Assembly (NCBI GenBank): GCA_003280345.1
Contig: QCFB01000001.1
Span: 124,001-188,000, forward strand
Source of the DNA: Prochlorococcus sp. AG-363-A16
GTDB lineage: Bacteria; Cyanobacteriota; Cyanobacteriia; PCC-6307; Cyanobiaceae
Direction: 5' to 3'
Length of the DNA: 64,000 nucleotides
Every line of letters starts with the position of its first letter. Positions within the stretch are counted from its first letter, which is position 1. The notes under the pieces are model-generated. The model ran no database searches. It saw only the letters and a list, made by a program, of their open reading frames with translations, and was not told the origin of the DNA. Below are positions 1-64,000 of the stretch, piece by piece. Made by a program: the position numbers and the translations under genes.

Positions 1-433
1 GGTCTAATTACTGACGGCTTCAGCTTCTGCTAATTAATCTGTACTATTCATTATCTGTTAATTATATTTAATTCTATTTTTATAAATTAAATTTATTTTG
101 ATTTATATTTATTTCATTTATTTCTATTCAATTACTTTACAACATTAATTTCCTTTATTTTGTTCTTCAACATTTTTGTTAAAAGATATGCTGGTAACTT
201 GCTTATGGGTTATTGTCAAGGTTAATTGTTGCGTTCATTTCCCTTGAGGGGGCCTTGGACAAGCTTTAAATATAAAGCTCTGACTTATTATTTATATTCC
301 CAATTTATTTTAAACAGGGATTTATTAACACATTTAAGTACATAGGAATGTTATTATTAGATCTATTGGCTTAACTCCTATTTGTTAACCCTGCATAATC
401 GTCTTAGAGACATTTACGCAAGACAAAAGTTAT
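1..433. other. AT-rich non-coding stretch at the left edge
   Basis: I see no convincing gene here. The stretch is very AT-rich, and the only notable structure is a perfect 7-bp inverted repeat with a 4-nt loop at 262-279 (AGCTTTA/TAAAGCT), preceded by a short GC-rich patch at 241-258. The repeat has no T-tract on either side, so I do not call it a terminator. The far-left bases may hold the end of something outside the window. Confidence 0.4.
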
Positions 434-616
434 TTAATCTCGACCATGAACAGTTCTTAACTCAGATATAAAGTTGAACTGAACTCCATCATTAGATGAA
501 CCCAAGTTCTGAATGAGCTTGCTAGTTGTGAAACGAGCTTGAGTAGATGCATTGATAGTTTTTTTAATTGAGTCTTTTGTTTTAGTTGCTGGTTTAGCTG
601 CTGGTGCTGTTGACAT
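434..616 (-). CDS. Small hypothetical protein, 60 aa
   Basis: A 60-residue open frame that I do not recognise. It has an Ala/Lys/Thr-rich, basic first third (MSTAPAAKPATKTKD) and a more ordinary second half, with no cysteine, signal peptide or membrane segment. The ATG at 616 is the natural start. A perfect 15-bp palindrome lies about 18 bp upstream and a TATAGT-like hexamer sits only a few bases before the start, so the message may have a very short leader. Composition looks protein-like but the gene is short, so it could be a lineage-specific small protein or a remnant. It lies at the outer end of the accessory island and runs in the same direction as the sulfatase operon, but about 240 bp separate them. 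Confidence 0.5.
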   Translation of the reverse strand: MSTAPAAKPATKTKDSIKKTINASTQARFTTSKLIQNLGSSNDGVQFNFISELRTVHGRD

Positions 617-633
617 TTCGACTATACAGATTA

Positions 634-648
634 CTTATTCAGAATAAG
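634..648. promoter_or_regulatory. 15-bp perfect palindrome upstream of the 60-aa gene
   Basis: CTTATTC-A-GAATAAG is a perfect 7+1+7 inverted repeat, 18 bp before the ATG of the leftward 60-residue gene. Its size and place suit a dimeric repressor operator. No matching copy was noticed elsewhere in the window, so this rests on symmetry and position only. Confidence 0.3.
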
Positions 649-859
649 AAGTTTTTCTCGGAGTAACTATTTTGTGAATTTTCAAGAAAAACCCTTAATA
701 CATGACACGGTTGTTTACTTTTCTGCTATGGCTGATGAATTTTAATAGACTTACTATTTAATACTTTGCTTAAATACATAAAGGTACTAATCATGTATTC
801 TATTTACTAATTTTATAGCGCTGATTTGATTACTACAACTTAATATTTCTTTAAGTTAC

Positions 860-2179
860 TTATCTATTTTTATACTTTGGACTCTTATTAAAAATATTTT
901 TTATATATTTTGAAATGTCTATAATGAATTCTTTTAAGAAAGTCATTATAAAAAGTGGTTCCTGTATAATGAATGGCAGAGAAAGATTTACTCTTCTATA
1001 TAATTTATTTAACTTAGTAGAATTTCTTTTGATTTGTAGTTTTTTTATGAACTCAGCAGCTGTGTCCTCGCTGTGATTAAAATAAGTTCTAAATAATTTG
1101 ATTTTATCCTTTATTACTGTCTCTTCACAATTAATTAAATTATGATTTTCTAATGGATCATTTGCGATATTAAAAAATTCTTCAGGACCTTTATTGCGAA
1201 TATTATCTGCATAGAATATGTATTTATATGTATGATTTCTTATTGAAGTAGCTTTACCACTTTGGAATGCTAGTCGACTATCTGTTCGGAAGTATCTATC
1301 GTGAAACTTACTTTTTATGTTTGATTTAGCACTTATAAGATCTAATAAGGAAATACCTTCTATGTAAGCATTGATTTTAATCCCTAACAAGTCGAGTATT
1401 GTTGGAAATATATCAAGGCTAGAGACAGTAGTATCAACCTTCATTCCTTCTGGACAATTAGGAAATTGAATCAATAGAGGTATCATTATATTGTCATCAC
1501 TTAAGATTAAATCGTGTGTTAATTTATTTTTTATGTAATACTCTGGCCTGCCTGTTGGTTCTTCAAATTTAGGATATCCATGATCTGATGTTAATATTAT
1601 AATTGTATTGTCTTTTGAAAAACCCGCAGATCTAAACATCTGTATAGCTTCCTTTACATAAAAACTAGTTTTAGGATCATTACGGCAATTATAGTTGACA
1701 AAGAATAACTTTTGGGTGTCAGTAATTTTGTTCAATGTTGAGCGAATTAAATTATTAATTTGCTCGTTTGACCAATAGTCATTATGTGAATAACCTTTTG
1801 GCCAGAATGATTTTTTTACATTAGCGAAGATTTTTTGATGAAATTCTCTATTCCTTCTACTTTGTAGAAAACCGCAGATCTCTATATTCTTTTTCTTTAC
1901 ACTTTGGATTAGATTGCTGACTAGAAATTGTTGATTAAAATAGTCTTCAAATGTGGAAGCAATATAATAAGAAGGTAGACTAGATGCCATTGCACTGATT
2001 GACATTTGAGTACTTGGTGCACTGGTTACAGTGTTTATAAATTCTACGGATTCCTTTGAAAATTCATCCATATAATCTAGTCTAGATCTGTCATCCCCTT
2101 GCAGAATTGCTTCATCTGATGAATGATGCCTGCGCACTGAGTCAACATATATCCAAACAACATTTAGTTTATTCACCAT
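860..2179 (-). CDS. Alkaline-phosphatase/sulfatase-superfamily protein
   Basis: This 439-residue protein has the alkaline-phosphatase/sulfatase fold. An N-terminal strand ends in a metal-binding aspartate (VWIYVDSVRR, Asp13). A Ser/Thr-rich nucleophile segment lies around residues 53-65 (TSAPSTQMS). A DHG metal motif follows at 199-201 (LTSDHG), with a further candidate ligand at His222. The formylglycine motif C-x-P-S-R is absent, so it is probably not a classical sulfatase. A Ser/Thr nucleophile is more typical of phosphodiesterases and phosphotransferases. I see no signal peptide or clear membrane span, suggesting a cytoplasmic enzyme, although the C-terminal end is hydrophobic and basic in turn. 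It is the last gene of the leftward operon and overlaps the formyltransferase gene by 7 bp, implying coupled translation. The substrate is unknown. Confidence 0.8.
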   Translation of the reverse strand: MVNKLNVVWIYVDSVRRHHSSDEAILQGDDRSRLDYMDEFSKESVEFINTVTSAPSTQMSISAMASSLPSYYIASTFEDYFNQQFLVSNLIQSVKKKNIEICGFLQSRRNREFHQKIFANVKKSFWPKGYSHNDYWSNEQINNLIRSTLNKITDTQKLFFVNYNCRNDPKTSFYVKEAIQMFRSAGFSKDNTIIILTSDHGYPKFEEPTGRPEYYIKNKLTHDLILSDDNIMIPLLIQFPNCPEGMKVDTTVSSLDIFPTILDLLGIKINAYIEGISLLDLISAKSNIKSKFHDRYFRTDSRLAFQSGKATSIRNHTYKYIFYADNIRNKGPEEFFNIANDPLENHNLINCEETVIKDKIKLFRTYFNHSEDTAAEFIKKLQIKRNSTKLNKLYRRVNLSLPFIIQEPLFIMTFLKEFIIDISKYIKNIFNKSPKYKNR

Positions 2180-2961
2180 TGAATCAACTCGACAGACCTT
2201 CTATTATTTATGTATTCCAATACTATATCATCTTCAAGCAGTCTATTTAACTCTAGAACTGTATTTGTTGTAAAGTCTTTAAAAAAATATTGCTTTCCAA
2301 TTGATAAATCTTGCTTTATATTAGGTAACTTACCGAAAATATTATTCTGTCTAATTACTTTTATCATCATATCAGTGACTAATTTTGTATTTTTACATGC
2401 CATGGTATGACTATCATCTTTTGGAACTAAATTAGGTCTATCTTGTAGTATTAATCCTCCAGAATCTATACCTTTATCTATATGATGAATAGTCATTCCT
2501 ATGTATTCAAGTTCTTTATTTATTATGGGCCAAATGTTTGTGGCAGTTCCTCGATAATAAGGAGACAGGCCAGCGTGGACGTTAAAAAGTTTTCCTCTGA
2601 ATCTTTTTATAATATCATCTCTTAGAATTGAAACAGAGTATAGAGCAATAGAATTTGGTTTAAGGCTGTAGAGATAATCAATTGATTCCTTTAGGTTAAT
2701 TTCTCCTGGCTCTATAACTCTTAATAATCGCGAATTTAAAATTTCTGCATTTTCCTTTACAAAGGATTTGAAAGCTTTTTCTTCTGCTTTGAATAATTTT
2801 TCAAAATGAATATCCATAATATTACTATTCTCTACTTGATAGTATTTTTTTCTATTTCGTTTTTCAAAAATAACTTTCGAATCTGGAATTTCCTTGAGAA
2901 TTTTAATAGCAAAATATTTATGCCTAAGAGTTGTAGACGTTATGATTAATGTGCTTATCAT
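2173..2961 (-). CDS. Formyltransferase-family protein (not the housekeeping fmt)
   Basis: This 262-residue protein has the catalytic core of 10-formyl-tetrahydrofolate-dependent formyltransferases. The FNVHAGLSPYYRG motif supplies Asn127 and His129, and IDKGIDSGG supplies the catalytic Asp166, matching the Asn-His-Asp set of methionyl-tRNA formyltransferase. It lacks the C-terminal tRNA-binding domain of Fmt, and a full fmt gene lies at 34077-35096. It therefore probably formylates a small molecule such as an amino sugar or amino acid rather than Met-tRNA. Its start codon overlaps the racemase stop by 4 bp (ATGA) and its end overlaps the sulfatase-fold gene, so the three are almost certainly one transcript. 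The family is clear; the acceptor substrate is inference. Confidence 0.85.
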   Translation of the reverse strand: MISTLIITSTTLRHKYFAIKILKEIPDSKVIFEKRNRKKYYQVENSNIMDIHFEKLFKAEEKAFKSFVKENAEILNSRLLRVIEPGEINLKESIDYLYSLKPNSIALYSVSILRDDIIKRFRGKLFNVHAGLSPYYRGTATNIWPIINKELEYIGMTIHHIDKGIDSGGLILQDRPNLVPKDDSHTMACKNTKLVTDMMIKVIRQNNIFGKLPNIKQDLSIGKQYFFKDFTTNTVLELNRLLEDDIVLEYINNRRSVELIQW

Positions 2962-3671
2962 TTGAGACTTTTAATTTGTTCAATTGATTCTGTTGCTAAA
3001 ATTTGATTACTGTCAATCAAAATTAAATCATTATTACTTCCTTCAATAGCAATTGGAATTTCTGTACAACCAAGTATTACACATTCAGCGCCATATTCTT
3101 TGAATTCGTCTATTAATCTTTGAGCCGTTCTTGTAGACCTTGAATTTTTTCCATTGACCTTTACTTCTTCGATTAGTTTAGCGACCTCATCTTGTTTTTT
3201 AGGGTGTATGATGTGAAGATTTCTTTGATCAAAAAAACTTTCGTATAAGCGATATTTACAAGTGTTATTGGATGCTAATAAGCCTATTTTTTTTATTTCT
3301 GGATGCGTTCTTAAAATATATTTACATGTTTCATCTATTATATGTAGTACTGGAATTTCGGCCATTTCTGTATATTGATCATAAAAATAATGAGCTGTAT
3401 TACAAGGTATTGCAACTAATCTTGCACCTGAATTCTTTAGTCCTTGAATTGAACTTCTAATATATTTGGATGGATTTTCTTCTCCTAAATCTAGACATCG
3501 TCCTCTGCTAGGTATCTTTGTATTCAAATCAATAATGACTCTTATATGCTCCCAATCTTTTTTTGCATTAGATAATCTTGCTACTTTGTCTACAAAATCA
3601 TATGTTGCATATGGGCTAAACCCCAATACACCTAAAATTTTCCGATCATCAAGCCAGTATTCCTTTTCCAT
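2958..3671 (-). CDS. Aspartate/glutamate racemase family protein
   Basis: This 237-residue protein has both cysteine motifs of the two-base, PLP-independent Asp/Glu racemase superfamily: IPCNTAHY (Cys90) and LGCTEIP (Cys202). Length matches the family (about 230-240). The fold is a tandem Rossmann-like duplication, with one catalytic cysteine per half. Family members racemise aspartate or glutamate, and some act on hydantoins or maleate, so the substrate is not fixed by the sequence. It is the first gene of the leftward operon, and the promoter probably lies in the 146-bp divergent gap that follows. Since murI would normally be elsewhere in the genome, this copy is likely to supply a D-amino acid for the island pathway. 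Confidence 0.85.
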   Translation of the reverse strand: MEKEYWLDDRKILGVLGFSPYATYDFVDKVARLSNAKKDWEHIRVIIDLNTKIPSRGRCLDLGEENPSKYIRSSIQGLKNSGARLVAIPCNTAHYFYDQYTEMAEIPVLHIIDETCKYILRTHPEIKKIGLLASNNTCKYRLYESFFDQRNLHIIHPKKQDEVAKLIEEVKVNGKNSRSTRTAQRLIDEFKEYGAECVILGCTEIPIAIEGSNNDLILIDSNQILATESIEQIKSLK

Positions 3672-3817
3672 TTATTTTAATGTATACTTTTCAGTGCCTA
3701 TAGTGGTGTTATTCTACATTCTAACAAACGCTCCTGCTTTTTAATGATTAGTATATTGAATTTCTCTGACTTGTAATTTTCTGAAATTATGAACTTTCAC
3801 CTACTTTTAAATATTCA
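3672..3817. promoter_or_regulatory. Divergent intergenic region of the island operons
   Basis: The two island operons diverge from this 146-bp AT-rich gap, so it should hold both promoters. Overlapping -10-like hexamers are visible at 3750-3757: TATACT on the minus strand and TATATT on the plus strand. No good -35 element pairs with either. Shared control of both operons is therefore plausible but not shown. Confidence 0.4.
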
Positions 3818-4939
3818 ATGATAAATGTCATTCTTGCAGCTGGTCAATCTACGAGATTTAAGCAGTCATCCAAGCAACAAATAGATAAAGATTTAATGCC
3901 TTTTAATGGCGCACCTGATGGATCTCTAATAAGGCTTGTGCGACAATTAGATGAAATATATAAAGATGCTCATAACATAGTAGTAATTAATAAGAATCAT
4001 CCAAATAAAGAGCAATATATTATAGATACTGGGTCGGAAGTTACTATTCTTAAATGTGATCTGGATAAGAACGATAACAACTCTAAAACATTAGGGTTTG
4101 TATTGTCCTCTATAGATATTAATGATGATATTCAGATATTTGAATCCGATACCTTTATTAAGGACAAAGCTTTATTTAATTTCGCAACTAATACTAGAAT
4201 TAATTCTGATGATATTATCATTACATCGATTGGTATATCACCTCATTTGACATCAGGAGGATTTATTTATTTAGACAATACACAACTAATTCTTTATATA
4301 GGAGAACGAAAAAGCGATAGTGATCTGAAGTTATTTGGAATTACAAGAATACCTAGCCAATATGTTTCTGGCATAACCTCTAACCTTTTAAATGTTATTG
4401 ATTCTTCAGAGTATTTTCACGCTGCTATCTACGAATTTATTTCTAAAAGAACTACAAAAATATATGATTTTGGCGAGCATTCTTGCTTTTCATTCAACAA
4501 TGTTAATGAATTGAATGATGGGAAAAGAATCGTCAAGACAAACCATTTAGCCTCGTTAAAAATGGAACTTATAGATCTCAATCGCCTAGTCCCAATAGAA
4601 TCTGTCGATAATGAGAAAGTACAATGGTTAAAAAGAAAAATAATTAAGGATAATCTTTGGATTACTCCTATAATAACTGATATTCAAAGCAACTTAGTTA
4701 TGGATGGTCACCATAGATATGCTGCCGCCTTAGAACTTGGATTGACTAAAATACCTTGTTTGTTAGCTAGCTATAAAAATGTTGATTGTTGGTCAATCAA
4801 TACATCTTTTCATATTAACCCAGAGATACTTTATGCCTCATGTTTGCAAGGATTTACTTATCCATGGAAGACCGTAAAGCATGATTTTGATAATATTTCT
4901 ATTAAAAGCATTAACATCAATCTAGACAACCTTAGATAA
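3818..4939 (+). CDS. Nucleotidyltransferase fused to a ParB-fold, SerK/SbnI-like kinase domain
   Basis: A 373-residue two-domain protein. Residues 1 to about 215 form an NTP-transferase domain of the LicC/MobA type: ILAAGQSTR (5-13), KDLMPF (24-29), and an acidic metal-binding pair in FESDTF (108-113). Residues about 245-330 match the ParB/sulfiredoxin-like domain used by free-serine kinases (archaeal SerK, staphylococcal SbnI). Visible there are LVPIE with the expected glutamate (Glu261), a PIITD strand, and MDGHHR (295-300) with the aspartate and histidines of the nucleotide site, followed by A-x-x-LG-x-x-x-IPC. A kinase plus nucleotidyltransferase in one chain suggests phosphorylation then NMP-activation of one small molecule, with serine as the best guess. 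It heads the rightward operon, with one base before the next gene. The fold calls are solid; the reaction is inference. Confidence 0.8.
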   Translation: MINVILAAGQSTRFKQSSKQQIDKDLMPFNGAPDGSLIRLVRQLDEIYKDAHNIVVINKNHPNKEQYIIDTGSEVTILKCDLDKNDNNSKTLGFVLSSIDINDDIQIFESDTFIKDKALFNFATNTRINSDDIIITSIGISPHLTSGGFIYLDNTQLILYIGERKSDSDLKLFGITRIPSQYVSGITSNLLNVIDSSEYFHAAIYEFISKRTTKIYDFGEHSCFSFNNVNELNDGKRIVKTNHLASLKMELIDLNRLVPIESVDNEKVQWLKRKIIKDNLWITPIITDIQSNLVMDGHHRYAAALELGLTKIPCLLASYKNVDCWSINTSFHINPEILYASCLQGFTYPWKTVKHDFDNISIKSININLDNLR

Positions 4940-4940
4940 G

Positions 4941-5627
4941 ATGAAAACTTTAATCTTAGGAGCAGGTGAAGGTTTTCGTTTAGATAACTTTAACAAGCTT
5001 TTACTTCTTAATCCAAATACTGGAAATACAATACTTCAAGACTATGTTAATACTTTTAAATCCGAAAATTTAATTGTAGGAGTAGGTTATAGAGCTATCA
5101 GTGTTGTTCATCAATACCCTAAGTTAAATTATGTAGTTAATAATAATTGGTCTGAAACAAAAAGTGTTGAGACATTAAGGCTTTGTTTGGATGAAATTAA
5201 TGACATGAACGAAGAAGTTCTAATTCTTCCAGGAGATGTTTTTATAACGCAAGACACACTTCATCAAATGTGCAATGATAAAGGTAATGTTATTTATTGT
5301 ACAAAGAAAGAAAACAACAAAATCAAGCGAAGAGGTATAATATTGGAATTAGAGAATGATTCTATAAAAAATATGCATATAGATTATTCTATGACTAATT
5401 CTATAGAAGCTTTCGGTGCATTTAAATTTTCATCTGCAGCTGTTATAAGAGACACTTTGTCTAAAGGTGGTAGTGACATTAAGTCATTGTTTGTTTCAGA
5501 GCTTCTTTGTAAGGATTTTAATTCTGATAAGCCCACGACTCAATCCTTCATAGCGAAGAATGTTACTAATTCGATCTGTGAGATTGAGGTTGTTGAAGAC
5601 TATATAAGATATGTAAAAAGGCAATGA
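4941..5627 (+). CDS. LicC-like nucleotidyltransferase
   Basis: This 228-residue single-domain protein is a sugar- or choline-phosphate-type nucleotidyltransferase. It has the nucleotide-binding start LILGAGEGFR (4-13), an acceptor-side NNNWSETKSVETL segment (67-79) resembling the N-x-x-x-x-E/T-x-S motif of LicC cytidylyltransferases, and the metal-binding aspartate in LPGDVFI (96-102). The usual basic residue after the glycine loop is present (FNKLL). It is flanked by the fusion gene one base upstream and overlaps the DUF711 gene by 4 bp (ATGA). Two LicC-like domains in one operon suggest two activation steps or a hetero-oligomer. The substrate is unknown. Confidence 0.8.
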   Translation: MKTLILGAGEGFRLDNFNKLLLLNPNTGNTILQDYVNTFKSENLIVGVGYRAISVVHQYPKLNYVVNNNWSETKSVETLRLCLDEINDMNEEVLILPGDVFITQDTLHQMCNDKGNVIYCTKKENNKIKRRGIILELENDSIKNMHIDYSMTNSIEAFGAFKFSSAAVIRDTLSKGGSDIKSLFVSELLCKDFNSDKPTTQSFIAKNVTNSICEIEVVEDYIRYVKRQ

Positions 5628-6817
5628 TTAATAGGCAACAAATATCCTTAAGAACTATCACTTATAGCCTTGACCTTAATTGTTATAGTTCGGACGATCT
5701 TCAAAATTTTAAAAACTCATCTATTTATTTTGATGATTTATTTCTATCAAACTTTAATAGTGTTGCTAGAACCAAGAGGATATCCATTTTACCTTGTATT
5801 GTTAATACTGAGAAGGAGGCGATAGAGATTCATAAGAGAACTCAAACTTTAACACAACAAGCTAAGAGCTACGGCTTTAGATGGGTAAATCTCCCACTAA
5901 TACTTACTAGCCAATCTATCCTATCCTTCTCAGATTTAGTACGAAAACTAATACTTACAAACGATAATCTTTTCATAAGCTTGTATTTTAAGGATATATC
6001 ATCTTATACATTAGAGATTGCATCTAAATCTATATTAAAAGTTTCCAGAATAAGTAGATCAGGTATAGATTCATTTAGGCTTGGCGTTGCTTACGGAGAA
6101 CTTGAAGGTTGTCCATTTTTCCCTTATGCATACTTTACAAAGCCTAATTCTTTTAGTCTAGGTCTTGAGTCACTCAATCTTTTAAATATCCTCAAAGATG
6201 ATGAACTTAATCCATTGTCTACATTTGTTCAATATCTCAGTGAAGATATGAATTTGCTCAAGAAGAATTGTTTAAATCCTCTCTTAGATACTAGTGATTT
6301 AAATTTTATGGGCATAGATGCCTCTTTAGCACCTTTTCCAAGAGAGAAATTTAATTTAGTTGAAGCATTCAGAAAGTTAGGTATATTGAGATTTGGAGCT
6401 CCAGGGACATTAACAAGAATATCTCAATTAACATTAGGGTTAAAAAGTTCTATTAAAAACTCTGGTATAACTCCAGTAGGTTTCAATGGCTGTATGTTGT
6501 CTGTTATTGAAGATGATGGGCTAGCTGAAATAGCATTTAAGCAAGAGATTAATATTGATAAATTAATGTTGTATTCCACTGTTTGTGGTTGTGGTATAGA
6601 TATGGTTCCAGTTGCTGGAGGTATTCATATAGATACAATAATGAATATGATTCTTGATATTATCGAATTGTCAAAACGCCATTCAAAGCCCTTAGGCCTA
6701 AGAATTTTGCCTCAATCTGGCCTGAGCTCTAATGAGTCTTCCTCTTTATGTCATGATTTCCTTACTGACACTAGAATATTTAATACTCTAGATAGTATTT
6801 CTATTGTTCCCTATTAA
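5624..6817 (+). CDS. DUF711 (UPF0210) family protein
   Basis: This 397-residue protein matches DUF711: an N-terminal RTITYSLDL strand, the central GIDASLAPFP segment followed by FGAPGTLTRIS, a PVGFNGCMLSVIEDDGL loop, and VCGCGIDMVPVAGG near residue 320. Typical members are about 450 residues, so this one is somewhat short. The family's biochemical role is not established to my knowledge, and members often sit beside a small ACT-domain gene that is absent here. The ATGA overlap with the nucleotidyltransferase gene marks it as the last gene of the rightward operon. Its inclusion in a kinase/nucleotidyltransferase operon is an unusual clue to function. Confidence 0.75.
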   Translation: MINRQQISLRTITYSLDLNCYSSDDLQNFKNSSIYFDDLFLSNFNSVARTKRISILPCIVNTEKEAIEIHKRTQTLTQQAKSYGFRWVNLPLILTSQSILSFSDLVRKLILTNDNLFISLYFKDISSYTLEIASKSILKVSRISRSGIDSFRLGVAYGELEGCPFFPYAYFTKPNSFSLGLESLNLLNILKDDELNPLSTFVQYLSEDMNLLKKNCLNPLLDTSDLNFMGIDASLAPFPREKFNLVEAFRKLGILRFGAPGTLTRISQLTLGLKSSIKNSGITPVGFNGCMLSVIEDDGLAEIAFKQEINIDKLMLYSTVCGCGIDMVPVAGGIHIDTIMNMILDIIELSKRHSKPLGLRILPQSGLSSNESSSLCHDFLTDTRIFNTLDSISIVPY

Positions 6818-7007
6818 TGATTTAGGAGTAGAAATGGATGTTTTCTTTTGATTAAAAGTATCACTAAATAACTCATAATTCTTACCGTATTAAATTAGAC
6901 CTCTACCTGTATAAGCACTCATCACTAATAGTTTCTAAGCCATTACCAAAATGACCTTAATCCGAATTTTATCCATTAAATGGCTAGTCACAGACTGACG
7001 TTCAATA
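6818..7007. other. Intergenic spacer between DUF711 and the tRNA-derived repeats
   Basis: No gene is visible. The last 40 bases (about 6976-7007) are a degenerate match to the region beyond the tRNA-fMet 3' end at 7344-7377, including a remnant of its terminator stem. The duplication therefore once extended past the tRNA gene itself. Confidence 0.4.
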
Positions 7008-7054
7008 GGTGGCGGGGGGGAGATTTGAACTCCCGACCTTCGGGTTATGAGCCC
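7008..7054 (-). repeat. att-like 47-bp copy of the tRNA-fMet 3' half
   Basis: Bases 7008-7054 are identical to 7378-7424, covering the tRNA-fMet acceptor 3' strand, T-arm and anticodon loop as far as the anticodon stem. After that the two sequences diverge at once. The copy lacks the D-arm and 5' acceptor strand, so it cannot be a working tRNA. Its CCA is also altered (CCT). An exact 3'-half tRNA copy in the same orientation just beyond an intact tRNA is the standard footprint of integration by a tyrosine recombinase. Confidence 0.85.
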
Positions 7055-7101
7055 AGCGATAATTACAATAGTTCTGTTGGTATGACTAGTTTGTGTATCG
7101 A

Positions 7102-7123
7102 TAGTGTGCTTGGAAGTGTGCCT
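7102..7123. repeat. Paired GTGTGCYT repeat, copy 1
   Basis: A 22-bp element consisting of two GTGTGCCT-like octamers spaced 12 bp apart (first octamer GTGTGCTT). It matches 7220-7241 at 20 of 22 positions. Placement between two tRNA-derived copies suggests an integrase arm-type binding site. Confidence 0.5.
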
Positions 7124-7183
7124 GGCTTTTTATGCCTGAGATGTTTCTTACCTATCTAGATTTTTGCTTATTTCTTCTTTATT

Positions 7184-7209
7184 CGACCATCGGGTTAGTC
7201 ACCCGACGA
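7184..7209 (-). repeat. Degenerate copy of the tRNA-fMet anticodon arm
   Basis: This 26-bp segment aligns without gaps to 7404-7429 of the intact tRNA, with 21 of 26 identical. The stem (CGGGT/ACCCG) is kept as an inverted repeat, while four of the loop bases differ. Anticodon arms are common core sites for tyrosine recombinases, so this is probably an old or alternative attachment core. Confidence 0.55.
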
Positions 7210-7219
7210 TTGAACTTTG

Positions 7220-7241
7220 TAGTGTGCCTGGAGGTGTGCCT
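7220..7241. repeat. Paired GTGTGCCT repeat, copy 2
   Basis: Two exact GTGTGCCT octamers at 12-bp spacing, a direct repeat of 7102-7123. The two copies flank the degenerate anticodon arm, an arrangement expected for recombinase arm sites around a core. Confidence 0.5.
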
Positions 7242-7344
7242 AGGAATGAATTGCGGAAAAAGGTTTCTATAACAGCAATATTGAAATTTTATTATTTAAG
7301 TAAATATCTCTCTTGTTTGACTATGAAGATAAAAAGTTAGCATT

Positions 7345-7368
7345 AAAAAAAGCCTGTCATAGACAGAC
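7345..7368 (-). terminator. Rho-independent terminator of tRNA-fMet
   Basis: Reading leftward, a 7-bp stem GTCTGTC/GACAGGC (one G-T pair) with a TAT loop at 7352-7368 is followed by seven T residues. It begins 9 bases beyond the tRNA 3' end. Confidence 0.85.
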
Positions 7369-7376
7369 TTTCTAAT

Positions 7377-7453
<77 letters not shown>

Positions 7454-7500
7454 TCGCATATCAAGCATACATGTTTGCCTGATCCTTGTTGGTCGATTTG

Positions 7501-8478
7501 CTAATTCTCTTGGAATCTAAGCTCCCCCTCAACTTCTAGCTGAACCCCAGGCGTGAGCATTAAAATCTTTTCTTCCATTTCTTGCATACCTATTGGGGTT
7601 AGCCACTCCAATTGACGTATTAGGTGTAAAGCGACTGCATGCTTGGCACGTTTGGAACCATCTTCTACTTTGATTGCTACTCCTATTCCTTCTCCCATCC
7701 TGCTAATGCACTGAACACCTTCTGCACCACCTTTACTTACTAATTGTCCGTGAGCACGATTCATCAACTCGGTATCAAACATGCCTTCCCCAGCAACTAA
7801 CTTAGGATATGAAACCATAGCTCTACTTAATTGTTCGAATTCAGCTTGGTTGGATCCAGTCAAATGTGCATATAACAAAGCCATTTGAGATAGTTGCAAT
7901 CGAAGTGTAGGAGCTCCACAATCATCTCTTGCAGCAACAAGTTCTTCAGGAGGTATTCCAAGAAGCTCAGCCACTCTTCTATTTATTTCTATTTGAAGTT
8001 GATGACTTCCTTGTAAATAACTTTCTAATTTCCATCCCATTTTTTGAGATGTAGCAAGAAATCCAGCATGCTTCCCTGAACAATTATGTTCAAGTCGACT
8101 ATTTTTTCCTTCGGGAATTGGGCATTGTAGTTTTTCTACTTCTATTTCTGAATTCCATAATATTCTGAAAGTCTCACGAGCATGTTCAGGGCTTCCAGTA
8201 TGTGATCCACAACATATTGCTATGCCTTTTTCCCCACAACCAATTTTTTCGGCTGTACCACTACTTATAAATGGCAATGCCTGAAATGGTTTCAAGGATG
8301 ATCTAATGAATGCTTCGTAATCTTTCATTCCTGCTGTCATTAAGACTCTACCTTTTATGTCACAAACAACAGCATGAACACGATGGATAGACTCAACACA
8401 CTGCCCCCTTTTAAGGAGTACTTTTAAACATGGTGTATTAAAGCGATTATTCCCATTAATTCCATTTGAAATGCTCAT
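7501..8478 (-). CDS. L-asparaginase II-type protein
   Basis: This 325-residue protein belongs to the asparaginase_II family, distinct from the E. coli AnsA/AnsB type, and would hydrolyse asparagine to aspartate and ammonium. Family landmarks are the N-terminal RGxxVESIHRVHAVV, SSLKPFQALPF, CCGSHTGSPEH, the NCSGKHAGFLA block and RDDCGAPTL. No signal peptide is seen, so it should be cytoplasmic. It lies just upstream of tRNA-fMet on the same strand (47 bp away), so read-through into the tRNA is possible. Next upstream is the CGLD27 gene, 15 bp away. The start ATG is followed by a short Asn/Gly-rich leader, and a later start cannot be excluded. Confidence 0.88.
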   Translation of the reverse strand: MSISNGINGNNRFNTPCLKVLLKRGQCVESIHRVHAVVCDIKGRVLMTAGMKDYEAFIRSSLKPFQALPFISSGTAEKIGCGEKGIAICCGSHTGSPEHARETFRILWNSEIEVEKLQCPIPEGKNSRLEHNCSGKHAGFLATSQKMGWKLESYLQGSHQLQIEINRRVAELLGIPPEELVAARDDCGAPTLRLQLSQMALLYAHLTGSNQAEFEQLSRAMVSYPKLVAGEGMFDTELMNRAHGQLVSKGGAEGVQCISRMGEGIGVAIKVEDGSKRAKHAVALHLIRQLEWLTPIGMQEMEEKILMLTPGVQLEVEGELRFQEN

Positions 8479-8493
8479 ATTTATAGAGACCTT

Positions 8494-9000
8494 TTATAGG
8501 TGTAGTTGTACCACTTTACATATTAATAAGCCTAAAATGAATAAATTTGTTGTTTTTAAAATAGCAATTTTGATTATTTGTATAGCTGGCTTTACTTCGT
8601 GATTGGCAATAAGAAGATCTTTTTCTTTTAAATCTTGAGGTTTATCCCAAAACATTCCATCATACCAACCAGATTCCTCATATTCTATTTTTTCTGATAA
8701 TAATCTAGAGTGAATATATTTCCAACCAAGAAGTTGCCTAATTAACAAAAGTATTGGCATACTTATACTGAATACTAATACATTTATTATAAGTAGTATA
8801 GGCTTATTTTTTAAGGTAATGCTTCCAGTTGCAATAACAAAAGAGACTGGAATTAGTAAAAGCCAACTCTTAAGCAAGGAAACATATATATTTATTCTAT
8901 TATTTAAAGGCCACATAAAGAACCATGAACTTGATAATCTTTTAAATTCTTCTAATGGAATTTGCTCTTTTGGAACCGGACATGTTGAATAAGTCTCCAT
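8494..9000 (-). CDS. CGLD27 family (DUF1230) membrane protein
   Basis: This 168-residue protein opens with CPVPKEQIPLEEFKRLSSSWFFMWP, the signature of the CGLD27/DUF1230 family conserved in cyanobacteria, green plants and diatoms. Two hydrophobic segments near residues 42-60 and 68-88 and another near the C-terminus suggest a thylakoid or inner-membrane protein. Plant and algal members have been linked to iron-limited growth, but the biochemical role is unknown. It sits 3 bp from rsfS and likely shares its transcript. Confidence 0.85.
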   Translation of the reverse strand: METYSTCPVPKEQIPLEEFKRLSSSWFFMWPLNNRINIYVSLLKSWLLLIPVSFVIATGSITLKNKPILLIINVLVFSISMPILLLIRQLLGWKYIHSRLLSEKIEYEESGWYDGMFWDKPQDLKEKDLLIANHEVKPAIQIIKIAILKTTNLFILGLLICKVVQLHL

Positions 9001-9003
9001 TTC

Positions 9004-9378
9004 TTATAACTTTATATTTGATGATTGATTTTGATATGAAAATTTTTTACCGTTGCTCCAAAAAGCTTCTAAGTCATAGTATTGCCTTTCATTTGGTTGA
9101 AGAACATGAACAATTAATTCACCGTAATCAAGAAGGGACCATTTCGCCTCATTTACTCCTTCTTTTCTTAAAGGAAGTCGCTTTGCATCTGTTTCGAGTT
9201 TATCTTCAACAGATTTAACTATTGCTCTTACTTGTACATCTGAGAACCCTTCAGAAATAACTACCCAGTCAGCAAGACTTGATACTTCTTCAATTTTGAA
9301 TAATTCGATATTTTGAGCTTTTTTATCATCACATGCTTCGGCCGCTAGTTCAGCCAATTCCCTGCTATCCATATACAT
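9004..9378 (-). CDS. rsfS: Ribosome silencing factor RsfS (Iojap)
   Basis: RsfS binds ribosomal protein uL14 and blocks joining of the 30S and 50S subunits when growth slows. Family landmarks are ELAELAAEACDDKKAQNIELFKI, SSLADWVVISEGFSDVQVRAIV, and the C-terminal WSLLDYGELIVHVLQPNERQYYDLEAFW. I place the start at the ATG at 9378 (MYMDSRELAEL), giving 124 residues, the family's usual size. A longer frame to 9444 would add 22 residues inside the upstream gene with no family similarity. The chosen start overlaps the DUF3318 gene by 14 bp, implying translational coupling. Confidence 0.92.
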   Translation of the reverse strand: MYMDSRELAELAAEACDDKKAQNIELFKIEEVSSLADWVVISEGFSDVQVRAIVKSVEDKLETDAKRLPLRKEGVNEAKWSLLDYGELIVHVLQPNERQYYDLEAFWSNGKKFSYQNQSSNIKL

Positions 9379-10003
9379 TTTCACTTGTAACAGATTGACG
9401 AGAGCCTTCTTGCTCGGAAAGCTCTGCTCTTGCCTTGGATGCACTTTTCCTCAATGCTTCAAGTCTGTCTTCGTAGAAAGTACGTTTCTTTTTCTTCCTT
9501 GTTTTCTCAACGAGTTCTTTAAGAGCTCCACCCAAACTTTTATAAGCATTTGGAACGCTGTATCCAAATCTACAAGCTATATCGATAGCCCTCTCATCCG
9601 CAGCAATTGCATCTTGCAAACGTTTTTCAGAGTTATTTTTTAGATATAGACGATAACCAGCAAAGCCTGACAAGCCTAAGGCCATTAGAAGCAGTAATCC
9701 ATCCTGAACCCAAAGCTCACCTATCGCTCCACCTAGCCCTATCGCAAGCGCTGCCATTTCCCATCCATCACGAGGAATAGCATCGTTTTGAATTCTGCCA
9801 ACTTCATGCCAAAAAAGCATGTTTCGATGATCAAGGGCTAAATCTTCCCACTGGTCTAAATCCACTTGGATTTCAACCTCGTCACGACCAATCTCTTCAA
9901 GGGTTATTAGTGGGGGATCAACCGCTATGGCTGCCTCCACGAACACCCAGCTTTGATTTTCTGGGGGCAGCTGACCTTTAAGGCGCTGGAGTTCGCTCAT
10001 CAT
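9365..10003 (-). CDS. DUF3318 family protein
   Basis: This 212-residue cyanobacterial family protein has unknown function. Residues about 1-80 are acidic and soluble (PPLITLEEIGRDEVEIQVDLDQW, then DHRNMLFWHEVGRIQND). Two adjacent hydrophobic stretches follow at about 82-120, and the rest is charged and probably helical with a basic RKKKKR patch near 170. The HEVGRIQ segment resembles a membrane-protease-like HExx motif only superficially. It leads the operon DUF3318-rsfS-CGLD27-asparaginase and is divergent from carB. Confidence 0.8.
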   Translation of the reverse strand: MMSELQRLKGQLPPENQSWVFVEAAIAVDPPLITLEEIGRDEVEIQVDLDQWEDLALDHRNMLFWHEVGRIQNDAIPRDGWEMAALAIGLGGAIGELWVQDGLLLLMALGLSGFAGYRLYLKNNSEKRLQDAIAADERAIDIACRFGYSVPNAYKSLGGALKELVEKTRKKKKRTFYEDRLEALRKSASKARAELSEQEGSRQSVTSENVYG

Positions 10004-10119
10004 CTACAAATGTTCAAAATAAAACTTAGCGAAAAGAAGGAGTTAGTTTGCTGTTCATATGAATACACTCTAAGCAGTTGCGTGGGAAGCTTGTTGTTAT
10101 TGGATTTAACTCTTAGCCT

Positions 10120-13100
10120 ATGACCCGACGTACTGACATACGTCGAATTTTAATTCTTGGTTCTGGTCCCATAGTTATTGGGCAGGCCTGTGAATTCGAC
10201 TATTCAGGCACTCAGGCTTGCAAAGCTTTGAGATCAGATGGGTTTGAGGTTGTCTTGGTGAATTCAAACCCAGCCTCAATCATGACGGATCCAGAGATGG
10301 CTGATAGAACATATGTTGAGCCATTGACTGCTGAAATTGTTACTCAAGTGATTGAGTTTGAAAAGCCTCAAGCACTTTTGCCAACTATGGGTGGCCAAAC
10401 AGCTCTTAATATTGCAGTGGAATTGGCTGAAAATGGCACCCTGGAAAAATTTGGGGTTGAAATGATTGGTGCTGACTTAAATGCGATAAAAAAGGCTGAA
10501 GATCGTCAATTGTTTAAACAAGCAATGGAGAAAATAGGAGTAAATGTTTGTCCATCAGGTATAGCTTCTAATCTTGAGGAGGCAGCTAATGTTGGTTCAA
10601 AAATAATTACATTTCCAAGAATTATTAGACCTGCCTTCACTCTTGGCGGAAGTGGAGGTGGAATTGCTTACAATGAAGAGGAATATTTGTCCATATGTAA
10701 GTCAGGTCTTGAGGCAAGCCCTGTAAATCAAATACTTATAGAAAAATCACTTCTAGGTTGGAAGGAGTTTGAGTTAGAAGTAATGCGAGATTTAGCTGAC
10801 AATGTTGTGATTGTATGTAGCATTGAAAATATAGACCCAATGGGTATTCATACAGGTGATTCAATAACAGTTGCCCCAGCACAAACTTTAACGGATCGAG
10901 AATATCAACGTCTAAGGGATCAATCATTATCAATAATTAGAGAAATTGGAGTTGCTACTGGAGGTAGCAATATTCAATTTGCTATTAACCCTAAAAATGG
11001 TGAAGTTATTGTTATAGAGATGAATCCACGAGTTAGCCGATCATCAGCTTTGGCTAGTAAAGCGACGGGATTTCCTATTGCGAAGATAGCAGCACTTTTA
11101 GCAGTTGGTTATACATTAGATGAAATTACCAATGAAATTACTGGAAAAACACCTGCTTGTTTCGAGCCCACTATTGATTATGTTGTTACCAAAGTACCTA
11201 GATTTGCTTTTGAAAAGTTTAAAGGAACACCTGCTGTTCTTACTACTTCAATGAAATCTGTTGGAGAAGCAATGGCGATTGGAAGATCATTTGAGGAGTC
11301 ATTCCAAAAAGCCTTCCGATCTTTAGAAATTGGAATTTCAGGTTGGGGAGGCGACAACCAAGATTTAGAGCTTGATATTAAAGAAATAGAAAGGCTTTTA
11401 CGAACGCCATCACCTGAAAGAATAATCACTATTCGTCAAGCAATGATTCAAGGAATATCTGATGAAATTATTTACTCACTTTCTTCTATTGACAAGTGGT
11501 TTTTAGGAAAATTACGAAATTTAGTTGAAATTGAAAGAGACATTTTAGTTGACAGTTGTATTGAGCAATTAACTTATGATGAACTTTTTAAGTTAAAGCA
11601 ATATGGTTTCTCAGATAAACAAATAGCAAACTTAACTAATACTACAGAACTTAATGTTCGTCAAAGACGTAATGAATTGAATGTAAGACCTATTTACAAA
11701 ACTGTAGACACTTGTGCGGCAGAATTCGCTTCAACTACTCCTTATTACTATTCTACATATGAGAAACCTTTTAAAATAATTGATAAAAGTGGTGAAATTT
11801 ACAATCAAAAACCAAATAATGAGGCTTCTAATGATGATAAGCCTAAAGTTTTGATATTAGGAGGTGGTCCTAATAGAATTGGGCAAGGAATTGAATTCGA
11901 TTATTGTTGTTGCCATGCATCATATGCTGCACAAAAACAAAATTATTCATCAATTATGATCAATAGCAATCCTGAGACTGTTTCTACTGATTATGACACT
12001 AGTGATAAATTGTATTTTGAACCTTTAACTTTAGAAGATATTCTAAATGTAATAGAACTAGAAAAACCTGAAGGTGTAATTGTTCAATTTGGTGGTCAAA
12101 CTCCTTTAAAATTAGCGATGCCTTTATTAGAATGGCTAGAAACACCATATGGAAAGAAGTTAGGTACTAAAATATGGGGAACATCACCAAGGTCAATAGA
12201 TAAGGCAGAGGACAGAGAGTTATTTGAGACAATTCTAAGAAAATTAGATATTCGTCAACCTAAAAATGGTATAGCTCGAAATCTGGAAGAAGCTATTTTG
12301 ATAGCTGAACGAATAAATTATCCTGTAGTTGTTCGCCCTTCTTATGTGCTAGGTGGTAGGGCTATGGAGGTTGTTTTTAGTCATGATGAACTAATTAATT
12401 ACATGTCTGAAGCTGTAAAAGTTGAACCTGATCACCCTGTATTAATTGACCAATACCTAGAAAATGCAATAGAAGTAGATGTTGATGCACTATGTGATTG
12501 CAAAGGCTCTGTGGTAATTGGTGGCCTTATGGAACATATCGAACCAGCAGGAATACATTCTGGAGATTCAGCTTGTTGTCTTCCATCAATTTCTCTTGGT
12601 GAGGATGCATTAGATACAATTCGGTCATGGACAAGATCCTTGGCTAAGGAATTAAAAGTAGAAGGACTTATTAACCTTCAATTTGCTGCTCAGAAGACTT
12701 CTTCTGGTATCGAAAATGTTTATATTATTGAAGCCAATCCAAGAGCATCAAGAACTGTTCCATTTGTTTCTAAAGCTACGGGTATTCCATTAGCTGGTTT
12801 AGCTACACGCTTAATGGCTGGTCAAACATTAGAACAAATAGGTCTTACTGAAGAACCAATACCTCCACTTCAAGCAATAAAAGAAGCAGTTTTGCCTTTC
12901 CGGAGATTTCCTGGCTCAGATAGTGTTCTTGGCCCAGAGATGAGATCTACTGGTGAAGTAATGGGTTCTGCTAATACCTTTGGTATGGCTTATGCCAAAT
13001 CTGAACTTGCAGCAGGGGAAGCACTTCCTACAAGTGGTACTGTTTTTCTATCAACTCATGATAGAGATAAACCTGAACTTATTCCTATTGCAAGTAAACT

Positions 13101-13437
13101 AATTAACTTGGGATTTAATTTAATTGCTACTTCTGGTACTTCAAAATTTCTTTCAAATGCAGATTTAGAAATATCTACTATTTTGAAAGTCCATGAAGGT
13201 CGTCCAAATATTGAAGATTTAATTCGGTCAGGGCAAATTCAATTGGTTATAAATACACCCATAGGTCGGCAAGCCGCACACGATGATAAGTATCTTCGTC
13301 GTGCAGCACTTGATTATTCTGTTCCAACGCTAACTACAATTGCAGGAGCTAAAGCTGCTTTAGAAGCTATTACTGCTTTACAAGGACAAAATTTATCAAT
13401 AGCTGCGTTACAAGATATTCATTCTCAAAATTCATGA
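10120..13437 (+). CDS. carB: Carbamoyl-phosphate synthase, large subunit
   Basis: CarB makes carbamoyl phosphate from bicarbonate, ammonia (from CarA-bound glutamine) and two ATP, feeding arginine and pyrimidine synthesis. The 1105 residues show the internal duplication: [17 protein letters not shown] near residue 14 and [17 protein letters not shown] near 583 begin the two pre-ATP-grasp halves. Each is followed by an ATP-grasp domain ([10 protein letters not shown] near 175; [10 protein letters not shown] near 745). An allosteric MGS-like domain closes the protein (about 965-1090). It is a little longer than the E. coli enzyme because of a polar linker near 565-580 between the halves. It is monocistronic here, divergent from the DUF3318 operon. 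A T-run follows the stop, but I see no clear terminator hairpin. Confidence 0.98.
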
Positions 13438-13626
13438 GCTCGTTTTTTTATTTAGATTTTGTTTAATAATAATATATTATAGCTACTCTTTTTTTTAGTC
13501 TCTTTTAATTAAAACAACTTCAATTAAAAATTATAATCATATTACGAACAACATAACTACAAATAATTTTCTGATAAAATTTTATTTGAAGCAATAGTTT
13601 CAACTTCCTACTGTGTTTGATTATTA

Positions 13627-14970
13627 ATGGGCATGCAATCATTTGAAAAAACTCTAGAGGCAATTAATTCACCCTTAAATAATTTTGCATGGGGTTGGCC
13701 AACAGTTACTTTAATTGCTTTAACCGGCATCATATTGATGATTGGTTTGGGCTTCATGCCATTAATCAGAATTCCTTATGGAATAAGAATGTTACTTAGA
13801 GGGACTCCTGAAGCTTTAACGAATGGTGAAATATCCCCTTTTCAAGCTTTGATGACTTCGCTTTCTGCAACTATTGGCACTGGAAATATTGCTGGGGTTG
13901 CTGCGGCAATAGCTATTGGTGGACCAGGCGCAATATTTTGGATGTGGTTAATAGCAATATTTGGGATTGCAACTAAATATTCTGAAGCTGTCTTGGCTGT
14001 TCATTTCCGAGAAGTTGATTCATTAGGTAATCATGTTGGTGGTCCAATGTATTACATAAAAAATGGACTTGGCAATAATTGGAAATGGCTGGGATGGATA
14101 TTTGCTTTATTTGGCATGCTCGCAGGTTTTGGAATCGGTAACGGAGTTCAATGTTTTGAAGTTTCTAGCGCTTTAGAGATGGCTGGTGTACCCAAATTAC
14201 TTACTGGAGCAATACTTGGGATACTTGTTTTTGGGGTGATAATTGGTGGAATTAAGCGTATAGCACAAGCAGCTTCAGCAATTGTTCCATCAATGGCATT
14301 GCTATATTTAATAGCTTGTCTTTGTATAATTATTAGCAATTATGCTCAAATACCTTCTGCTTTTATAACAATATTTTCTAATGCTTTTACAGGGAAGGCT
14401 GCTTTAGGTGGAACTCTTACGCAAGTAGTTTTAATGGGATTTAAAAGAGGAATATTTTCAAATGAAGCTGGACTTGGAAGTGCTCCTATCGCACATGCTT
14501 CAGCCAGTACTAATGATCCTGTTCGTCAAGGAACGATAGCAATGTTGGGTACCTTCATTGATACATTAGTCATTTGTACAATGACCTCATTAGTTATAAT
14601 AATTTCAGGTGTTTATCAAAGCGGGAAATCAGGGGCAGATTTATCAATAGCAGCTTTTAATAATGGTATACCTGGTTCCGGATTGGTAGTAACATTTGGT
14701 CTTGTGGTTTTTGCTTTTACAACTGTACTTGGTTGGAGTTTGTATGGAGAACGTTGTGCTGAATATATTTTTGGAGTCAAGGCAATCTTACCGTTTAGAT
14801 TAGTATGGGTTTCAGTTGTAGTGATTGGCTCAGTAGCTGGAGATAGAGGTGTGGTTTGGTCAGTTGCAGATACATTGAATGGTCTTATGGCTATTCCTAA
14901 TTTGATAGCATTAATACTTCTTTCAGGGACAGTATTTAAACTCACTAAAAATTATAGGTTTAGTAGTTAG
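13627..14970 (+). CDS. Alanine/glycine:cation (Na+) symporter, AGCS family
   Basis: This 447-residue membrane transporter matches the AGCS (DAACS/DagA-type) family, which takes up alanine or glycine with sodium. Diagnostic segments are FQALMTSLSATIGTGNIAGVAAAIAIGG near residue 75 and the strongly conserved SNEAGLGSAPIAHA near 280. About ten hydrophobic spans can be counted. The gene stands alone after a 189-bp AT-rich gap following carB and converges with the small DUF6447 gene. The transported amino acid is not fixed by the sequence. Confidence 0.92.
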   Translation: MGMQSFEKTLEAINSPLNNFAWGWPTVTLIALTGIILMIGLGFMPLIRIPYGIRMLLRGTPEALTNGEISPFQALMTSLSATIGTGNIAGVAAAIAIGGPGAIFWMWLIAIFGIATKYSEAVLAVHFREVDSLGNHVGGPMYYIKNGLGNNWKWLGWIFALFGMLAGFGIGNGVQCFEVSSALEMAGVPKLLTGAILGILVFGVIIGGIKRIAQAASAIVPSMALLYLIACLCIIISNYAQIPSAFITIFSNAFTGKAALGGTLTQVVLMGFKRGIFSNEAGLGSAPIAHASASTNDPVRQGTIAMLGTFIDTLVICTMTSLVIIISGVYQSGKSGADLSIAAFNNGIPGSGLVVTFGLVVFAFTTVLGWSLYGERCAEYIFGVKAILPFRLVWVSVVVIGSVAGDRGVVWSVADTLNGLMAIPNLIALILLSGTVFKLTKNYRFSS

Positions 14971-15005
14971 GTTTAACTAAGTGTGAATATATATGGTAAA
15001 TAATT

Positions 15006-15230
15006 TCAGACTGGTTTAACTCCCTTTAATTTCTCATTTAATTGCCTTGCCAATGACTGTCTGCCTATAGCCAGTACTTTTAGTGTGTCTTCATGCATTC
15101 TCAATTGCGCATCTGCTACTTGCATTCCTCGAACCAATTCCTTTAGTTCATCAGGCAAGGTGTTGAGATCGTAGCGTTTCCCTTCGAATGTCAGAATTGG
15201 ATCAGATTTGTTGATTTGAGCGTCAGTCAT
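15006..15230 (-). CDS. DUF6447-like small protein
   Basis: This 74-residue soluble protein begins MTDAQINKSDPILTFEGKRYDLNTLPDELKELVRGMQVADAQLRMHEDTL when started at the ATG at 15230; I list it in short form as MTDAQ...KGVKPV. It resembles a family of small marine-bacterial proteins with a conserved FxGKxYDLxxLP motif and a helical C-terminal half. Function is unknown. A longer frame from 15296 would add 22 residues without family character, so I prefer the internal start. The name is from memory of the motif, so the family number is less certain than the gene itself. Confidence 0.72.
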   Translation of the reverse strand: MTDAQINKSDPILTFEGKRYDLNTLPDELKELVRGMQVADAQLRMHEDTLKVLAIGRQSLARQLNEKLKGVKPV

Positions 15231-15325
15231 TTTGATGTAAAAGTGAAGTTGATTTGGTGATTTTAGTCTTTTTACACCATAAACCCTTGGAATCAATATT
15301 TAGACAATGAAATGATAACTAATAA

Positions 15326-17068
15326 TCATGGATCTGCATTTCTTATAAATTGTTTCTCGCATAATTCCCTGTAACGTCCTTTCATATTTATGAGATCGTC
15401 ATGAGTACCTTTATCTACAATAGTGCCCTTTTCTAGAACAATAATTTGATCTGCTTCTTGAACAGTTGATAGGCGATGTGCGATGACAACAACTGTCCTG
15501 CCTTTCATAGCTTGTTTTATTCCTAGTTGAACTGAAGCTTCAGCCTCTGAATCAAGAGCACTTGTAGCTTCATCCAATAGTAGAACTGATGGATTACCAA
15601 GCACAGCCCTTGCAATGGCAATTCGTTGTAATTGACCTCCAGATAAATTGACTCCTCTTTCTTCAAGTCTTGTTTCATAGCCATTAGGGAATTCCATAAT
15701 AAAATCATGGGCATTTGCAATAGTTGCTGATTTAATTACATCCTTTTTTGTAGCTACTCTGCCAAAGCATATGGATTCATAAATAGTTCCTGAGAATACA
15801 ACAACAGTTTGTGGAACGATAGCAATCTGGGTTCTTAATTCAGATGATTTTAGATTTTCTATTGGAAATTTATCAAAGTAAATATTCCCTTTCTGAGGTT
15901 TATTGAATCTAAGGATTAAAGAAAATAATGTACTCTTACCTGCTCCAGATGGACCGACTAATGCAACTATTTGGCCACCACTTATTGTAAGAGAAAGATT
16001 GTTAATTACTTTATTCTTATTGTCATAAGAGAACTCAACTGATTCGAATAAGATATCTCCTTTAGGGTTTTTTAATTTAATTGCATCTATTTCATCTTCT
16101 ATTTCTAGTGGTTCATTTTCTATTGCCTTAAGTCTTCTCAATGAAGCCTGACCTTGTTTAAACTCATTAAAATTTGTTGTTAAATGACTTATTGGATCAA
16201 TCAACATTAATAAAGCGGCAACGTAACTACTAAATCCCTTACTATCTAAGCCTCCACTTTGTATTCTTGCTGCTCCTAAGGCTAAAACTGTCAATATTCC
16301 AGAGGCTTCTATGAAACCTATAACTGGATGTTGAAGAGCTAATAATCTAAGATTTTGATACCTAGCTTTGCGATGTAGTTCTACTTGCTGATTAAATCTT
16401 TGTTGGAGCCATTCCTCTGCAGCAAATGCTCTTACTAAAGGCAAGCCTTGAATTGCTTCTCCCAATAAACCAGCTAATTCACTAACTTGATTTTGACTTT
16501 TTTCAGCTGCAATCATAACCTTTGCACCAAATTTACTTACCAGAACAGCAACTATTGGCGCAAGAAATAATGTAGATATCGACAACTGCCAATCCAAATA
16601 AACCATATATCCATAAACGGCTACAAGTTGTAATGCACATGGAGTTGTGTCCTGAATAGTTTTGTAAATGACTTCTCCAACACGATCGGCATCTTCAGTT
16701 AACCGGTATGTTAAATCTCCTGTGGACAGTTTTTCTACAGCTTCTAATTTAGTTTTTTGTAATTTACTGAATAAATTTTGACGTAAATCTTGGCTAATTC
16801 TCAATGATGGGTCGGCTAGAAGAATGTCCTGAAAGAACTGTGCCAATTTTTGTACAAGAAATACGCATAAAGCTTGCGTTATAACTACTAAAACCTTTGA
16901 GAGGTCTCCCTTTCCTATAGCAGGAATTAATTGACCTGCAAGCCAGGCCAGAAGAGGCCAGCAAACGACATATACCAACATAAATACAAAGCCCCAGATG
17001 ATTTTTCTGTGGTGGGGCTTTAAAAGCTCAATTAGTTTTCTGAAACCAGCCTCTGATTTGTTTAACAT
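15326..17068 (-). CDS. ABC transporter, fused permease and ATPase (MsbA-like exporter)
   Basis: This 580-residue half-transporter has an N-terminal six-helix membrane domain (about 20-310) and a C-terminal ATPase. In order, the ATPase shows Walker A LVGPSGAGKST, the Q-loop IVPQT, the signature NLSGGQLQRIAIARA, Walker B VLLLDEATSALD and the H-loop VIAHRLST. It should work as a homodimer exporting lipid, lipopolysaccharide or peptide. The substrate cannot be told from sequence. The gene is divergent from the S4 protein gene, with 39 bp between the two start codons, so both promoters must overlap or lie inside the genes. Confidence 0.93.
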   Translation of the reverse strand: MLNKSEAGFRKLIELLKPHHRKIIWGFVFMLVYVVCWPLLAWLAGQLIPAIGKGDLSKVLVVITQALCVFLVQKLAQFFQDILLADPSLRISQDLRQNLFSKLQKTKLEAVEKLSTGDLTYRLTEDADRVGEVIYKTIQDTTPCALQLVAVYGYMVYLDWQLSISTLFLAPIVAVLVSKFGAKVMIAAEKSQNQVSELAGLLGEAIQGLPLVRAFAAEEWLQQRFNQQVELHRKARYQNLRLLALQHPVIGFIEASGILTVLALGAARIQSGGLDSKGFSSYVAALLMLIDPISHLTTNFNEFKQGQASLRRLKAIENEPLEIEDEIDAIKLKNPKGDILFESVEFSYDNKNKVINNLSLTISGGQIVALVGPSGAGKSTLFSLILRFNKPQKGNIYFDKFPIENLKSSELRTQIAIVPQTVVVFSGTIYESICFGRVATKKDVIKSATIANAHDFIMEFPNGYETRLEERGVNLSGGQLQRIAIARAVLGNPSVLLLDEATSALDSEAEASVQLGIKQAMKGRTVVVIAHRLSTVQEADQIIVLEKGTIVDKGTHDDLINMKGRYRELCEKQFIRNADP

Positions 17069-17107
17069 CCTGAATTGTTATGAGTGTTGTGTAAATCTCT
17101 GCTTTTG

Positions 17108-17305
17108 ATGAAGCTCGATCAATTTTTAAAATGGAAAGGGTTGGTTGCCACTGGAGGTGAGGCTAAACACCTTATTACGTCAGGCCTTGTGTCCGTAAAC
17201 GGTTCTATTGAAAAGCGTCGTGGACGCAAATTAAACGTGGGAGATCACGTCAAATTTGGAAGTGTTGAGCTCATAGTGATGGAGACTGTTCACGAAGGGC
17301 CGTAA
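17108..17305 (+). CDS. S4-domain RNA-binding protein (YaaA/RlbA type)
   Basis: A single S4 domain of 65 residues starting [32 protein letters not shown], shown here only as far as needed to recognise it. The conserved GGxAKxxIxxGxVxVNG turn and RGRKLxxGD strand are both present. Such mini-S4 proteins bind structured RNA and in some bacteria assist ribosome assembly. I prefer the ATG at 17108, since the frame's earlier start at 17084 adds eight residues with no homology. The stop is 2 bp from the tpiA frame, so the two are probably cotranscribed. Confidence 0.85.
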
Positions 17306-17306
17306 G

Positions 17307-18065
17307 TTGTCACGTAGAGACCCATCGAAGAACGTGCGTAAACCAGTAATCGCTGGCAATTGGAAGATGCACATGACATGTGCTGAATCAAGGGAGTTTA
17401 TGGATGTATTTCTCCCTTTAATAACTAATACTCCTGATGACCGCCATGTTGTCATTGCCCCTCCATTCACGGCTTTATCCACTCTGTCAGGAATTGTGCG
17501 TGGAAGCTCCTTAGAACTCTCGAGTCAAAATGTCCATTGGGAAGATAAGGGTGCTTTTACGGCGGAGATTTCACCCACAATGCTTCTAGAGCTTGAAGTC
17601 CGTTATTCAATTGTTGGACATAGTGAACCGAGGAAATACTTCAGTGAAAGTGATGAACAAATTAATCTTCGTGCAAAATCTGCACAAGCTCACAACCTCA
17701 TTCCAATAGTGTGTGTTGGAGAGAGTGACGAGCAAAGAGAAAGAGGGGAGGCTGAAAGAGTAATACGCAGACAAGTAGAACAGGGACTCGAAGATACAGA
17801 TCCTTCTAAGTTAATAATTGCTTATGAACCAATTTGGGCAATTGGTACTGGTAAAACATGTGAGGCTAAAGAAGCTAATAGAATATGTGGCTTGATTAGG
17901 AAATGGGTTGGTTATTCTGATTGTATTATTCAGTATGGTGGTTCAGTTAAGCCTCAAAATATTGATGAAATTATGAGTATGAGTGATATTGATGGTGTTC
18001 TAGTAGGAGGTGCCTCTCTTGATCCAATGAGTTTTGGGAGGATAGTAAATTATCAAATCAACTAA
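17307..18065 (+). CDS. tpiA: Triosephosphate isomerase
   Basis: TpiA interconverts dihydroxyacetone phosphate and glyceraldehyde 3-phosphate in glycolysis and the Calvin cycle. All key residues are present: the phosphate-site Asn and Lys in AGNWKMH, the catalytic His in VGHSEPR, the catalytic Glu in [11 protein letters not shown], and the C-terminal GGSV and GVLVGGASL loops. There is no ATG at the right place. The frame begins with TTG at 17307, but an in-frame GTG at 17334 begins [13 protein letters not shown] and gives 243 residues, close to the family norm. I list the longer frame; the GTG start is equally possible. Confidence 0.96.
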
Positions 18066-18111
18066 TAATAAATTACTTTGGCCTATTGACTGGGGCACTA
18101 AAGTATCAATT

Positions 18112-18894
18112 ATGGGCATTATTAATTTAACGCCTGATTCATTTAGTGATGGAGGTTCATGTTTAGAAGTTAATGAAGCTGTAGAAAAAGCTAATTTATA
18201 TATTAATAATGGAGCAGATGTCTTAGATTTAGGAGCTCAGAGTACCCGGCCTGGAGCAATTGAGATTGGATCGGATAAAGAAATTGAAAGGCTTTTGCCT
18301 TCATTAATAGCTATTAGGAAAAATTTCCCAAATATATTAATTTCAGTTGATACTTTTCTTTCTAAAGTTGCGGATATAGCCTTACACAATGGTGCAGATT
18401 GGATAAATGACATTAGTGGTGGTACAAGAGATCAAAATATTATTAATATAGTCGCTCAAAACTCTTCTCCTTATATAGTTACACACAGTAGAGGTAATAG
18501 TAGAAATATGAATAAGCTTATTGATTATGAGAATGTTGTCAAGGAAGTTTATGATGAGCTCCTTTTTAGAACTAATAATGCAATAGATAGAGGAGTTCTA
18601 CCAGAAAACATAATATGGGATCCAGGAATAGGATTCGCTAAAACCACAGAACAAAATTTGGAGTTATTAAGGAATCTTGAATATTTTAAATCTGCTAAAT
18701 TTCCTGTTTTAGTTGGCCCCTCTAGAAAAAGATTTATAGGAGATATTTTAAAAGAAATAAAACCTGACCAAAGGGATTTTGGGACAGCGGCCGTAGTTTG
18801 TAAGTGTTGTCAGGCGAAGGTAGATATGGTTAGAGTTCATGATGTTAAATCAGCATTTCAAGTAATAAGATTATCTTCCTATCTATGGGATTAG
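18112..18894 (+). CDS. folP: Dihydropteroate synthase
   Basis: FolP joins p-aminobenzoate to 6-hydroxymethyl-dihydropterin diphosphate in folate synthesis. The TIM-barrel signatures are visible: MGIINLTPDSFSDGG at the start, GAQSTRPGA near 42, SVDTF near 83, NDISGG near 101, GPSRKRF near 203 and RVHDV near 246. The first ATG at 18112 falls inside the first strand (KVSIMGIINLT), and the frame is open for some 45 bp upstream with family-like residues (LLWPIDWGTKVSI). The true start may therefore be an upstream non-ATG codon. It follows tpiA by 46 bp and converges with chlH. Confidence 0.95.
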   Translation: MGIINLTPDSFSDGGSCLEVNEAVEKANLYINNGADVLDLGAQSTRPGAIEIGSDKEIERLLPSLIAIRKNFPNILISVDTFLSKVADIALHNGADWINDISGGTRDQNIINIVAQNSSPYIVTHSRGNSRNMNKLIDYENVVKEVYDELLFRTNNAIDRGVLPENIIWDPGIGFAKTTEQNLELLRNLEYFKSAKFPVLVGPSRKRFIGDILKEIKPDQRDFGTAAVVCKCCQAKVDMVRVHDVKSAFQVIRLSSYLWD

Positions 18895-18929
18895 TGTTCT
18901 GTCTATTGATTAGATCTTCTAAATTTAAA

Positions 18930-21900
18930 TTATTTCTCTGATGTTTCGACTCCTTCTATACGATCTTCAACTTCTTGATATAAGTCTTTTAATCTTTCTA
19001 TATTTTCATCTGTTGTTTCCCAATACCCACGACCATTTACTTCTAATAATGTCCCAACTATCCTTCTGAAACTATGTGGGTTTAATTCCATTAATCTTTT
19101 GCACATTTCAGGATCCTTTATGAATGTTTCATTTGATTCTTCATATACAAAGTTATCAACTTGTCCACTTGTTGCACTCCAGCCAAGAGTGTAATTAAGA
19201 CGATTTGAGACTTCTCTTACACCTTCATAACCTGATTTAAGCATTCCTTCGTACCATTTAGGATTGAGTAACTTTGTTCTTGAATCTAATCTAATCGTTT
19301 CACTGAGAGACCTTACTTGTGCATTCGCAGTCGTTGTGTCGGCTATATAACTACTAGGTGATTTCCCATCATCCCTAAGATTTTTAATTAAATTAGTTGG
19401 GTCTGAATCAAAATAATGACTAACATCAGTTAGTGAAATTTCTGATGAATCGAGATTTTGAAATGTAACATCAGCAGTTTTCATGACAGATTCAAATACT
19501 CCTCTATTTTGATTCATTTCTCCAGGGTTATCTGCATTGAAAGCATATGTTTTTCTAGATAAATACATTTCCTGTAGCTCACCTTCTTCTTCCCATGTTG
19601 AATTTTCTACAGCTAAGTTAACGTTTGAACTATAACTTCCACTTGCATTTGAAAAAACTCTGCAAGAAGCCTCTCTTAATGAAATTCCTTGCTTTTCTGC
19701 TTGCTCTAGAGCATGCTTTCTTACAAAGTTCTGGTCAATTGGTTCATCTGCTTCGGCTGCCATTTTTACGCCTTGATCTATTAATGCCATTTGATTTATA
19801 AACAAATCTCTAAATACACCAGAACAATTAACAACAACATCAATCCTGGGTCTACCTAGTTCTTCTAAAGGAATTAATTCCAATTTATTTACCCTGCCAA
19901 CTGAATCTGGCTTAGGTCTTACACCAATAAACCATAAAATTTGAGCTAATGATTCACCATAAGTTTTTATATTATCTGTACCCCAGAGGACACATGCAAT
20001 AGTGTCTGGCCAATCACCTTGCTCTTCTTTTTGCCTTTCAATTAATTTATCGACAACTCCTTTTGCAGCAGCAATTGCAGCTGTTGTTGGAATTGACTGT
20101 GGATCTAATGCATGAATATTCTTCCCACTAGGAAGAACACCTGGATTCCTAATGGGATCACCCCCTGGGCCTGGTAAAACATAATCACCATCAAGGGCTC
20201 TTAAAAGACTATCCATTTCTTTATCAGCACAAATCTTATCTAGACAAGTTTTAAGGTATTCAAATAACTTATTCATTTCTGTTGTATCAACATTTTTGAA
20301 TCCTGTCTTTTGACATGCATTTACCCATGGTGATTGAAATTTAAATCCAAAGTTTTCTAAGATCCCTGCAAAATTACCTTTAATGTCTTTTTTAATATTT
20401 ACTCTGCCATCATTTCCTGTTAAAGACAGAACTAATGATCCAACAGCTGTTCGACATGTTTCGGTAATAGATTTATTTAATTCGACATCTTTGAGATTTC
20501 CATTATTGTTTCCTTTATATATAGAATCAATTTCTCTTCCTATTGATTCTGCAAGAAGACCAGGAAGAGACCTTAAAGAGTCTTCTTCTCTTTCTAACGA
20601 TGCAATGCTTACGAGGGTTGCAATAGCTTCTTCTGCTGTTGGAGGTTTGCCAATTGTGTGTAACCCACATGGAAGCAACCTGCTCTCGATCTCCATTAAT
20701 TGGCTATATACAGAACCTACAATTGAATCTCTATCTTCAAGATTAAGTGAAGAAGCGTCGTCATTTGGAAGATTTACATCTTGGTCCAAATTACATTTAC
20801 GTGCAGTCTCAACAATTGCATTAACAATTTGCACTCCTCTGCCACTTTCTCTTAACTGCTGATAGGAACCAACTAATTCACTAAGTTCTTTTAGGCCTTT
20901 ATACAGACCTGCATTTTCAGCAGGTGGGGTTAAGTAGCTAATAGTCGATGCATAACCTCTTCTCTTTGCAATTGTTGCTTCAGATGGATTATTGGCAGCA
21001 TAATAATAAAGATTTGGCAATCCACCAATAAGAGAATCTGGGTAACATGTCTCACTCATTCCCATTTGTTTTCCTGGCATGAATTCAAGAGAACCATGGG
21101 TTCCAAAATGCAAAACTGCATCTGCATTCCATACTTTTTCAAGGTATGTGTAATACGCAGCAAAACCATGGTGAGGACTTGCACTTCTTGAGTAAAGAAG
21201 ACGCATAGGATCACCTTCGTAACCAAATGTTGGCTGAACCCCTACAAAAACATTCCCAAAATGACGTCCATAGATTAAAAGATTTTGTCCATCACTGTTG
21301 AGATTTCCTGGGGGTTTACCCCAGTTTTCTTCAAGACGGTCTGAAAAGGGTGTTAAACGTTCGTATTCATTTACACTCATTCTGTGAGCTATAGATAATT
21401 CTGGTGAACCTTCTAAAGCTTCAGGATCTTTAATTAGTGATTCCATCAAGTCCTTTGCATTTTTTGGCATATTTTTTATTTCATAGCCTCTTTCCTTCAT
21501 TTCTTCTAGTACTCGATGTATTGAACCAAAAACATCTAAATAGGCCGCAGTTCCAACATTTCCTTTATCAGGAGGGAAACTAAAGACAGTTATTGCCAAC
21601 TTTTTCTCAGATTTGGGTTTAATTCTCAAAGACGACCATCTAATCGCTCTTTCAGCAATTGCATCTACTCTGTCTTGAAGCGTATGTGCTTTACCTGTTG
21701 CATCGTCGCGCCCAGATAAAACTATGGGTTCTATCGCTCCATCTAATTCTGGTATTGCTATTTGTAATGCCACTTGAACTGGGTGTAGTCCCAAGTCGCT
21801 ACCTTCCCACTCCTGAGTTGTTTGGAAAACCAAAGGAAGAGCTACCATATAGGGCCGATTTAATTTTTTTAAAGATTCAATTGCTTTAGGATGATCTTGT

Positions 21901-22949
21901 CTTGCAGGGCCTCCTACTAGTGCAAATCCAGTTAGCGATACAACTCCATCTACATGAGGATTTTCATCATTAATTGGGTCATAAAAGAATGCATTTACAG
22001 GTTTTGAAAAATCTAAACCGCCACAAAATATGGGTATAACTTGTGCTCCTCTATATTCCAACTCTTGTATTACAGCAACATAATGTGCATCATCACCAGT
22101 TACAATATGACTTCTTTGTAAGACTAGACCTATTACTGGACCTTTTCTTGCTTTATTAGATAGTTCAGTTCTACTTTTATTCCAGTTTAGATATTCTTTA
22201 ATGTCCTCAAACATAGTTGGTGCAAGAGGGTGCCAAATCCCTAGTTCAGGAAATACCTCAGGCTCAGCGATTTCTAATTTGCTTTCTTCCTCGTTAGTTT
22301 CCGATTTAAAGACATATTTGTCAGCCAACATTAAGAGGAAGTTTCTTAGATTATCTGGAGTACCACCAAGCCAGTATTGGAAGCTTAAAATATAATTTCG
22401 AGCATCTTGTGCTTTATCAATAGGTAAATATTTAAGTATTGAAGGGAGTGTATTTAGAAGCTTAAGCATTGAATCTTGGAAACCTGCTCCATCTGCTTCC
22501 TTACGTTTTTTCATGAAATCCCCAATAAGACTCTTGTTTTGGCCTAGCTGAGCCATGGAGAAGGTGCCTAATTTGTTTAGCCTCATAACCTCTGGCATGG
22601 AGGGGAAAACAACACAAGCCTTAAGGTTGTCTCGGTAGGGCTGGACAGCCTCAACAACTTTCTGCGCTAAATCTTCGATGAAAATCAGTGATGCAATAAA
22701 AATGTCTGCTTGGCTGATATCAGTTTGGAAACTTGAAAAATTATCAGGATTTCGTAGTTCTTCAATTAAATAGCCATTGAGTTCTATTCCAATAGGACCA
22801 TTTTGCGCATTAAGTGTATTTGCTGCTTCTGTTAGAGCATTTTGGTACTGAGGTTCCAGTACGACGTAAACCGCTTTTAGAATTGATTTATGCCCATTAC
22901 CATCAGCAGGTGTAACTCTGCGACTGGCGGAGCGAACCTGCGTGAACAT
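18930..22949 (-). CDS. chlH: Magnesium chelatase, subunit H
   Basis: ChlH is the porphyrin-binding catalytic subunit that, with ChlI and ChlD, inserts Mg2+ into protoporphyrin IX, the first committed step of chlorophyll synthesis. The 1339 residues match the usual size. Visible landmarks include the N-terminal domain with [20 protein letters not shown], the central [18 protein letters not shown] block that is strongly conserved in ChlH/CobN, and [19 protein letters not shown] and [19 protein letters not shown] toward the C-terminus. This is the oxygenic-phototroph ChlH type. It is divergent from dapB across 113 bp, where its promoter should lie, and converges with folP. Confidence 0.98.
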
Positions 22950-23062
22950 AGTCTTCTTTGAGTATTTCCACCAAGCCTACGTTTTTCAAGCCTTGAATGT
23001 GACTCTCAAGCCTTCCGTGTTACAAGGAACTCAACAAAACTCACTTTTTCGATCGCTTAGAA

Positions 23063-23914
23063 ATGACTTCATCTGATCAAAATCCAATACCAGTTGTAGT
23101 TGTTGGTGCTCTTGGTCGAATGGGTGCAGAGGTAGTTAGGGCTATACAATTTTCTTCTGATTGCAAGCTTGTTGGCGCTGTTGACACCCAGTCAGAAAAA
23201 GAAGGAAAGGATATTGGCATAGAAATAGGTCTTGGACAGTTGAATCAATTTCTTACGTCTGATCTAGAGGGTTGCTTGTGTACGGCTAGTCAAAACGTAA
23301 GAGATTTAGGAATTGGTAATGGTGTCGTAATGGTTGATTTCACTGAACCATCTGTTGTTTATGACCATGCGAGAACAGCAATTGCCTATGGTGTACACCC
23401 AGTAATAGGTACAACAGGTCTTACAACATCGCAGTTAAATGAATTAGAGGTGTTTTCTCAGAAGGCATCAATAGGTGCAGCGGTAATTCCAAATTTTTCT
23501 GTAGGTATGGTTTTACTACAACAAGCAGCAGCAGCTGCTGCTGCATTTTATGAAAATGCTGAACTCATAGAGCTCCATCACAATCGTAAGGCTGATGCAC
23601 CCAGTGGAACTTGTATAAAAACAGCAGAAATTATTGAAGAACTAGGTAAGTCCTTTAATAAAGAAGAACGTGATGAAACTGAATCTTTGCAGTGTTGTCG
23701 TGGCGGCCTTAGAAAAAGTGGATTGCGTCTTCATTCAATAAGGCTTCCAGGTTTAGTAGCGCATCAAGAAGTAATTTTTGGTTCGCAGGGAGAGACTTAT
23801 ACTCTTCGTCATGACACAATAGAAAGGTCAGCATATATGCCTGGAGTTTTACTAACTGTTAGAAAAGTTAGAAAATTACAAAACCTTGTTTACGGGCTTG
23901 AACGAATTCTTTAA
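23063..23914 (+). CDS. dapB: 4-hydroxy-tetrahydrodipicolinate reductase
   Basis: DapB carries out the NAD(P)H-dependent reduction in the lysine/diaminopimelate pathway. The 283 residues begin with the dinucleotide-binding motif VVGALGRMGAEV and contain GTTGLT, the catalytic HHNRKADAPSGT block and a C-terminal GQGETYTLRHDT-like stretch (here GSQGETYTLRHDT). Nothing is missing relative to the family. It is the first gene of a rightward run with the next two, with a gap of only 8 bp to the following gene. Confidence 0.96.
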   Translation: MTSSDQNPIPVVVVGALGRMGAEVVRAIQFSSDCKLVGAVDTQSEKEGKDIGIEIGLGQLNQFLTSDLEGCLCTASQNVRDLGIGNGVVMVDFTEPSVVYDHARTAIAYGVHPVIGTTGLTTSQLNELEVFSQKASIGAAVIPNFSVGMVLLQQAAAAAAAFYENAELIELHHNRKADAPSGTCIKTAEIIEELGKSFNKEERDETESLQCCRGGLRKSGLRLHSIRLPGLVAHQEVIFGSQGETYTLRHDTIERSAYMPGVLLTVRKVRKLQNLVYGLERIL

Positions 23915-23922
23915 AATTAATT

Positions 23923-24576
23923 ATGTTAATACCTCTTCGTCCTGGAGAAATAGACAAATTAATTCCTGCAGTTGCTACGGGAGATCAATTTACGTCAGCA
24001 TTGGGTAATCCCAGGAAAATACTTCAACGAATTCTTATTTCATCAATTGGAGGTGTTATAACTTTATTAATTAGTCAAAGCCAAGTTGCTAGTCAATTTT
24101 ATTCACTTTGGCTAGTAACAGGTGTAATTTTTATCCTTTATCTATTGTGGGGGCCAATAGTAGAGGCAAGTCAAAGGAATGGAAAACTAAGAAGAATTGG
24201 AACGGCGGCAATATTTGAAGGTGAAATTTCAGATGTATATAAAGAAGAAAAAATTGAAAACCGTCATGAACAAGCTAGTAAAACTGGTGAATTAGAATTA
24301 ATTGAAAATCGCCGCACATGGATGATTATTGAATTAGAAGATGAAGATGGCTACTTGGGTCAAATTAGTTTTCCTATGGAAAAGAAACACCAAATAATAC
24401 GTCCAGGTTATTTAGTTAGATGTCTTGTATTTAGTGATGATAATAATTTTAATCAGATTAAAGCTATAAGTGATGCATGGTTACCCAGTCAAAGGCTTTG
24501 GGTTGGGAAATATCCTTATTTATTAAGACCTGCTTTTGAGGAACTATGCACTATAAGGATAAATCAAAGGAACTGA
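23923..24576 (+). CDS. Conserved cyanobacterial membrane protein, 217 aa
   Basis: A small membrane protein typical of cyanobacteria. The start LIPLRPGEIDKLIPAVATGDQF is characteristic, followed by two membrane spans at about 35-55 and 60-80. A soluble domain follows in which an acidic stretch (ENRRTWMIIELEDEDGYLGQISFP) is prominent. Relatives are sometimes labelled phosphate transporter permease in databases, but I see no transporter motif and would not adopt that name. Its place between dapB and a flavin hydroxylase does not explain it. Function unknown. Confidence 0.75.
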   Translation: MLIPLRPGEIDKLIPAVATGDQFTSALGNPRKILQRILISSIGGVITLLISQSQVASQFYSLWLVTGVIFILYLLWGPIVEASQRNGKLRRIGTAAIFEGEISDVYKEEKIENRHEQASKTGELELIENRRTWMIIELEDEDGYLGQISFPMEKKHQIIRPGYLVRCLVFSDDNNFNQIKAISDAWLPSQRLWVGKYPYLLRPAFEELCTIRINQRN

Positions 24577-24593
24577 TTATGTTTATTTAGATT

Positions 24594-25748
24594 ATGAATG
24601 AATTTATTAATATAAAAATTTTGGGTGCTGGACCAACAGGCTCATTATTAGCAATAGCATTAGCAAATATTGGAGTTAACGTTTGTATATATGATCCAGC
24701 AGATATTCAGGAAATAATTTCACGCAGTAGGGCTTATGCAATTACTCATTCTTCATATCAATTATTGTATAAATTAGATCTATGGCATTTAATTCGCGAA
24801 AAGGCTAATTCTTTTTCAAAATTGATTCTGCTAGATAATCAAATTTCACAATCAATCCAATTTACCTGCTCAGATTTACCAGTCGAGCTTAGTTGTACAA
24901 ATTCTATAGGTTGGATTGTTGATCATGAACATTTAATGGAAGTGCTTTTTACAAGAATATCAAAGGAACCAAATATTCAATTTAATAGATCTCACATTAT
25001 AAATCCTGATATGGAACATTATGATTTAGTTGTGGCAGCTGATGGTCATTCATCACCTGCTCGAAAATCATGGAAAATACCTTTACTTTCTATCCCATAT
25101 AATCAGGGCTGTTTGACAGCCAAAGTCCTTTTACGTGGGACAAATTCGTCAACTGCTTATGAAATTTTCCGCAAGGAAGGTCCATTTGCCATATTGCCCA
25201 TGGGAGGAGATGTGTATCAAATAATTTGGAGTGATAACTATCATAAAAACAAAGACAGAGAAGAATTAAGTACTAGTAGCTTTCTTGATCAATTGGCGAC
25301 AGTTTTGCCCTATGGCATAGAACCTGATTCATTAATTGATATTCCAAGAGTCTTTCCATTGAGATTATCTATAGCTTCTAAATTATCAAAAGGTAATAAG
25401 TTATTGATTGGCGAATCTGCTCATAGATGTCATCCTGTTGGAGGACAAGGATTAAATCTTTGCTGGAGAGATATTAATGAGTTATTACATCTAATAAAAA
25501 AAATCAAAAAAAGAAAGTTAAAAATAAGTAGACTTCCTTTCTATTACTCAATTAAGAGATACCCAGATATAATTTCTGTAGGATTGCTTACACATTTATT
25601 AATTTTACTATTCTCAAGCGATAATATTATTTCTAAAATAATAAGAAACGTCTTAATAAGATTTTTATCTTCTTTTCATGTTTTACGGATTAAAGCGCTG
25701 CAAGCAATGACTAAAACCCCCATGACATTTTTTAATTTCATGTCATAA
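24594..25748 (+). CDS. FAD-dependent hydroxylase, UbiH/VisC-like
   Basis: This 384-residue flavoprotein belongs to the aromatic hydroxylase family used in quinone ring hydroxylation. The dinucleotide motif ILGAGPTGSLLAIALA near residue 9, a DG motif (VAADGHS) near 148 and the second FAD motif GESAHRCHPVGGQGLNL near 276 are all present. The usual GDAAH reads GESAH here, a conservative change. The C-terminus (about 330-384) is hydrophobic and basic. Cyanobacteria make plastoquinone and do not need ubiquinone hydroxylases, so the substrate is uncertain. It follows the membrane protein by 17 bp. Confidence 0.85.
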   Translation: MNEFINIKILGAGPTGSLLAIALANIGVNVCIYDPADIQEIISRSRAYAITHSSYQLLYKLDLWHLIREKANSFSKLILLDNQISQSIQFTCSDLPVELSCTNSIGWIVDHEHLMEVLFTRISKEPNIQFNRSHIINPDMEHYDLVVAADGHSSPARKSWKIPLLSIPYNQGCLTAKVLLRGTNSSTAYEIFRKEGPFAILPMGGDVYQIIWSDNYHKNKDREELSTSSFLDQLATVLPYGIEPDSLIDIPRVFPLRLSIASKLSKGNKLLIGESAHRCHPVGGQGLNLCWRDINELLHLIKKIKKRKLKISRLPFYYSIKRYPDIISVGLLTHLLILLFSSDNIISKIIRNVLIRFLSSFHVLRIKALQAMTKTPMTFFNFMS

Positions 25749-25768
25749 TAGATAAAATCCCTAACAAA

Positions 25769-25978
25769 TTGATAATTGCTAGCCATCATCAACCCCCAAT
25801 ATCTCAAAATCTAATTGAGTATTTACAGCAAAGACATGGGCTTAGTGACAAGGCCATTGACTTAGGCTTGAAGCAAGCAGATTTAGAACAAGCTCCTTTA
25901 CCAATAATATTATGGAGTTTTGGACTTATTAACCTTTCTCAATATCAGCAAATATTAGATTGGCAAAGAAGTCAATAA
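25769..25978 (+). CDS. DUF2949 small protein
   Basis: This 69-residue protein ends LPIILWSFGLINLSQYQQILDW and matches the DUF2949 family of small cyanobacterial proteins with unknown function. The body (ISQNLIEYLQQRHGLSDKAIDLGLKQ) is helical and acidic. The start is a TTG at 25769, and no better initiation codon lies nearby. It probably ends the rightward run begun by dapB. Confidence 0.75.
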   Translation: MIIASHHQPPISQNLIEYLQQRHGLSDKAIDLGLKQADLEQAPLPIILWSFGLINLSQYQQILDWQRSQ

Positions 25979-26173
25979 ATCATAACAAAAAACTAATATA
26001 AATTGTAGATTAAAAAAGGTAATTTATTTAATTCATTATTAAAGGACTTAAAGTTATTTATCTGAATAAGCAGATTTAATCAGAAATATAATGGAAGAGG
26101 CTATAAAATTTTCTAGTGATGGATAATATCAATCCAAACTAGAATTTTTCAAGTAACACCCATCCATGATTTG

Positions 26174-26722
26174 ATGCCCTTGGACCATGACCATTTGAAT
26201 GCTCAACTAGCTCCTCCACTTGGCAGAAGAGGCCTTGAGAGGCTTGATTTCTTGTTGCTTTTAATCGAGTCAATCGACTTAAATGGCAGCCAATCAATGA
26301 TGTGGACGTTACAACAGCTTGGCTTGGATCATCAATTTCCAAATTGTGTAGAACTTTGGAAGCGTCGTTGCCACAACCCTTTAAGGAAAACATCTCGAAG
26401 AGGTTCCTTAAAAACAACAGATTCAGATAGTTTAATTCTAATATTGTGCACTATGGCAGAAAGGCTATATCCTCAACTAAGGCAATTGCTATCAAATAAA
26501 GAACCAGACTTTATAAGTAAAGAGAGATGGAAATTATTAAATAATAGAATTTTAGAGCTTATACAAGAACGCATGAATGTAAGACGGGGTGCTATACAGA
26601 GGATTTTAAAAAGTGAAAATAGTATAAATTTTATTAAACAACTAGTCCTTACTTTAGCTTTATCAGCTGGTCCTGGTGGATTTGAAAGATTGAGAGCTAG
26701 TCTATTAGACCCAACACCATAA
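26174..26722 (+). CDS. DUF3038 family protein
   Basis: This soluble protein of about 182 residues has the DUF3038 pattern: RRGLERLDFLLLLIESIDLNGSQSM near the N-terminus and a conserved C-terminal LVLTLALSAGPGGFERLRASLLDP. Function is unknown. I start it at the ATG at 26174; an in-frame TTG just before it would add one residue. It lies 2 bp upstream of the DUF4335 gene. This pairing is a recurring cyanobacterial arrangement and suggests a shared complex or pathway. Confidence 0.82.
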   Translation: MPLDHDHLNAQLAPPLGRRGLERLDFLLLLIESIDLNGSQSMMWTLQQLGLDHQFPNCVELWKRRCHNPLRKTSRRGSLKTTDSDSLILILCTMAERLYPQLRQLLSNKEPDFISKERWKLLNNRILELIQERMNVRRGAIQRILKSENSINFIKQLVLTLALSAGPGGFERLRASLLDPTP

Positions 26723-26724
26723 TT

Positions 26725-27324
26725 ATGAATAATCTTAAATTTAGATACGATCAAACTTCAGTTAGATTAGAGATTGAGGGTTTACCTGACTCTTCAATTG
26801 GTCAGGATAAAACTAAATTGGGCATAGTTTCATCATGGAGACTTGATTTGGTTGGTTCACCGCAATTGGAAGGTAGGCGAGAACATCTTCAATCTCTAAT
26901 TGATGTTGTTTACCCTTATGTAAGGTATAGATTGTCTGGAATAAGCAAATCATTTGTTGATAAAAAAAATCAAATAAAAATTACATCATCAATTTTTGGA
27001 ACAAAACTTCTCTTAACTAGCTCACAAGCTAATACTGATCCACTAACTATTGAATTAGATGATGCTGAGCTTTCTGATTTATTGTTTTGTCTAGATAGTT
27101 TTCGTCATGACCCTAGAGTAGAGATTGACTTTTCACCGCCACCATTTACTCCATTGCCAAGGAGTGAATTGCTAGAGAGAATTCCCTTCTATAAAAGATT
27201 TGGAGCATCGTTATTTGGTATTACATGTATTGCTGTGGCATCGATGCTGTTTCTGACATTTTATGATGAACCTCAGTATCAAAATACGCCATCACCTGAG
27301 CAAAAAATCAAAAAAAGTCTTTAA
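26725..27324 (+). CDS. DUF4335 family protein
   Basis: This 199-residue protein starts with NLKFRYDQTSVRLEIEGLPD, a beta-rich DUF4335 opening, and continues with WRLDLVGSPQLEGRREHLQSLIDVVYPYVRY. A single hydrophobic segment near 160-178 (FGASLFGITCIAVASMLFLTF) suggests it is anchored in a membrane with most of the chain in the cytoplasm. Function is unknown. It follows DUF3038 by 2 bp and is almost certainly cotranscribed. Confidence 0.82.
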   Translation: MNNLKFRYDQTSVRLEIEGLPDSSIGQDKTKLGIVSSWRLDLVGSPQLEGRREHLQSLIDVVYPYVRYRLSGISKSFVDKKNQIKITSSIFGTKLLLTSSQANTDPLTIELDDAELSDLLFCLDSFRHDPRVEIDFSPPPFTPLPRSELLERIPFYKRFGASLFGITCIAVASMLFLTFYDEPQYQNTPSPEQKIKKSL

Positions 27325-27517
27325 ATGTGCCATTTGATACGATTGTTGCTGTAAATCCCTTGACGTTTTCAAAAAAGATAGCAAAATTAGCATACTATTA
27401 ATATTCATAAAATGAACTATGCATACAAAATCAACCCTATATTTATTTCTGATTATATAGAATCTCTATCTTTATTGAGAACATCATAAACATCATTATG
27501 AAAATGTAATTTATTTC

Positions 27518-27910
27518 ATGAGTTCTTTACACCGCCCAAAAAGAATAAAATCAAATAGAAGTGTATTTAGAACAAATAAATATACAAAAAAATCTAAATA
27601 CAGGCTACTCTTTGAAGCTTTATTAATGTTATCAACTGGTATTTATATTCTTTATTTAATCAATTACATTCCAAAGACATTAAGTTGGAGAAATACTTTA
27701 TATATTACTTATACTAATTTTACGGATGGAATATCATTATTATATAGTGCATTTACAAATTTATTTGCAATAGCATTTACAATTGCCCTTGCGATAGGAT
27801 CTTGTTTTCTTTTAATAGGTAGTATATCAAGATTTATAATAGTTATTCAATTATTTCTATCTAAATCAAAAAGGAAATATAGAAAAATACTTAATAAAAA
27901 TAACAATTGA
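27518..27910 (+). CDS. Hypothetical small membrane protein, 130 aa
   Basis: An unrecognised protein with a very basic N-terminal tail (about 28 residues rich in Lys/Arg), two clear hydrophobic spans near 29-48 and 82-105, and a basic C-terminal tail (KSKRKYRKILNKNNN). By the positive-inside rule both tails should be cytoplasmic with one hairpin in the membrane. Codon use is AT-rich like its surroundings. It stands apart from its neighbours by 190 and 108 bp and may be its own unit. Confidence 0.6.
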   Translation: MSSLHRPKRIKSNRSVFRTNKYTKKSKYRLLFEALLMLSTGIYILYLINYIPKTLSWRNTLYITYTNFTDGISLLYSAFTNLFAIAFTIALAIGSCFLLIGSISRFIIVIQLFLSKSKRKYRKILNKNNN

Positions 27911-28018
27911 GACAATAATGATTAAATAAACATCCAAATAATATAATTAATACAATATAAATAAATTTTATTGATCAACCATAGAATATAGTTTAGTATA
28001 AAAACAATTAATGAAAAT

Positions 28019-28420
28019 ATGAGTAAAAGAAATTTAAAAATTAATAATAAAAAAAATTATTTTTCATATATTTTCGCTTGGCTTGCGTTTTGCTTTTCAT
28101 TATACGGATGTTTTGTTGATTATCTTTCAAGCTCACTTATATGGGTATTAACAGGATTTACGTTAATTTTTTCATTTGTTACATTAAAATCTGGAACCAA
28201 AAGCTTTATTAAACTTTTTAAGGTTTCAAGAATATCTAATTATGCAAATCATGTTATTGTACGATTATTGGCTTTATTGTTTTTATTTACTTCAACTAGA
28301 GGCATGATTCAGTTAATATTAAATATCCCTATTTATGACAAAAGCATTCTTTTCATTCCATCAATAATATTTTTCATATGCTACTCAGGCTCAATAATAA
28401 ACATCTTCGCTATAAAATAA
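28019..28420 (+). CDS. Hypothetical membrane protein, 133 aa
   Basis: Unrecognised. A basic head (MSKRNLKINNKKNYF) leads into four probable spans near 15-32, 38-55, 78-92 and 108-130, separated by short basic loops. It shares gross design (basic head, small multi-span) with the previous gene but no obvious sequence similarity. No motif identifies it. It is followed at 105 bp by the thioredoxin-like gene. Confidence 0.6.
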   Translation: MSKRNLKINNKKNYFSYIFAWLAFCFSLYGCFVDYLSSSLIWVLTGFTLIFSFVTLKSGTKSFIKLFKVSRISNYANHVIVRLLALLFLFTSTRGMIQLILNIPIYDKSILFIPSIIFFICYSGSIINIFAIK

Positions 28421-28524
28421 AAATACTTAAACTATTACACAAAAATTAGTTTTTAATGTGACTAAACTTTGTTTTTGTTGAATCCAAATAAATCTTGTGA
28501 TAGATTAAGATTTTAGAAGAAAAA

Positions 28525-28836
28525 ATGGATTTATCAGTCATAAAATTTAGTTCCGAAGATTGTGGAACTTGCCATAAGATGAGTCATTATGATTCAAAGG
28601 TAATTAGTGAACTAGGATGTGAATTTATTAATGTAATGCTTCAGGATACTGTTGCATATCGGAAATATAGAAAAGTACTATTATCCAAATACCCTAACAA
28701 GGAAGGAATGGGATGGCCAACATATTTAGTAGTTAGTGAGCCTGATGGTGAATACCAGATACTAGGTGAAATAAAGGGTGGCATGCCTAAAGGTGATTTT
28801 AGAATAGCTTTAAGCAAAATTATTGAAGATATTTAA
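28525..28836 (+). CDS. Thioredoxin-fold protein with a CGTC active site
   Basis: A 103-residue thioredoxin-like protein. The N-terminal strand VIKFSSEDCGTCHKM carries a CxxC motif (Cys14-Gly-Thr-Cys17), where canonical thioredoxin has CGPC, and a cis-proline-type turn GWPTYLV lies near residue 74. There is no signal peptide, so it should act in the cytoplasm as a thiol reductant or oxidase. It differs enough from TrxA to be an atypical paralogue. It converges with mfd, whose stop is only 25 bp away. Confidence 0.78.
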   Translation: MDLSVIKFSSEDCGTCHKMSHYDSKVISELGCEFINVMLQDTVAYRKYRKVLLSKYPNKEGMGWPTYLVVSEPDGEYQILGEIKGGMPKGDFRIALSKIIEDI

Positions 28837-28861
28837 TTTATTGTATCTATAAATCTATTTA

Positions 28862-31800
28862 TCAGACTTTAATAATTAACTCATTTTTTTTGTTTATTAT
28901 ATCTTTTTGTTGATTTATAGTTATCACTTCATTACAAGGAATTTGTGCTAGCATAGCTTCTAGCCATTCAATTAATTGGCTTATTTGTTTTTCAACTGAC
29001 AATACCCCTAAACCTCTACATACAACATTTGCTACTTTTTTATTGTTAGTATTATAAAGTAGTCTTCCTTGAAGATGTTCAGATAACCCTTTGCGCAACT
29101 TTCTAAATGCTGGCTCTAACATTGTAGTTTCTAAAATAATATTATGTTTATCTTGTTTTATACGAGAGAAGCCACATTTTCTGGAAAGTAATTTTAATTT
29201 AAGTATTTCGAGAAGTGATGAAACAGATGCTGGTATTGATCCATATCGATCACTCCATACAAGGGCTAGATCAAGAAGCTCTTGTTCTGTTCTACATTGC
29301 GTAGCTTTCCTATACGCAGATAGCTTTTCTTCTGAATTTACAATCCAATCTCCAGGAATGAATGCAGTAACCTGAAGATCAACTTGTGTCTCTTCTATAG
29401 TTGGAATATCTTGACCTTGTAAATCAGCTAATGTCTCTTGTAGCATTTCCATATATAAATCAAATCCAATAGATTCCATTTGTCCACTTTGTTCAACACC
29501 TAATAGATTCCCAACACCTCTAATTTCCATATCTCTCATCGCAAGTTGATATCCACTGCCCAATTGGGCAAATTCTTGAATTGCCCTTAGTCTTTGTCTT
29601 GCTTTATCACTTAGAATTGTTCTATTTGGGTAAAATAACCAAGCATGTGCCTGTACTCCACTTCTACCTACTCTACCTCTTAGTTGATATAATTGAGATA
29701 AGCCAAACATATGAGAATCTTCAATTATTATTGTATTAACTCTCGGTATATCTAACCCACTTTCGATAATTGTTGTACATAACAATAATTCAGCTTCTCC
29801 CGCATTAAAAGCTATCATCGCACTTTCTAATTCTCCTTCTCCCATTTGACCATGAGCTACTATTAGCTTAATAGCTGGAACCATTTTCCTAATCAAATCT
29901 GCTACTTCTTCAATTGAATCTATTTTTGGGACAACATAAAATATTTGTCCACCACGATCTATTTCCTGCAAAATTGCACTCCTAATCACTTCATCATCCT
30001 TAGCTGCTAAATGGGTTTTTATTGGACGTCTTGATGGTGGCGGTGTTGTAATAAGACTCATTTCCCTTACACCAGATAAACTCATATACAACGTTCTGGG
30101 TATAGGCGTGGCAGATAAGGTAAGTACATCTATATCTTTTTTTATTGACTTGATACGTTCTTTTTGTGATACACCAAATCTTTGCTCTTCATCTATTACT
30201 AAAAGGCCTAACTTTTTAAAAGAAATGCTCTTACCTAATAACTGATGAGTACCTATTACTATATCAGTTGTCCCTTCAAGTAATCCTTTTGTGATTTCTT
30301 TTTTTTCTAATGATGTACGAAATCTATTCAATAGGGAAACTTTAATTGGATATGGTGTAAATCTCTCAGATATTGTACGCCAATGTTGTTGAGCTAAGAC
30401 TGTAGTAGGTGCTAACATTGCAACTTGTTTTCCTGATGTTATTGCTTTAAATATTGCTCTAACTGCTACCTCTGTTTTCCCAAAACCTACATCTCCGCAT
30501 ACTAATCTATCCATGGGAATATTCCTTTCCATATCAGTCTTTACATCTCTTACAGCCTTTATTTGATCAGAAGTAGGTTCATAAGGAAATGAATCTTCCA
30601 TTTCATTTTGCCAAGGTCCATCAGGTGGAAACGAATAACCGACCACATTTGATCTTTCCGCATATAATTTAACAAGATCAATAGCTATTTTTTTTATAAC
30701 TTTTCTTGCCCTTTCTTTTGTTTTTAACCATGAAGCTCCTCCCATTTTATTAATTTGTGGAGTTTTACCATTTGTTGCTCTATATCTTCCTAAACTTGCA
30801 AGTTGGTCAGCTGCAACACTTAATTTTCCATCAAGATAATTGACTACAAGGTAGTCTCTATATTCTCCAGTAATAGACAATTTCTCTATTTTTTGAAATT
30901 GTCCAATTCCATGATTTCGATGGACTACATAATCTCCAGGCCTTATCTTATTTGGATCTAAATTATTACTAGATGCTCTCTTGCGTCTTCTAATGTAGTT
31001 AGTACTATTAAATGAAGTTTGTCCAAAGAATTCTTTATCAGTAATTACTACGATCTTCCATTGACTCAATATAAATCCTTCTAATTCACCCATATTATTT
31101 GCTTTAAGTGAAACTGGTGTCCTGTCTAATATCAATTTTTGGATCATATTTATATCATTTATGTTAGGTACAAATTTCACATGACAATCATGCTCTTCAA
31201 GAAGTGCGGAAGCTCTACTCGGTTGTGCTGACAATATCCATATTGAGAATTTACTATTAATAAAGTTTTTGATTTCTTTTGACATCCTTCCAAATTGATT
31301 AGGAAGAGGAATTATTGCTTGTGAAGCAATATTGAATGAATTTTTATGTTTATTCTCTTCTATTAACTCGCATAATTCAATATAATTAAATTTATTTAAA
31401 TCAGTTAAGGATTCTCTAAAAGTTTTATGTAAATTATTAGGTAGTATTTGTTTAGCAATTTCATTATTTGTCTTTAATTCATACAGAGTTTCATTATAAT
31501 GTTCTTCTACATGCTCTATCCATTTACTACAATGATTAGTACATTGATTAGGTTCATCTAAAACTATAAATGTTTCAGATCTAATATAATTTAAAATTGA
31601 CGATGGTTGGGTAAATGCATTTCCTAGCAATCTTCTCATACCCTCTGGAGTATTATTATTTAACAATTCATCTATTTCTTTTTCATTTAGTAATAAATTA
31701 ATTGAATCAGGCAATGAAATTCTAATTTGATCAGCAATAATTGGAGCAAAACCTTTTGGAGTTATATTAATTGAACCTATAGAATCCAATGAACGTTGGT

Positions 31801-32440
31801 TTATTGGATCGAATTCTTTGATTTTATCAATTTCATCTCCAAAAAATTCTAATCTTATAGGCAACTCAGAACTTACAGGATATACATCAAGGATATCTCC
31901 ACGTCTACTAAAAGTACCTTCTTGTTCTATTGTAGTTACTCTTTCATACCCAAGATTTGCTAATTCTTTTATTAGTAAATCTAAATCATACGTTAAACCA
32001 GCTTTTACTGTTATGCATTTTTTCTCAAGAATATCACGTGGTGGAAGATGAGGCTGTAATGATCTTTCTGTTGTAATTATTGCTATATCGTTAGCATTAT
32101 TTCCTACAATTAACTCAGCCAATACTTGTAGTTGACCCCAAATAATTTCATTAGTTGAATCAAAACTTTCATACGGCGATCCCTCACTTGTAGGATAGAT
32201 ATATACAGATTTCCAACCTGTTAACTCAAGGATCGTATACCATCTATTTGCTTCTTCTAATGTGGGAACTATTACTAATAATGGTTTATCCTGTTTTTTT
32301 GATATTGAAGTGGCTATAACCGCCTTAGCAGTTCTACTAGCTCCATTGATTAGCAGCCTTTCCTTCCTATTTGCTCTATCTATTAGTTCATCTGTCAGAC
32401 TTGATTTTTGTATCTGGTTAACAATAGATCTTAATGCCAT
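28862..32440 (-). CDS. mfd: Transcription-repair coupling factor
   Basis: Mfd removes RNA polymerase stalled at DNA lesions and recruits the UvrABC excision machinery. The 1192 residues contain the UvrB-like N-terminal domain, a CarD-like polymerase-binding domain with GDYVVHRNHGIGQF near 510, and the SF2 helicase motor: Walker A CGDVGFGKTEVA, VIDEEQRFG, LSATPIPRTLYM, and the TRG-like region ending in IRGVGNLLG. A C-terminal regulatory domain follows. Length is normal. It ends 25 bp from the thioredoxin-like gene, which converges on it. Confidence 0.97.
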   Translation of the reverse strand: MALRSIVNQIQKSSLTDELIDRANRKERLLINGASRTAKAVIATSISKKQDKPLLVIVPTLEEANRWYTILELTGWKSVYIYPTSEGSPYESFDSTNEIIWGQLQVLAELIVGNNANDIAIITTERSLQPHLPPRDILEKKCITVKAGLTYDLDLLIKELANLGYERVTTIEQEGTFSRRGDILDVYPVSSELPIRLEFFGDEIDKIKEFDPINQRSLDSIGSINITPKGFAPIIADQIRISLPDSINLLLNEKEIDELLNNNTPEGMRRLLGNAFTQPSSILNYIRSETFIVLDEPNQCTNHCSKWIEHVEEHYNETLYELKTNNEIAKQILPNNLHKTFRESLTDLNKFNYIELCELIEENKHKNSFNIASQAIIPLPNQFGRMSKEIKNFINSKFSIWILSAQPSRASALLEEHDCHVKFVPNINDINMIQKLILDRTPVSLKANNMGELEGFILSQWKIVVITDKEFFGQTSFNSTNYIRRRKRASSNNLDPNKIRPGDYVVHRNHGIGQFQKIEKLSITGEYRDYLVVNYLDGKLSVAADQLASLGRYRATNGKTPQINKMGGASWLKTKERARKVIKKIAIDLVKLYAERSNVVGYSFPPDGPWQNEMEDSFPYEPTSDQIKAVRDVKTDMERNIPMDRLVCGDVGFGKTEVAVRAIFKAITSGKQVAMLAPTTVLAQQHWRTISERFTPYPIKVSLLNRFRTSLEKKEITKGLLEGTTDIVIGTHQLLGKSISFKKLGLLVIDEEQRFGVSQKERIKSIKKDIDVLTLSATPIPRTLYMSLSGVREMSLITTPPPSRRPIKTHLAAKDDEVIRSAILQEIDRGGQIFYVVPKIDSIEEVADLIRKMVPAIKLIVAHGQMGEGELESAMIAFNAGEAELLLCTTIIESGLDIPRVNTIIIEDSHMFGLSQLYQLRGRVGRSGVQAHAWLFYPNRTILSDKARQRLRAIQEFAQLGSGYQLAMRDMEIRGVGNLLGVEQSGQMESIGFDLYMEMLQETLADLQGQDIPTIEETQVDLQVTAFIPGDWIVNSEEKLSAYRKATQCRTEQELLDLALVWSDRYGSIPASVSSLLEILKLKLLSRKCGFSRIKQDKHNIILETTMLEPAFRKLRKGLSEHLQGRLLYNTNNKKVANVVCRGLGVLSVEKQISQLIEWLEAMLAQIPCNEVITINQQKDIINKKNELIIKV

Positions 32441-32538
32441 TATTCTTCTCTATTCTGCTATAACATTGAGTTTTAATTCTGCTAGCATCATCATTTGAGT
32501 AAACTACTACTATACATCACCAAAGATGATTTAGTTAA

Positions 32539-33309
32539 CTAGGTTAATTTATCTTCTAATAAATAATTATATTTTGATAAGTTTTCTTCGTTTAATTGTG
32601 CTCTGCTATTCACATTAAAGTTAGTAGATAGTAAATCCCTTGCCTTTTTTGGATCAATATCAAATTTTTTAATTATTGCATTGGATACATCAATGATTTG
32701 GTCTTTTGAGTATTTAATATCGATTAATGATATATTTTGTCCATTTGTTAATTCTTTCAATTTTATTAGGTATAATGTTAAGTCAGAGTACCTTAGTATT
32801 TTATTGCGACTCTGATAACCAAACAAACGTTCTAAAAATATACTTTCATCATTTTTTTCCCATCCTATTCTTTTTAGTTCATTATCAATGCATGTTAGCT
32901 CATCGCTCCAGTCAAGTGGAGATTCATATTGGTCAGTATTTTTAGATATAGGATGATTATTATTTTCATTCTTAGATATTGATGGAACCTCTTTTATTTT
33001 GTTAATGCCTGAGATAACCTGTGAAATATTGGAGGATGCTCTATTTTCATTATTATTTCTTGGATCAGGACTCGTATTATTTCTACCCTTCTTGATTGCT
33101 GTTTGGGATAACCTATCTGATAGACGTCTTATAGCGCGGTCTTCTGCTTCTTCTATAGTTTTGCCTTCTCCGTGCGCTGAGCCTAATTCAATAGAATCAT
33201 TCCATCCAGAAACCTTTGCTATTACTCTTTTTTCATCTATGTGGCAAATTTGTGACTGGATGCGCATGTTAACGAGTCCTTCAATACTTTCTATTCTTTG
33301 ATTACTCAT
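32539..33309 (-). CDS. Conserved hypothetical protein, 256 aa
   Basis: Unrecognised as a whole. The first 85 residues look like a small alpha/beta fold (ICHIDEKRVIAKVSGWNDSIELGSAHGEGKTIEEAEDRAIRRL) of the sort found in dsRBD-like or KOW-like proteins. A low-complexity Asn/Ser/Lys linker follows (about 75-130), and then a conserved helical C-terminal part (WEKNDESIFLERLFGYQSRNKILRYSDL) that ends by about 256. It is probably a lineage protein of marine picocyanobacteria. The start at 33309 leaves only 47 bp to divergent terC. Confidence 0.6.
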   Translation of the reverse strand: MSNQRIESIEGLVNMRIQSQICHIDEKRVIAKVSGWNDSIELGSAHGEGKTIEEAEDRAIRRLSDRLSQTAIKKGRNNTSPDPRNNNENRASSNISQVISGINKIKEVPSISKNENNNHPISKNTDQYESPLDWSDELTCIDNELKRIGWEKNDESIFLERLFGYQSRNKILRYSDLTLYLIKLKELTNGQNISLIDIKYSKDQIIDVSNAIIKKFDIDPKKARDLLSTNFNVNSRAQLNEENLSKYNYLLEDKLT

Positions 33310-33356
33310 GATATCTCACACTAACTCTCTTTTCATACTTATTTTTTAAACGTCGA

Positions 33357-34076
33357 ATGGATTCAGCATCCCTACCTTCTTTAACCCCATTGCTAGACGG
33401 AATTGATCAGTGGGTTGAGATGGCACCATTATTACCAGTTTTAATTTCACTTGAATTGGTTTTGTCAGCTGATAATGCCGTAGCTTTGGCTTCAATTACC
33501 AAAAGATTAAGTGATATAGACCTTCAGAGAAGAGCTCTAAACTTTGGGATTGGTATCTCTTTAATACTTCGTATCTTAATTATTTTAATGGCTCAATGGG
33601 TCTTAAACTTTTGGTTTATTCAACTTATTGCTGGTTTATACTTAATTGCTCTTCTGTTTAACAAGTTATTAAGTTCCAGCACTACCATTGACAATAATAA
33701 TGATCGTAACTCTAGGAATGAAGAATTTAGTTTATTACAGACAATTATTATTCTTGCTTTTACTGATTTAGCTTTTTCTATTGATAGTGTTGCAGCAGCA
33801 GTAGCAATTAGTGATCAATTTCTTTTAGTAATTACTGGTGCAATTATTGGAGTTATAGCCCTAAGATTTACATCAGGCCTATTTATAAGATGGTTAGAAG
33901 TTTACTCTAGGTTAGAACTTGCAGGATATATAGCTGTAGGTATTATAGGGTTTAAATTACTTCTTCAATTACTTATACCTACCTTAATTATTACACAGTG
34001 GTTTACTTTTATAGTGATGGTACTTCTTTTCGTCTGGGGATTTTCAAAAAAACAAAAGGATTTTAAAAGCACTTAA
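33357..34076 (+). CDS. TerC-family integral membrane protein
   Basis: This 239-residue membrane protein has the two conserved TerC motifs, ELVLSADNAVALASI near residue 32 and FTDLAFSIDSVAAAVAI near 136, each placing an acidic residue inside a hydrophobic span, with about seven spans in all. TerC relatives are linked to manganese export or thylakoid biogenesis in plants and cyanobacteria. A short polar loop rich in Asn/Arg (115-127) divides the two halves. It converges with fmt with no gap, so the two transcripts overlap. Confidence 0.85.
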   Translation: MDSASLPSLTPLLDGIDQWVEMAPLLPVLISLELVLSADNAVALASITKRLSDIDLQRRALNFGIGISLILRILIILMAQWVLNFWFIQLIAGLYLIALLFNKLLSSSTTIDNNNDRNSRNEEFSLLQTIIILAFTDLAFSIDSVAAAVAISDQFLLVITGAIIGVIALRFTSGLFIRWLEVYSRLELAGYIAVGIIGFKLLLQLLIPTLIITQWFTFIVMVLLFVWGFSKKQKDFKST

Positions 34077-35096
34077 TTAAATGAACTTATCTCCAACATT
34101 CAAATTTAGCTGTTTAGTAAGTACAAAATGCTTCTCTTTGCATTTTCCTTCTAATTGGCCTAAGCGAATCAGTATAAGAGAGTCCAAGCAAGATACATAG
34201 ATTCCTTGTTTATTATCAATATATATAATTTCCCCAGGAACTATATTTTGAATTTCTAAATTATAATCATTCATAGAATTAATTTTATCAATAAAGTCAT
34301 TAATGTTGTTTTTAGAAGGTATTGTTTCTAGGATTTTCACTCTTTTATTATTAAACGTAGTATATGCATTAGGGAATAGCCCCATAATGATTCTGTGTAA
34401 CGTAATGGCATTTTGATTCCAATCAATTAATAAATCTGCCTTATTAATTAAACGTGCATATGTTGGTAATGAATTAAAATCTGATTGAGGTTTTAATAAT
34501 TTTCCTATTGAACTTCTACATTGATATTTACCTGTATATTTTTCAAAAATATTCAATGCTTTTAGCATTAGGTTAGCTGATAACTTACTTAGTTTATTTG
34601 CTAATATATTCGCATTATCATCAATATTTATAGGTATTTCTTCGGAGATAAGTAATGGCCCAGTATCAAGCCCTTCCTCCATTAACATAATTGAAATGCC
34701 AGTTGTTTCATCTCCATTTATTATGCTCCATTGTATTGGCGCTGCTCCTCTCCACTTTGGAAGAATTGACGCATGTATATTCCAGCAACCTAATTTAGGT
34801 TGAACTAAAACTTCTTTTGGTAATAATTGACCATATGCTATTACTATATAAATATCTGCATTTAAATTTTTTATTTGATTTTGAATATCCTCTTCTTTCT
34901 TTATAGAATTTGGTGTAAATATTGGAATACCTAATTCAATAGCTCTTTTTTTAATTGAAGAGGAAATTAAATTTGATCCTCTACCTCTTCTCCTATCTGG
35001 CTGAGTTACACATGCAATAACCTCATGGTTTGATTTATATAATGCATTTAAAGTCTCTAATGCATATTCTGGTGTGCCCCAGAATATAATTTTCAT
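34077..35096 (-). CDS. fmt: Methionyl-tRNA formyltransferase
   Basis: Fmt formylates initiator Met-tRNA using 10-formyl-tetrahydrofolate. The 339 residues include the N-terminal FWGTPEYALETL, the catalytic block NIHASILPKWRGAAPIQW (Asn and His) and MEEGLDTGPLL with the catalytic Asp, then a C-terminal beta-barrel for tRNA binding. This is the housekeeping enzyme, as opposed to the shorter paralogue at 2173-2961. Its ATG overlaps the upstream tldE stop by 4 bp, so it is the last gene of a tldD-tldE-fmt operon. Confidence 0.96.
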   Translation of the reverse strand: MKIIFWGTPEYALETLNALYKSNHEVIACVTQPDRRRGRGSNLISSSIKKRAIELGIPIFTPNSIKKEEDIQNQIKNLNADIYIVIAYGQLLPKEVLVQPKLGCWNIHASILPKWRGAAPIQWSIINGDETTGISIMLMEEGLDTGPLLISEEIPINIDDNANILANKLSKLSANLMLKALNIFEKYTGKYQCRSSIGKLLKPQSDFNSLPTYARLINKADLLIDWNQNAITLHRIIMGLFPNAYTTFNNKRVKILETIPSKNNINDFIDKINSMNDYNLEIQNIVPGEIIYIDNKQGIYVSCLDSLILIRLGQLEGKCKEKHFVLTKQLNLNVGDKFI

Positions 35097-36478
35097 GCTT
35101 CACCAGTAATCGATAATTCTTCTACCCAGATGTGGGGTGATACTCCGATATGAGTATCAACAATTTCGTCCTCTATTTGGACAATTCTTTTGAGGACTTG
35201 TTTTATATCTCCTGCTACGGTAGCTGCTTCAATAGAGATTGCCTCACCTTTTTCAATAAGCCAACCATCAAAAGGTAATGAGAATGAACCCTGAGTTGAC
35301 TTTACGCCTGCGTGTAAAGCATTTAATCCTTCTATAAGTACAAATTTTTGACTATATTTCTTATGATTTAATGAATTATCAATTGAATTAATTCCCATTG
35401 TTTTACTAATAACAAACCAATCAGGACCAACCGAAACTTTTGAGCCCATGCCAGCATGACCTGTAGGTAATACACCAAAATGTCTTGCTGTAGCTTCTGA
35501 ATGGAGAAAGTTTTTCAGTATTCCACCATCTATTAATGATAGGTTTGAAGTTGGTGTTCCTTCACCATCAAAACTTGATGCACTTATATTTGCAGGATGT
35601 AAGGCATTATCATTAATTGATAGGAAGGGAACTGCTATTTGTTTACCTAATGAATCTTTAGTTGATAAGCTCACTCCATCTATTACTGACCTAGCGTTGA
35701 ACAAATTACTAAATGCACTAATAAGTTCTAGAAAGGCTTCTGGAGTAAAGCAGACGAGATATTTTCCTGTATCAATAGGTTTATAATTTAAATGTTTAAT
35801 TGTTTTATGAGCTGCTTCATTAATACAACCATCAATATCCAGTTGTCCGGTTCCTAAGGCTAATCGAACTGACCCTGAACTTCTTGGCTTTCGATTTAAC
35901 TCCTCTGCACGAGCATAAAGATAAATACTTGATTGACTTCTCGTTAAATATCTATTTATTCCATTGCTATTTAAGTATAATCTATTATAAGAAGATTCCG
36001 ATAATCCATTGTAAGGTACTGTCTTAATTGCTTTATGTTGGTTAATTAAATTTGATTCTGCTTTTTTTAAGAGCTCTAATAACTTGTTGATTCCATGTGG
36101 CTCTTTAACTGGTCTTTCTATTAATGGGAGAGGTTCATTTGCTCGACAAGAAAATTCAGGGATATCATTTGGATTGCCAAATTCAGATGCATTTTGAGCC
36201 CCAGACACTGCCCTATAGAGACCTTCATCAGATATGTCAGAGGTACTAGTAATACCAACTAAACCATCACTATTCCAAACTCTCAATGTAATTTGAGTTT
36301 TTTGACTTGCCTTTAATTGTTTTGCATTACCCTTATCCACTTGAACTGAGATGTCATTACTTGATGAGGCTCCTAAATCCCATTTTTTTACACCTAATTT
36401 ATCAGTTAGAATTTGTATTACTGAGGCTAAATGATCAAGACCTTTTAATGTCTGAGAGTTTACTATTTTAGTACTCAT
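35093..36478 (-). CDS. TldE/PmbA metallopeptidase-family subunit
   Basis: TldE (PmbA) is the partner of TldD in a heterodimeric peptidase. In E. coli the pair degrades unfolded peptides and processes microcin B17 and the CcdA antitoxin. The 461 residues lack the HExxxH site, as TldE does, and show the family landmarks SSFDGEGTPTSNLSLIDGGILKNFLHSEATAR (quoted in part: GTPTSNLSLIDGG) and the closing SIEAATVAGD region. It follows tldD by 2 bp and overlaps fmt. Function rests on family identity. Confidence 0.85.
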   Translation of the reverse strand: MSTKIVNSQTLKGLDHLASVIQILTDKLGVKKWDLGASSSNDISVQVDKGNAKQLKASQKTQITLRVWNSDGLVGITSTSDISDEGLYRAVSGAQNASEFGNPNDIPEFSCRANEPLPLIERPVKEPHGINKLLELLKKAESNLINQHKAIKTVPYNGLSESSYNRLYLNSNGINRYLTRSQSSIYLYARAEELNRKPRSSGSVRLALGTGQLDIDGCINEAAHKTIKHLNYKPIDTGKYLVCFTPEAFLELISAFSNLFNARSVIDGVSLSTKDSLGKQIAVPFLSINDNALHPANISASSFDGEGTPTSNLSLIDGGILKNFLHSEATARHFGVLPTGHAGMGSKVSVGPDWFVISKTMGINSIDNSLNHKKYSQKFVLIEGLNALHAGVKSTQGSFSLPFDGWLIEKGEAISIEAATVAGDIKQVLKRIVQIEDEIVDTHIGVSPHIWVEELSITGEA

Positions 36479-36480
36479 TT

Positions 36481-37923
36481 CTATCTACCTCCTATGGTGA
36501 TTGAGTCGACTTTAATATGAGGTTGACCTACTGTTACGTTAATGTTTCCACTTACTGAGCCGCAGAAACCAGCCGCTAGATCAAGATCATTTCCACACAT
36601 AGAGATTCTTGGCATTACATCTTTAGCTTCTCCAATTAATGTCGCACCTTTTACAGGCTTTGTGATTTTACCATCTTCGATTAAATAACCTTCTTCAACA
36701 GAGAAATTAAATTGACCTGTTGGCCCAACACTTCCACCACCCATTGACTTACAATAAAGTCCATAATCTACACTTGATATTAATTCATTAGGACTGTAGT
36801 TTCCCGATTTGATATAAGTATTTCGCATGCGACTGGCTGCAGCAAATGAATGGCTTTGTCTTCTTCCACTACCTGTTCGGGGATGACCAGTTCTCATTTC
36901 TCCAGCTCTGTCACTAATAAATTGTTTTAAAACTCCATTTTCAATTAAAATCACTTTTTTTGGTTCCAACCCTTCGTCATCGACTGATAACGATCCAAAT
37001 GCACCTCTACTTGTTCCTTCATCAACAGCTGTAATAGCTTCATTTGCTATTAGTTGATTTAACTTATTTGAAAAAGGCGTTGTACCTCTCTCAATTTGCG
37101 TCGTTTCGAGCAAATGCCCGCAAGCTTCATGAAATATAACTCCTCCAAACTTGTTAGCTAGAACAGCCGGCATTTGTCCAGCCTCAACATAATCTGCATA
37201 TAACATTTTTGATGCACTCTCGCATACATCTTGTGCACAATCATCTGGAATCCATTCTCTAATATCATTGGGAAGGTCAGATGATCCAATACGACGTCCT
37301 ATACTTGTGCGATGCTCTTTATCTGCTGATAACAAATTTAGACCTATTGATTGATGTAATCTAATATCCCTAACAAATGTTCTGTCAGTTGAAGCTATTA
37401 AGACTTCTTGCCATGATCTTGAATAACTTGCTCTACGCACTTGAATATGTTGCCCATATTTATTGAGAGCATTCGTTCCAGCCAATAATATATTACATGT
37501 TTCTTTTAAATTAGGACACATATCTAACCATTGATTTTTATTATCACCATAATCTCTTAGTAATTCTAGACCATCAAAATTTGTTATTTTAAGACTATTA
37601 TTTGTTAATCCAAGCATCCCAAGAGCTTGATTTAATGCCAACATTAATCCATTTTCTGAAACATCATTAGTACTTACAAACCCATCACGATTGTTCAAAA
37701 ATACTCTAATTCCTGCCCCTCTCGTAAAAGAAGGGTTAACACTTGTTATGTGATCTTGTTCTGCTAAAAGGTTTTGACAATCTGTTTTTTCTAGGAAAAT
37801 TTCAACAAAATCAGCTCCGGATGACTTTCCATAAGAAAGTAAATGCTCCAATGTTTCCTTCCATGATGGACTGAACGATTCATCTAGTGACATTTCGGTG
37901 GTTTCAAAAGTAGAGAGGGTCAA
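36481..37923 (-). CDS. tldD: TldD metallopeptidase
   Basis: This is the catalytic subunit of the TldD/TldE peptidase. The 480 residues carry the zinc-binding motif HEACGH (in FHEACGHLLETT, near residue 265), flanked by GGVI and by the conserved VDDEGLEPKK and GRRQSHSFAAASRMRNTYI blocks. Length is typical. The gene opens the tldD-tldE-fmt operon. No ribosomal peptide precursor is apparent nearby, so a role in natural-product maturation is not suggested here. Confidence 0.92.
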   Translation of the reverse strand: MTLSTFETTEMSLDESFSPSWKETLEHLLSYGKSSGADFVEIFLEKTDCQNLLAEQDHITSVNPSFTRGAGIRVFLNNRDGFVSTNDVSENGLMLALNQALGMLGLTNNSLKITNFDGLELLRDYGDNKNQWLDMCPNLKETCNILLAGTNALNKYGQHIQVRRASYSRSWQEVLIASTDRTFVRDIRLHQSIGLNLLSADKEHRTSIGRRIGSSDLPNDIREWIPDDCAQDVCESASKMLYADYVEAGQMPAVLANKFGGVIFHEACGHLLETTQIERGTTPFSNKLNQLIANEAITAVDEGTSRGAFGSLSVDDEGLEPKKVILIENGVLKQFISDRAGEMRTGHPRTGSGRRQSHSFAAASRMRNTYIKSGNYSPNELISSVDYGLYCKSMGGGSVGPTGQFNFSVEEGYLIEDGKITKPVKGATLIGEAKDVMPRISMCGNDLDLAAGFCGSVSGNINVTVGQPHIKVDSITIGGR

Positions 37924-38012
37924 TAAAAAATTAAGTTTAGTTTTTATAGAATATATGAGAAAAACGCATCTTTTATGAAAAAGGACACCATTGAGTATAT
38001 ATTCCTATCAAA

Positions 38013-38435
38013 CTAGTTGCTTCCTAGCCATTTTTGGCCATTTAGTCGCTGTAAGAGCCTTGAAACCAACAGAGACATACTTATTTTCTTTTCATCAATA
38101 AGGAATGATTCTAGAAGACTTGGTTCAGAGCCTGCTTCAGCAAGAGAGATTGTTTTTGAAGAGGTAATTTTTTCATTACTAAAACAAACCCAATATCTTC
38201 TCCCCTGAGGTAGTTCTCCATATAGCATCCAACAATTTCCCCCAACAACTGGTCTGATTCCATGCTGTAAAAGTAATTTAGAGTGATTTACTCCTAAAGC
38301 CTCACATGCTTGACTAATACGAGGAATTAAATCTTGTGTTACAAATTCTTGAAAGGGTTTATCTTCTGGTTTTAGTGGTTTTTGGGGTATATCCTCAACG
38401 TCTTTTTTTGAGGAATCAATTGCATCTGTTTCCAT
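38013..38435 (-). CDS. DUF2996 family protein
   Basis: This 140-residue soluble protein matches the cyanobacterial/plastid DUF2996 family. Its conserved core is KPFQEFVTQDLIPRISQACEALG, GNCWMLYGELPQGRRYWVCF and ISLAEAGSEPSLLESFLIDEKK. Function is unknown; plant relatives are reported from chloroplasts. The N-terminal 25 residues are a Pro/Lys/Asp-rich disordered lead. It is separated from tldD by 89 bp and stands alone. Confidence 0.82.
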   Translation of the reverse strand: METDAIDSSKKDVEDIPQKPLKPEDKPFQEFVTQDLIPRISQACEALGVNHSKLLLQHGIRPVVGGNCWMLYGELPQGRRYWVCFSNEKITSSKTISLAEAGSEPSLLESFLIDEKKISMSLLVSRLLQRLNGQKWLGSN

Positions 38436-38516
38436 AATTCTAATGCTGCTGGATCTGATTATGTTAATTATAAAAGTCTATAATTAATTTGATTGCAATA
38501 GCAACAATATTTTTTT

Positions 38517-39119
38517 TTACCACTCATCACTGACAGGTCTACCCCATTCAGCTAATTCAGTCTTTTTATTTTCTTGCTTATAATCGTTATTTAGATCAGG
38601 TTGTGTTGACTTTATGTCGACATCACTCAAATAATCAAAGTTTAAATTATCATCGTCTTCATCTACATATTTTAAATTATCATTATTGTCATCATTATAT
38701 TCAGAACGATTATGAATAGTCTCTACATACTTGTATGGTACAGAAATAGTAGGTGGTGTTTCTCTTATATCCCTATTTTGAAAATGATTTATTGCTTGTT
38801 GATGTAATTCAGTGGTATTATTTTGATAAATATTCTGTGAATTTTTATTGTCTCTGATATTTTGATTTTGATTGCTAGTAGTCCGAACTTTTCGATTAAA
38901 CTTTTGATTAGAATCGGCTATGGCCAATGCTGTTGCAGATGAAAAAATAAATCCAGATGTTGCTCCAATAGCCAACCATATTCCTAGTCCTATATTTGGT
39001 GTTTTTAAAGTTAATAATTTTAATTGAATAGTGGGTTTGATATTAAGGATAGACACAAGCAACACAATTATAAATGGAATTATACTTGGTATTAATAGCA
39101 ATCTTTGAATACGTCTCAT
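38517..39119 (-). CDS. Hypothetical membrane-anchored protein, 200 aa
   Basis: Started at the ATG at 39119 (MRRIQRLLLIP), this 200-residue protein has two N-terminal membrane spans (about 8-24 and 43-66), in an arrangement like that of LapA-type small membrane proteins. A long Asn/Asp/Gln-rich, acidic and probably disordered tail takes up the rest. The C-terminal eight residues (WGRPVSDEW) end on a hydrophobic pair and look conserved. The longer frame to 39152 would overlap ubiX, so I prefer the inner start, one base after the ubiX stop. Function unknown. Confidence 0.65.
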   Translation of the reverse strand: MRRIQRLLLIPSIIPFIIVLLVSILNIKPTIQLKLLTLKTPNIGLGIWLAIGATSGFIFSSATALAIADSNQKFNRKVRTTSNQNQNIRDNKNSQNIYQNNTTELHQQAINHFQNRDIRETPPTISVPYKYVETIHNRSEYNDDNNDNLKYVDEDDDNLNFDYLSDVDIKSTQPDLNNDYKQENKKTELAEWGRPVSDEW

Positions 39120-39120
39120 T

Positions 39121-39735
39121 TTACTTCTCGCCCCATCTATTAATATTACCAAGATCCTCTCCTAGTAAGTCAAAAAGCCTTATGACAAGAAAGTCAATAA
39201 TATCATTAATAGAATTAGGTTTTGTATACCATGCAGGTATTAATGGAAATATAGTTACTCCAGCAGTTGAAAGAGTAGTCATATTTTTTAAATGAATAAG
39301 GTTAAATGGAGTTTCTCTTGGAGCTATAATTAATGGTCTATTTTCTTTTAAGTGAACATCAGCTGTTCTTTCAATCAAATCAAGTGAATATCCTGAGGCC
39401 AACCTACCTACTGTTCCCATTGTGCATGGAATTATAATCATCCCTTTAGTTTTATAACTTCCACTAGCAATAGATGCAGCATGATTATTCCACTTAAAAC
39501 ATTTAAGTTGCCCAGTTTTTACTTTTAATCTACTTCTCCAGAACTTCTCCTGTAGAGTCATATCTACTGGTACTTGTAAAGACATTTCTGAATTCCATAC
39601 TTCATAAGCTCCTTTGCTTAATATAAGTGCAACATTTTGATTGTTATCAAGCAGTAGTTGTATTGCACGTTCAGCAACTGGTTGTGCAGATGCACCAGTT
39701 ATAGCAATAACATATGGCCTTACTATTTTAGTCAT
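39121..39735 (-). CDS. ubiX: Flavin prenyltransferase UbiX-like
   Basis: UbiX attaches a dimethylallyl group to FMN to make the prenylated cofactor for UbiD decarboxylases. The 204 residues show the flavodoxin-like ITGASAQPVAERAIQLLL start, and the diagnostic blocks IIPCTMGTVGRLASGYSLDLIERTADVHLK and LIIAPRETPFNLIHLKNM (each quoted only in part elsewhere). In cyanobacteria the partner acts in plastoquinone-related or other aromatic decarboxylation. It sits 5 bp after the RNase R-like gene on the same strand and is followed by the membrane gene. Confidence 0.9.
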   Translation of the reverse strand: MTKIVRPYVIAITGASAQPVAERAIQLLLDNNQNVALILSKGAYEVWNSEMSLQVPVDMTLQEKFWRSRLKVKTGQLKCFKWNNHAASIASGSYKTKGMIIIPCTMGTVGRLASGYSLDLIERTADVHLKENRPLIIAPRETPFNLIHLKNMTTLSTAGVTIFPLIPAWYTKPNSINDIIDFLVIRLFDLLGEDLGNINRWGEK

Positions 39736-39740
39736 ATTTA

Positions 39741-42089
39741 CTAATTATTATCTTGATTTGATTGAATATTATTATCATAATTTAAATCACCTGCATTCTT
39801 ATTGACATAATCTTCGCTATTTTCCTCTTTGATTTCAAGGTCAATTTGGTTACGCAATAGATCAACATTAATTATTTTTACTCTTACTAAATCACCTAGT
39901 TGAAATGTTTTTCGACTTTTTCTACCTACAAGTCTATTTTGACGTGATCTATATTCATACCAGTCGTCATTTAAGGTGCTTACGTGTACTAAGCCTTCTG
40001 CCATAGACGGCGGTATTTCAACAAAAAAACCATAACTCTGAACTCCAGTTATAGAGGCTTCAATTTCTGTACCTACTAATCCTTGGGCTGCTCTTGCTTG
40101 TGCCATGCATATAATACCATTTCTAAATGACTTAGACTGTCTACGTTTTTTGTTTAATTGATAAAATAGTTGATTAGTAAAAATTGAATTTATATTATTC
40201 AAAATAGAATTTGTAAACAATGGCCATTTAATCTCATTCCAACAATTCATACGTCCAAGATTTACTTTGTTCTTATTTCGTGCATTAAGACTAGTCTTAC
40301 CATCTTTTAACAAGGTTACTATAATATGTTGATTAACAATATCCGAGTAGTATACGTTTGGGCAACACCATGGTGATTGAATATCATAATTATAATTAAT
40401 ATTGGATATAGATCTTTTTTCTATATCTTCATAATCATTATGATTTAAGGGTAAGTTTAATTTAAAATATGGCTCGGGAATAGTATGCTTAAGTAATTTG
40501 TCTAATGCTCTTCTTGATGATGAGTTTGCAAATGCCAATGCAAGTTCAGGTGCAGAAGGGGAACCATCTTCCTCAAGTTTTAATTCTAATTCAAGTGCTA
40601 ATGCAGACTTTGCTACATCATTGAGCATATTGCTATCAATATCTTCAGCCCCTAGAGTGATACTCGCAAGGCCTAAATTATGAGAATGGTTATACCAACA
40701 TCTGTTTGCTGTGTTTATTAATGGGGAAAGTAGTGATTGTGGATCTTCATTTTTAATTGGAAGCTTCCATTGATGTAAATCTGTTGCTGGATTCTGCCAA
40801 TATAAATCAGTAAGGTTATCAAATTTAGGAATAGGAAGGTCTAATTCAATGATTCCATATTTTTTCTCACTTTGGCGAATAAGATTTGAACAATAAATTA
40901 ATGATTTAATTTGGTCTATATGCTCTTTAATTGGTTTTAGTAAATTAGGTATTGTTTTGGCATTTGGTTTTCTAGATGTTAAACAGTCTAGTTGTTCAGG
41001 TGTTATTACTGCAACTGGTTTAACTATGCTAAGGCAGAACTCCCAATCTAATACTTCTCCACTAGAATTTATATCTATGGATATAGTTATTGCTTCGTTA
41101 TTTTCTCCTTCCACAAACTTTGTTTCTTTTTTTAGAGATTCAGTAATTAGCTTGCTCCATTTTTTTCCTAAGCATACGGATTCCATAGATTGTCGTATTG
41201 ATAGATCAAGGTTATTACCTAATACAATTCTTTCTGCAATTGATGCTGAATGGATCCAAACTCTGAACCCTCCCTTATTAGGTTCTATATAGACAATTGG
41301 GAGAGTAGGTGAATCCTTTGATTCCCAGCTTTTTAGGATTAAACTGGGTTGACTTGTTAGGTCTTTCCTGATTTTCTGGATAGGTTGTTTTAATGAAAAT
41401 CGTGGGAATTTGTCCTTAAGTTCTAAATTATATTTTGTTAATAGTAATTCTAAGTCACTTTCATATCCACCACTAAGGGTATGTTGTTTCACGACATGGC
41501 CTTGTGCGTTAAATTGTGCTATTGGATAATTGTCAATTTCAATTTCAACAAGGTTATCTTCATTATCTTCTTTATAATAGTTCTTATCACTTTCTGGTAA
41601 TTGGATATATGCCAATATACGATCATCTAATGGTTTTGCTAAGTATCCATCTTCATCTTTTTCAACTAGACCTAATAGGTTATTAGATGATCTCTCTAAA
41701 ATACATTGTACTGAACCTTCAGGAGATCTTCTTCTAACACCCTCTCTAGTAATTCTTACAATAACTCTATCTCCATTCCATGCGTGGTTTAAATATTGAT
41801 CTCGTATATAAATATCCTCTCCTCCGTCATCTCTCAATGCAAAGCAGTAACCTTTACTACTACAACGTAATCGTGCGTAAATTAAAGAGTTATCATTTGT
41901 TCTTTTGATCTCTCCAGATTCATTACGTTCTAAAATGCCTAATTTGTTAAGTGCATTTAAGGCAATGTCTAAATGTTGTCTTTCTCCCTTTTTAGTAAGT
42001 TTCAGAATCTTTTCTAATTTTTTTGAATCTAAACCTCCTTCCTCTGGTAGGTGTTCTAAAAGTCCTGCAACAGTAAAATTTTCAGTCAT
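39741..42089 (-). CDS. RNase R/II-like protein with a degenerate RNB active site
   Basis: This 782-residue protein has the RNase R layout: an N-terminal winged-helix region, cold-shock domains, a central RNB-like region (about 270-640) and a C-terminal S1 domain (about 678-755, GTEIEASITGVQSYGFFVEI). The RNB catalytic motif is lost, however. Where RNase R has the four-aspartate I-D-x-x-D-A-x-D-x-D-D-A, this protein reads LKSWESKDSPTLPI. The downstream RGTS-x-Y and SPIRRYPD blocks are also eroded (SPWCCPNVYY). It is probably a non-catalytic RNA-binding protein. It lies in an operon with ubiX and a membrane protein. Confidence 0.85.
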   Translation of the reverse strand: MTENFTVAGLLEHLPEEGGLDSKKLEKILKLTKKGERQHLDIALNALNKLGILERNESGEIKRTNDNSLIYARLRCSSKGYCFALRDDGGEDIYIRDQYLNHAWNGDRVIVRITREGVRRRSPEGSVQCILERSSNNLLGLVEKDEDGYLAKPLDDRILAYIQLPESDKNYYKEDNEDNLVEIEIDNYPIAQFNAQGHVVKQHTLSGGYESDLELLLTKYNLELKDKFPRFSLKQPIQKIRKDLTSQPSLILKSWESKDSPTLPIVYIEPNKGGFRVWIHSASIAERIVLGNNLDLSIRQSMESVCLGKKWSKLITESLKKETKFVEGENNEAITISIDINSSGEVLDWEFCLSIVKPVAVITPEQLDCLTSRKPNAKTIPNLLKPIKEHIDQIKSLIYCSNLIRQSEKKYGIIELDLPIPKFDNLTDLYWQNPATDLHQWKLPIKNEDPQSLLSPLINTANRCWYNHSHNLGLASITLGAEDIDSNMLNDVAKSALALELELKLEEDGSPSAPELALAFANSSSRRALDKLLKHTIPEPYFKLNLPLNHNDYEDIEKRSISNINYNYDIQSPWCCPNVYYSDIVNQHIIVTLLKDGKTSLNARNKNKVNLGRMNCWNEIKWPLFTNSILNNINSIFTNQLFYQLNKKRRQSKSFRNGIICMAQARAAQGLVGTEIEASITGVQSYGFFVEIPPSMAEGLVHVSTLNDDWYEYRSRQNRLVGRKSRKTFQLGDLVRVKIINVDLLRNQIDLEIKEENSEDYVNKNAGDLNYDNNIQSNQDNN

Positions 42090-42179
42090 ATGATTACCTA
42101 TAAGGATCTGTGGTGGAAATAGATCAGAAATGAATCCTGATTCTATTGAGTGGTAAGTAGTTTCATTCTATTATTACGT

Positions 42180-42470
42180 TTAGGATTTACGCAATGCCCC
42201 AATCTGTGGCAATAAGAGTCTTAAGCCAATAAATAGAAAACCAACTGCAGCAACAATTTTTATAGCGTAATTGGGGATAACTGTGGAAATTGATCCACCA
42301 ATTAGTGCTCCAAGAAATGTTGCTAATACAAGTGCTGTTGATGACCCAATAAAAACTGCTAATGGCTTCTTTGATGATCCGCTCATAACCATTGTGGCTA
42401 TTTGCGTTTTGTCACCAAGTTCTGCCAGAAAAACAGTTGTAAATGTGGAGAGAAGAAGCGTGAGAATCAT
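42180..42470 (-). CDS. GDT1/UPF0016 half-transporter, second of a pair
   Basis: This 96-residue membrane protein has three spans and one copy of the cation-binding motif ELGDKTQIA (LAELGDKTQIATM). Full-length GDT1/UPF0016 proteins, which export Mn2+ or Ca2+ in cyanobacteria (Mnx) and eukaryotes, carry this motif twice in one six-span chain. Here each motif is on its own short gene, so the two products must pair as a heterodimer. It follows the first half by 4 bp and must be cotranslated. Confidence 0.85.
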   Translation of the reverse strand: MILTLLLSTFTTVFLAELGDKTQIATMVMSGSSKKPLAVFIGSSTALVLATFLGALIGGSISTVIPNYAIKIVAAVGFLFIGLRLLLPQIGALRKS

Positions 42471-42474
42471 GTCT

Positions 42475-42825
42475 TTAAGCTAACTGTTCGAATAAAAAAG
42501 GTGCTGTTGCTTCGACAAGAAGCCATATAGAAATAAGAATCATCACCAATCCAGCAGCGATTTCAAACTTGTCAGGCGATATTTTTTCAACTAACCACCC
42601 ACCAATAAGAACACCTACTAGGCTTGATGCGATTAATGCCAGAGATGCGCCAACAAAGACAATTATTGGCCTGCCTGATTCGGCTGAAAGCAGCAATGTT
42701 GCTATTTGAGTTTTATCTCCAAGTTCGGCTAAAAATACAGCTACAAAAGTAGTTATAACAACTGATTTGAAGTCGCTTTCTTTCTGAGTTGGTTTAGATG
42801 CTTGAAGATTTTTTAGCATGTTCAT
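42475..42825 (-). CDS. GDT1/UPF0016 half-transporter, first of a pair
   Basis: This 116-residue partner of the preceding entry has an extra 20-residue cytoplasmic head before the motif ELGDKTQIATLLL and three spans. Together the two halves give the two E-x-G-D-K-T/S motifs expected of a functional Mn2+/Ca2+:H+ exchanger, acting in the plasma or thylakoid membrane. It lies in a three-gene operon behind the YkgJ-type gene (5-bp gap). Neighbouring psb30, a photosystem II subunit gene that diverges from this operon, fits a manganese-supply role. That link is inference. Confidence 0.85.
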   Translation of the reverse strand: MNMLKNLQASKPTQKESDFKSVVITTFVAVFLAELGDKTQIATLLLSAESGRPIIVFVGASLALIASSLVGVLIGGWLVEKISPDKFEIAAGLVMILISIWLLVEATAPFLFEQLA

Positions 42826-42830
42826 GGAAA

Positions 42831-43205
42831 TTAAGAATCAACATTTGATTGATTCCTGATTGATTTTTGAAATTTCGACATAACTCGGCTTCTGCCACCA
42901 TATATAGACCTTATATGCTGCTTGCAGCAATGTATTGCAAATGAATCTAGATCAGCATTACTAACATGAAAAATCGAACCAAGTGTTGAGACTCGGCAAA
43001 AGTCAGGCCTCTTCTCATAAATTCGACAAATCCTATTTGTTTTGTCGTAGTGCCGACACCAGCCATCTTCACCAACAAAGCTTAGGTAAACCTTCAGTTG
43101 ATCTGGATTTAGAGCGGCGATGCTCTCTACTCTTTCGTCAGGAGCAAGGCGACAACATGCTCCACAATGTGAAATGCACTTCCATGACTCCTTTTTTGTA
43201 TTCAT
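42831..43205 (-). CDS. YkgJ-family cysteine-cluster protein
   Basis: This 124-residue protein has the YkgJ (zinc- or iron-chelating) cysteine pattern: CISHCGACCRL near the start, then WCRHYD, ICRIYEKRPDFCR and a later CCKQH. The cysteines are all in place to bind an Fe-S cluster or a metal ion. No catalytic function is established for the family. It opens a leftward operon with the two GDT1 halves. A 19-bp inverted repeat lies 9 bp before its start, in the shared region with psb30. Confidence 0.85.
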   Translation of the reverse strand: MNTKKESWKCISHCGACCRLAPDERVESIAALNPDQLKVYLSFVGEDGWCRHYDKTNRICRIYEKRPDFCRVSTLGSIFHVSNADLDSFAIHCCKQHIRSIYGGRSRVMSKFQKSIRNQSNVDS

Positions 43206-43213
43206 AAAAAAAG

Positions 43214-43232
43214 CTGTGACAACGCATCACAG
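43214..43232. promoter_or_regulatory. Inverted repeat in the ykgJ/psb30 divergent region
   Basis: CTGTGA and TCACAG form a perfect 6-bp inverted repeat separated by 7 bp, just before the ykgJ-type start and 100 bp before psb30. It resembles a CRP/NtcA-family half-site pair, but the spacing is one base longer than the CRP consensus. An operator is plausible; the regulator cannot be named. Confidence 0.3.
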
Positions 43233-43332
43233 AGATGTTGTTTTAAGGGTGGAATGGGTATTAAGCGTCTTAGGCTTGTGTAGTACATAGCCAACAGTTC
43301 TGTAAACTGTTTAGCGATCAAACCCTTTTATT

Positions 43333-43416
43333 ATGGACAATCTTGTACCACTCGCAGCTGTAGCCCTTGCTGGTCCAGCGATCATAGCCTTGATTTTCTA
43401 TAGAAGAGGCATCTGA
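43333..43416 (+). CDS. psb30: Photosystem II protein Psb30 (Ycf12)
   Basis: A 27-residue peptide (MDNLVPLAAVALAGPAIIAL... ending YRRGI) with one membrane span matches Psb30/Ycf12, a low-molecular-mass subunit of the photosystem II core located near cytochrome b559. The GPAIIALIF core and the C-terminal basic end are typical. It is easily missed because of its size. It lies alone between divergent ykgJ and convergent recJ, with its own probable terminator. Confidence 0.95.
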   Translation: MDNLVPLAAVALAGPAIIALIFYRRGI

Positions 43417-43426
43417 ACGCATAAAT

Positions 43427-43445
43427 AGAGTGCAAATCTCTTTTT
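43427..43445 (+). terminator. Weak terminator after psb30
   Basis: A short AGAG/CTCT stem with a 7-nt loop is followed by a run of T. It lies about 10 bp after the psb30 stop. The 4-bp stem is weak, so confidence is low. Confidence 0.35.
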
Positions 43446-43529
43446 ATGAGTTTTAAAACGAATTCATATTACTCACTAGACGAGAAAAATATTAATTATG
43501 TTATTGATTTAAATCGATAACATATCAAT

Positions 43530-45428
43530 TTACTTATCAATACCTAGAACTATCTTAGTTTTATTTAATAGTTTTACTATATAAGGATTATTTAAATGAA
43601 AATGATTTTCAGTTATAAGTTGATTAGAAATATAATTATACTTTAGAACTTCACCCTTATCATTTTCTATTCGAATAATATTTCTACTTTCAACTGAGCA
43701 CTTGTACACCTTATTAGAACTCGTAAATGAAACTATATCTTTATATGGTTTAATTGACTTTATTTCTAACTGTAGTGTATTTATATTATTCCAATGATTC
43801 ATATTAATGTTGAACGCAATATCAATTTGTTTTGGTAATTTATCTTTAAATGTATAATTCCAATATATTGCATCAAAAATACATTCTGTGTGTTGTAAAC
43901 GTAATTTTAAATGTAGACCAGATAGAGTCTTTTGTTCTAGAACTTCGCAATTACGCGTCCAAAATAATGGCTTAGGATTCTCAATACCATGAGGTTCTAA
44001 TGATTGCAATTCAGTCCATAAATCTAATGTTATTTCGTCAAAATTAATTAAAACATCAGGTTTTATTTGAGAAGTAACTAATGCCGAATTTTTCCTTTCA
44101 TTGGCTATAGCATTTAACCTACATTGCAAATTGGCAAGGTTGAATGGCTTTATTGTAAATCCCCCAGCTGCACTATGACCCCCATAATTTTCTAGTAGAT
44201 CAGAACAGCTGTCTAAGCATTTAATTACTGAAAATCCATTCGGTGATCTTACGGAAGCTCTAAGCATACCTTTGCCATCTGAAGTTAATAAGGCAGTTGG
44301 TCGGTTAAATTTTTCTACTAATCTAGAAGCAACAATGCCAACTACACCTGTATGCCAATGGTTTTGAGCAATAATTATAAAATCTGGAAGTTGATCATAA
44401 TCAGCTTCAAGTAAAGCTAATGCTTCAGCTTCAATCCCAGAACAGAGTTGTTTTCTTAAACGATTTAATTCATCACACTCTCTTGCGATATCCATCGCAA
44501 TTTCTTCATCTAGTTCTGTTAAAAGCCTGATAATTAGTTGAGGATTACCAATTCTTCCAACAGCATTAATCCTTGGGGCTAATTGAAAACTTATGTCGTC
44601 AGATGTTATAATTCTTTCTTGGATACCTGACAGTTTCATTAGACAAGCAAGACCCTTACAATTAGTATTTATAAAATCATTTAAACCTAATCTAACCAGA
44701 TATCTATTTGCACCTACTAGAGGAGTCATGTCTGCTATTGTACCTACGCTAAAAAGATGCAAAATATCTTTTTGTACATTTTTAAATTTTAAAGCTTTGG
44801 CAACAGAAATTGCCAAGACATATGCAAGACCAACGCCTGCCATTGATCTATATGGAGAATCTTTTGGTGTATTGTCAGGATGAATTAATGAAAGAACATT
44901 AGGTAAATTATCAGTAATTTTATGATGATCAGTTAGTATTACATTAATTTTTAATTTATTGGCAAGCTTAATTGCGTCAAACGCAGTAACACCGTTATCA
45001 ACAGTTATTATCAATTTTATATCTTTAGAATCTAATTCATTAATCATTCTTTCATTTAGCCCGTAACCTTCCTGCAATCTGTTTGGTATTGCTGGAATTG
45101 CATGACAACCCATTTGGTTTAATGCATTAACAAGTAATGCTGTACTTGTCATTCCATCAGCATCATAATCACCACAAATAGCAACTTTCTCGTTAATTCT
45201 ACATGCTTTAATTAAACGCCTGACAGCTATATCTAATTCAGAAAAGTGTAGATTTGGTTCTGGCAAAGGCTTCGGAAATAAAAAACTAGATATAGAACTA
45301 CTAGTTTTAAATCCCCGTCTTACGAGAATATATTTAATTATTGTTGAACAATTATCTACATAAAGATTATTGACATCTTCGTGCTGAGGAAGTTGCCATG
45401 ATTTCTTATTAGAATGTGTTATTTTCAA
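43530..45428 (-). CDS. recJ: Single-stranded-DNA exonuclease RecJ
   Basis: RecJ degrades single-stranded DNA 5'-3' in recombination and mismatch repair. The 632 residues show the DHH phosphoesterase core: ICGDYDADGMTSTALL near residue 84, ITVDNGVTAF near 143, LTDHHKI near 166, and the C-terminal DHHA1 signature ENYGGHSAAGGFTI. Metal-binding aspartates and histidines are intact. It is divergent from the CbbY-like gene across 66 bp and converges with psb30. Confidence 0.95.
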   Translation of the reverse strand: MKITHSNKKSWQLPQHEDVNNLYVDNCSTIIKYILVRRGFKTSSSISSFLFPKPLPEPNLHFSELDIAVRRLIKACRINEKVAICGDYDADGMTSTALLVNALNQMGCHAIPAIPNRLQEGYGLNERMINELDSKDIKLIITVDNGVTAFDAIKLANKLKINVILTDHHKITDNLPNVLSLIHPDNTPKDSPYRSMAGVGLAYVLAISVAKALKFKNVQKDILHLFSVGTIADMTPLVGANRYLVRLGLNDFINTNCKGLACLMKLSGIQERIITSDDISFQLAPRINAVGRIGNPQLIIRLLTELDEEIAMDIARECDELNRLRKQLCSGIEAEALALLEADYDQLPDFIIIAQNHWHTGVVGIVASRLVEKFNRPTALLTSDGKGMLRASVRSPNGFSVIKCLDSCSDLLENYGGHSAAGGFTIKPFNLANLQCRLNAIANERKNSALVTSQIKPDVLINFDEITLDLWTELQSLEPHGIENPKPLFWTRNCEVLEQKTLSGLHLKLRLQHTECIFDAIYWNYTFKDKLPKQIDIAFNINMNHWNNINTLQLEIKSIKPYKDIVSFTSSNKVYKCSVESRNIIRIENDKGEVLKYNYISNQLITENHFHLNNPYIVKLLNKTKIVLGIDK

Positions 45429-45494
45429 TTTGCTGACATAACAGATTTACTTTTTGGAGTTGCTTAGGTAAATTAATTATACAGAAGGAAATCG

Positions 45495-46268
45495 ATGCAA
45501 TTATTGAAAGCTATCTTTTGGGACTTAGATGGCACACTGGCAGATACAGAAATGTATGGCCACAGACTAGCTTTTAATGAATCATTTCGGGTAAACGGAT
45601 TAAATTGGTACTGGGATATAGAAACATATAGAGAATTACTCAAGATTCATGGCGGATTAAATAGAATTTGTTTTTTTGCAAAAAACTCTGAATTTAGATT
45701 AGCTGAAGATAAGCTAAAAATTATTAATTATAATAAACAGTTGATTTACCGTCAAAAAGTTAATCAAGGACTTATTCCTTTGAGAACTGGTGTGATGCGT
45801 TTGTTTAATCAATTAAGAAATAATCATATTCAACAGTTTGTGGTTACTACAAGTTCAAGTGAATCTGCACTTCCTTTAATAAGAAATAATTTTAATGATT
45901 TTAGTTCTCCTTTCAATCAAATTATCACATCAGACCATATTAAAAAAACAAAACCAAACCCTGAATGCTATTTAAAAGCAATTGAATTATCAGGATTTGA
46001 TAATTCAGAAATTCTTGTAATAGAGGACTCTCCTACTGGTCTTCATGCTGCTAAAGATGCTGATTTAAATTGCCTAATAACTATTTCACCATGGGATAAT
46101 TACTCGGATATTAAGTTTGGTAGGGCTAATGCAGTTGTTGATCATTTAGGAGAACAAGATCAATCTTCCACTATTTTTAAAGGCTTAACTCCAAATGAAA
46201 TGATGATAAACTTAGAGTACCTTGAACAGTTAACATTAGAATCAGAATATGAGCATACAGAAAACTAA
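45495..46268 (+). CDS. HAD-superfamily phosphatase, CbbY-like
   Basis: This 257-residue HAD hydrolase carries motif I IFWDLDGTLADTE (nucleophile Asp11 and acid Asp13), motif II VTTSSSES, a motif III lysine in KKTKPNPECY, and motif IV VIEDSPTGLHAA. The cap insertion fits the CbbY branch, which removes xylulose-1,5-bisphosphate, a Rubisco inhibitor; related phosphatases act on other sugar phosphates. The exact substrate is inference. Its stop overlaps the next gene by 20 bp. Confidence 0.88.
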   Translation: MQLLKAIFWDLDGTLADTEMYGHRLAFNESFRVNGLNWYWDIETYRELLKIHGGLNRICFFAKNSEFRLAEDKLKIINYNKQLIYRQKVNQGLIPLRTGVMRLFNQLRNNHIQQFVVTTSSSESALPLIRNNFNDFSSPFNQIITSDHIKKTKPNPECYLKAIELSGFDNSEILVIEDSPTGLHAAKDADLNCLITISPWDNYSDIKFGRANAVVDHLGEQDQSSTIFKGLTPNEMMINLEYLEQLTLESEYEHTEN

Positions 46269-46584
46269 TTTTGATAAATTCTTAATTAAATTAGGAAATT
46301 ACTTTTCTACTTCTTTATTAGGTCCCTGGAGAAGAAGAAGCTTAGGCCTTATTGCTTTGTTGATAGGTTTTTATTGTGGTAGCAATCTAACTGTTTACTA
46401 CCTAGAGAAGGTAGGTCAGAGGCCTTTAGTAGTTTTTGTAATGGTCCTTATTTTAGAAATCCTTGTTCGTTTACGAAGTAATGTAAAAAGTGAGCAATGG
46501 CCTCTCTCATGGCTTGCAATTGATAATTTTAGGATTGGGACTATTTACGCTGTTATTCTTGAAGCATTTAAACTTGGCTCATAA
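46249..46584 (+). CDS. Ycf20-like (DUF565) membrane protein
   Basis: This 111-residue protein with two membrane spans (about 32-52 and 60-80) matches the DUF565/Ycf20 family: LLGPWRRRSLGLIALLIGFYCGSNLTVY followed by RPLVVFVMVLILEILVRLRS. Ycf20 relatives influence energy dissipation in green algae and plants. The first ATG overlaps the phosphatase gene by 20 bp, suggesting translational coupling. It converges with rpmF. Confidence 0.8.
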   Translation: MSIQKTNFDKFLIKLGNYFSTSLLGPWRRRSLGLIALLIGFYCGSNLTVYYLEKVGQRPLVVFVMVLILEILVRLRSNVKSEQWPLSWLAIDNFRIGTIYAVILEAFKLGS

Positions 46585-46669
46585 CTTATAATTGGTAAAC
46601 ATTATTTTAGTTAATTAAATTCTATCTTTTGATAAATATTTAATTAATTAAGAAATAAATAAGTTAAAT

Positions 46670-46846
46670 CTATTCCTCAGCATCTTCATTGTCGTCAACT
46701 GGATATACAAATCCTTGAGCTCTGCCACTTAGAACGGATTTGCCAACAGAAAGCGCTTTTCTTGCAGCTGTAGTCGCTTTGGCTTTCCAGACAGCATGAC
46801 GTTGATTCCGCTTGCTTTTTGAGGTTTTCTTCTTTGGGACAGCCAT
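46670..46846 (-). CDS. rpmF: 50S ribosomal protein L32
   Basis: A 58-residue ribosomal protein on the minus strand, opening [20 protein letters not shown]. The basic N-terminal tail is typical of bacterial and plastid bL32. The C-terminus is acidic ([10 protein letters not shown]), and there are no zinc-binding cysteines, so this is the cysteine-free form. The start at 46846 means its 5' end lies beside the ftsH frame, which has to begin downstream. Confidence 0.95.
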
Positions 46847-46929
46847 CTAATAAGTTTAACCAATGCTCCATAATCCATCTTAATTACGCCTTGCGTCAAA
46901 TAGCTAGGATTTTAGAAAGATTAAATGCA

Positions 46930-48813
46930 GTGAGAAAAGGCGCGAAAAACCAAATTTATCAAAGTCCAGAGCAAGCTTCTTCGCCTCTGTACCTGACTAA
47001 TGCTTCACCTGTATTGAAAGCACAATCTCAATCTTTGTACAGGCCAGAAAAACTTAGCTATAGCCAACTGATAACTGAAATTAGGGCAGGATCTGTTGAA
47101 TCCCTTGAATTGATACCTGCCAGAAGAGAAGTTTTAGTACGTTTTAGGGACGGTACTAGGAAAAAAGTTCCAACTCTTCTTAACGACCAACAGATCTTGA
47201 AGGCAGCTCAAGACAATGGGACACCTTTGACAGTCAAGGATATTCGTTCTGAACAGGCAATAGCAGGCATAGTTGGAAATGTTGCCATAATCCTTCTCTT
47301 TGTTGTTGGCCTTTCTTACTTAATAAGGCGTTCTAGCAATCTTGCAGGTAAAGCTATGGGCTTTGGAAGAAGTCAGCCTAGAGTAAAAGCTATTGATGAA
47401 CTACAGGTAAGATTTGAAGATGTTGCTGGTATTAATGAAGCAGCTGAAGAGCTTAAGGAAATAGTTACTTTTCTAAGTCAACCAGAAAAATTTATTAATC
47501 TCGGAGCAAAGATACCAAAGGGTATCTTATTAATCGGTCCTCCAGGAACAGGCAAAACACTTTTAGCAAAGGCAATTGCAGGAGAAGCAGGAGTTCCTTT
47601 TTTTTCTATTGCAGCCTCAGAATTCGTTGAATTATTTGTAGGTGTAGGAGCGAGCCGTGTTAGAGATCTATTTTCAAAAGCAAAAGAAAAAGCACCTTGC
47701 ATTATTTTTATTGATGAAATTGATGCTGTTGGGCGTCAACGTGGTGCTGGGATTGGCGGTGGGAATGATGAGCGGGAGCAGACCTTAAATCAACTACTAA
47801 CTGAAATGGATGGCTTTGCTGAAAATTCAGGTGTAATACTTATTGCAGCAACAAATAGACCAGATGTATTAGATTCTGCTTTAATGAGACCGGGAAGGTT
47901 TGATAGAAGAATTTTAGTTTCATTACCAGACAGATTAGGTAGAAAGGATATTTTGGGAGTCCATGCTAGATGTCGTCCACTTGCTAATAAAGTTTGCTTA
48001 AACTCTTGGGCAATGAGAACACCGGGTTTTTCTGGGGCTGATTTAGAAAATTTGTTAAATGAAGCTGCCATTATTGCAGCAAGAAATAAATCAGAAATTA
48101 TTTCTGATAATCATATTGAATTAGCACTTGAGAGAATAACTATGGGACTAAGTGCATCACCACTTCAAGATAATTCAAAAAAACGTTTGATTGCTTACCA
48201 TGAAGTGGGACATGCTCTGCTTGCAGCATTAATACCTGAAGCAGAAGATGTTGATAAAATATCACTTTTGCCGAGAGGCGGTGTTGGAGGCTTCACTAGA
48301 TTTTGGCCAGATGAGGAAATTGTTGACTCTGGATTAATAACCAAATCATATTTGACAGCTAAGTTAGTAGTTGCATTAGGAGGAAGAGCTGCAGAAATTC
48401 TTGTTTTTGGAGAACAAGAAATTACTCAAGGTGCATCTGCTGATTTACAGGATGTTGCAAGAATGGCTAGAGACATGGTTACTAAGTATGGTTTTTCAGA
48501 TTTAGGTCCTGTATCATTCGAATCATCCTCATCTGAAGTATTTCTAGGTAGGGACCTAATTCAAAAAGATAAAGGATATTCCGAGTCAACTAGTAGAATT
48601 GTTGATTATAAAGTCAGAGATTTAGCAAAGACAGCATTAAATAAAGCAATTGAATTACTTAAACCACGCAGAGTTATTATGGATAAATTAGTTGACTCAT
48701 TAATAGAGGAAGAAACATTATCATCTAAAAGGTTTAATGAAATCATAGACAATAAGCAAATTGTGAAATTTGATGAAAATGATGTATTAGACTATCAAAC
48801 AACGATTATATAA
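46930..48813 (+). CDS. ftsH: ATP-dependent zinc metalloprotease FtsH
   Basis: FtsH is a membrane-anchored AAA+ protease that removes damaged photosystem II D1 and other membrane proteins. The protein shows a membrane span ([22 protein letters not shown]), the AAA motor with Walker [14 protein letters not shown], Walker [14 protein letters not shown] and the [24 protein letters not shown], then the zinc site HEVGHAL. The frame is open from 46819, but that start lies inside rpmF on the opposite strand. The GTG at 46930 gives 627 residues, the family size; a TTG at 46891 is the other option. Confidence 0.94.
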
Positions 48814-48823
48814 ACTACTGATT

Positions 48824-51601
48824 TTGCCTACTACAAATTTGCCACAGAGAAAAATTGTAAAAACTATATCCTATTTGATTATAGGATTATTTGCATCAAT
48901 AATTTATTCGTATGTTAGCATTGAATTCACTTGGTTCAGTCAATTTAATTTAGAAAGTCTTATAATAAAAAGATGGTTAATATCCACATTAACATTATTC
49001 TTTTCTTTATCACTAATTTGTGGATGCTTATTATGGGAAAAAAAATGGAGATTATTAATAACTAATGAAGCACAAAAAAAAGAACAAACTTCAAAGATTT
49101 ATGGAAATAAATATACAGCATTTATTATTTTATCATTTACTATAAACAGTATTCTGCTAACCTTGTTAACTAGAATATCAATAATAAGTCTAACTCAACC
49201 CTCTTCAATTGGACATTGGTGGTCAATTGAATTTAAATATAATATACTTATATTTTTATTATACTTTACATTTCTAAGTTTTAGTTTGCTCTTTAAATCT
49301 ATTCTTAAATATATTCAAATATTAGGATATTGTTTGTTTAGCTATATATTTTACCGTTCTTGGTACTTATGGATATTAGCAATAAATATTCCTAAAACAA
49401 ATATATCTGAACCATTGTTTGAGTCTGATATTTCATTTGCACTTTCTCAATACCCTGCATATTCTTTAATATTATTGTTGGTGATAATAATATTAACAAT
49501 AACCGGAGTAAATGGATTCATATTCTTTCTAACATATAGCACTAAATTATCCGAATGGAATACTAATAATCTTACAATTAAAGAAAGGAATCATTTAAGA
49601 CCACTTGTTTTTTTAGTAGCTTCTATTGGATCTTGTTTGCTTTGGTTGTCTAGATATAATTTTTTATGGGTAGATAATGGTATGTTCTCGGGTGCTGGTT
49701 GGCTGGATATACGTTTCAACATACCAATTAGAACTACAGCTGCTTTTTCCTTATTTATATTTGCTATTTTAATTTTGCTTTCTAGTAAATATATATTTAA
49801 AAGACGTGCAATAAGAACAATCTCATTTGGTTTATTTATATTGAGTCTAATCACAGAGATTATATTTACGCCCTTCTTAGAATGGATACTAGTTAAGCCA
49901 AGAGAACTTAGTCTTCAAAGCAAGTACATTAACCACTCAATCAAAGCAACAAGAAAAGCATTTCAATTAGACTCTATTAAGACAAGATTATTGAACCCAA
50001 ATAATAAGCTTACAAAAAGAGATATTGACTTAGCTAAAAGCACACTGAGAAATATTAGGCTATGGGATAGTCAACCATTGCTGGCAACAAATAGTCAACT
50101 CCAGCAGTTGCGAGTTTATTATCGTTTCTCAAATGTAGCTATAGATAGATATCAATTACGACCTAATTCTTCAGAACGTCAACAGGTAATGATAACCGCA
50201 CGTGAGTTAGATCAGGATGCACTTCCTAATAGATCTAAAACATGGTTGAACAAACATTTTGTATTCACACATGGTTACGGATTTACAATGAGTCCCGTAA
50301 ATACAAAAGCTAAGGATGGTTTGCCAGAGTATTTTATTAGTAATTTAGGAAGTTCAACAAAGATAGAAGGAAATAATGTATTAGGAATTGCCAAAAATGA
50401 TGTTGCTTCTGCAATACCCTTAGGCAATGGATCACTTTACTTTGGAATTCTACCCTCACCATACGCAGTCGTACCTTCTTTGATTCAAGAATTGGATTAT
50501 CCAGAAGGTGAGGTTAATATATATAATCATTATGAAGGAAATGCTGGTATTCCACTTACTAATCTATGGCAGAGAATTAAAGCAGCAATTTATTTAAGAG
50601 AACCTAGGTTGTTAAACACGGGTTCTTTGACAAAGAACTCAAGGTTATTAATTAAAAGAGGTATTAAAAATAGAGTTAAATATTTAGCGCCATTTTTAGA
50701 GTTGATAGGTGACCCTTATCTAATAGCTGTTAAACCTAATGGTAATAATAAAGAATATAGTAACAATCAGTATTTATATTGGATTGTTGAGGCTTACACA
50801 ACATCACGTAGTTATCCGTATGCTTCGAACTTACCTGATGGAAATCCCTTAAGGTATATTAGGAATTCTGCGAAGGCTGTAGTTGATGCTTATACAGGAA
50901 AAGTTAAAATTTACATAACAGAACCAGAAGATCCAATTATTAGAGGTTGGCAAAAACTATTCCCAGAGCTATTTAGTCAACTAAATAATATGCCAAAAAC
51001 AATAAAAGAGCATCTTAGAGTACCTACTGATTTATTCGAGATAAAAGTACAGCAATTACTTAGATATCATGTAACAGACCCCAGGACTTTTTATAACGGT
51101 GATGATGTTTGGCAAGTACCAAAGGAGCTATATGGAAAAACACAAATACCTGTTGATCCATATCACATTACAGCTCAGTTAGGACCAAATGAAAAATCAG
51201 AATTTCTCTTACTTCAGCCACTTACCCCTATAGCAAGACCAAATCTATCAGCATGGCTAGCAGCTAGAAATGATGGAAAATATTATGGTGAATTAATATT
51301 ATTGCGTTTTCCTAGCCAAGCAACTGTATTGGGTCCTGAGCAAATCCAAGCTTTAATAAACCAAGATCCTGAAATTAGCAAACAATTTAGCCTTTGGGAT
51401 CGTGCTGGTTCAGAAGTAATCCAAGGTAATTTATTAGTTGTACCAGTTGGCAGATCATTGCTTTATGTAGAACCGGTATACTTAAAGGCTAGTCAAGGCG
51501 GACTTCCTACATTAACTAGAGTTGTAGTAAGCGATGGTAAAAGTATCGCAATGACTAAAGACTTGTCTGAAGGGATAAATAAACTCTTAGAAAAGAATTA
51601 G
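48824..51601 (+). CDS. UPF0182 family membrane protein
   Basis: This 925-residue protein has seven or so membrane spans in the first 360 residues and a large extracytoplasmic domain after that. Family landmarks are LRDFSLLFS-like helices at the start and, in the soluble part, the YRFSNVAIDRYQL and ARELDQDALP segments, then FTHGYGFTMSPVN. Function is unknown in UPF0182. The start is a TTG at 48824, 10 bp after ftsH, so translation is probably coupled to ftsH. A role in membrane protein or envelope quality control is suggested only by this position. Confidence 0.88.
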   Translation: MPTTNLPQRKIVKTISYLIIGLFASIIYSYVSIEFTWFSQFNLESLIIKRWLISTLTLFFSLSLICGCLLWEKKWRLLITNEAQKKEQTSKIYGNKYTAFIILSFTINSILLTLLTRISIISLTQPSSIGHWWSIEFKYNILIFLLYFTFLSFSLLFKSILKYIQILGYCLFSYIFYRSWYLWILAINIPKTNISEPLFESDISFALSQYPAYSLILLLVIIILTITGVNGFIFFLTYSTKLSEWNTNNLTIKERNHLRPLVFLVASIGSCLLWLSRYNFLWVDNGMFSGAGWLDIRFNIPIRTTAAFSLFIFAILILLSSKYIFKRRAIRTISFGLFILSLITEIIFTPFLEWILVKPRELSLQSKYINHSIKATRKAFQLDSIKTRLLNPNNKLTKRDIDLAKSTLRNIRLWDSQPLLATNSQLQQLRVYYRFSNVAIDRYQLRPNSSERQQVMITARELDQDALPNRSKTWLNKHFVFTHGYGFTMSPVNTKAKDGLPEYFISNLGSSTKIEGNNVLGIAKNDVASAIPLGNGSLYFGILPSPYAVVPSLIQELDYPEGEVNIYNHYEGNAGIPLTNLWQRIKAAIYLREPRLLNTGSLTKNSRLLIKRGIKNRVKYLAPFLELIGDPYLIAVKPNGNNKEYSNNQYLYWIVEAYTTSRSYPYASNLPDGNPLRYIRNSAKAVVDAYTGKVKIYITEPEDPIIRGWQKLFPELFSQLNNMPKTIKEHLRVPTDLFEIKVQQLLRYHVTDPRTFYNGDDVWQVPKELYGKTQIPVDPYHITAQLGPNEKSEFLLLQPLTPIARPNLSAWLAARNDGKYYGELILLRFPSQATVLGPEQIQALINQDPEISKQFSLWDRAGSEVIQGNLLVVPVGRSLLYVEPVYLKASQGGLPTLTRVVVSDGKSIAMTKDLSEGINKLLEKN

Positions 51602-51630
51602 ATTATTAATTATATTCAAAAAATTCAAAT

Positions 51631-51666
51631 AAAAAAAAAGTACCAGTTGTATTTACAATGGTACTT
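51631..51666 (-). terminator. Strong terminator of the peroxiredoxin gene
   Basis: Reading leftward, an 8-bp stem AAGTACCA/TGGTACTT with a further inner TTGT/ACAA pairing is followed by a run of nine T residues. It lies just beyond the peroxiredoxin stop codon and would also insulate the convergent UPF0182 transcript. Confidence 0.9.
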
Positions 51667-51695
51667 AATATTCGGTTAAGTAACTTGTTATACGA

Positions 51696-52295
51696 TTAAC
51701 CAAGTGTTGAAAAGTAATCTTTACTTCCTACAGGGTCTTCCTTCATAGTTTTCTCTCCCGGAGTCCAATTAGCAGGACATACTTCACCTGGATGAGCTTC
51801 TACATATTGATAACCCTGGAGAACACGTAGCGTTTCGTCTACATTTCTTCCTACAGGAGCTTTGTTGACAGTTGAATGCATAATTACTCCCTTAGGGTTA
51901 ATGATGAACAAGCCTCTATCTGCTTCTCCGTCATCATTAAGTACATTATATGCACTACATATTTCCTTTTTTAAATCGGAAACTAATGGATATTCAATGT
52001 CACCAATTCCTCCTTGATTTCTTGGAGTTTGTATCCAAGCTAAATGACTAAATTTACTGTCTACTGATACACCCAATACTTCTGTGTTCTTTGTTGTGAA
52101 ATCAGAATATCTATCACTAAAGGCTGTTATCTCTGTTGGACATACAAAGGTAAAGTCTAATGGGTAGAAAAATAGTACAACATACTTTCCTCTATATTGC
52201 GAGAGGGTGATTTCTGTAAATTCTTGGTCTAGAACTGCAGTAGCAGTGAAGTCAGGGGCCTCTTGACCCACTCTCAAGCATCCGTTAGTTGTCAT
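51696..52295 (-). CDS. 2-Cys peroxiredoxin
   Basis: This 199-residue typical 2-Cys peroxiredoxin reduces hydrogen peroxide and organic peroxides with electrons from thioredoxin. The peroxidatic cysteine lies in [11 protein letters not shown] and the resolving cysteine in GEVCPANW. The [10 protein letters not shown] loop marks a sensitive (GGIG-type) enzyme that can be overoxidised, and a C-terminal YF-like segment (DYFSTLG) follows. In cyanobacteria this enzyme protects photosynthesis from peroxide. It stands alone with its own terminator. Confidence 0.95.
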
Positions 52296-52468
52296 GAATA
52301 AAAGTGATGGTGATTAAATTACTTGGCTGGACTATAAGGTGGCCCATTGCCTAAGCTATTTGATAGACTATAAAAATCTAACAGGTTTATGGCTTAATTG
52401 AGTGGTCACAAGCCTCATTGCATAGCAAATGCCAAGATCTACCTTAATGTAAGCAATCAAACAAAACC

Positions 52469-52747
52469 ATGAATTGGGATCAGTCATTACTGCGTAAATT
52501 TAGTTGTACGGGTCATTATCGACTATTGAATCAAGTCAGATCTGAACTAAAAACCCAACCATTAATACGCGATAAGAACACTAGGCAGTTAAACCTACAG
52601 GCTAAACCTATACGAGGTACAAGTTCAAGACAACCCAAAAGACCTAACGTATTAGAAAATATAGATATAGAAAAGCCTTTAGAGGAACAAAATAACGAAC
52701 TTCGAAAATCATTTAAGGATCGATTAAATGCAATTGACATGAGATAA
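52469..52747 (+). CDS. Conserved picocyanobacterial protein, 92 aa
   Basis: An unrecognised basic protein with a conserved-looking head (MNWDQSLLRKFSCTGHYRLLNQVRSELK) and a polar tail rich in Arg, Lys and Asn. No membrane span or catalytic motif is visible. Such proteins recur in marine picocyanobacteria, but I cannot attach a function. It stands alone between the divergent peroxiredoxin gene and the next gene at 167 bp. Confidence 0.68.
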   Translation: MNWDQSLLRKFSCTGHYRLLNQVRSELKTQPLIRDKNTRQLNLQAKPIRGTSSRQPKRPNVLENIDIEKPLEEQNNELRKSFKDRLNAIDMR

Positions 52748-52913
52748 TCTATTAATTTAAAATAAATAACTAGATGTCATATCTAATAAAACTATATAAA
52801 TTGAATAATGTTTAGTTTACTAATATTTATTATTTTCATATCATTATCAAATTGAGAAAATTTGTTTATTTTTGCTCATATGGCCCTAACTTATACTAAG
52901 TAGTGGAATTCCT

Positions 52914-53975
52914 GTGTCAGGCGTAGAAGACAATGGATCTCGAAGAATATCTGTTGATCTTCCGAATCAGCTAATTGAGCGTTTTGATGAATTAAAGAAA
53001 GAATGGGGACTTCGAGCTAGAGGAGCTGTTTTAAGGAAACTATTAGAAGTAATATTAAGTGACAACGATGATTTATTTAATAGTAATGAATCAAATAATT
53101 CTACTGATAATGAACTTCAAAATTCAAGTACAATTAAGAGTAAAAATATAGATCAGCCTAGGTACAATGAAACAAAGGCACTAGTTTTAATAGGCAATAA
53201 TGAAATTGTACGTTCATCATATTTAAATGATTCTAATGTAAATAAATCAGATATTTCTGAAAATGATAATGATAAGGCTAAGTCAACAAATACTTCTGGT
53301 ATTGATCTTCCAGGATTTGTACAAAGGAGAACAAGCAACCTCAGAAAGAGTTTAGGTAAAGACGATGATATGAATACAAATGAGTGTACATTTTTCAAAA
53401 CAATAGGTGAACGAGAATTATTGTCAGCGCAACATATTGCACGTAATCATTGGATAGAAATATATGGAAAGTATCCAAGTGAAAGTGTTTTAGAGGCCTC
53501 TATGGTATGGCTTTCTGAGGATATATGGCCAAATATTGAAGGGACCGATGATAAGTTATTTACATGGTCTGCTGCTAATAGGTTAATGAAGAATTACTGC
53601 CCTAATTGGCAACTGAAGGGAGCAACTTTTGAAAAGGTTATTGTAATAGTAGGAATCTTAGAAGATCCTTTTGCAGCAGATACATTACATTCTCGAATTC
53701 CAACATTAATTCGAAGGTTTGTAAATAGATTTAAAAAAAGTAGAAATGTGACATCGTTTGAAACCATTGAAAGCACTATGACTGTACATGGCGCATTAAA
53801 ACTTTTAGGACTACCCACTATTGCAGGGCAACCGTTAACACTAGTAAGGATACGTGAGTCTTATAAGCAAAAGGCACTTGAATCTCACCCAGATGCTGGT
53901 GGATCTACAGAATCAATGCGTAAATTAAATGAAGCATATCAATTACTTAAAGAGCTATATAGAAACTCTAAATAA
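52914..53975 (+). CDS. Ribbon-helix-helix domain fused to a J-domain
   Basis: A 353-residue protein with a GTG start. Residues about 10-48 look like a ribbon-helix-helix DNA-binding unit (SRRISVDLPNQLIERFDELKKEWGLRARGAVLRKLLEVIL; strand then two helices). A long Asn/Ser/Asp-rich linker (about 49-150) and a helical middle (about 160-300) follow. The last 60 residues form a J-domain with HPD at 325-327. The J-domain would recruit DnaK, and the DNA-binding head suggests a chaperone-linked regulator or replication factor. The fusion is unusual, and both functional readings are inference. Confidence 0.75.
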   Translation: MSGVEDNGSRRISVDLPNQLIERFDELKKEWGLRARGAVLRKLLEVILSDNDDLFNSNESNNSTDNELQNSSTIKSKNIDQPRYNETKALVLIGNNEIVRSSYLNDSNVNKSDISENDNDKAKSTNTSGIDLPGFVQRRTSNLRKSLGKDDDMNTNECTFFKTIGERELLSAQHIARNHWIEIYGKYPSESVLEASMVWLSEDIWPNIEGTDDKLFTWSAANRLMKNYCPNWQLKGATFEKVIVIVGILEDPFAADTLHSRIPTLIRRFVNRFKKSRNVTSFETIESTMTVHGALKLLGLPTIAGQPLTLVRIRESYKQKALESHPDAGGSTESMRKLNEAYQLLKELYRNSK

Positions 53976-54002
53976 ACTCTAAATAAACTAAAAATTAAAC
54001 TC
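53963..54002 (+). repeat. Tandem 11-12 bp repeat across the stop codon
   Basis: The unit AAACTCTAAAT is repeated exactly at 53963 and 53974, then degenerates at 53985 and 53997. The stop codon of the J-domain gene lies inside the first and second units. Slippage here could vary the C-terminus. Confidence 0.6.
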
Positions 54003-54069
54003 AATAAAAAACATGTTCCTCTCATCCATACGCCAAAAGCAATCCTCTTAGTCAATGTAATCTAATTCA

Positions 54070-54098
54070 AGACTAATGATAAGACTTATATTAAGACC
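54070..54098 (+). repeat. AGACT array A, three units at 12-bp spacing
   Basis: AGACT at 54070 and 54082 and AGACC at 54094, exactly 12 bp apart, with another AGACT at 54114 out of phase. The exact phasing suggests a tandem protein-binding array. Confidence 0.55.
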
Positions 54099-54221
54099 AA
54101 ACTAAGAATAATAAGACTGCATAAACCAATATTTTTTTAAATAAAATTGGTACATAATGGTGCTGATCCTGAAATTACAAATTAGAGATGAAAAAACATT
54201 GTTTTCGAATGGTTTCACTGT

Positions 54222-54238
54222 TGTCCATCCTATGTCCA
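54222..54238 (+). repeat. TGTCCA direct repeat
   Basis: TGTCCA occurs at 54222-54227 and 54233-54238, 11 bp apart. It resembles, in layout only, the 12-bp-spaced octamers at the tRNA-fMet attachment region. Confidence 0.4.
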
Positions 54239-54290
54239 ACCTATTATTGGAATATGCTAAATAGTTGTATTAACTAGTATTTGAAGCTTT

Positions 54291-54317
54291 GAGTACCTGC
54301 TATATAGACAGGTACTC
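54291..54317 (+). ncRNA. Perfect 9-bp hairpin, terminator or RNA element
   Basis: GAGTACCTG pairs perfectly with CAGGTACTC around a 9-nt loop, followed by AATTTTATT. It may end a small transcript from the upstream half of the gap or be part of a structured RNA. No gene ends close by (the J-domain gene stops about 315 bp upstream), which favours an independent small RNA. Type is uncertain. Confidence 0.4.
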
Positions 54318-54460
54318 AATTTTATTAATAGTTCATAGGAGAATAAATGGAGATTCTTAGTTAGACATAAAGATAATTTCCTAATTTAATAGTTATGGAC
54401 CATTAGTGATGGCATTCGAACACTAAGAAATGCAAATAATATAACCATATGTATTACATA

Positions 54461-54489
54461 AGACTCTTAAATAGACTAAAAATAAGACT
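54461..54489 (+). repeat. AGACT array B, three units at 12-bp spacing
   Basis: AGACT at 54461, 54473 and 54485, exactly 12 bp apart. Further copies follow at 54587 and 54619, and the inverse AGTCT at 54599, in a region 85-220 bp before the RlmD-like start. Confidence 0.6.
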
Positions 54490-54707
54490 AAAATGATACT
54501 TTCAATACTCTATAAGTTTCATTTTCCTTTTTACTAGATTTTATAAAACCATATCAACTCTCATTTCTTATATGAGACACTTATTTAGACTTAAAATTAG
54601 TCTTACGTGATATACATGAGACTAGTAAGTGTTTGAAGAAATTTTAATTATTGGAATTATTACTAAGTAAAATAAAAATATCTAAATATGAATCAGGATA
54701 ATGAAGC

Positions 54708-56099
54708 ATGTTCAGCAAAGACATTGAAATTGAGATCGGAACAATAATCCGTATCTATTGCCATGATATAGATAACAAAGGTAACGGAATCTCAAGGCTA
54801 AATAAAAATATTTTTATCACTCCTAATCTCTTACCTGAAGAAGAAGCTGAAGTAAAAGTTGAGTACAAAAAAGGTGGATTCTGGATAACATCAATTGTTA
54901 CACGTTTATCAAATTCTAATTTTCGCTGTATTCCAAAATGCAATCATTTTGAACGCTGTGGAAGTTGTAGTCTTCAGCATATCAATAACGATAATGAATT
55001 ATTATGGAAAGTAAAAAACTTAAAGCAAGTACTAAAACGAATTGGGAATATTGACAACTCTATTCAACCACTTTTAAATCCGAATTCTAAAGATTATTCT
55101 TATAGGAATAGAGCTATTATTCCTATAAAATTTGATGATAAATTTAATCTAAGATTTGGTTATTATGAACGTGGTACAAATAAAATCGTGAATATTAATC
55201 AATGTCCAGTTCTTGATCATAAATTAGAAAGAATAATCCCTTCTCTACGCTCAGAAATTATTAAATTTTCTATGATTGATAAATTAACAAAAAAATCACT
55301 ACAACAACTCAAGAATGTAGCTATTAGATATTCTAAAAAAACAGATGAAATGTTAATTATATTTGTTTCGTCTAAAAATAATTATAAACAAATAAAACAA
55401 CTATCAAAAATAATATTCGATAAATATGAATTTATTAAAGGAATAACATTTAATATCCAGCCAATTGGTAACAATGTTATTTTTGGTAAAAAAACTATTT
55501 TGTTAGAAGGCAGAGATTATATTAATGATCGGTTTCTAGATTTAAAATTCAGGCATAGTTCTACTACTTTTTTTCAATTGAACAGTGTACAAGCAGAAAA
55601 AATTACAAGTTTTATCGTTAATTGGGCCAAAACCGAAAATAAAATAAATAGAATTGTTGATTCATTTTGTGGCATAGGTACCATATCATTACCTTTGACA
55701 AAGGTATGTGATGAAGTAATAGGAATTGAATTTAATCAAGAATCAATAAATTTAGCAAGGCAAAATGCAGCATTAAATAAAATAATGAATGTACAATTTA
55801 TTCAAGGAGATATTGAATCTACACTTGGTAAAATATTAAATAATACTGATATCCTAATATTAGATCCGCCAAGAAAAGGACTAACAGATAAAGTTGTTAC
55901 GGTTATATTAGCCAAAAGACCAACTAAAATTGCTTATTTAAGCTGTCATTCAGCTACATTAGCAAGAGATTTAAATCTTCTAACTAAAAATAATTACTAT
56001 AAAATTCAGTTAATACAACCTATTGATTTCTTCCCGCAAACTACGCATTTAGAGTGTTTAGTTTTTCTAAACAGGACTAACTACGTAACTCTGCGTTGA
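54708..56099 (+). CDS. 23S rRNA (uracil-5)-methyltransferase, RlmD/TrmA family
   Basis: This 463-residue enzyme has an N-terminal TRAM domain (DIDNKGNGISRLNKNIF), an Fe-S cysteine cluster (CIPKCNHFERCGSC) typical of the RlmD/RumA branch, the SAM motif VDSFCGIGTISLPL, LDPPRKGL and the catalytic cysteine in LSCHSATLARDL. It should methylate a uracil in 23S rRNA, or possibly tRNA, so I do not assign the exact site. Its last 23 bp overlap the end of pheT on the opposite strand. The long repeat-rich gap precedes it. Confidence 0.9.
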   Translation: MFSKDIEIEIGTIIRIYCHDIDNKGNGISRLNKNIFITPNLLPEEEAEVKVEYKKGGFWITSIVTRLSNSNFRCIPKCNHFERCGSCSLQHINNDNELLWKVKNLKQVLKRIGNIDNSIQPLLNPNSKDYSYRNRAIIPIKFDDKFNLRFGYYERGTNKIVNINQCPVLDHKLERIIPSLRSEIIKFSMIDKLTKKSLQQLKNVAIRYSKKTDEMLIIFVSSKNNYKQIKQLSKIIFDKYEFIKGITFNIQPIGNNVIFGKKTILLEGRDYINDRFLDLKFRHSSTTFFQLNSVQAEKITSFIVNWAKTENKINRIVDSFCGIGTISLPLTKVCDEVIGIEFNQESINLARQNAALNKIMNVQFIQGDIESTLGKILNNTDILILDPPRKGLTDKVVTVILAKRPTKIAYLSCHSATLARDLNLLTKNNYYKIQLIQPIDFFPQTTHLECLVFLNRTNYVTLR

Positions 56100-58584
56100 A
56101 TGTTTTAATTAGAGAGTCCCTAACCTTGTCATGTAGAGGCGTTATGTCTTGTTCTGTTAATGTGGTATTTTTATCTCTATAAGTCAACCTGAATGCGAGA
56201 CTTAATTTATCATTATCTAATTTGTCACTTTCATATCTATCAATTAACTCTACTTTTTCTAGGAGTTTTTTACCTGATTTTAGAATAGTTTGGACAATCT
56301 CAGATGATGTTAGATTTTTATCTACTAAGAGTGAAATATCCCTTTCGATTGATGGAACAGTAGCATAACTTTTATACTTAATAGTCCATTTATTTTTTCT
56401 AGTAGCGGCTGCTATTATCGATTTAGTTTTAATTTCAAATGCGTAAGTATAATTTGTTATGTTGTATTTGTGAGCTAGTGATGGATGAATTTGGCCAAAT
56501 TTTCCGAATGGTTTCCCTTCAATCGTTAGTAATGCACTTCTCCCAGGATGTAATAATCTATCATTTATAAGCCTTGTATCTGTGACTTGTAATTTTAAAC
56601 TATTAAAAACCCTTTTCAATATCCCCCTTGCTTCATAGTAATTAAGATATTTCAATTTTCCACTTGAAGTCCATTTTTCAAGTGTTCTTTCACCACAAAT
56701 AATTCCAGATAGTATTTTTTTCTCCTTTATATCGTTATCTTCCCTGTTAAATATTTTTCCGATTTCATATATCCATACACCTGGTTGGCCTGAATTTATA
56801 TTGCGCTCACAGATTGACAAGTGATCTTCGATGAAACTTGTTCTCAAAGCACTAGTCTCTGAGAGGAGGGGATTGGACAACTCTACTTTCTTTTTATCTT
56901 TTGTATCCGAATTAACGAGAGATAGGCTTATTACTTCCTGTAATCCACTGTTAATCAGCAAATTTCGTAATAACCTTTCGCATTTTTGCTTTGCATCAAG
57001 CCCACCCGGAGAAATAGGGTCAGGTAGATATGTTTCGAATTTGTCGAACCCTATTAATCTAGCTATTTCTTCAATCAAGTCTATTTCTCTAACTAGGTCT
57101 TTTGATCTAAATGCAGGAACTTGAATTAACCAACCATCTTCTATTTCCTCAGTTGCACAACCCAATAATGTTAAAACAGAATTTATCTGGTGATCAGATA
57201 CCTCTAGATCGAGTTGATCTTGTATTTGATTTAAATAATTTTTTTCTAATTTTCCAGATGTGTTTAAATTATGATTAGTTTGAGTTAGTGGTCCAAGTAC
57301 TTGATGAATCCTACTTCGTCTTAAATGTAATTTAGGATATGTAGGGGAATCATTACCATATATCCAAGTTTGATTATATTCAAAATTAGTAAATGATTTC
57401 AATAGAGTAACGACACGTATTATACTATTTCTTGTTAATGATGTTGGAATTCCTTTTTCATATCTGCTGCTCGACTCTGTTCTTAACCCTATTTTTCTAG
57501 AGCTTTTTCTGATAAGCTTCTGAGGGAAAATAGCTGACTCAAGCCATATATTTTTAGTACTGTTAGAAACAGAGCATTCTTGTGCACCTATTATTCCAGC
57601 TATTGCAACTGGCTTGTCATGACATGTTATAACAATATTGTCTTCATTTAGCTTGTATGATTTTCCATCAAGGCCATTAAATGCTTCTCCTTCATTACCT
57701 TTTCGTATTCTAAAATTTTTAGAAGTTACTTTTTTCCCTGTAAATTTCTCTAATGTATCAGCATCGAAAATATGCAATGGCTGACCTAACTCAAGCATTA
57801 CATAATTTGCTATATCAACTAACGGACTTATTGACCTGATACCTGCCTTTTCAATCCGTTGTGATATATAACTTGGTAAATTTGTCTTTTTTTCGATATT
57901 CTTTATGGATGTAATTGAATAAATCCCTTCATCTAAAAAGCAATCTATATCTGATATATTTTCTTCTATTGGATTAACTTCTAATTTAAAATCGTTCTCT
58001 GGATAATTAATTTTTGATTGAGTTAATGCTGATACTTCATGAGCTATCCCCAACATAGACATCCCATCTGGCCTATTTGCTGTTATTGCAAGCTCAAGAA
58101 TCGTGTCATTTAGGCCCAGGAATTCTCCTACTGGTTCACCTATGTCCGGAACTTCGCCATTTAGCTCATCCAGTTCTGCGATTCCGTCAATAGTGCTGTT
58201 ACATCCAAGCTCCTCCATCGAGCAAATCATTCCTTGGCTTGTTATTCCTCTTAATTCACTTGTTTTTATTGTTATAGCTTTAGCTGGTAAAAAAGTGCCC
58301 ACAGTTGCTACAGGTACTTTTATACCCTCTTTTACGTTCTTGGCACCACAAACTATTTGAGACGGCTTGTCATTTCCAATATTTACTTGGCAAACACTTA
58401 ATTTATCGGCATTTGGGTGTAATTCCTTTTTTTCTACAAAGCCAACAACCACACCCTTTGTATTTGAACTGAGATCATCGATATCTTCAACCTCAAATCC
58501 TGCCATAGAAAGCTTTTCAGCCAACTCATCAACAGTCTCGATGAAATTGACTAACTCCTTTAACCAGGCAATGGAAACCCGCAT
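56077..58584 (-). CDS. pheT: Phenylalanyl-tRNA synthetase, beta subunit
   Basis: PheT forms the alpha2-beta2 enzyme that charges tRNA-Phe. The 835 residues include the N-terminal EMAP-like tRNA-binding domain (KELHPNADKLSVCQV), the B3/B4 editing region (GLRTESSSRYEKGI), the B5 domain and the C-terminal anticodon-binding FDX-ACB domain (ATVPSIERDISLLVD). It is slightly longer than the usual 800 residues, with the extra length in the middle. The convergent 23-bp overlap with the methyltransferase gene means neither stop can shift without affecting the other. Confidence 0.96.
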   Translation of the reverse strand: MRVSIAWLKELVNFIETVDELAEKLSMAGFEVEDIDDLSSNTKGVVVGFVEKKELHPNADKLSVCQVNIGNDKPSQIVCGAKNVKEGIKVPVATVGTFLPAKAITIKTSELRGITSQGMICSMEELGCNSTIDGIAELDELNGEVPDIGEPVGEFLGLNDTILELAITANRPDGMSMLGIAHEVSALTQSKINYPENDFKLEVNPIEENISDIDCFLDEGIYSITSIKNIEKKTNLPSYISQRIEKAGIRSISPLVDIANYVMLELGQPLHIFDADTLEKFTGKKVTSKNFRIRKGNEGEAFNGLDGKSYKLNEDNIVITCHDKPVAIAGIIGAQECSVSNSTKNIWLESAIFPQKLIRKSSRKIGLRTESSSRYEKGIPTSLTRNSIIRVVTLLKSFTNFEYNQTWIYGNDSPTYPKLHLRRSRIHQVLGPLTQTNHNLNTSGKLEKNYLNQIQDQLDLEVSDHQINSVLTLLGCATEEIEDGWLIQVPAFRSKDLVREIDLIEEIARLIGFDKFETYLPDPISPGGLDAKQKCERLLRNLLINSGLQEVISLSLVNSDTKDKKKVELSNPLLSETSALRTSFIEDHLSICERNINSGQPGVWIYEIGKIFNREDNDIKEKKILSGIICGERTLEKWTSSGKLKYLNYYEARGILKRVFNSLKLQVTDTRLINDRLLHPGRSALLTIEGKPFGKFGQIHPSLAHKYNITNYTYAFEIKTKSIIAAATRKNKWTIKYKSYATVPSIERDISLLVDKNLTSSEIVQTILKSGKKLLEKVELIDRYESDKLDNDKLSLAFRLTYRDKNTTLTEQDITPLHDKVRDSLIKTFNAELRS

Positions 58585-58701
58585 ATGGAACGTTAAATGC
58601 TTTGAGATCCTAAGAAGACTACGGAATCTTTTAATAAGGGTAGGCTTCCTTGTACGATCTTACTTTGTACATTCGCTTAGCTACTGCGGCGCTACGTCCT
58701 T

Positions 58702-58896
58702 ATGGCTAAAAACAAGGGCGTCCGGATCGTAATCACTCTCGAGTGCACCGAATGCCGGTCCAATCCCGCCAAACGTTCTCCTGGTGTGTCCCGCTACACA
58801 ACTGAGAAGAACCGTCGGAATACAACCGAAAGGCTGGAAGTCAAGAAATTCTGTCCTCACTGCAACAAGTCAACTCCTCACAAGGAGATCAAATGA
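58702..58896 (+). CDS. rpmG: 50S ribosomal protein L33
   Basis: This 64-residue L33 has the zinc-ribbon form: ECTEC near residue 15 and FCPHC near 51, giving four cysteines that bind zinc. The remainder is basic, with [17 protein letters not shown], as usual. It heads a rightward run rpmG-rpsR-rnb, 36 bp before rpsR. Confidence 0.96.
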
Positions 58897-58932
58897 TACG
58901 CAGTTCTTAAAACCATTCCACGGATTCTCTTA

Positions 58933-59154
58933 ATGTCTAATTCATTTTTTAAGCAAAGACTTTCTCCAATTAAGCCAGGAGATCCAATCGATTACAAAGA
59001 TGTTGACCTATTAAAAAAATTTATAACTGACCGCGGCAAAATTCTTCCTAGAAGATTAACTGGGTTAACAGCTAAGCAACAACGGGACTTGACTAACGCT
59101 GTTAAAAGAGCTCGTATTATTGCACTATTGCCATTTGTAAATCCTGAAGGATGA
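58933..59154 (+). CDS. rpsR: 30S ribosomal protein S18
   Basis: This 73-residue S18 shows the usual core: [50 protein letters not shown] (core shown in short form IDYKDVDLL...ARIIALLPF). It lies next to rpmG, as in many cyanobacteria and plastids. The stop is one base before the TTG start of the RNase II gene, so the two are translationally coupled. Confidence 0.97.
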
Positions 59155-59155
59155 C

Positions 59156-60469
59156 TTGAAGGAATTTGATTCTCGTCAAATTTTTAATAAAGGCTTTTGT
59201 GATAAAAGCAATGATCAAGTGTCTGCAATTTTAAAAAGAGCAGATGATTTCTCGAATAATAACATTAATTTAGAAGATCTTACTTCTCTTAAAACTTATA
59301 CAATTGACGATGAAGATAGTGAAGAGAAGGATGATGCAATCTCTCTTCAAAGAAGAGGAAATAATTTTATAATCTGGATACATATCGCTGACCCATGTCC
59401 TTGGATTGAAGAAGAAAGCCCTATAGATATAGAAGCAAGAAATAGGGGAACAAGTATTTATTTAACTAATAAGACTAGTTTAATGCTGCCTATTAGGTTA
59501 ATAGAAAACTTGTTAACATTAAGAGCCGGAAGAAGAACAACAGCATTAAGTGCATCAGTTGAATTGGATGAGGAAGGAAAGATTTGCAATTATAAAATAA
59601 TACGAAGTATTATTAAGCCACTATATGAATTAACTTATGAGGATGCTGACGAATTAATAGATTATGCTCCATTGCAGGAAGATGATTTATACATCCTATC
59701 TAAATTACTAGAAAAAAGAAAGAAATGGAGAATAAAAAATGGAGCTGTATCTATAGATCAAAGTCGAAGTCGAATAATCCTGTCAGGCAATAAACCAATA
59801 TTAAAGATAATAGATCCATCACCGTCAAGACAGTTAGTTAGTGAATCAATGATTTTGATGGGTACCATAGCTGCACTTTACGGAATAGAGAATAACCTAC
59901 CAATGCCTTACAGAGCTCAAGAAGGATTCAATTATTCAAATAAAGGCAAGATAGACTCTAATCTAGACATAGATGTTTATAATTCAATCTTAAAGAGTAG
60001 TTTTTCAAGAAGTTATTTAAGTAGTAGCCCGCATTCTCATTCTAGCCTTGGACTCAAGGCATACGTACAAGCTTCTAGTCCTTTAAGAAGGTATTCAGAT
60101 CTGATTGCACATAGACAGATTTATAATAATTTAGAAAATAATACGATTATCAATAATGAAGATATGAAAGAGATGATTTCACAAATAACAATAACCTCAC
60201 GTCAAGCATTAGAAATTACAAGAGAAGATAACAGACATTGGTTATCAAACTATTTAAGAGAAAATCCAAAAATTGTTTATAGTGCTTATTTTATTAAATG
60301 GTTCAAATTAAATGATAAGATATGCTTATTAAGAATAACGGAACTACACATGGATCTAATATGCAAGCTAACAAATTGTACAAGTTTAAAGTTAGGAGAT
60401 AAAATCAATATTCTCACTAATATTGATGAATTATCAGAAAAAATTATACCCTTTATAGTTGTTTCATGA
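59156..60469 (+). CDS. RNase II-family exoribonuclease, shortened
   Basis: This 437-residue protein consists almost entirely of an RNB domain. It keeps the catalytic acid motif IDDEDSEEKDDAIS (near residue 51), the RNRGTSIYL block and the SSPLRRYSDLIAHRQI motif, so it should be an active 3'-5' exoribonuclease. Bacterial RNase II/R proteins carry N-terminal cold-shock domains and a C-terminal S1 domain, and at 437 residues most of that is missing. A TTG start at 59156, one base after the rpsR stop, is the only good start. This is the only intact RNB active site in the window. Confidence 0.88.
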   Translation: MKEFDSRQIFNKGFCDKSNDQVSAILKRADDFSNNNINLEDLTSLKTYTIDDEDSEEKDDAISLQRRGNNFIIWIHIADPCPWIEEESPIDIEARNRGTSIYLTNKTSLMLPIRLIENLLTLRAGRRTTALSASVELDEEGKICNYKIIRSIIKPLYELTYEDADELIDYAPLQEDDLYILSKLLEKRKKWRIKNGAVSIDQSRSRIILSGNKPILKIIDPSPSRQLVSESMILMGTIAALYGIENNLPMPYRAQEGFNYSNKGKIDSNLDIDVYNSILKSSFSRSYLSSSPHSHSSLGLKAYVQASSPLRRYSDLIAHRQIYNNLENNTIINNEDMKEMISQITITSRQALEITREDNRHWLSNYLRENPKIVYSAYFIKWFKLNDKICLLRITELHMDLICKLTNCTSLKLGDKINILTNIDELSEKIIPFIVVS

Positions 60470-60562
60470 ACAATAATAGTTTTCAACATAATATATTGAT
60501 CACTTTATCTAGATATTAATGATATAATTAATTAACTCTTTCTAAAATTTTACTGTTCAAAT

Positions 60563-62095
60563 ATGAAAGTCGTTCTCACTACTCCACTATACTATGTGAA
60601 TGACTCTCCTCATTTGGGCAGTACATATACAACAATTGCTGCAGACGCATATGCTCGTTATCAAAGACTTAAAGGACATGATGTTATCTATATAACAGGC
60701 GTTGATGAGCACGGGCAAAAAATAGAGCGTACAGCAAATAACAAAAAACTTTCACCACAACAACATTGCGATAATATATCATCAACTTACCAATCATTGT
60801 GGAAAAAATGGGACATTACTAATGATCGTTTTATCAGAACTACTAGTCTTAAACATAGATCAATTGTAAAACAATTTTTTAAAAGAATTAAAGATAATGG
60901 AGATATAACTATAGGAAGGCAAACTGGTTGGTATTGCGTTGGTTGCGAAGAATATAAAGATAACCCTAATGATGAAAAGAGTCCTATATGTCCGATTCAT
61001 CTTAAAACATTAGAATGGAGGGATGAAGAAAATCTTTTCTTTAAATTATCTAATTATCAAGAACAAGTTGAACAACTTCTATTAGAACCAGATTTTATTA
61101 ATCCTATAAGTCGAAAAAATGAAATTGTTAATTTCGTTAAACAAGGACTCAGAGATTTTTCTATCTCTAGAATAGATTTAAAATGGGGTATAAATGTACC
61201 TGGATATCCAGAGCATACTTTTTATGTATGGTTTGATGCATTATTAGGTTATATCAGTGCTTTATTCCCTGATTCACATGAAATAGATTTAAACGAATTG
61301 AATAATTATGGATGGCCGGCTTCACTTCATTTAATCGGCAAGGATATTCTTAGATTTCATGCAGTTTATTGGCCTGCAATGTTAATGTCAGCAGGATTTG
61401 AAGTTCCAAAGAAACTTTTTGGACATGGGTTTCTTACCAGAGAAGGTCAAAAGATGGGTAAATCATTAGGTAATGTATTAGACCCTAATGAACTACTTGA
61501 TACATATGGTAGTGACGCTATTAGATGGTATCTATTAAAGGATGTTAAGTTTGGTAGTGATGGAGACTTTCAAAAACAAAGAGTTATTGATATAGTCAAT
61601 AATGATTTATCTAATACTATTGGAAATTTATTAAATAGAACATCTTCAATGGCAAGAAAATGGTTTAATAATAAAATTCCAGAATATGAATTATCCGAAT
61701 CAACATTAATTTTAAAGAAAAAATCATTTCAATGTGTAGAAACAGTAAGTAGAAAATTAGAAGTATTAGATTTTCAATCTAGTGCTAATGCAATAATAGA
61801 ATTAGCTAATAATGCAAATCTATATCTAAATGATAATGAGCCGTGGAAGTTAATTAAGGAAAAGAAAAATTATATGAAAGTTTCTTCTGATTTATATAGT
61901 ATCTTAGAAGTATGTCGATTTATTGGTATACTTGCAATTCCATTCATTCCTAATCTAAGCATCAAGATTCTGTCTCAACTAGGTATTGATAAAGAAATTG
62001 AAAATTGGGATCAAAACTTAAATTGGGGTGGTTTAGTCTCTGGCAATTCTTTACCAACTCCTATACCTGTAATGAATAAATTAGATATTACATAA
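60563..62095 (+). CDS. metG: Methionyl-tRNA synthetase
   Basis: MetG attaches methionine to tRNA-Met and tRNA-fMet. The 510 residues have the class I landmarks: VNDSPHLGSTYTTIAADAYARY (HIGH motif as HLGS), ITGVDEHGQK, the zinc-like cysteine cluster CVGCEE with ICPIH, and the KMSKS motif as KMGKSLGN. This is the shorter form without a C-terminal tRNA-binding domain. It follows the RNase gene after a 93-bp gap that probably holds its promoter, and lptC starts 5 bp after it. Confidence 0.96.
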   Translation: MKVVLTTPLYYVNDSPHLGSTYTTIAADAYARYQRLKGHDVIYITGVDEHGQKIERTANNKKLSPQQHCDNISSTYQSLWKKWDITNDRFIRTTSLKHRSIVKQFFKRIKDNGDITIGRQTGWYCVGCEEYKDNPNDEKSPICPIHLKTLEWRDEENLFFKLSNYQEQVEQLLLEPDFINPISRKNEIVNFVKQGLRDFSISRIDLKWGINVPGYPEHTFYVWFDALLGYISALFPDSHEIDLNELNNYGWPASLHLIGKDILRFHAVYWPAMLMSAGFEVPKKLFGHGFLTREGQKMGKSLGNVLDPNELLDTYGSDAIRWYLLKDVKFGSDGDFQKQRVIDIVNNDLSNTIGNLLNRTSSMARKWFNNKIPEYELSESTLILKKKSFQCVETVSRKLEVLDFQSSANAIIELANNANLYLNDNEPWKLIKEKKNYMKVSSDLYSILEVCRFIGILAIPFIPNLSIKILSQLGIDKEIENWDQNLNWGGLVSGNSLPTPIPVMNKLDIT

Positions 62096-62100
62096 CTCTA

Positions 62101-63009
62101 ATGAAATTAAATATATTTAAAACTACCTTTTTATTAGCAATAATTGGAATAATAATTTCAAGTTGTAGTAAGAATGATTCCAAAATATCTAATACAAATA
62201 ACATTATAAAATTTAATTTATTAGATATAAAATTCAATAGGAATAATGGAGATAAGCACTGGGACTTAACAAGTCCATCTGCAAATTATGATGAAAAAAA
62301 TAAAAGAATTAGGGCCATTAATCCACATATAACTATATACAAAGATAATATACCGTTGTACAAAATCAAAGCAAATAATTTAGTTGTTATAAATGATGGT
62401 GAATATGTTAATTTTGAAGGTTCAGTAGTTCTTCAAAAATTAAATCAACAGAAATTAGAGATACTTAGTGAAGTAATGACATGGAATACAAATAATGAAT
62501 CTATAACAATACCAACAAACTCAGAGGTTCATTCAACTAAAACTATTATTAAATCTAAATATGCTGAATATTCATATATAAATGAATTGATAAAATTTAA
62601 ACAAAGGACAGAGATTGATTTTTACGACACAAATTTTGGAAATTTAGCAAATAAGCAAATTATAATGTCAGGACAAAATAGTGAGTGGTCCCCTAAAAAT
62701 GGAAATATAACCTCAATGGGACCAATTGATGGTCAAATAATTGATTTAAAGTCAAATAGAAATTTTCATGTAACAGGTAATTATCTATCCGGTAATACGA
62801 TTACTAATACTTTTAATATTTCATCTTGCCATGTAATACAAGAAAATTATATTAATACAACATCAGATAAATGTACAATATTTATCAACAAAATAATTAG
62901 TGAAGATTATAATTTAAATAAGCAGAAGCAAATTAATTATATACAATCTAATTCTGTATCATTCGATTCATTTAATGTACCAGTTAAGACTATTATTAAA
63001 CTTGATTAA
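62101..63009 (+). CDS. LptC-like lipopolysaccharide-export lipoprotein
   Basis: A 302-residue secreted protein with an N-terminal span and lipobox-like IISSCSKN (about 15-25). The body is beta-rich, resembling LptC/OstA-type jellyroll folds (LLDIKFNRNNGDKHWDLTSPSANYD and repeated YxxNNGEYVNFEGSVVL-like strands). LptC links the inner-membrane LptBFG transporter to LptA in moving lipopolysaccharide outward. Cyanobacterial members are longer than the 190-residue E. coli protein. It starts 5 bp after metG, but operon partners are otherwise unrelated. Confidence 0.8.
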   Translation: MKLNIFKTTFLLAIIGIIISSCSKNDSKISNTNNIIKFNLLDIKFNRNNGDKHWDLTSPSANYDEKNKRIRAINPHITIYKDNIPLYKIKANNLVVINDGEYVNFEGSVVLQKLNQQKLEILSEVMTWNTNNESITIPTNSEVHSTKTIIKSKYAEYSYINELIKFKQRTEIDFYDTNFGNLANKQIIMSGQNSEWSPKNGNITSMGPIDGQIIDLKSNRNFHVTGNYLSGNTITNTFNISSCHVIQENYINTTSDKCTIFINKIISEDYNLNKQKQINYIQSNSVSFDSFNVPVKTIIKLD

Positions 63010-63018
63010 CATACCTTT

Positions 63019-63651
63019 TTATTTTATTTTTATACTTCCATTTAGCAGTTGACCTATCTTTTCAGACCAACCATATATCCAAATTTGGTCAGATTTTGAA
63101 AAGCACCTTTTGGACCATCCTCCAGCTAATACAAATCCCTGACTTTTTAAAGGGTAAATAATTACTGAAGGTATATCAACAAGAATTGAATCAAATTCAA
63201 ATTTTCCTGGATAGAGTGTTGTATTAACTAATGAAATAGGTTTTCCTGATTCTAAAGCCTTTTTACAAATTTCTCCTGGGATAAAATCAATTGTATTTGA
63301 TAACCCTCTTACTAAAACCGTTTTATTATTCCAATAAATAATTAATGTAGCAGCAGGCGTAGCTGTTAGAATTTGATGGCTACCCCATCCAAGCTCATAT
63401 TTAATTATATCTGTAAATTGATCATCGATATATAACTTTTGTTCTCCAATTAAATTCTCCTTCTTACTAGATACTGGATTTATTTCTTTCCACATTAAGG
63501 CTATCAATATTAGAATAACAGATGTCAGTGCTGAAAGAATTTCTGCTCTAAGAAAACTTGGTGTTATTTCTTCAGTAAAAAAGCCATTGATTACACATAG
63601 AATTAAGAATAGTAATCCAATAAAAAATGTAATTTTAGAGTTTTGCGGCAT
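63019..63651 (-). CDS. Cofactor assembly of complex C, CCB2/CCB4-like
   Basis: This protein of about 210 residues has two N-terminal membrane spans (about 8-26 and 36-52) and a soluble domain with IVDIPSVIIYPLKSQGFVLAGGWSKRCFSKSDQIWI, quoted here only for recognition. The pattern matches the CCB2/CCB4 (DUF2930) family that helps attach haem c' to cytochrome b6 of the cytochrome b6f complex. The ATG at 63651 is preferred to one nine codons upstream because residues from MPQNSK resemble the family start. It converges with lptC. Confidence 0.82.
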   Translation of the reverse strand: MPQNSKITFFIGLLFLILCVINGFFTEEITPSFLRAEILSALTSVILILIALMWKEINPVSSKKENLIGEQKLYIDDQFTDIIKYELGWGSHQILTATPAATLIIYWNNKTVLVRGLSNTIDFIPGEICKKALESGKPISLVNTTLYPGKFEFDSILVDIPSVIIYPLKSQGFVLAGGWSKRCFSKSDQIWIYGWSEKIGQLLNGSIKIK

Positions 63652-63845
63652 TTTATGCTTATTAATGCATTGTTTCAAATATTCTACTACAGTTATATTG
63701 ATAAATAATAATTGAACAATCTTATTTTGAGACAGTAGATCATTTTTATCATCAAAATGTCAAAATTATTTACTATTGGTAAATTTAACTAAATATAATT
63801 CTAAATTCTTTTTATATTAAAATATCAATGTTAAATCATTAAAAA

Positions 63846-64000
63846 ATGCCTTTAACCTTTGTTTCTGGTCCATGCCGAAGTGGGAAAAGTAAGTGGGCTG
63901 AAAATCTAGTTGGGAATGCAAACCAAGTTTTATACGTTGCCACATCAAGATTTGATCCGAATGATCCTGAATGGACTGATCGTATACATAAGCACAAAAT
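63846..64000 (+). CDS. cobU: Adenosylcobinamide kinase CobU, partial (runs off the window)
   Basis: The first 51 codons of a rightward gene begin MPLTFVSGPCRSGKSKWAENL, with the P-loop GPCRSGKS that marks CobU/CobP. This bifunctional enzyme phosphorylates adenosylcobinamide and transfers GMP to it in late cobalamin synthesis. The gene is cut by the window end. About 165 bp without another feature separate it from the divergent CCB gene. Confidence 0.88.
   Translation, partial: MPLTFVSGPCRSGKSKWAENLVGNANQVLYVATSRFDPNDPEWTDRIHKHK

Follow-up and report, generated by a model that had tools for sequence, protein, structure and literature searches.

The window, i.e. the whole 64,000-nucleotide stretch of DNA analysed here, contains a cassette of genes arranged as two divergent operons, with an uninterrupted frame for 373 residues at the head of the rightward one (Table 1). 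The encoded protein combines a nucleotidyltransferase (NTase) domain (residues 1 to about 232) with a ParB-fold domain (residues about 244–373) and is referred to below as the fusion. A second, divergent NTase gene begins 1 nt downstream of the fusion and overlaps by 4 nt a gene for a DUF711/UPF0210 subfamily protein, which carries a CGCGIDM motif at a conserved position. The leftward operon encodes a racemase, a formyltransferase and a member of the alkaline phosphatase superfamily annotated as a sulfatase. No counterpart of the racemase was seen in the corresponding cassette of Prochlorococcus sp. AG-402-M15, a relative from the same family. The sulfatase-like protein has no evident signal peptide and has a probable threonine, Thr57, at the nucleophile position (in a low-scoring segment of the alignment). 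Sulfatases carry a modified cysteine at this position, and the protein may thus act instead as a phosphotransferase or phosphoesterase. Matches to promoters and terminators did not exceed those obtained with shuffled sequence. The assembly comprises 1.74 Mb in 47 contigs and is about 89% complete.

Table 1. Positions of the features at the fusion locus, numbered along the window, with the observations that identify them
Feature	Positions	Strand	Basis
Alkaline-phosphatase-superfamily ('sulfatase') protein	860–2179	−	Sulfatase 3.7e-16; 38% identity to AG-402-M15 cassette gene
Formyltransferase, Fmt/ArnA type	2173–2961	−	Formyl_trans_N 1e-14; best NCBIfam model ArnA, 9e-17
Asp/Glu-type racemase, divergent operon	2958–3671	−	CuyB 196.3 bits against NCBIfam cut-off of 190
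Intergenic region between the divergent operons; probable shared promoter region	3672–3817	.	Gene layout
Fusion, complete ORF (373 aa)	3818–4939	+	
Fusion, NTase domain	3818–4513	+	NTP_transf_3; profile match to LicC (1jyk); Foldseek PntC/LicC/IPCT; residues kept in three homologues
Fusion, SerK/SbnI-like kinase domain, compact form	4547–4936	+	NCBIfam SerK; profile against SerK chains; AF2 model; 17-row alignment
Second, divergent NTase (228 aa)	4941–5627	+	NTP_transf_3 5.6e-7; 28% identity to AG-402-M15 gene at the same place
DUF711/UPF0210 subfamily protein	5624–6817	+	Pfam DUF711 1.8e-45; 37% identity to AG-402-M15 gene; matches 2HA9
Partial copy of tRNA-Met (3′ part)	7004–7059		56 nt, 95% identical
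tRNA-Met	7377–7453	−	

The GC content of the genes between positions 860 and 6817 is 0.29–0.32, as compared to 0.33 in the rest of the window and 0.40 in the next gene. The edge of this low-GC stretch is marked by the partial tRNA-Met copy, 370 nt from the intact gene. A partial tRNA copy beside an intact gene is the usual mark of integration at a tRNA, and the cassette therefore probably arrived on a mobile island. The 56-nt copy is probably the attachment-site remnant of a tycheposon-like, tRNA-targeting island. On the other flank, ABC-2 transporter genes and the sulfatase-like gene are separated by about 1.9 kb in which no ORF reaches 100 aa (locus L012, 16956–18860, extending to window position 859).

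The kinase domain among SerK, SbnI and ParB

The assignment of the two halves of the fusion rests on several searches. Pfam NTP_transf_3 and ParB_N matched residues 4–73 and 244–320, respectively, both slightly under the Pfam cut-offs, and only a ParB_N-like domain was found by Pfam in the C-terminal part. With NCBIfam, the SerK model gave 9e-10 and 38.1 bits and SbnI 0.0014 and 18.1 bits, followed by the ParB-type models Noc (15.1 bits) and ParB (14.7 bits), which SerK exceeds by more than 20 bits. The SerK and SbnI scores nevertheless lie far under the respective equivalog cut-offs of 380 and 350, and on its sequence the domain is filed as a shorter, compact relative of SerK/SbnI, not as an equivalog. 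When the compact domain was searched as a six-row profile, SerK crystal chains were matched at 3e-13 over two separate segments (SerK residues 16–116 and 204–241), the latter including the motif KTTxH that corresponds to K351-T-V-K-H355 in the fusion. Consequently, the domain appears to be a compact SerK without some 90 residues from the middle. ParB-N proteins encoded on plasmids also match it, with E-values down to 3e-15 in tblastn. These plasmid relatives, the adjacent gene pair in two further genomes (see below) and the SerK profile match in combination exclude a chance match of the fusion's domains.

The residues associated with SerK activity are retained. LVPIE occupies residues 257–261 and DGHHR residues 296–300. 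Glu261, at the end of the former motif, aligns with E30 of SerK (the Glu of KPHEQ), the residue mutated in the structures 5x0j (E30Q) and 5x0k. An alignment of 17 compact homologues shows full or nearly full conservation of E, W, P, DGxHR, Y, P, K and H, the Glu261 equivalent being strictly conserved and DG[HN]HR present in every sequence. Those matches of the kinase profile across the phylum for which a frame could be recovered are ParB-like and devoid of SerK motifs, with the exception of a single DGHHR protein that has no C-terminal motif.

An AF2 model of the kinase domain alone, built from a four-row alignment, reached a mean pLDDT of 73, with values of 85–96 at domain residues 11–80 and low confidence at residues 82–117, which include KTVKH. 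Foldseek searches with this model returned SerK/SbnI as PDB matches one to eight (E 2.2e-5 to 1.9e-4), followed by a ParB-N domain and then sulfiredoxin (Srx); the domain did not turn out to match a ParB CTPase or sulfiredoxin while lacking the kinase site. ParB, Srx and SerK all have the matched core fold, and it is the motifs and sequence scores, not the fold alone, that separate them. Identity as a ParB partition protein or CTPase was rejected on the motifs, the scores and the missing HTH and C-terminal dimerisation domains.

The preliminary description of this DNA had reported a two-domain ORF with a SerK/SbnI-like ParB-fold domain. The Pfam and NCBIfam matches and the relatives confirm the former, and retention of Glu261, DGHHR and KTxxH agrees with the latter. 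Its two kinase motifs, LVPIE with Glu261 and DGHHR, stand as given, and the C-terminal KTxxH is a further SerK motif that was absent from its list. The acidic pair that it placed at residues 110–111 of the NTase domain requires correction, the residues in question being E109 and D111 on either side of Ser110. Taken together, the sequence and fold comparisons make the kinase-domain identity well supported.

The nucleotidyltransferase domain and the gene pair in relatives

In the N-terminal half of the fusion the NTase motifs are found at LAAG 6–9, R13, K24, E109-S110-D111 and SFNN 225–228, and LAAGQxxR, K24, E109-x-D111 and S225-F-N227 are invariant in three homologues. A profile of these three rows had LicC (1jyk) as its best PDB match, at 4.5e-5. 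A full-length structure model, built from five rows, was poor for the kinase domain and usable for the NTase domain, with most blocks at 59–84 pLDDT up to about residue 130. Foldseek of the NTase part placed PntC-AEPT, LicC and inositol-1-phosphate cytidylyltransferase (IPCT) at the top with E-values of about 1e-9 (2.7e-9 for LicC). All three are CTP-dependent and act on phosphates of small alcohols or on phosphonates, and the analogy to LicC drawn in the preliminary description is thus upheld by both profile and fold. The second site, however, reads S225-F-N227 in each of the three homologues, as against E-I-D in a LicC-like neighbour. The asparagine is reminiscent of GlmU, and the metal site is therefore not fully LicC-like. 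Cytidylyl transfer by this domain is accordingly a prediction that we regard as moderately supported.

Both domains, with their catalytic motifs, are present in the fusion, and in the relatives their partnership is conserved as separate genes in a polysaccharide setting. In Prochlorococcus sp. AG-402-M15 (G293) the NTase, a 126-aa kinase, the second NTase and the DUF711 protein are encoded by four successive genes, followed by genes for a methyltransferase, a sulfatase-like protein, another methyltransferase and a CDP-alcohol phosphotransferase; glycosyltransferase and ABC transporter genes surround this cassette. In a second Prochlorococcus-family genome (G745), adjacent NTase and kinase genes lie at a contig end after genes for a glycosyltransferase, an ABC transporter and an O-antigen-ligase-like protein. 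The kinase gene is thus located directly 3′ of the NTase gene in both exopolysaccharide clusters. Kinase matches to the window protein in the family samples came from G000, G293 and G745, and among 400 family genomes the DUF711 protein and the sulfatase-like protein were each present in two only (G000 and G293). Scans of genome and viral contigs with the window protein as a single query gave no match, and alignment scans returned only the AG-402-M15 cassette or distant phage proteins. Among the instances found, the fused form is seen in the window protein alone, and the fused kinase–NTase architecture was not found in the collections or literature searched.

The acceptor and competing explanations

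The nature of the acceptor was approached via the neighbourhoods of compact kinase homologues. On proteobacterial plasmids these proteins are labelled 'ParB N-terminal domain' and are located in biosynthetic clusters. SbnA/SbnB/SbnH-like genes for 2,3-diaminopropionate occur in seven of 15 plasmid neighbourhoods; two of the 15 are staphyloferrin-B-like, with IucA/IucC genes and a type III PLP enzyme, and NRPS clusters account for four. SbnA and SbnB were the best NCBIfam models for the sampled neighbours. The substrate of SbnA is O-phosphoserine. As the compact homologues adjoin genes of the SbnA/SbnB/SbnH type, which need O-phosphoserine, free serine is, on this indirect evidence, the likeliest acceptor of the fusion's kinase domain. 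SbnI produces O-phosphoserine, as cited in PMC12704722.

The short 'ParB N-terminal domain' proteins in diaminopropionate, siderophore and NRPS clusters of rhizobial and other plasmids (L007, L009, L057, L060–L064 and L068) look like compact serine kinases and not like partition proteins, which suggests that many proteins so labelled in siderophore and NRPS clusters are misnamed serine kinases. On two Agrobacterium plasmids (L007 and L068), a phosphonate cluster encoding PEP mutase, an aminotransferase and a LicC-like cytidylyltransferase, with a CDP-alcohol phosphotransferase in addition in L068, is directly joined to a compact serine kinase gene and SbnA/SbnB/SbnH-like genes; its product may be a phosphonate carrying a diaminopropionate unit. 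The viral collection also contains a prophage contig with a full compact serine-kinase-like gene at its edge, beside an integrase (L071:1-426).

The same architecture could also serve another acceptor, such as D-serine, homoserine, serinol or N-methyl- or N-formyl-serine, and yield the matching CDP derivative. The three cassette kinase domains form a distinct clade (support 99/98) and read KT[VA]KH, with V or A for the second T of KTT, as opposed to K[TS][TS][RK]H in the diaminopropionate-type homologues, and the acceptor could therefore differ. Moreover, the adjoining racemase and formyltransferase in the window, or the methyltransferases in AG-402-M15, could precede the kinase step. Against this, the homologues nearest in sequence belong to pathways that use O-phosphoserine and the invariant residues of the compact family are all kept, and we consider a different acceptor unlikely. 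It is rather improbable that the two activities belong to separate pathways, with the kinase supplying O-phosphoserine to general metabolism and the NTase acting on a sugar-1-phosphate for polysaccharide. The cassettes of the relatives do lie in sugar-polymer clusters, and the NTase also resembles sugar enzymes of the GlmU/RmlA type, its S-F-N site being closer to GlmU than to LicC. Nonetheless, LicC and PntC outrank the sugar enzymes in both profile and fold matches, and the kinase gene has this NTase gene as its neighbour in both relatives and as its fusion partner in the window. Furthermore, no SbnB above the cut-off was detected in the cassette genomes, and phosphoserine is consequently probably not used for diaminopropionate there.

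We give least credence to a ParB-fold domain that is not a kinase and instead regulates the NTase as a nucleotide-sensing or CTP-binding module. One archaeal SerK-like fusion was found to bind CTP rather than ATP (PMC12704722), and ParB and Srx have the same core fold; still, the catalytic Glu, DGHHR and C-terminal motif of SerK are kept, HTH and dimerisation domains are missing, and the SerK score stands well above those of the ParB models.

Proposed pathway and known systems

The interpretation advanced in the preliminary description, i.e. phosphorylation of serine and its linkage to a nucleotide by one chain, is supported as the best one available. On our inference, the acceptor is serine, the donor CTP, the product CDP-serine and the destination a polymer, and we give an even chance to a two-step enzyme that makes O-phosphoserine and then CDP-serine in one chain for the decoration of a surface polymer. 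Phosphorylation of free serine at its hydroxyl, with ATP or ADP as the nucleotide donor, would be carried out by the compact SerK-type domain, in which Glu261 is the likely catalytic base and DGHHR would hold the phosphates. The LicC/PntC-type domain would then attach CMP, taken from CTP, to the phosphate of O-phosphoserine, releasing CDP-serine and pyrophosphate. The activated serine phosphate, possibly N-formylated and/or epimerised, would be passed to a surface polysaccharide via transferase genes of the cassette. The formyltransferase in the window and the methyltransferases in AG-402-M15 could modify the amine. Action of the CuyB-type picocyanobacterial racemase on O-phosphoserine is speculation on our part, prompted by the similarity of cysteate and O-phosphoserine as anions. 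In AG-402-M15, the CDP-alcohol phosphotransferase could perform the transfer to the polymer. The only such enzyme found in the window genome, at about 89% completeness, is PgsA-like; none of the three cassette genomes has a LicD transferase, and no polysaccharide genes were recognised beside the cassette in the window genome.

Somewhat short of an even chance, some cells of the Prochlorococcus lineage may form CDP-serine, or its N-formyl, N-methyl or D-form, by means of a single kinase–cytidylyltransferase protein, and decorate a surface polymer with phosphoserine-type groups derived from it. If so, the head-group activation logic of LicC and PntC would reach an amino acid and a catalytic fusion would be added to the ParB/Srx fold. 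An abundant ocean phototroph would moreover carry a phosphoserine-type modification on its surface, the chemistry of which governs encounters with phages and grazers. We know of no description of a nucleotide-activated serine of this kind or of such a glycan decoration, and the literature searched held nothing relevant on enzymes for CMP-phosphoserine or CDP-serine. Every protein of the cassette has known relatives, and it is the fusion and its predicted product that look new in the collections searched.

The individual parts have precedents. SerK, the archaeal ADP-dependent free serine kinase (TK0378; PDB 5x0b–5x0k), has the ParB/Srx fold, the catalytic Glu, DGHHR and the C-terminal KTTxH in common with the fusion, and S. 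aureus SbnI (PDB 5uje) likewise has the ParB/Srx fold, the catalytic Glu and DGHHR. In contrast to SerK, the kinase domain described here spans only about 130 aa, is missing the equivalent of SerK residues of about 117–203 and is fused to an NTase. LicC, the CTP:phosphocholine cytidylyltransferase (1jyk), shares the LAAG-x-x-x-R, Lys and E-x-D motifs and differs near the C-terminus, where the fusion has S-F-N in place of the E-I-D of the LicC-like neighbour. The kinase of the Lic system is a separate choline kinase of a different fold. PntC-AEPT (PDB 6pd1/6pd2), the top fold match, is an earlier case in which a LicC-type cytidylyltransferase is joined to the enzyme that makes its substrate, albeit the partner is an AEP aminotransferase domain and the substrate a phosphonate. 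A parallel in logic is the C. jejuni capsule, for which the Raushel group has reportedly described activation by an L-glutamine kinase and a CTP:phosphoglutamine cytidylyltransferase. There, too, an amino-acid kinase followed by a cytidylyltransferase feeds capsule decoration, but with an unrelated kinase, another amino acid and separate proteins.
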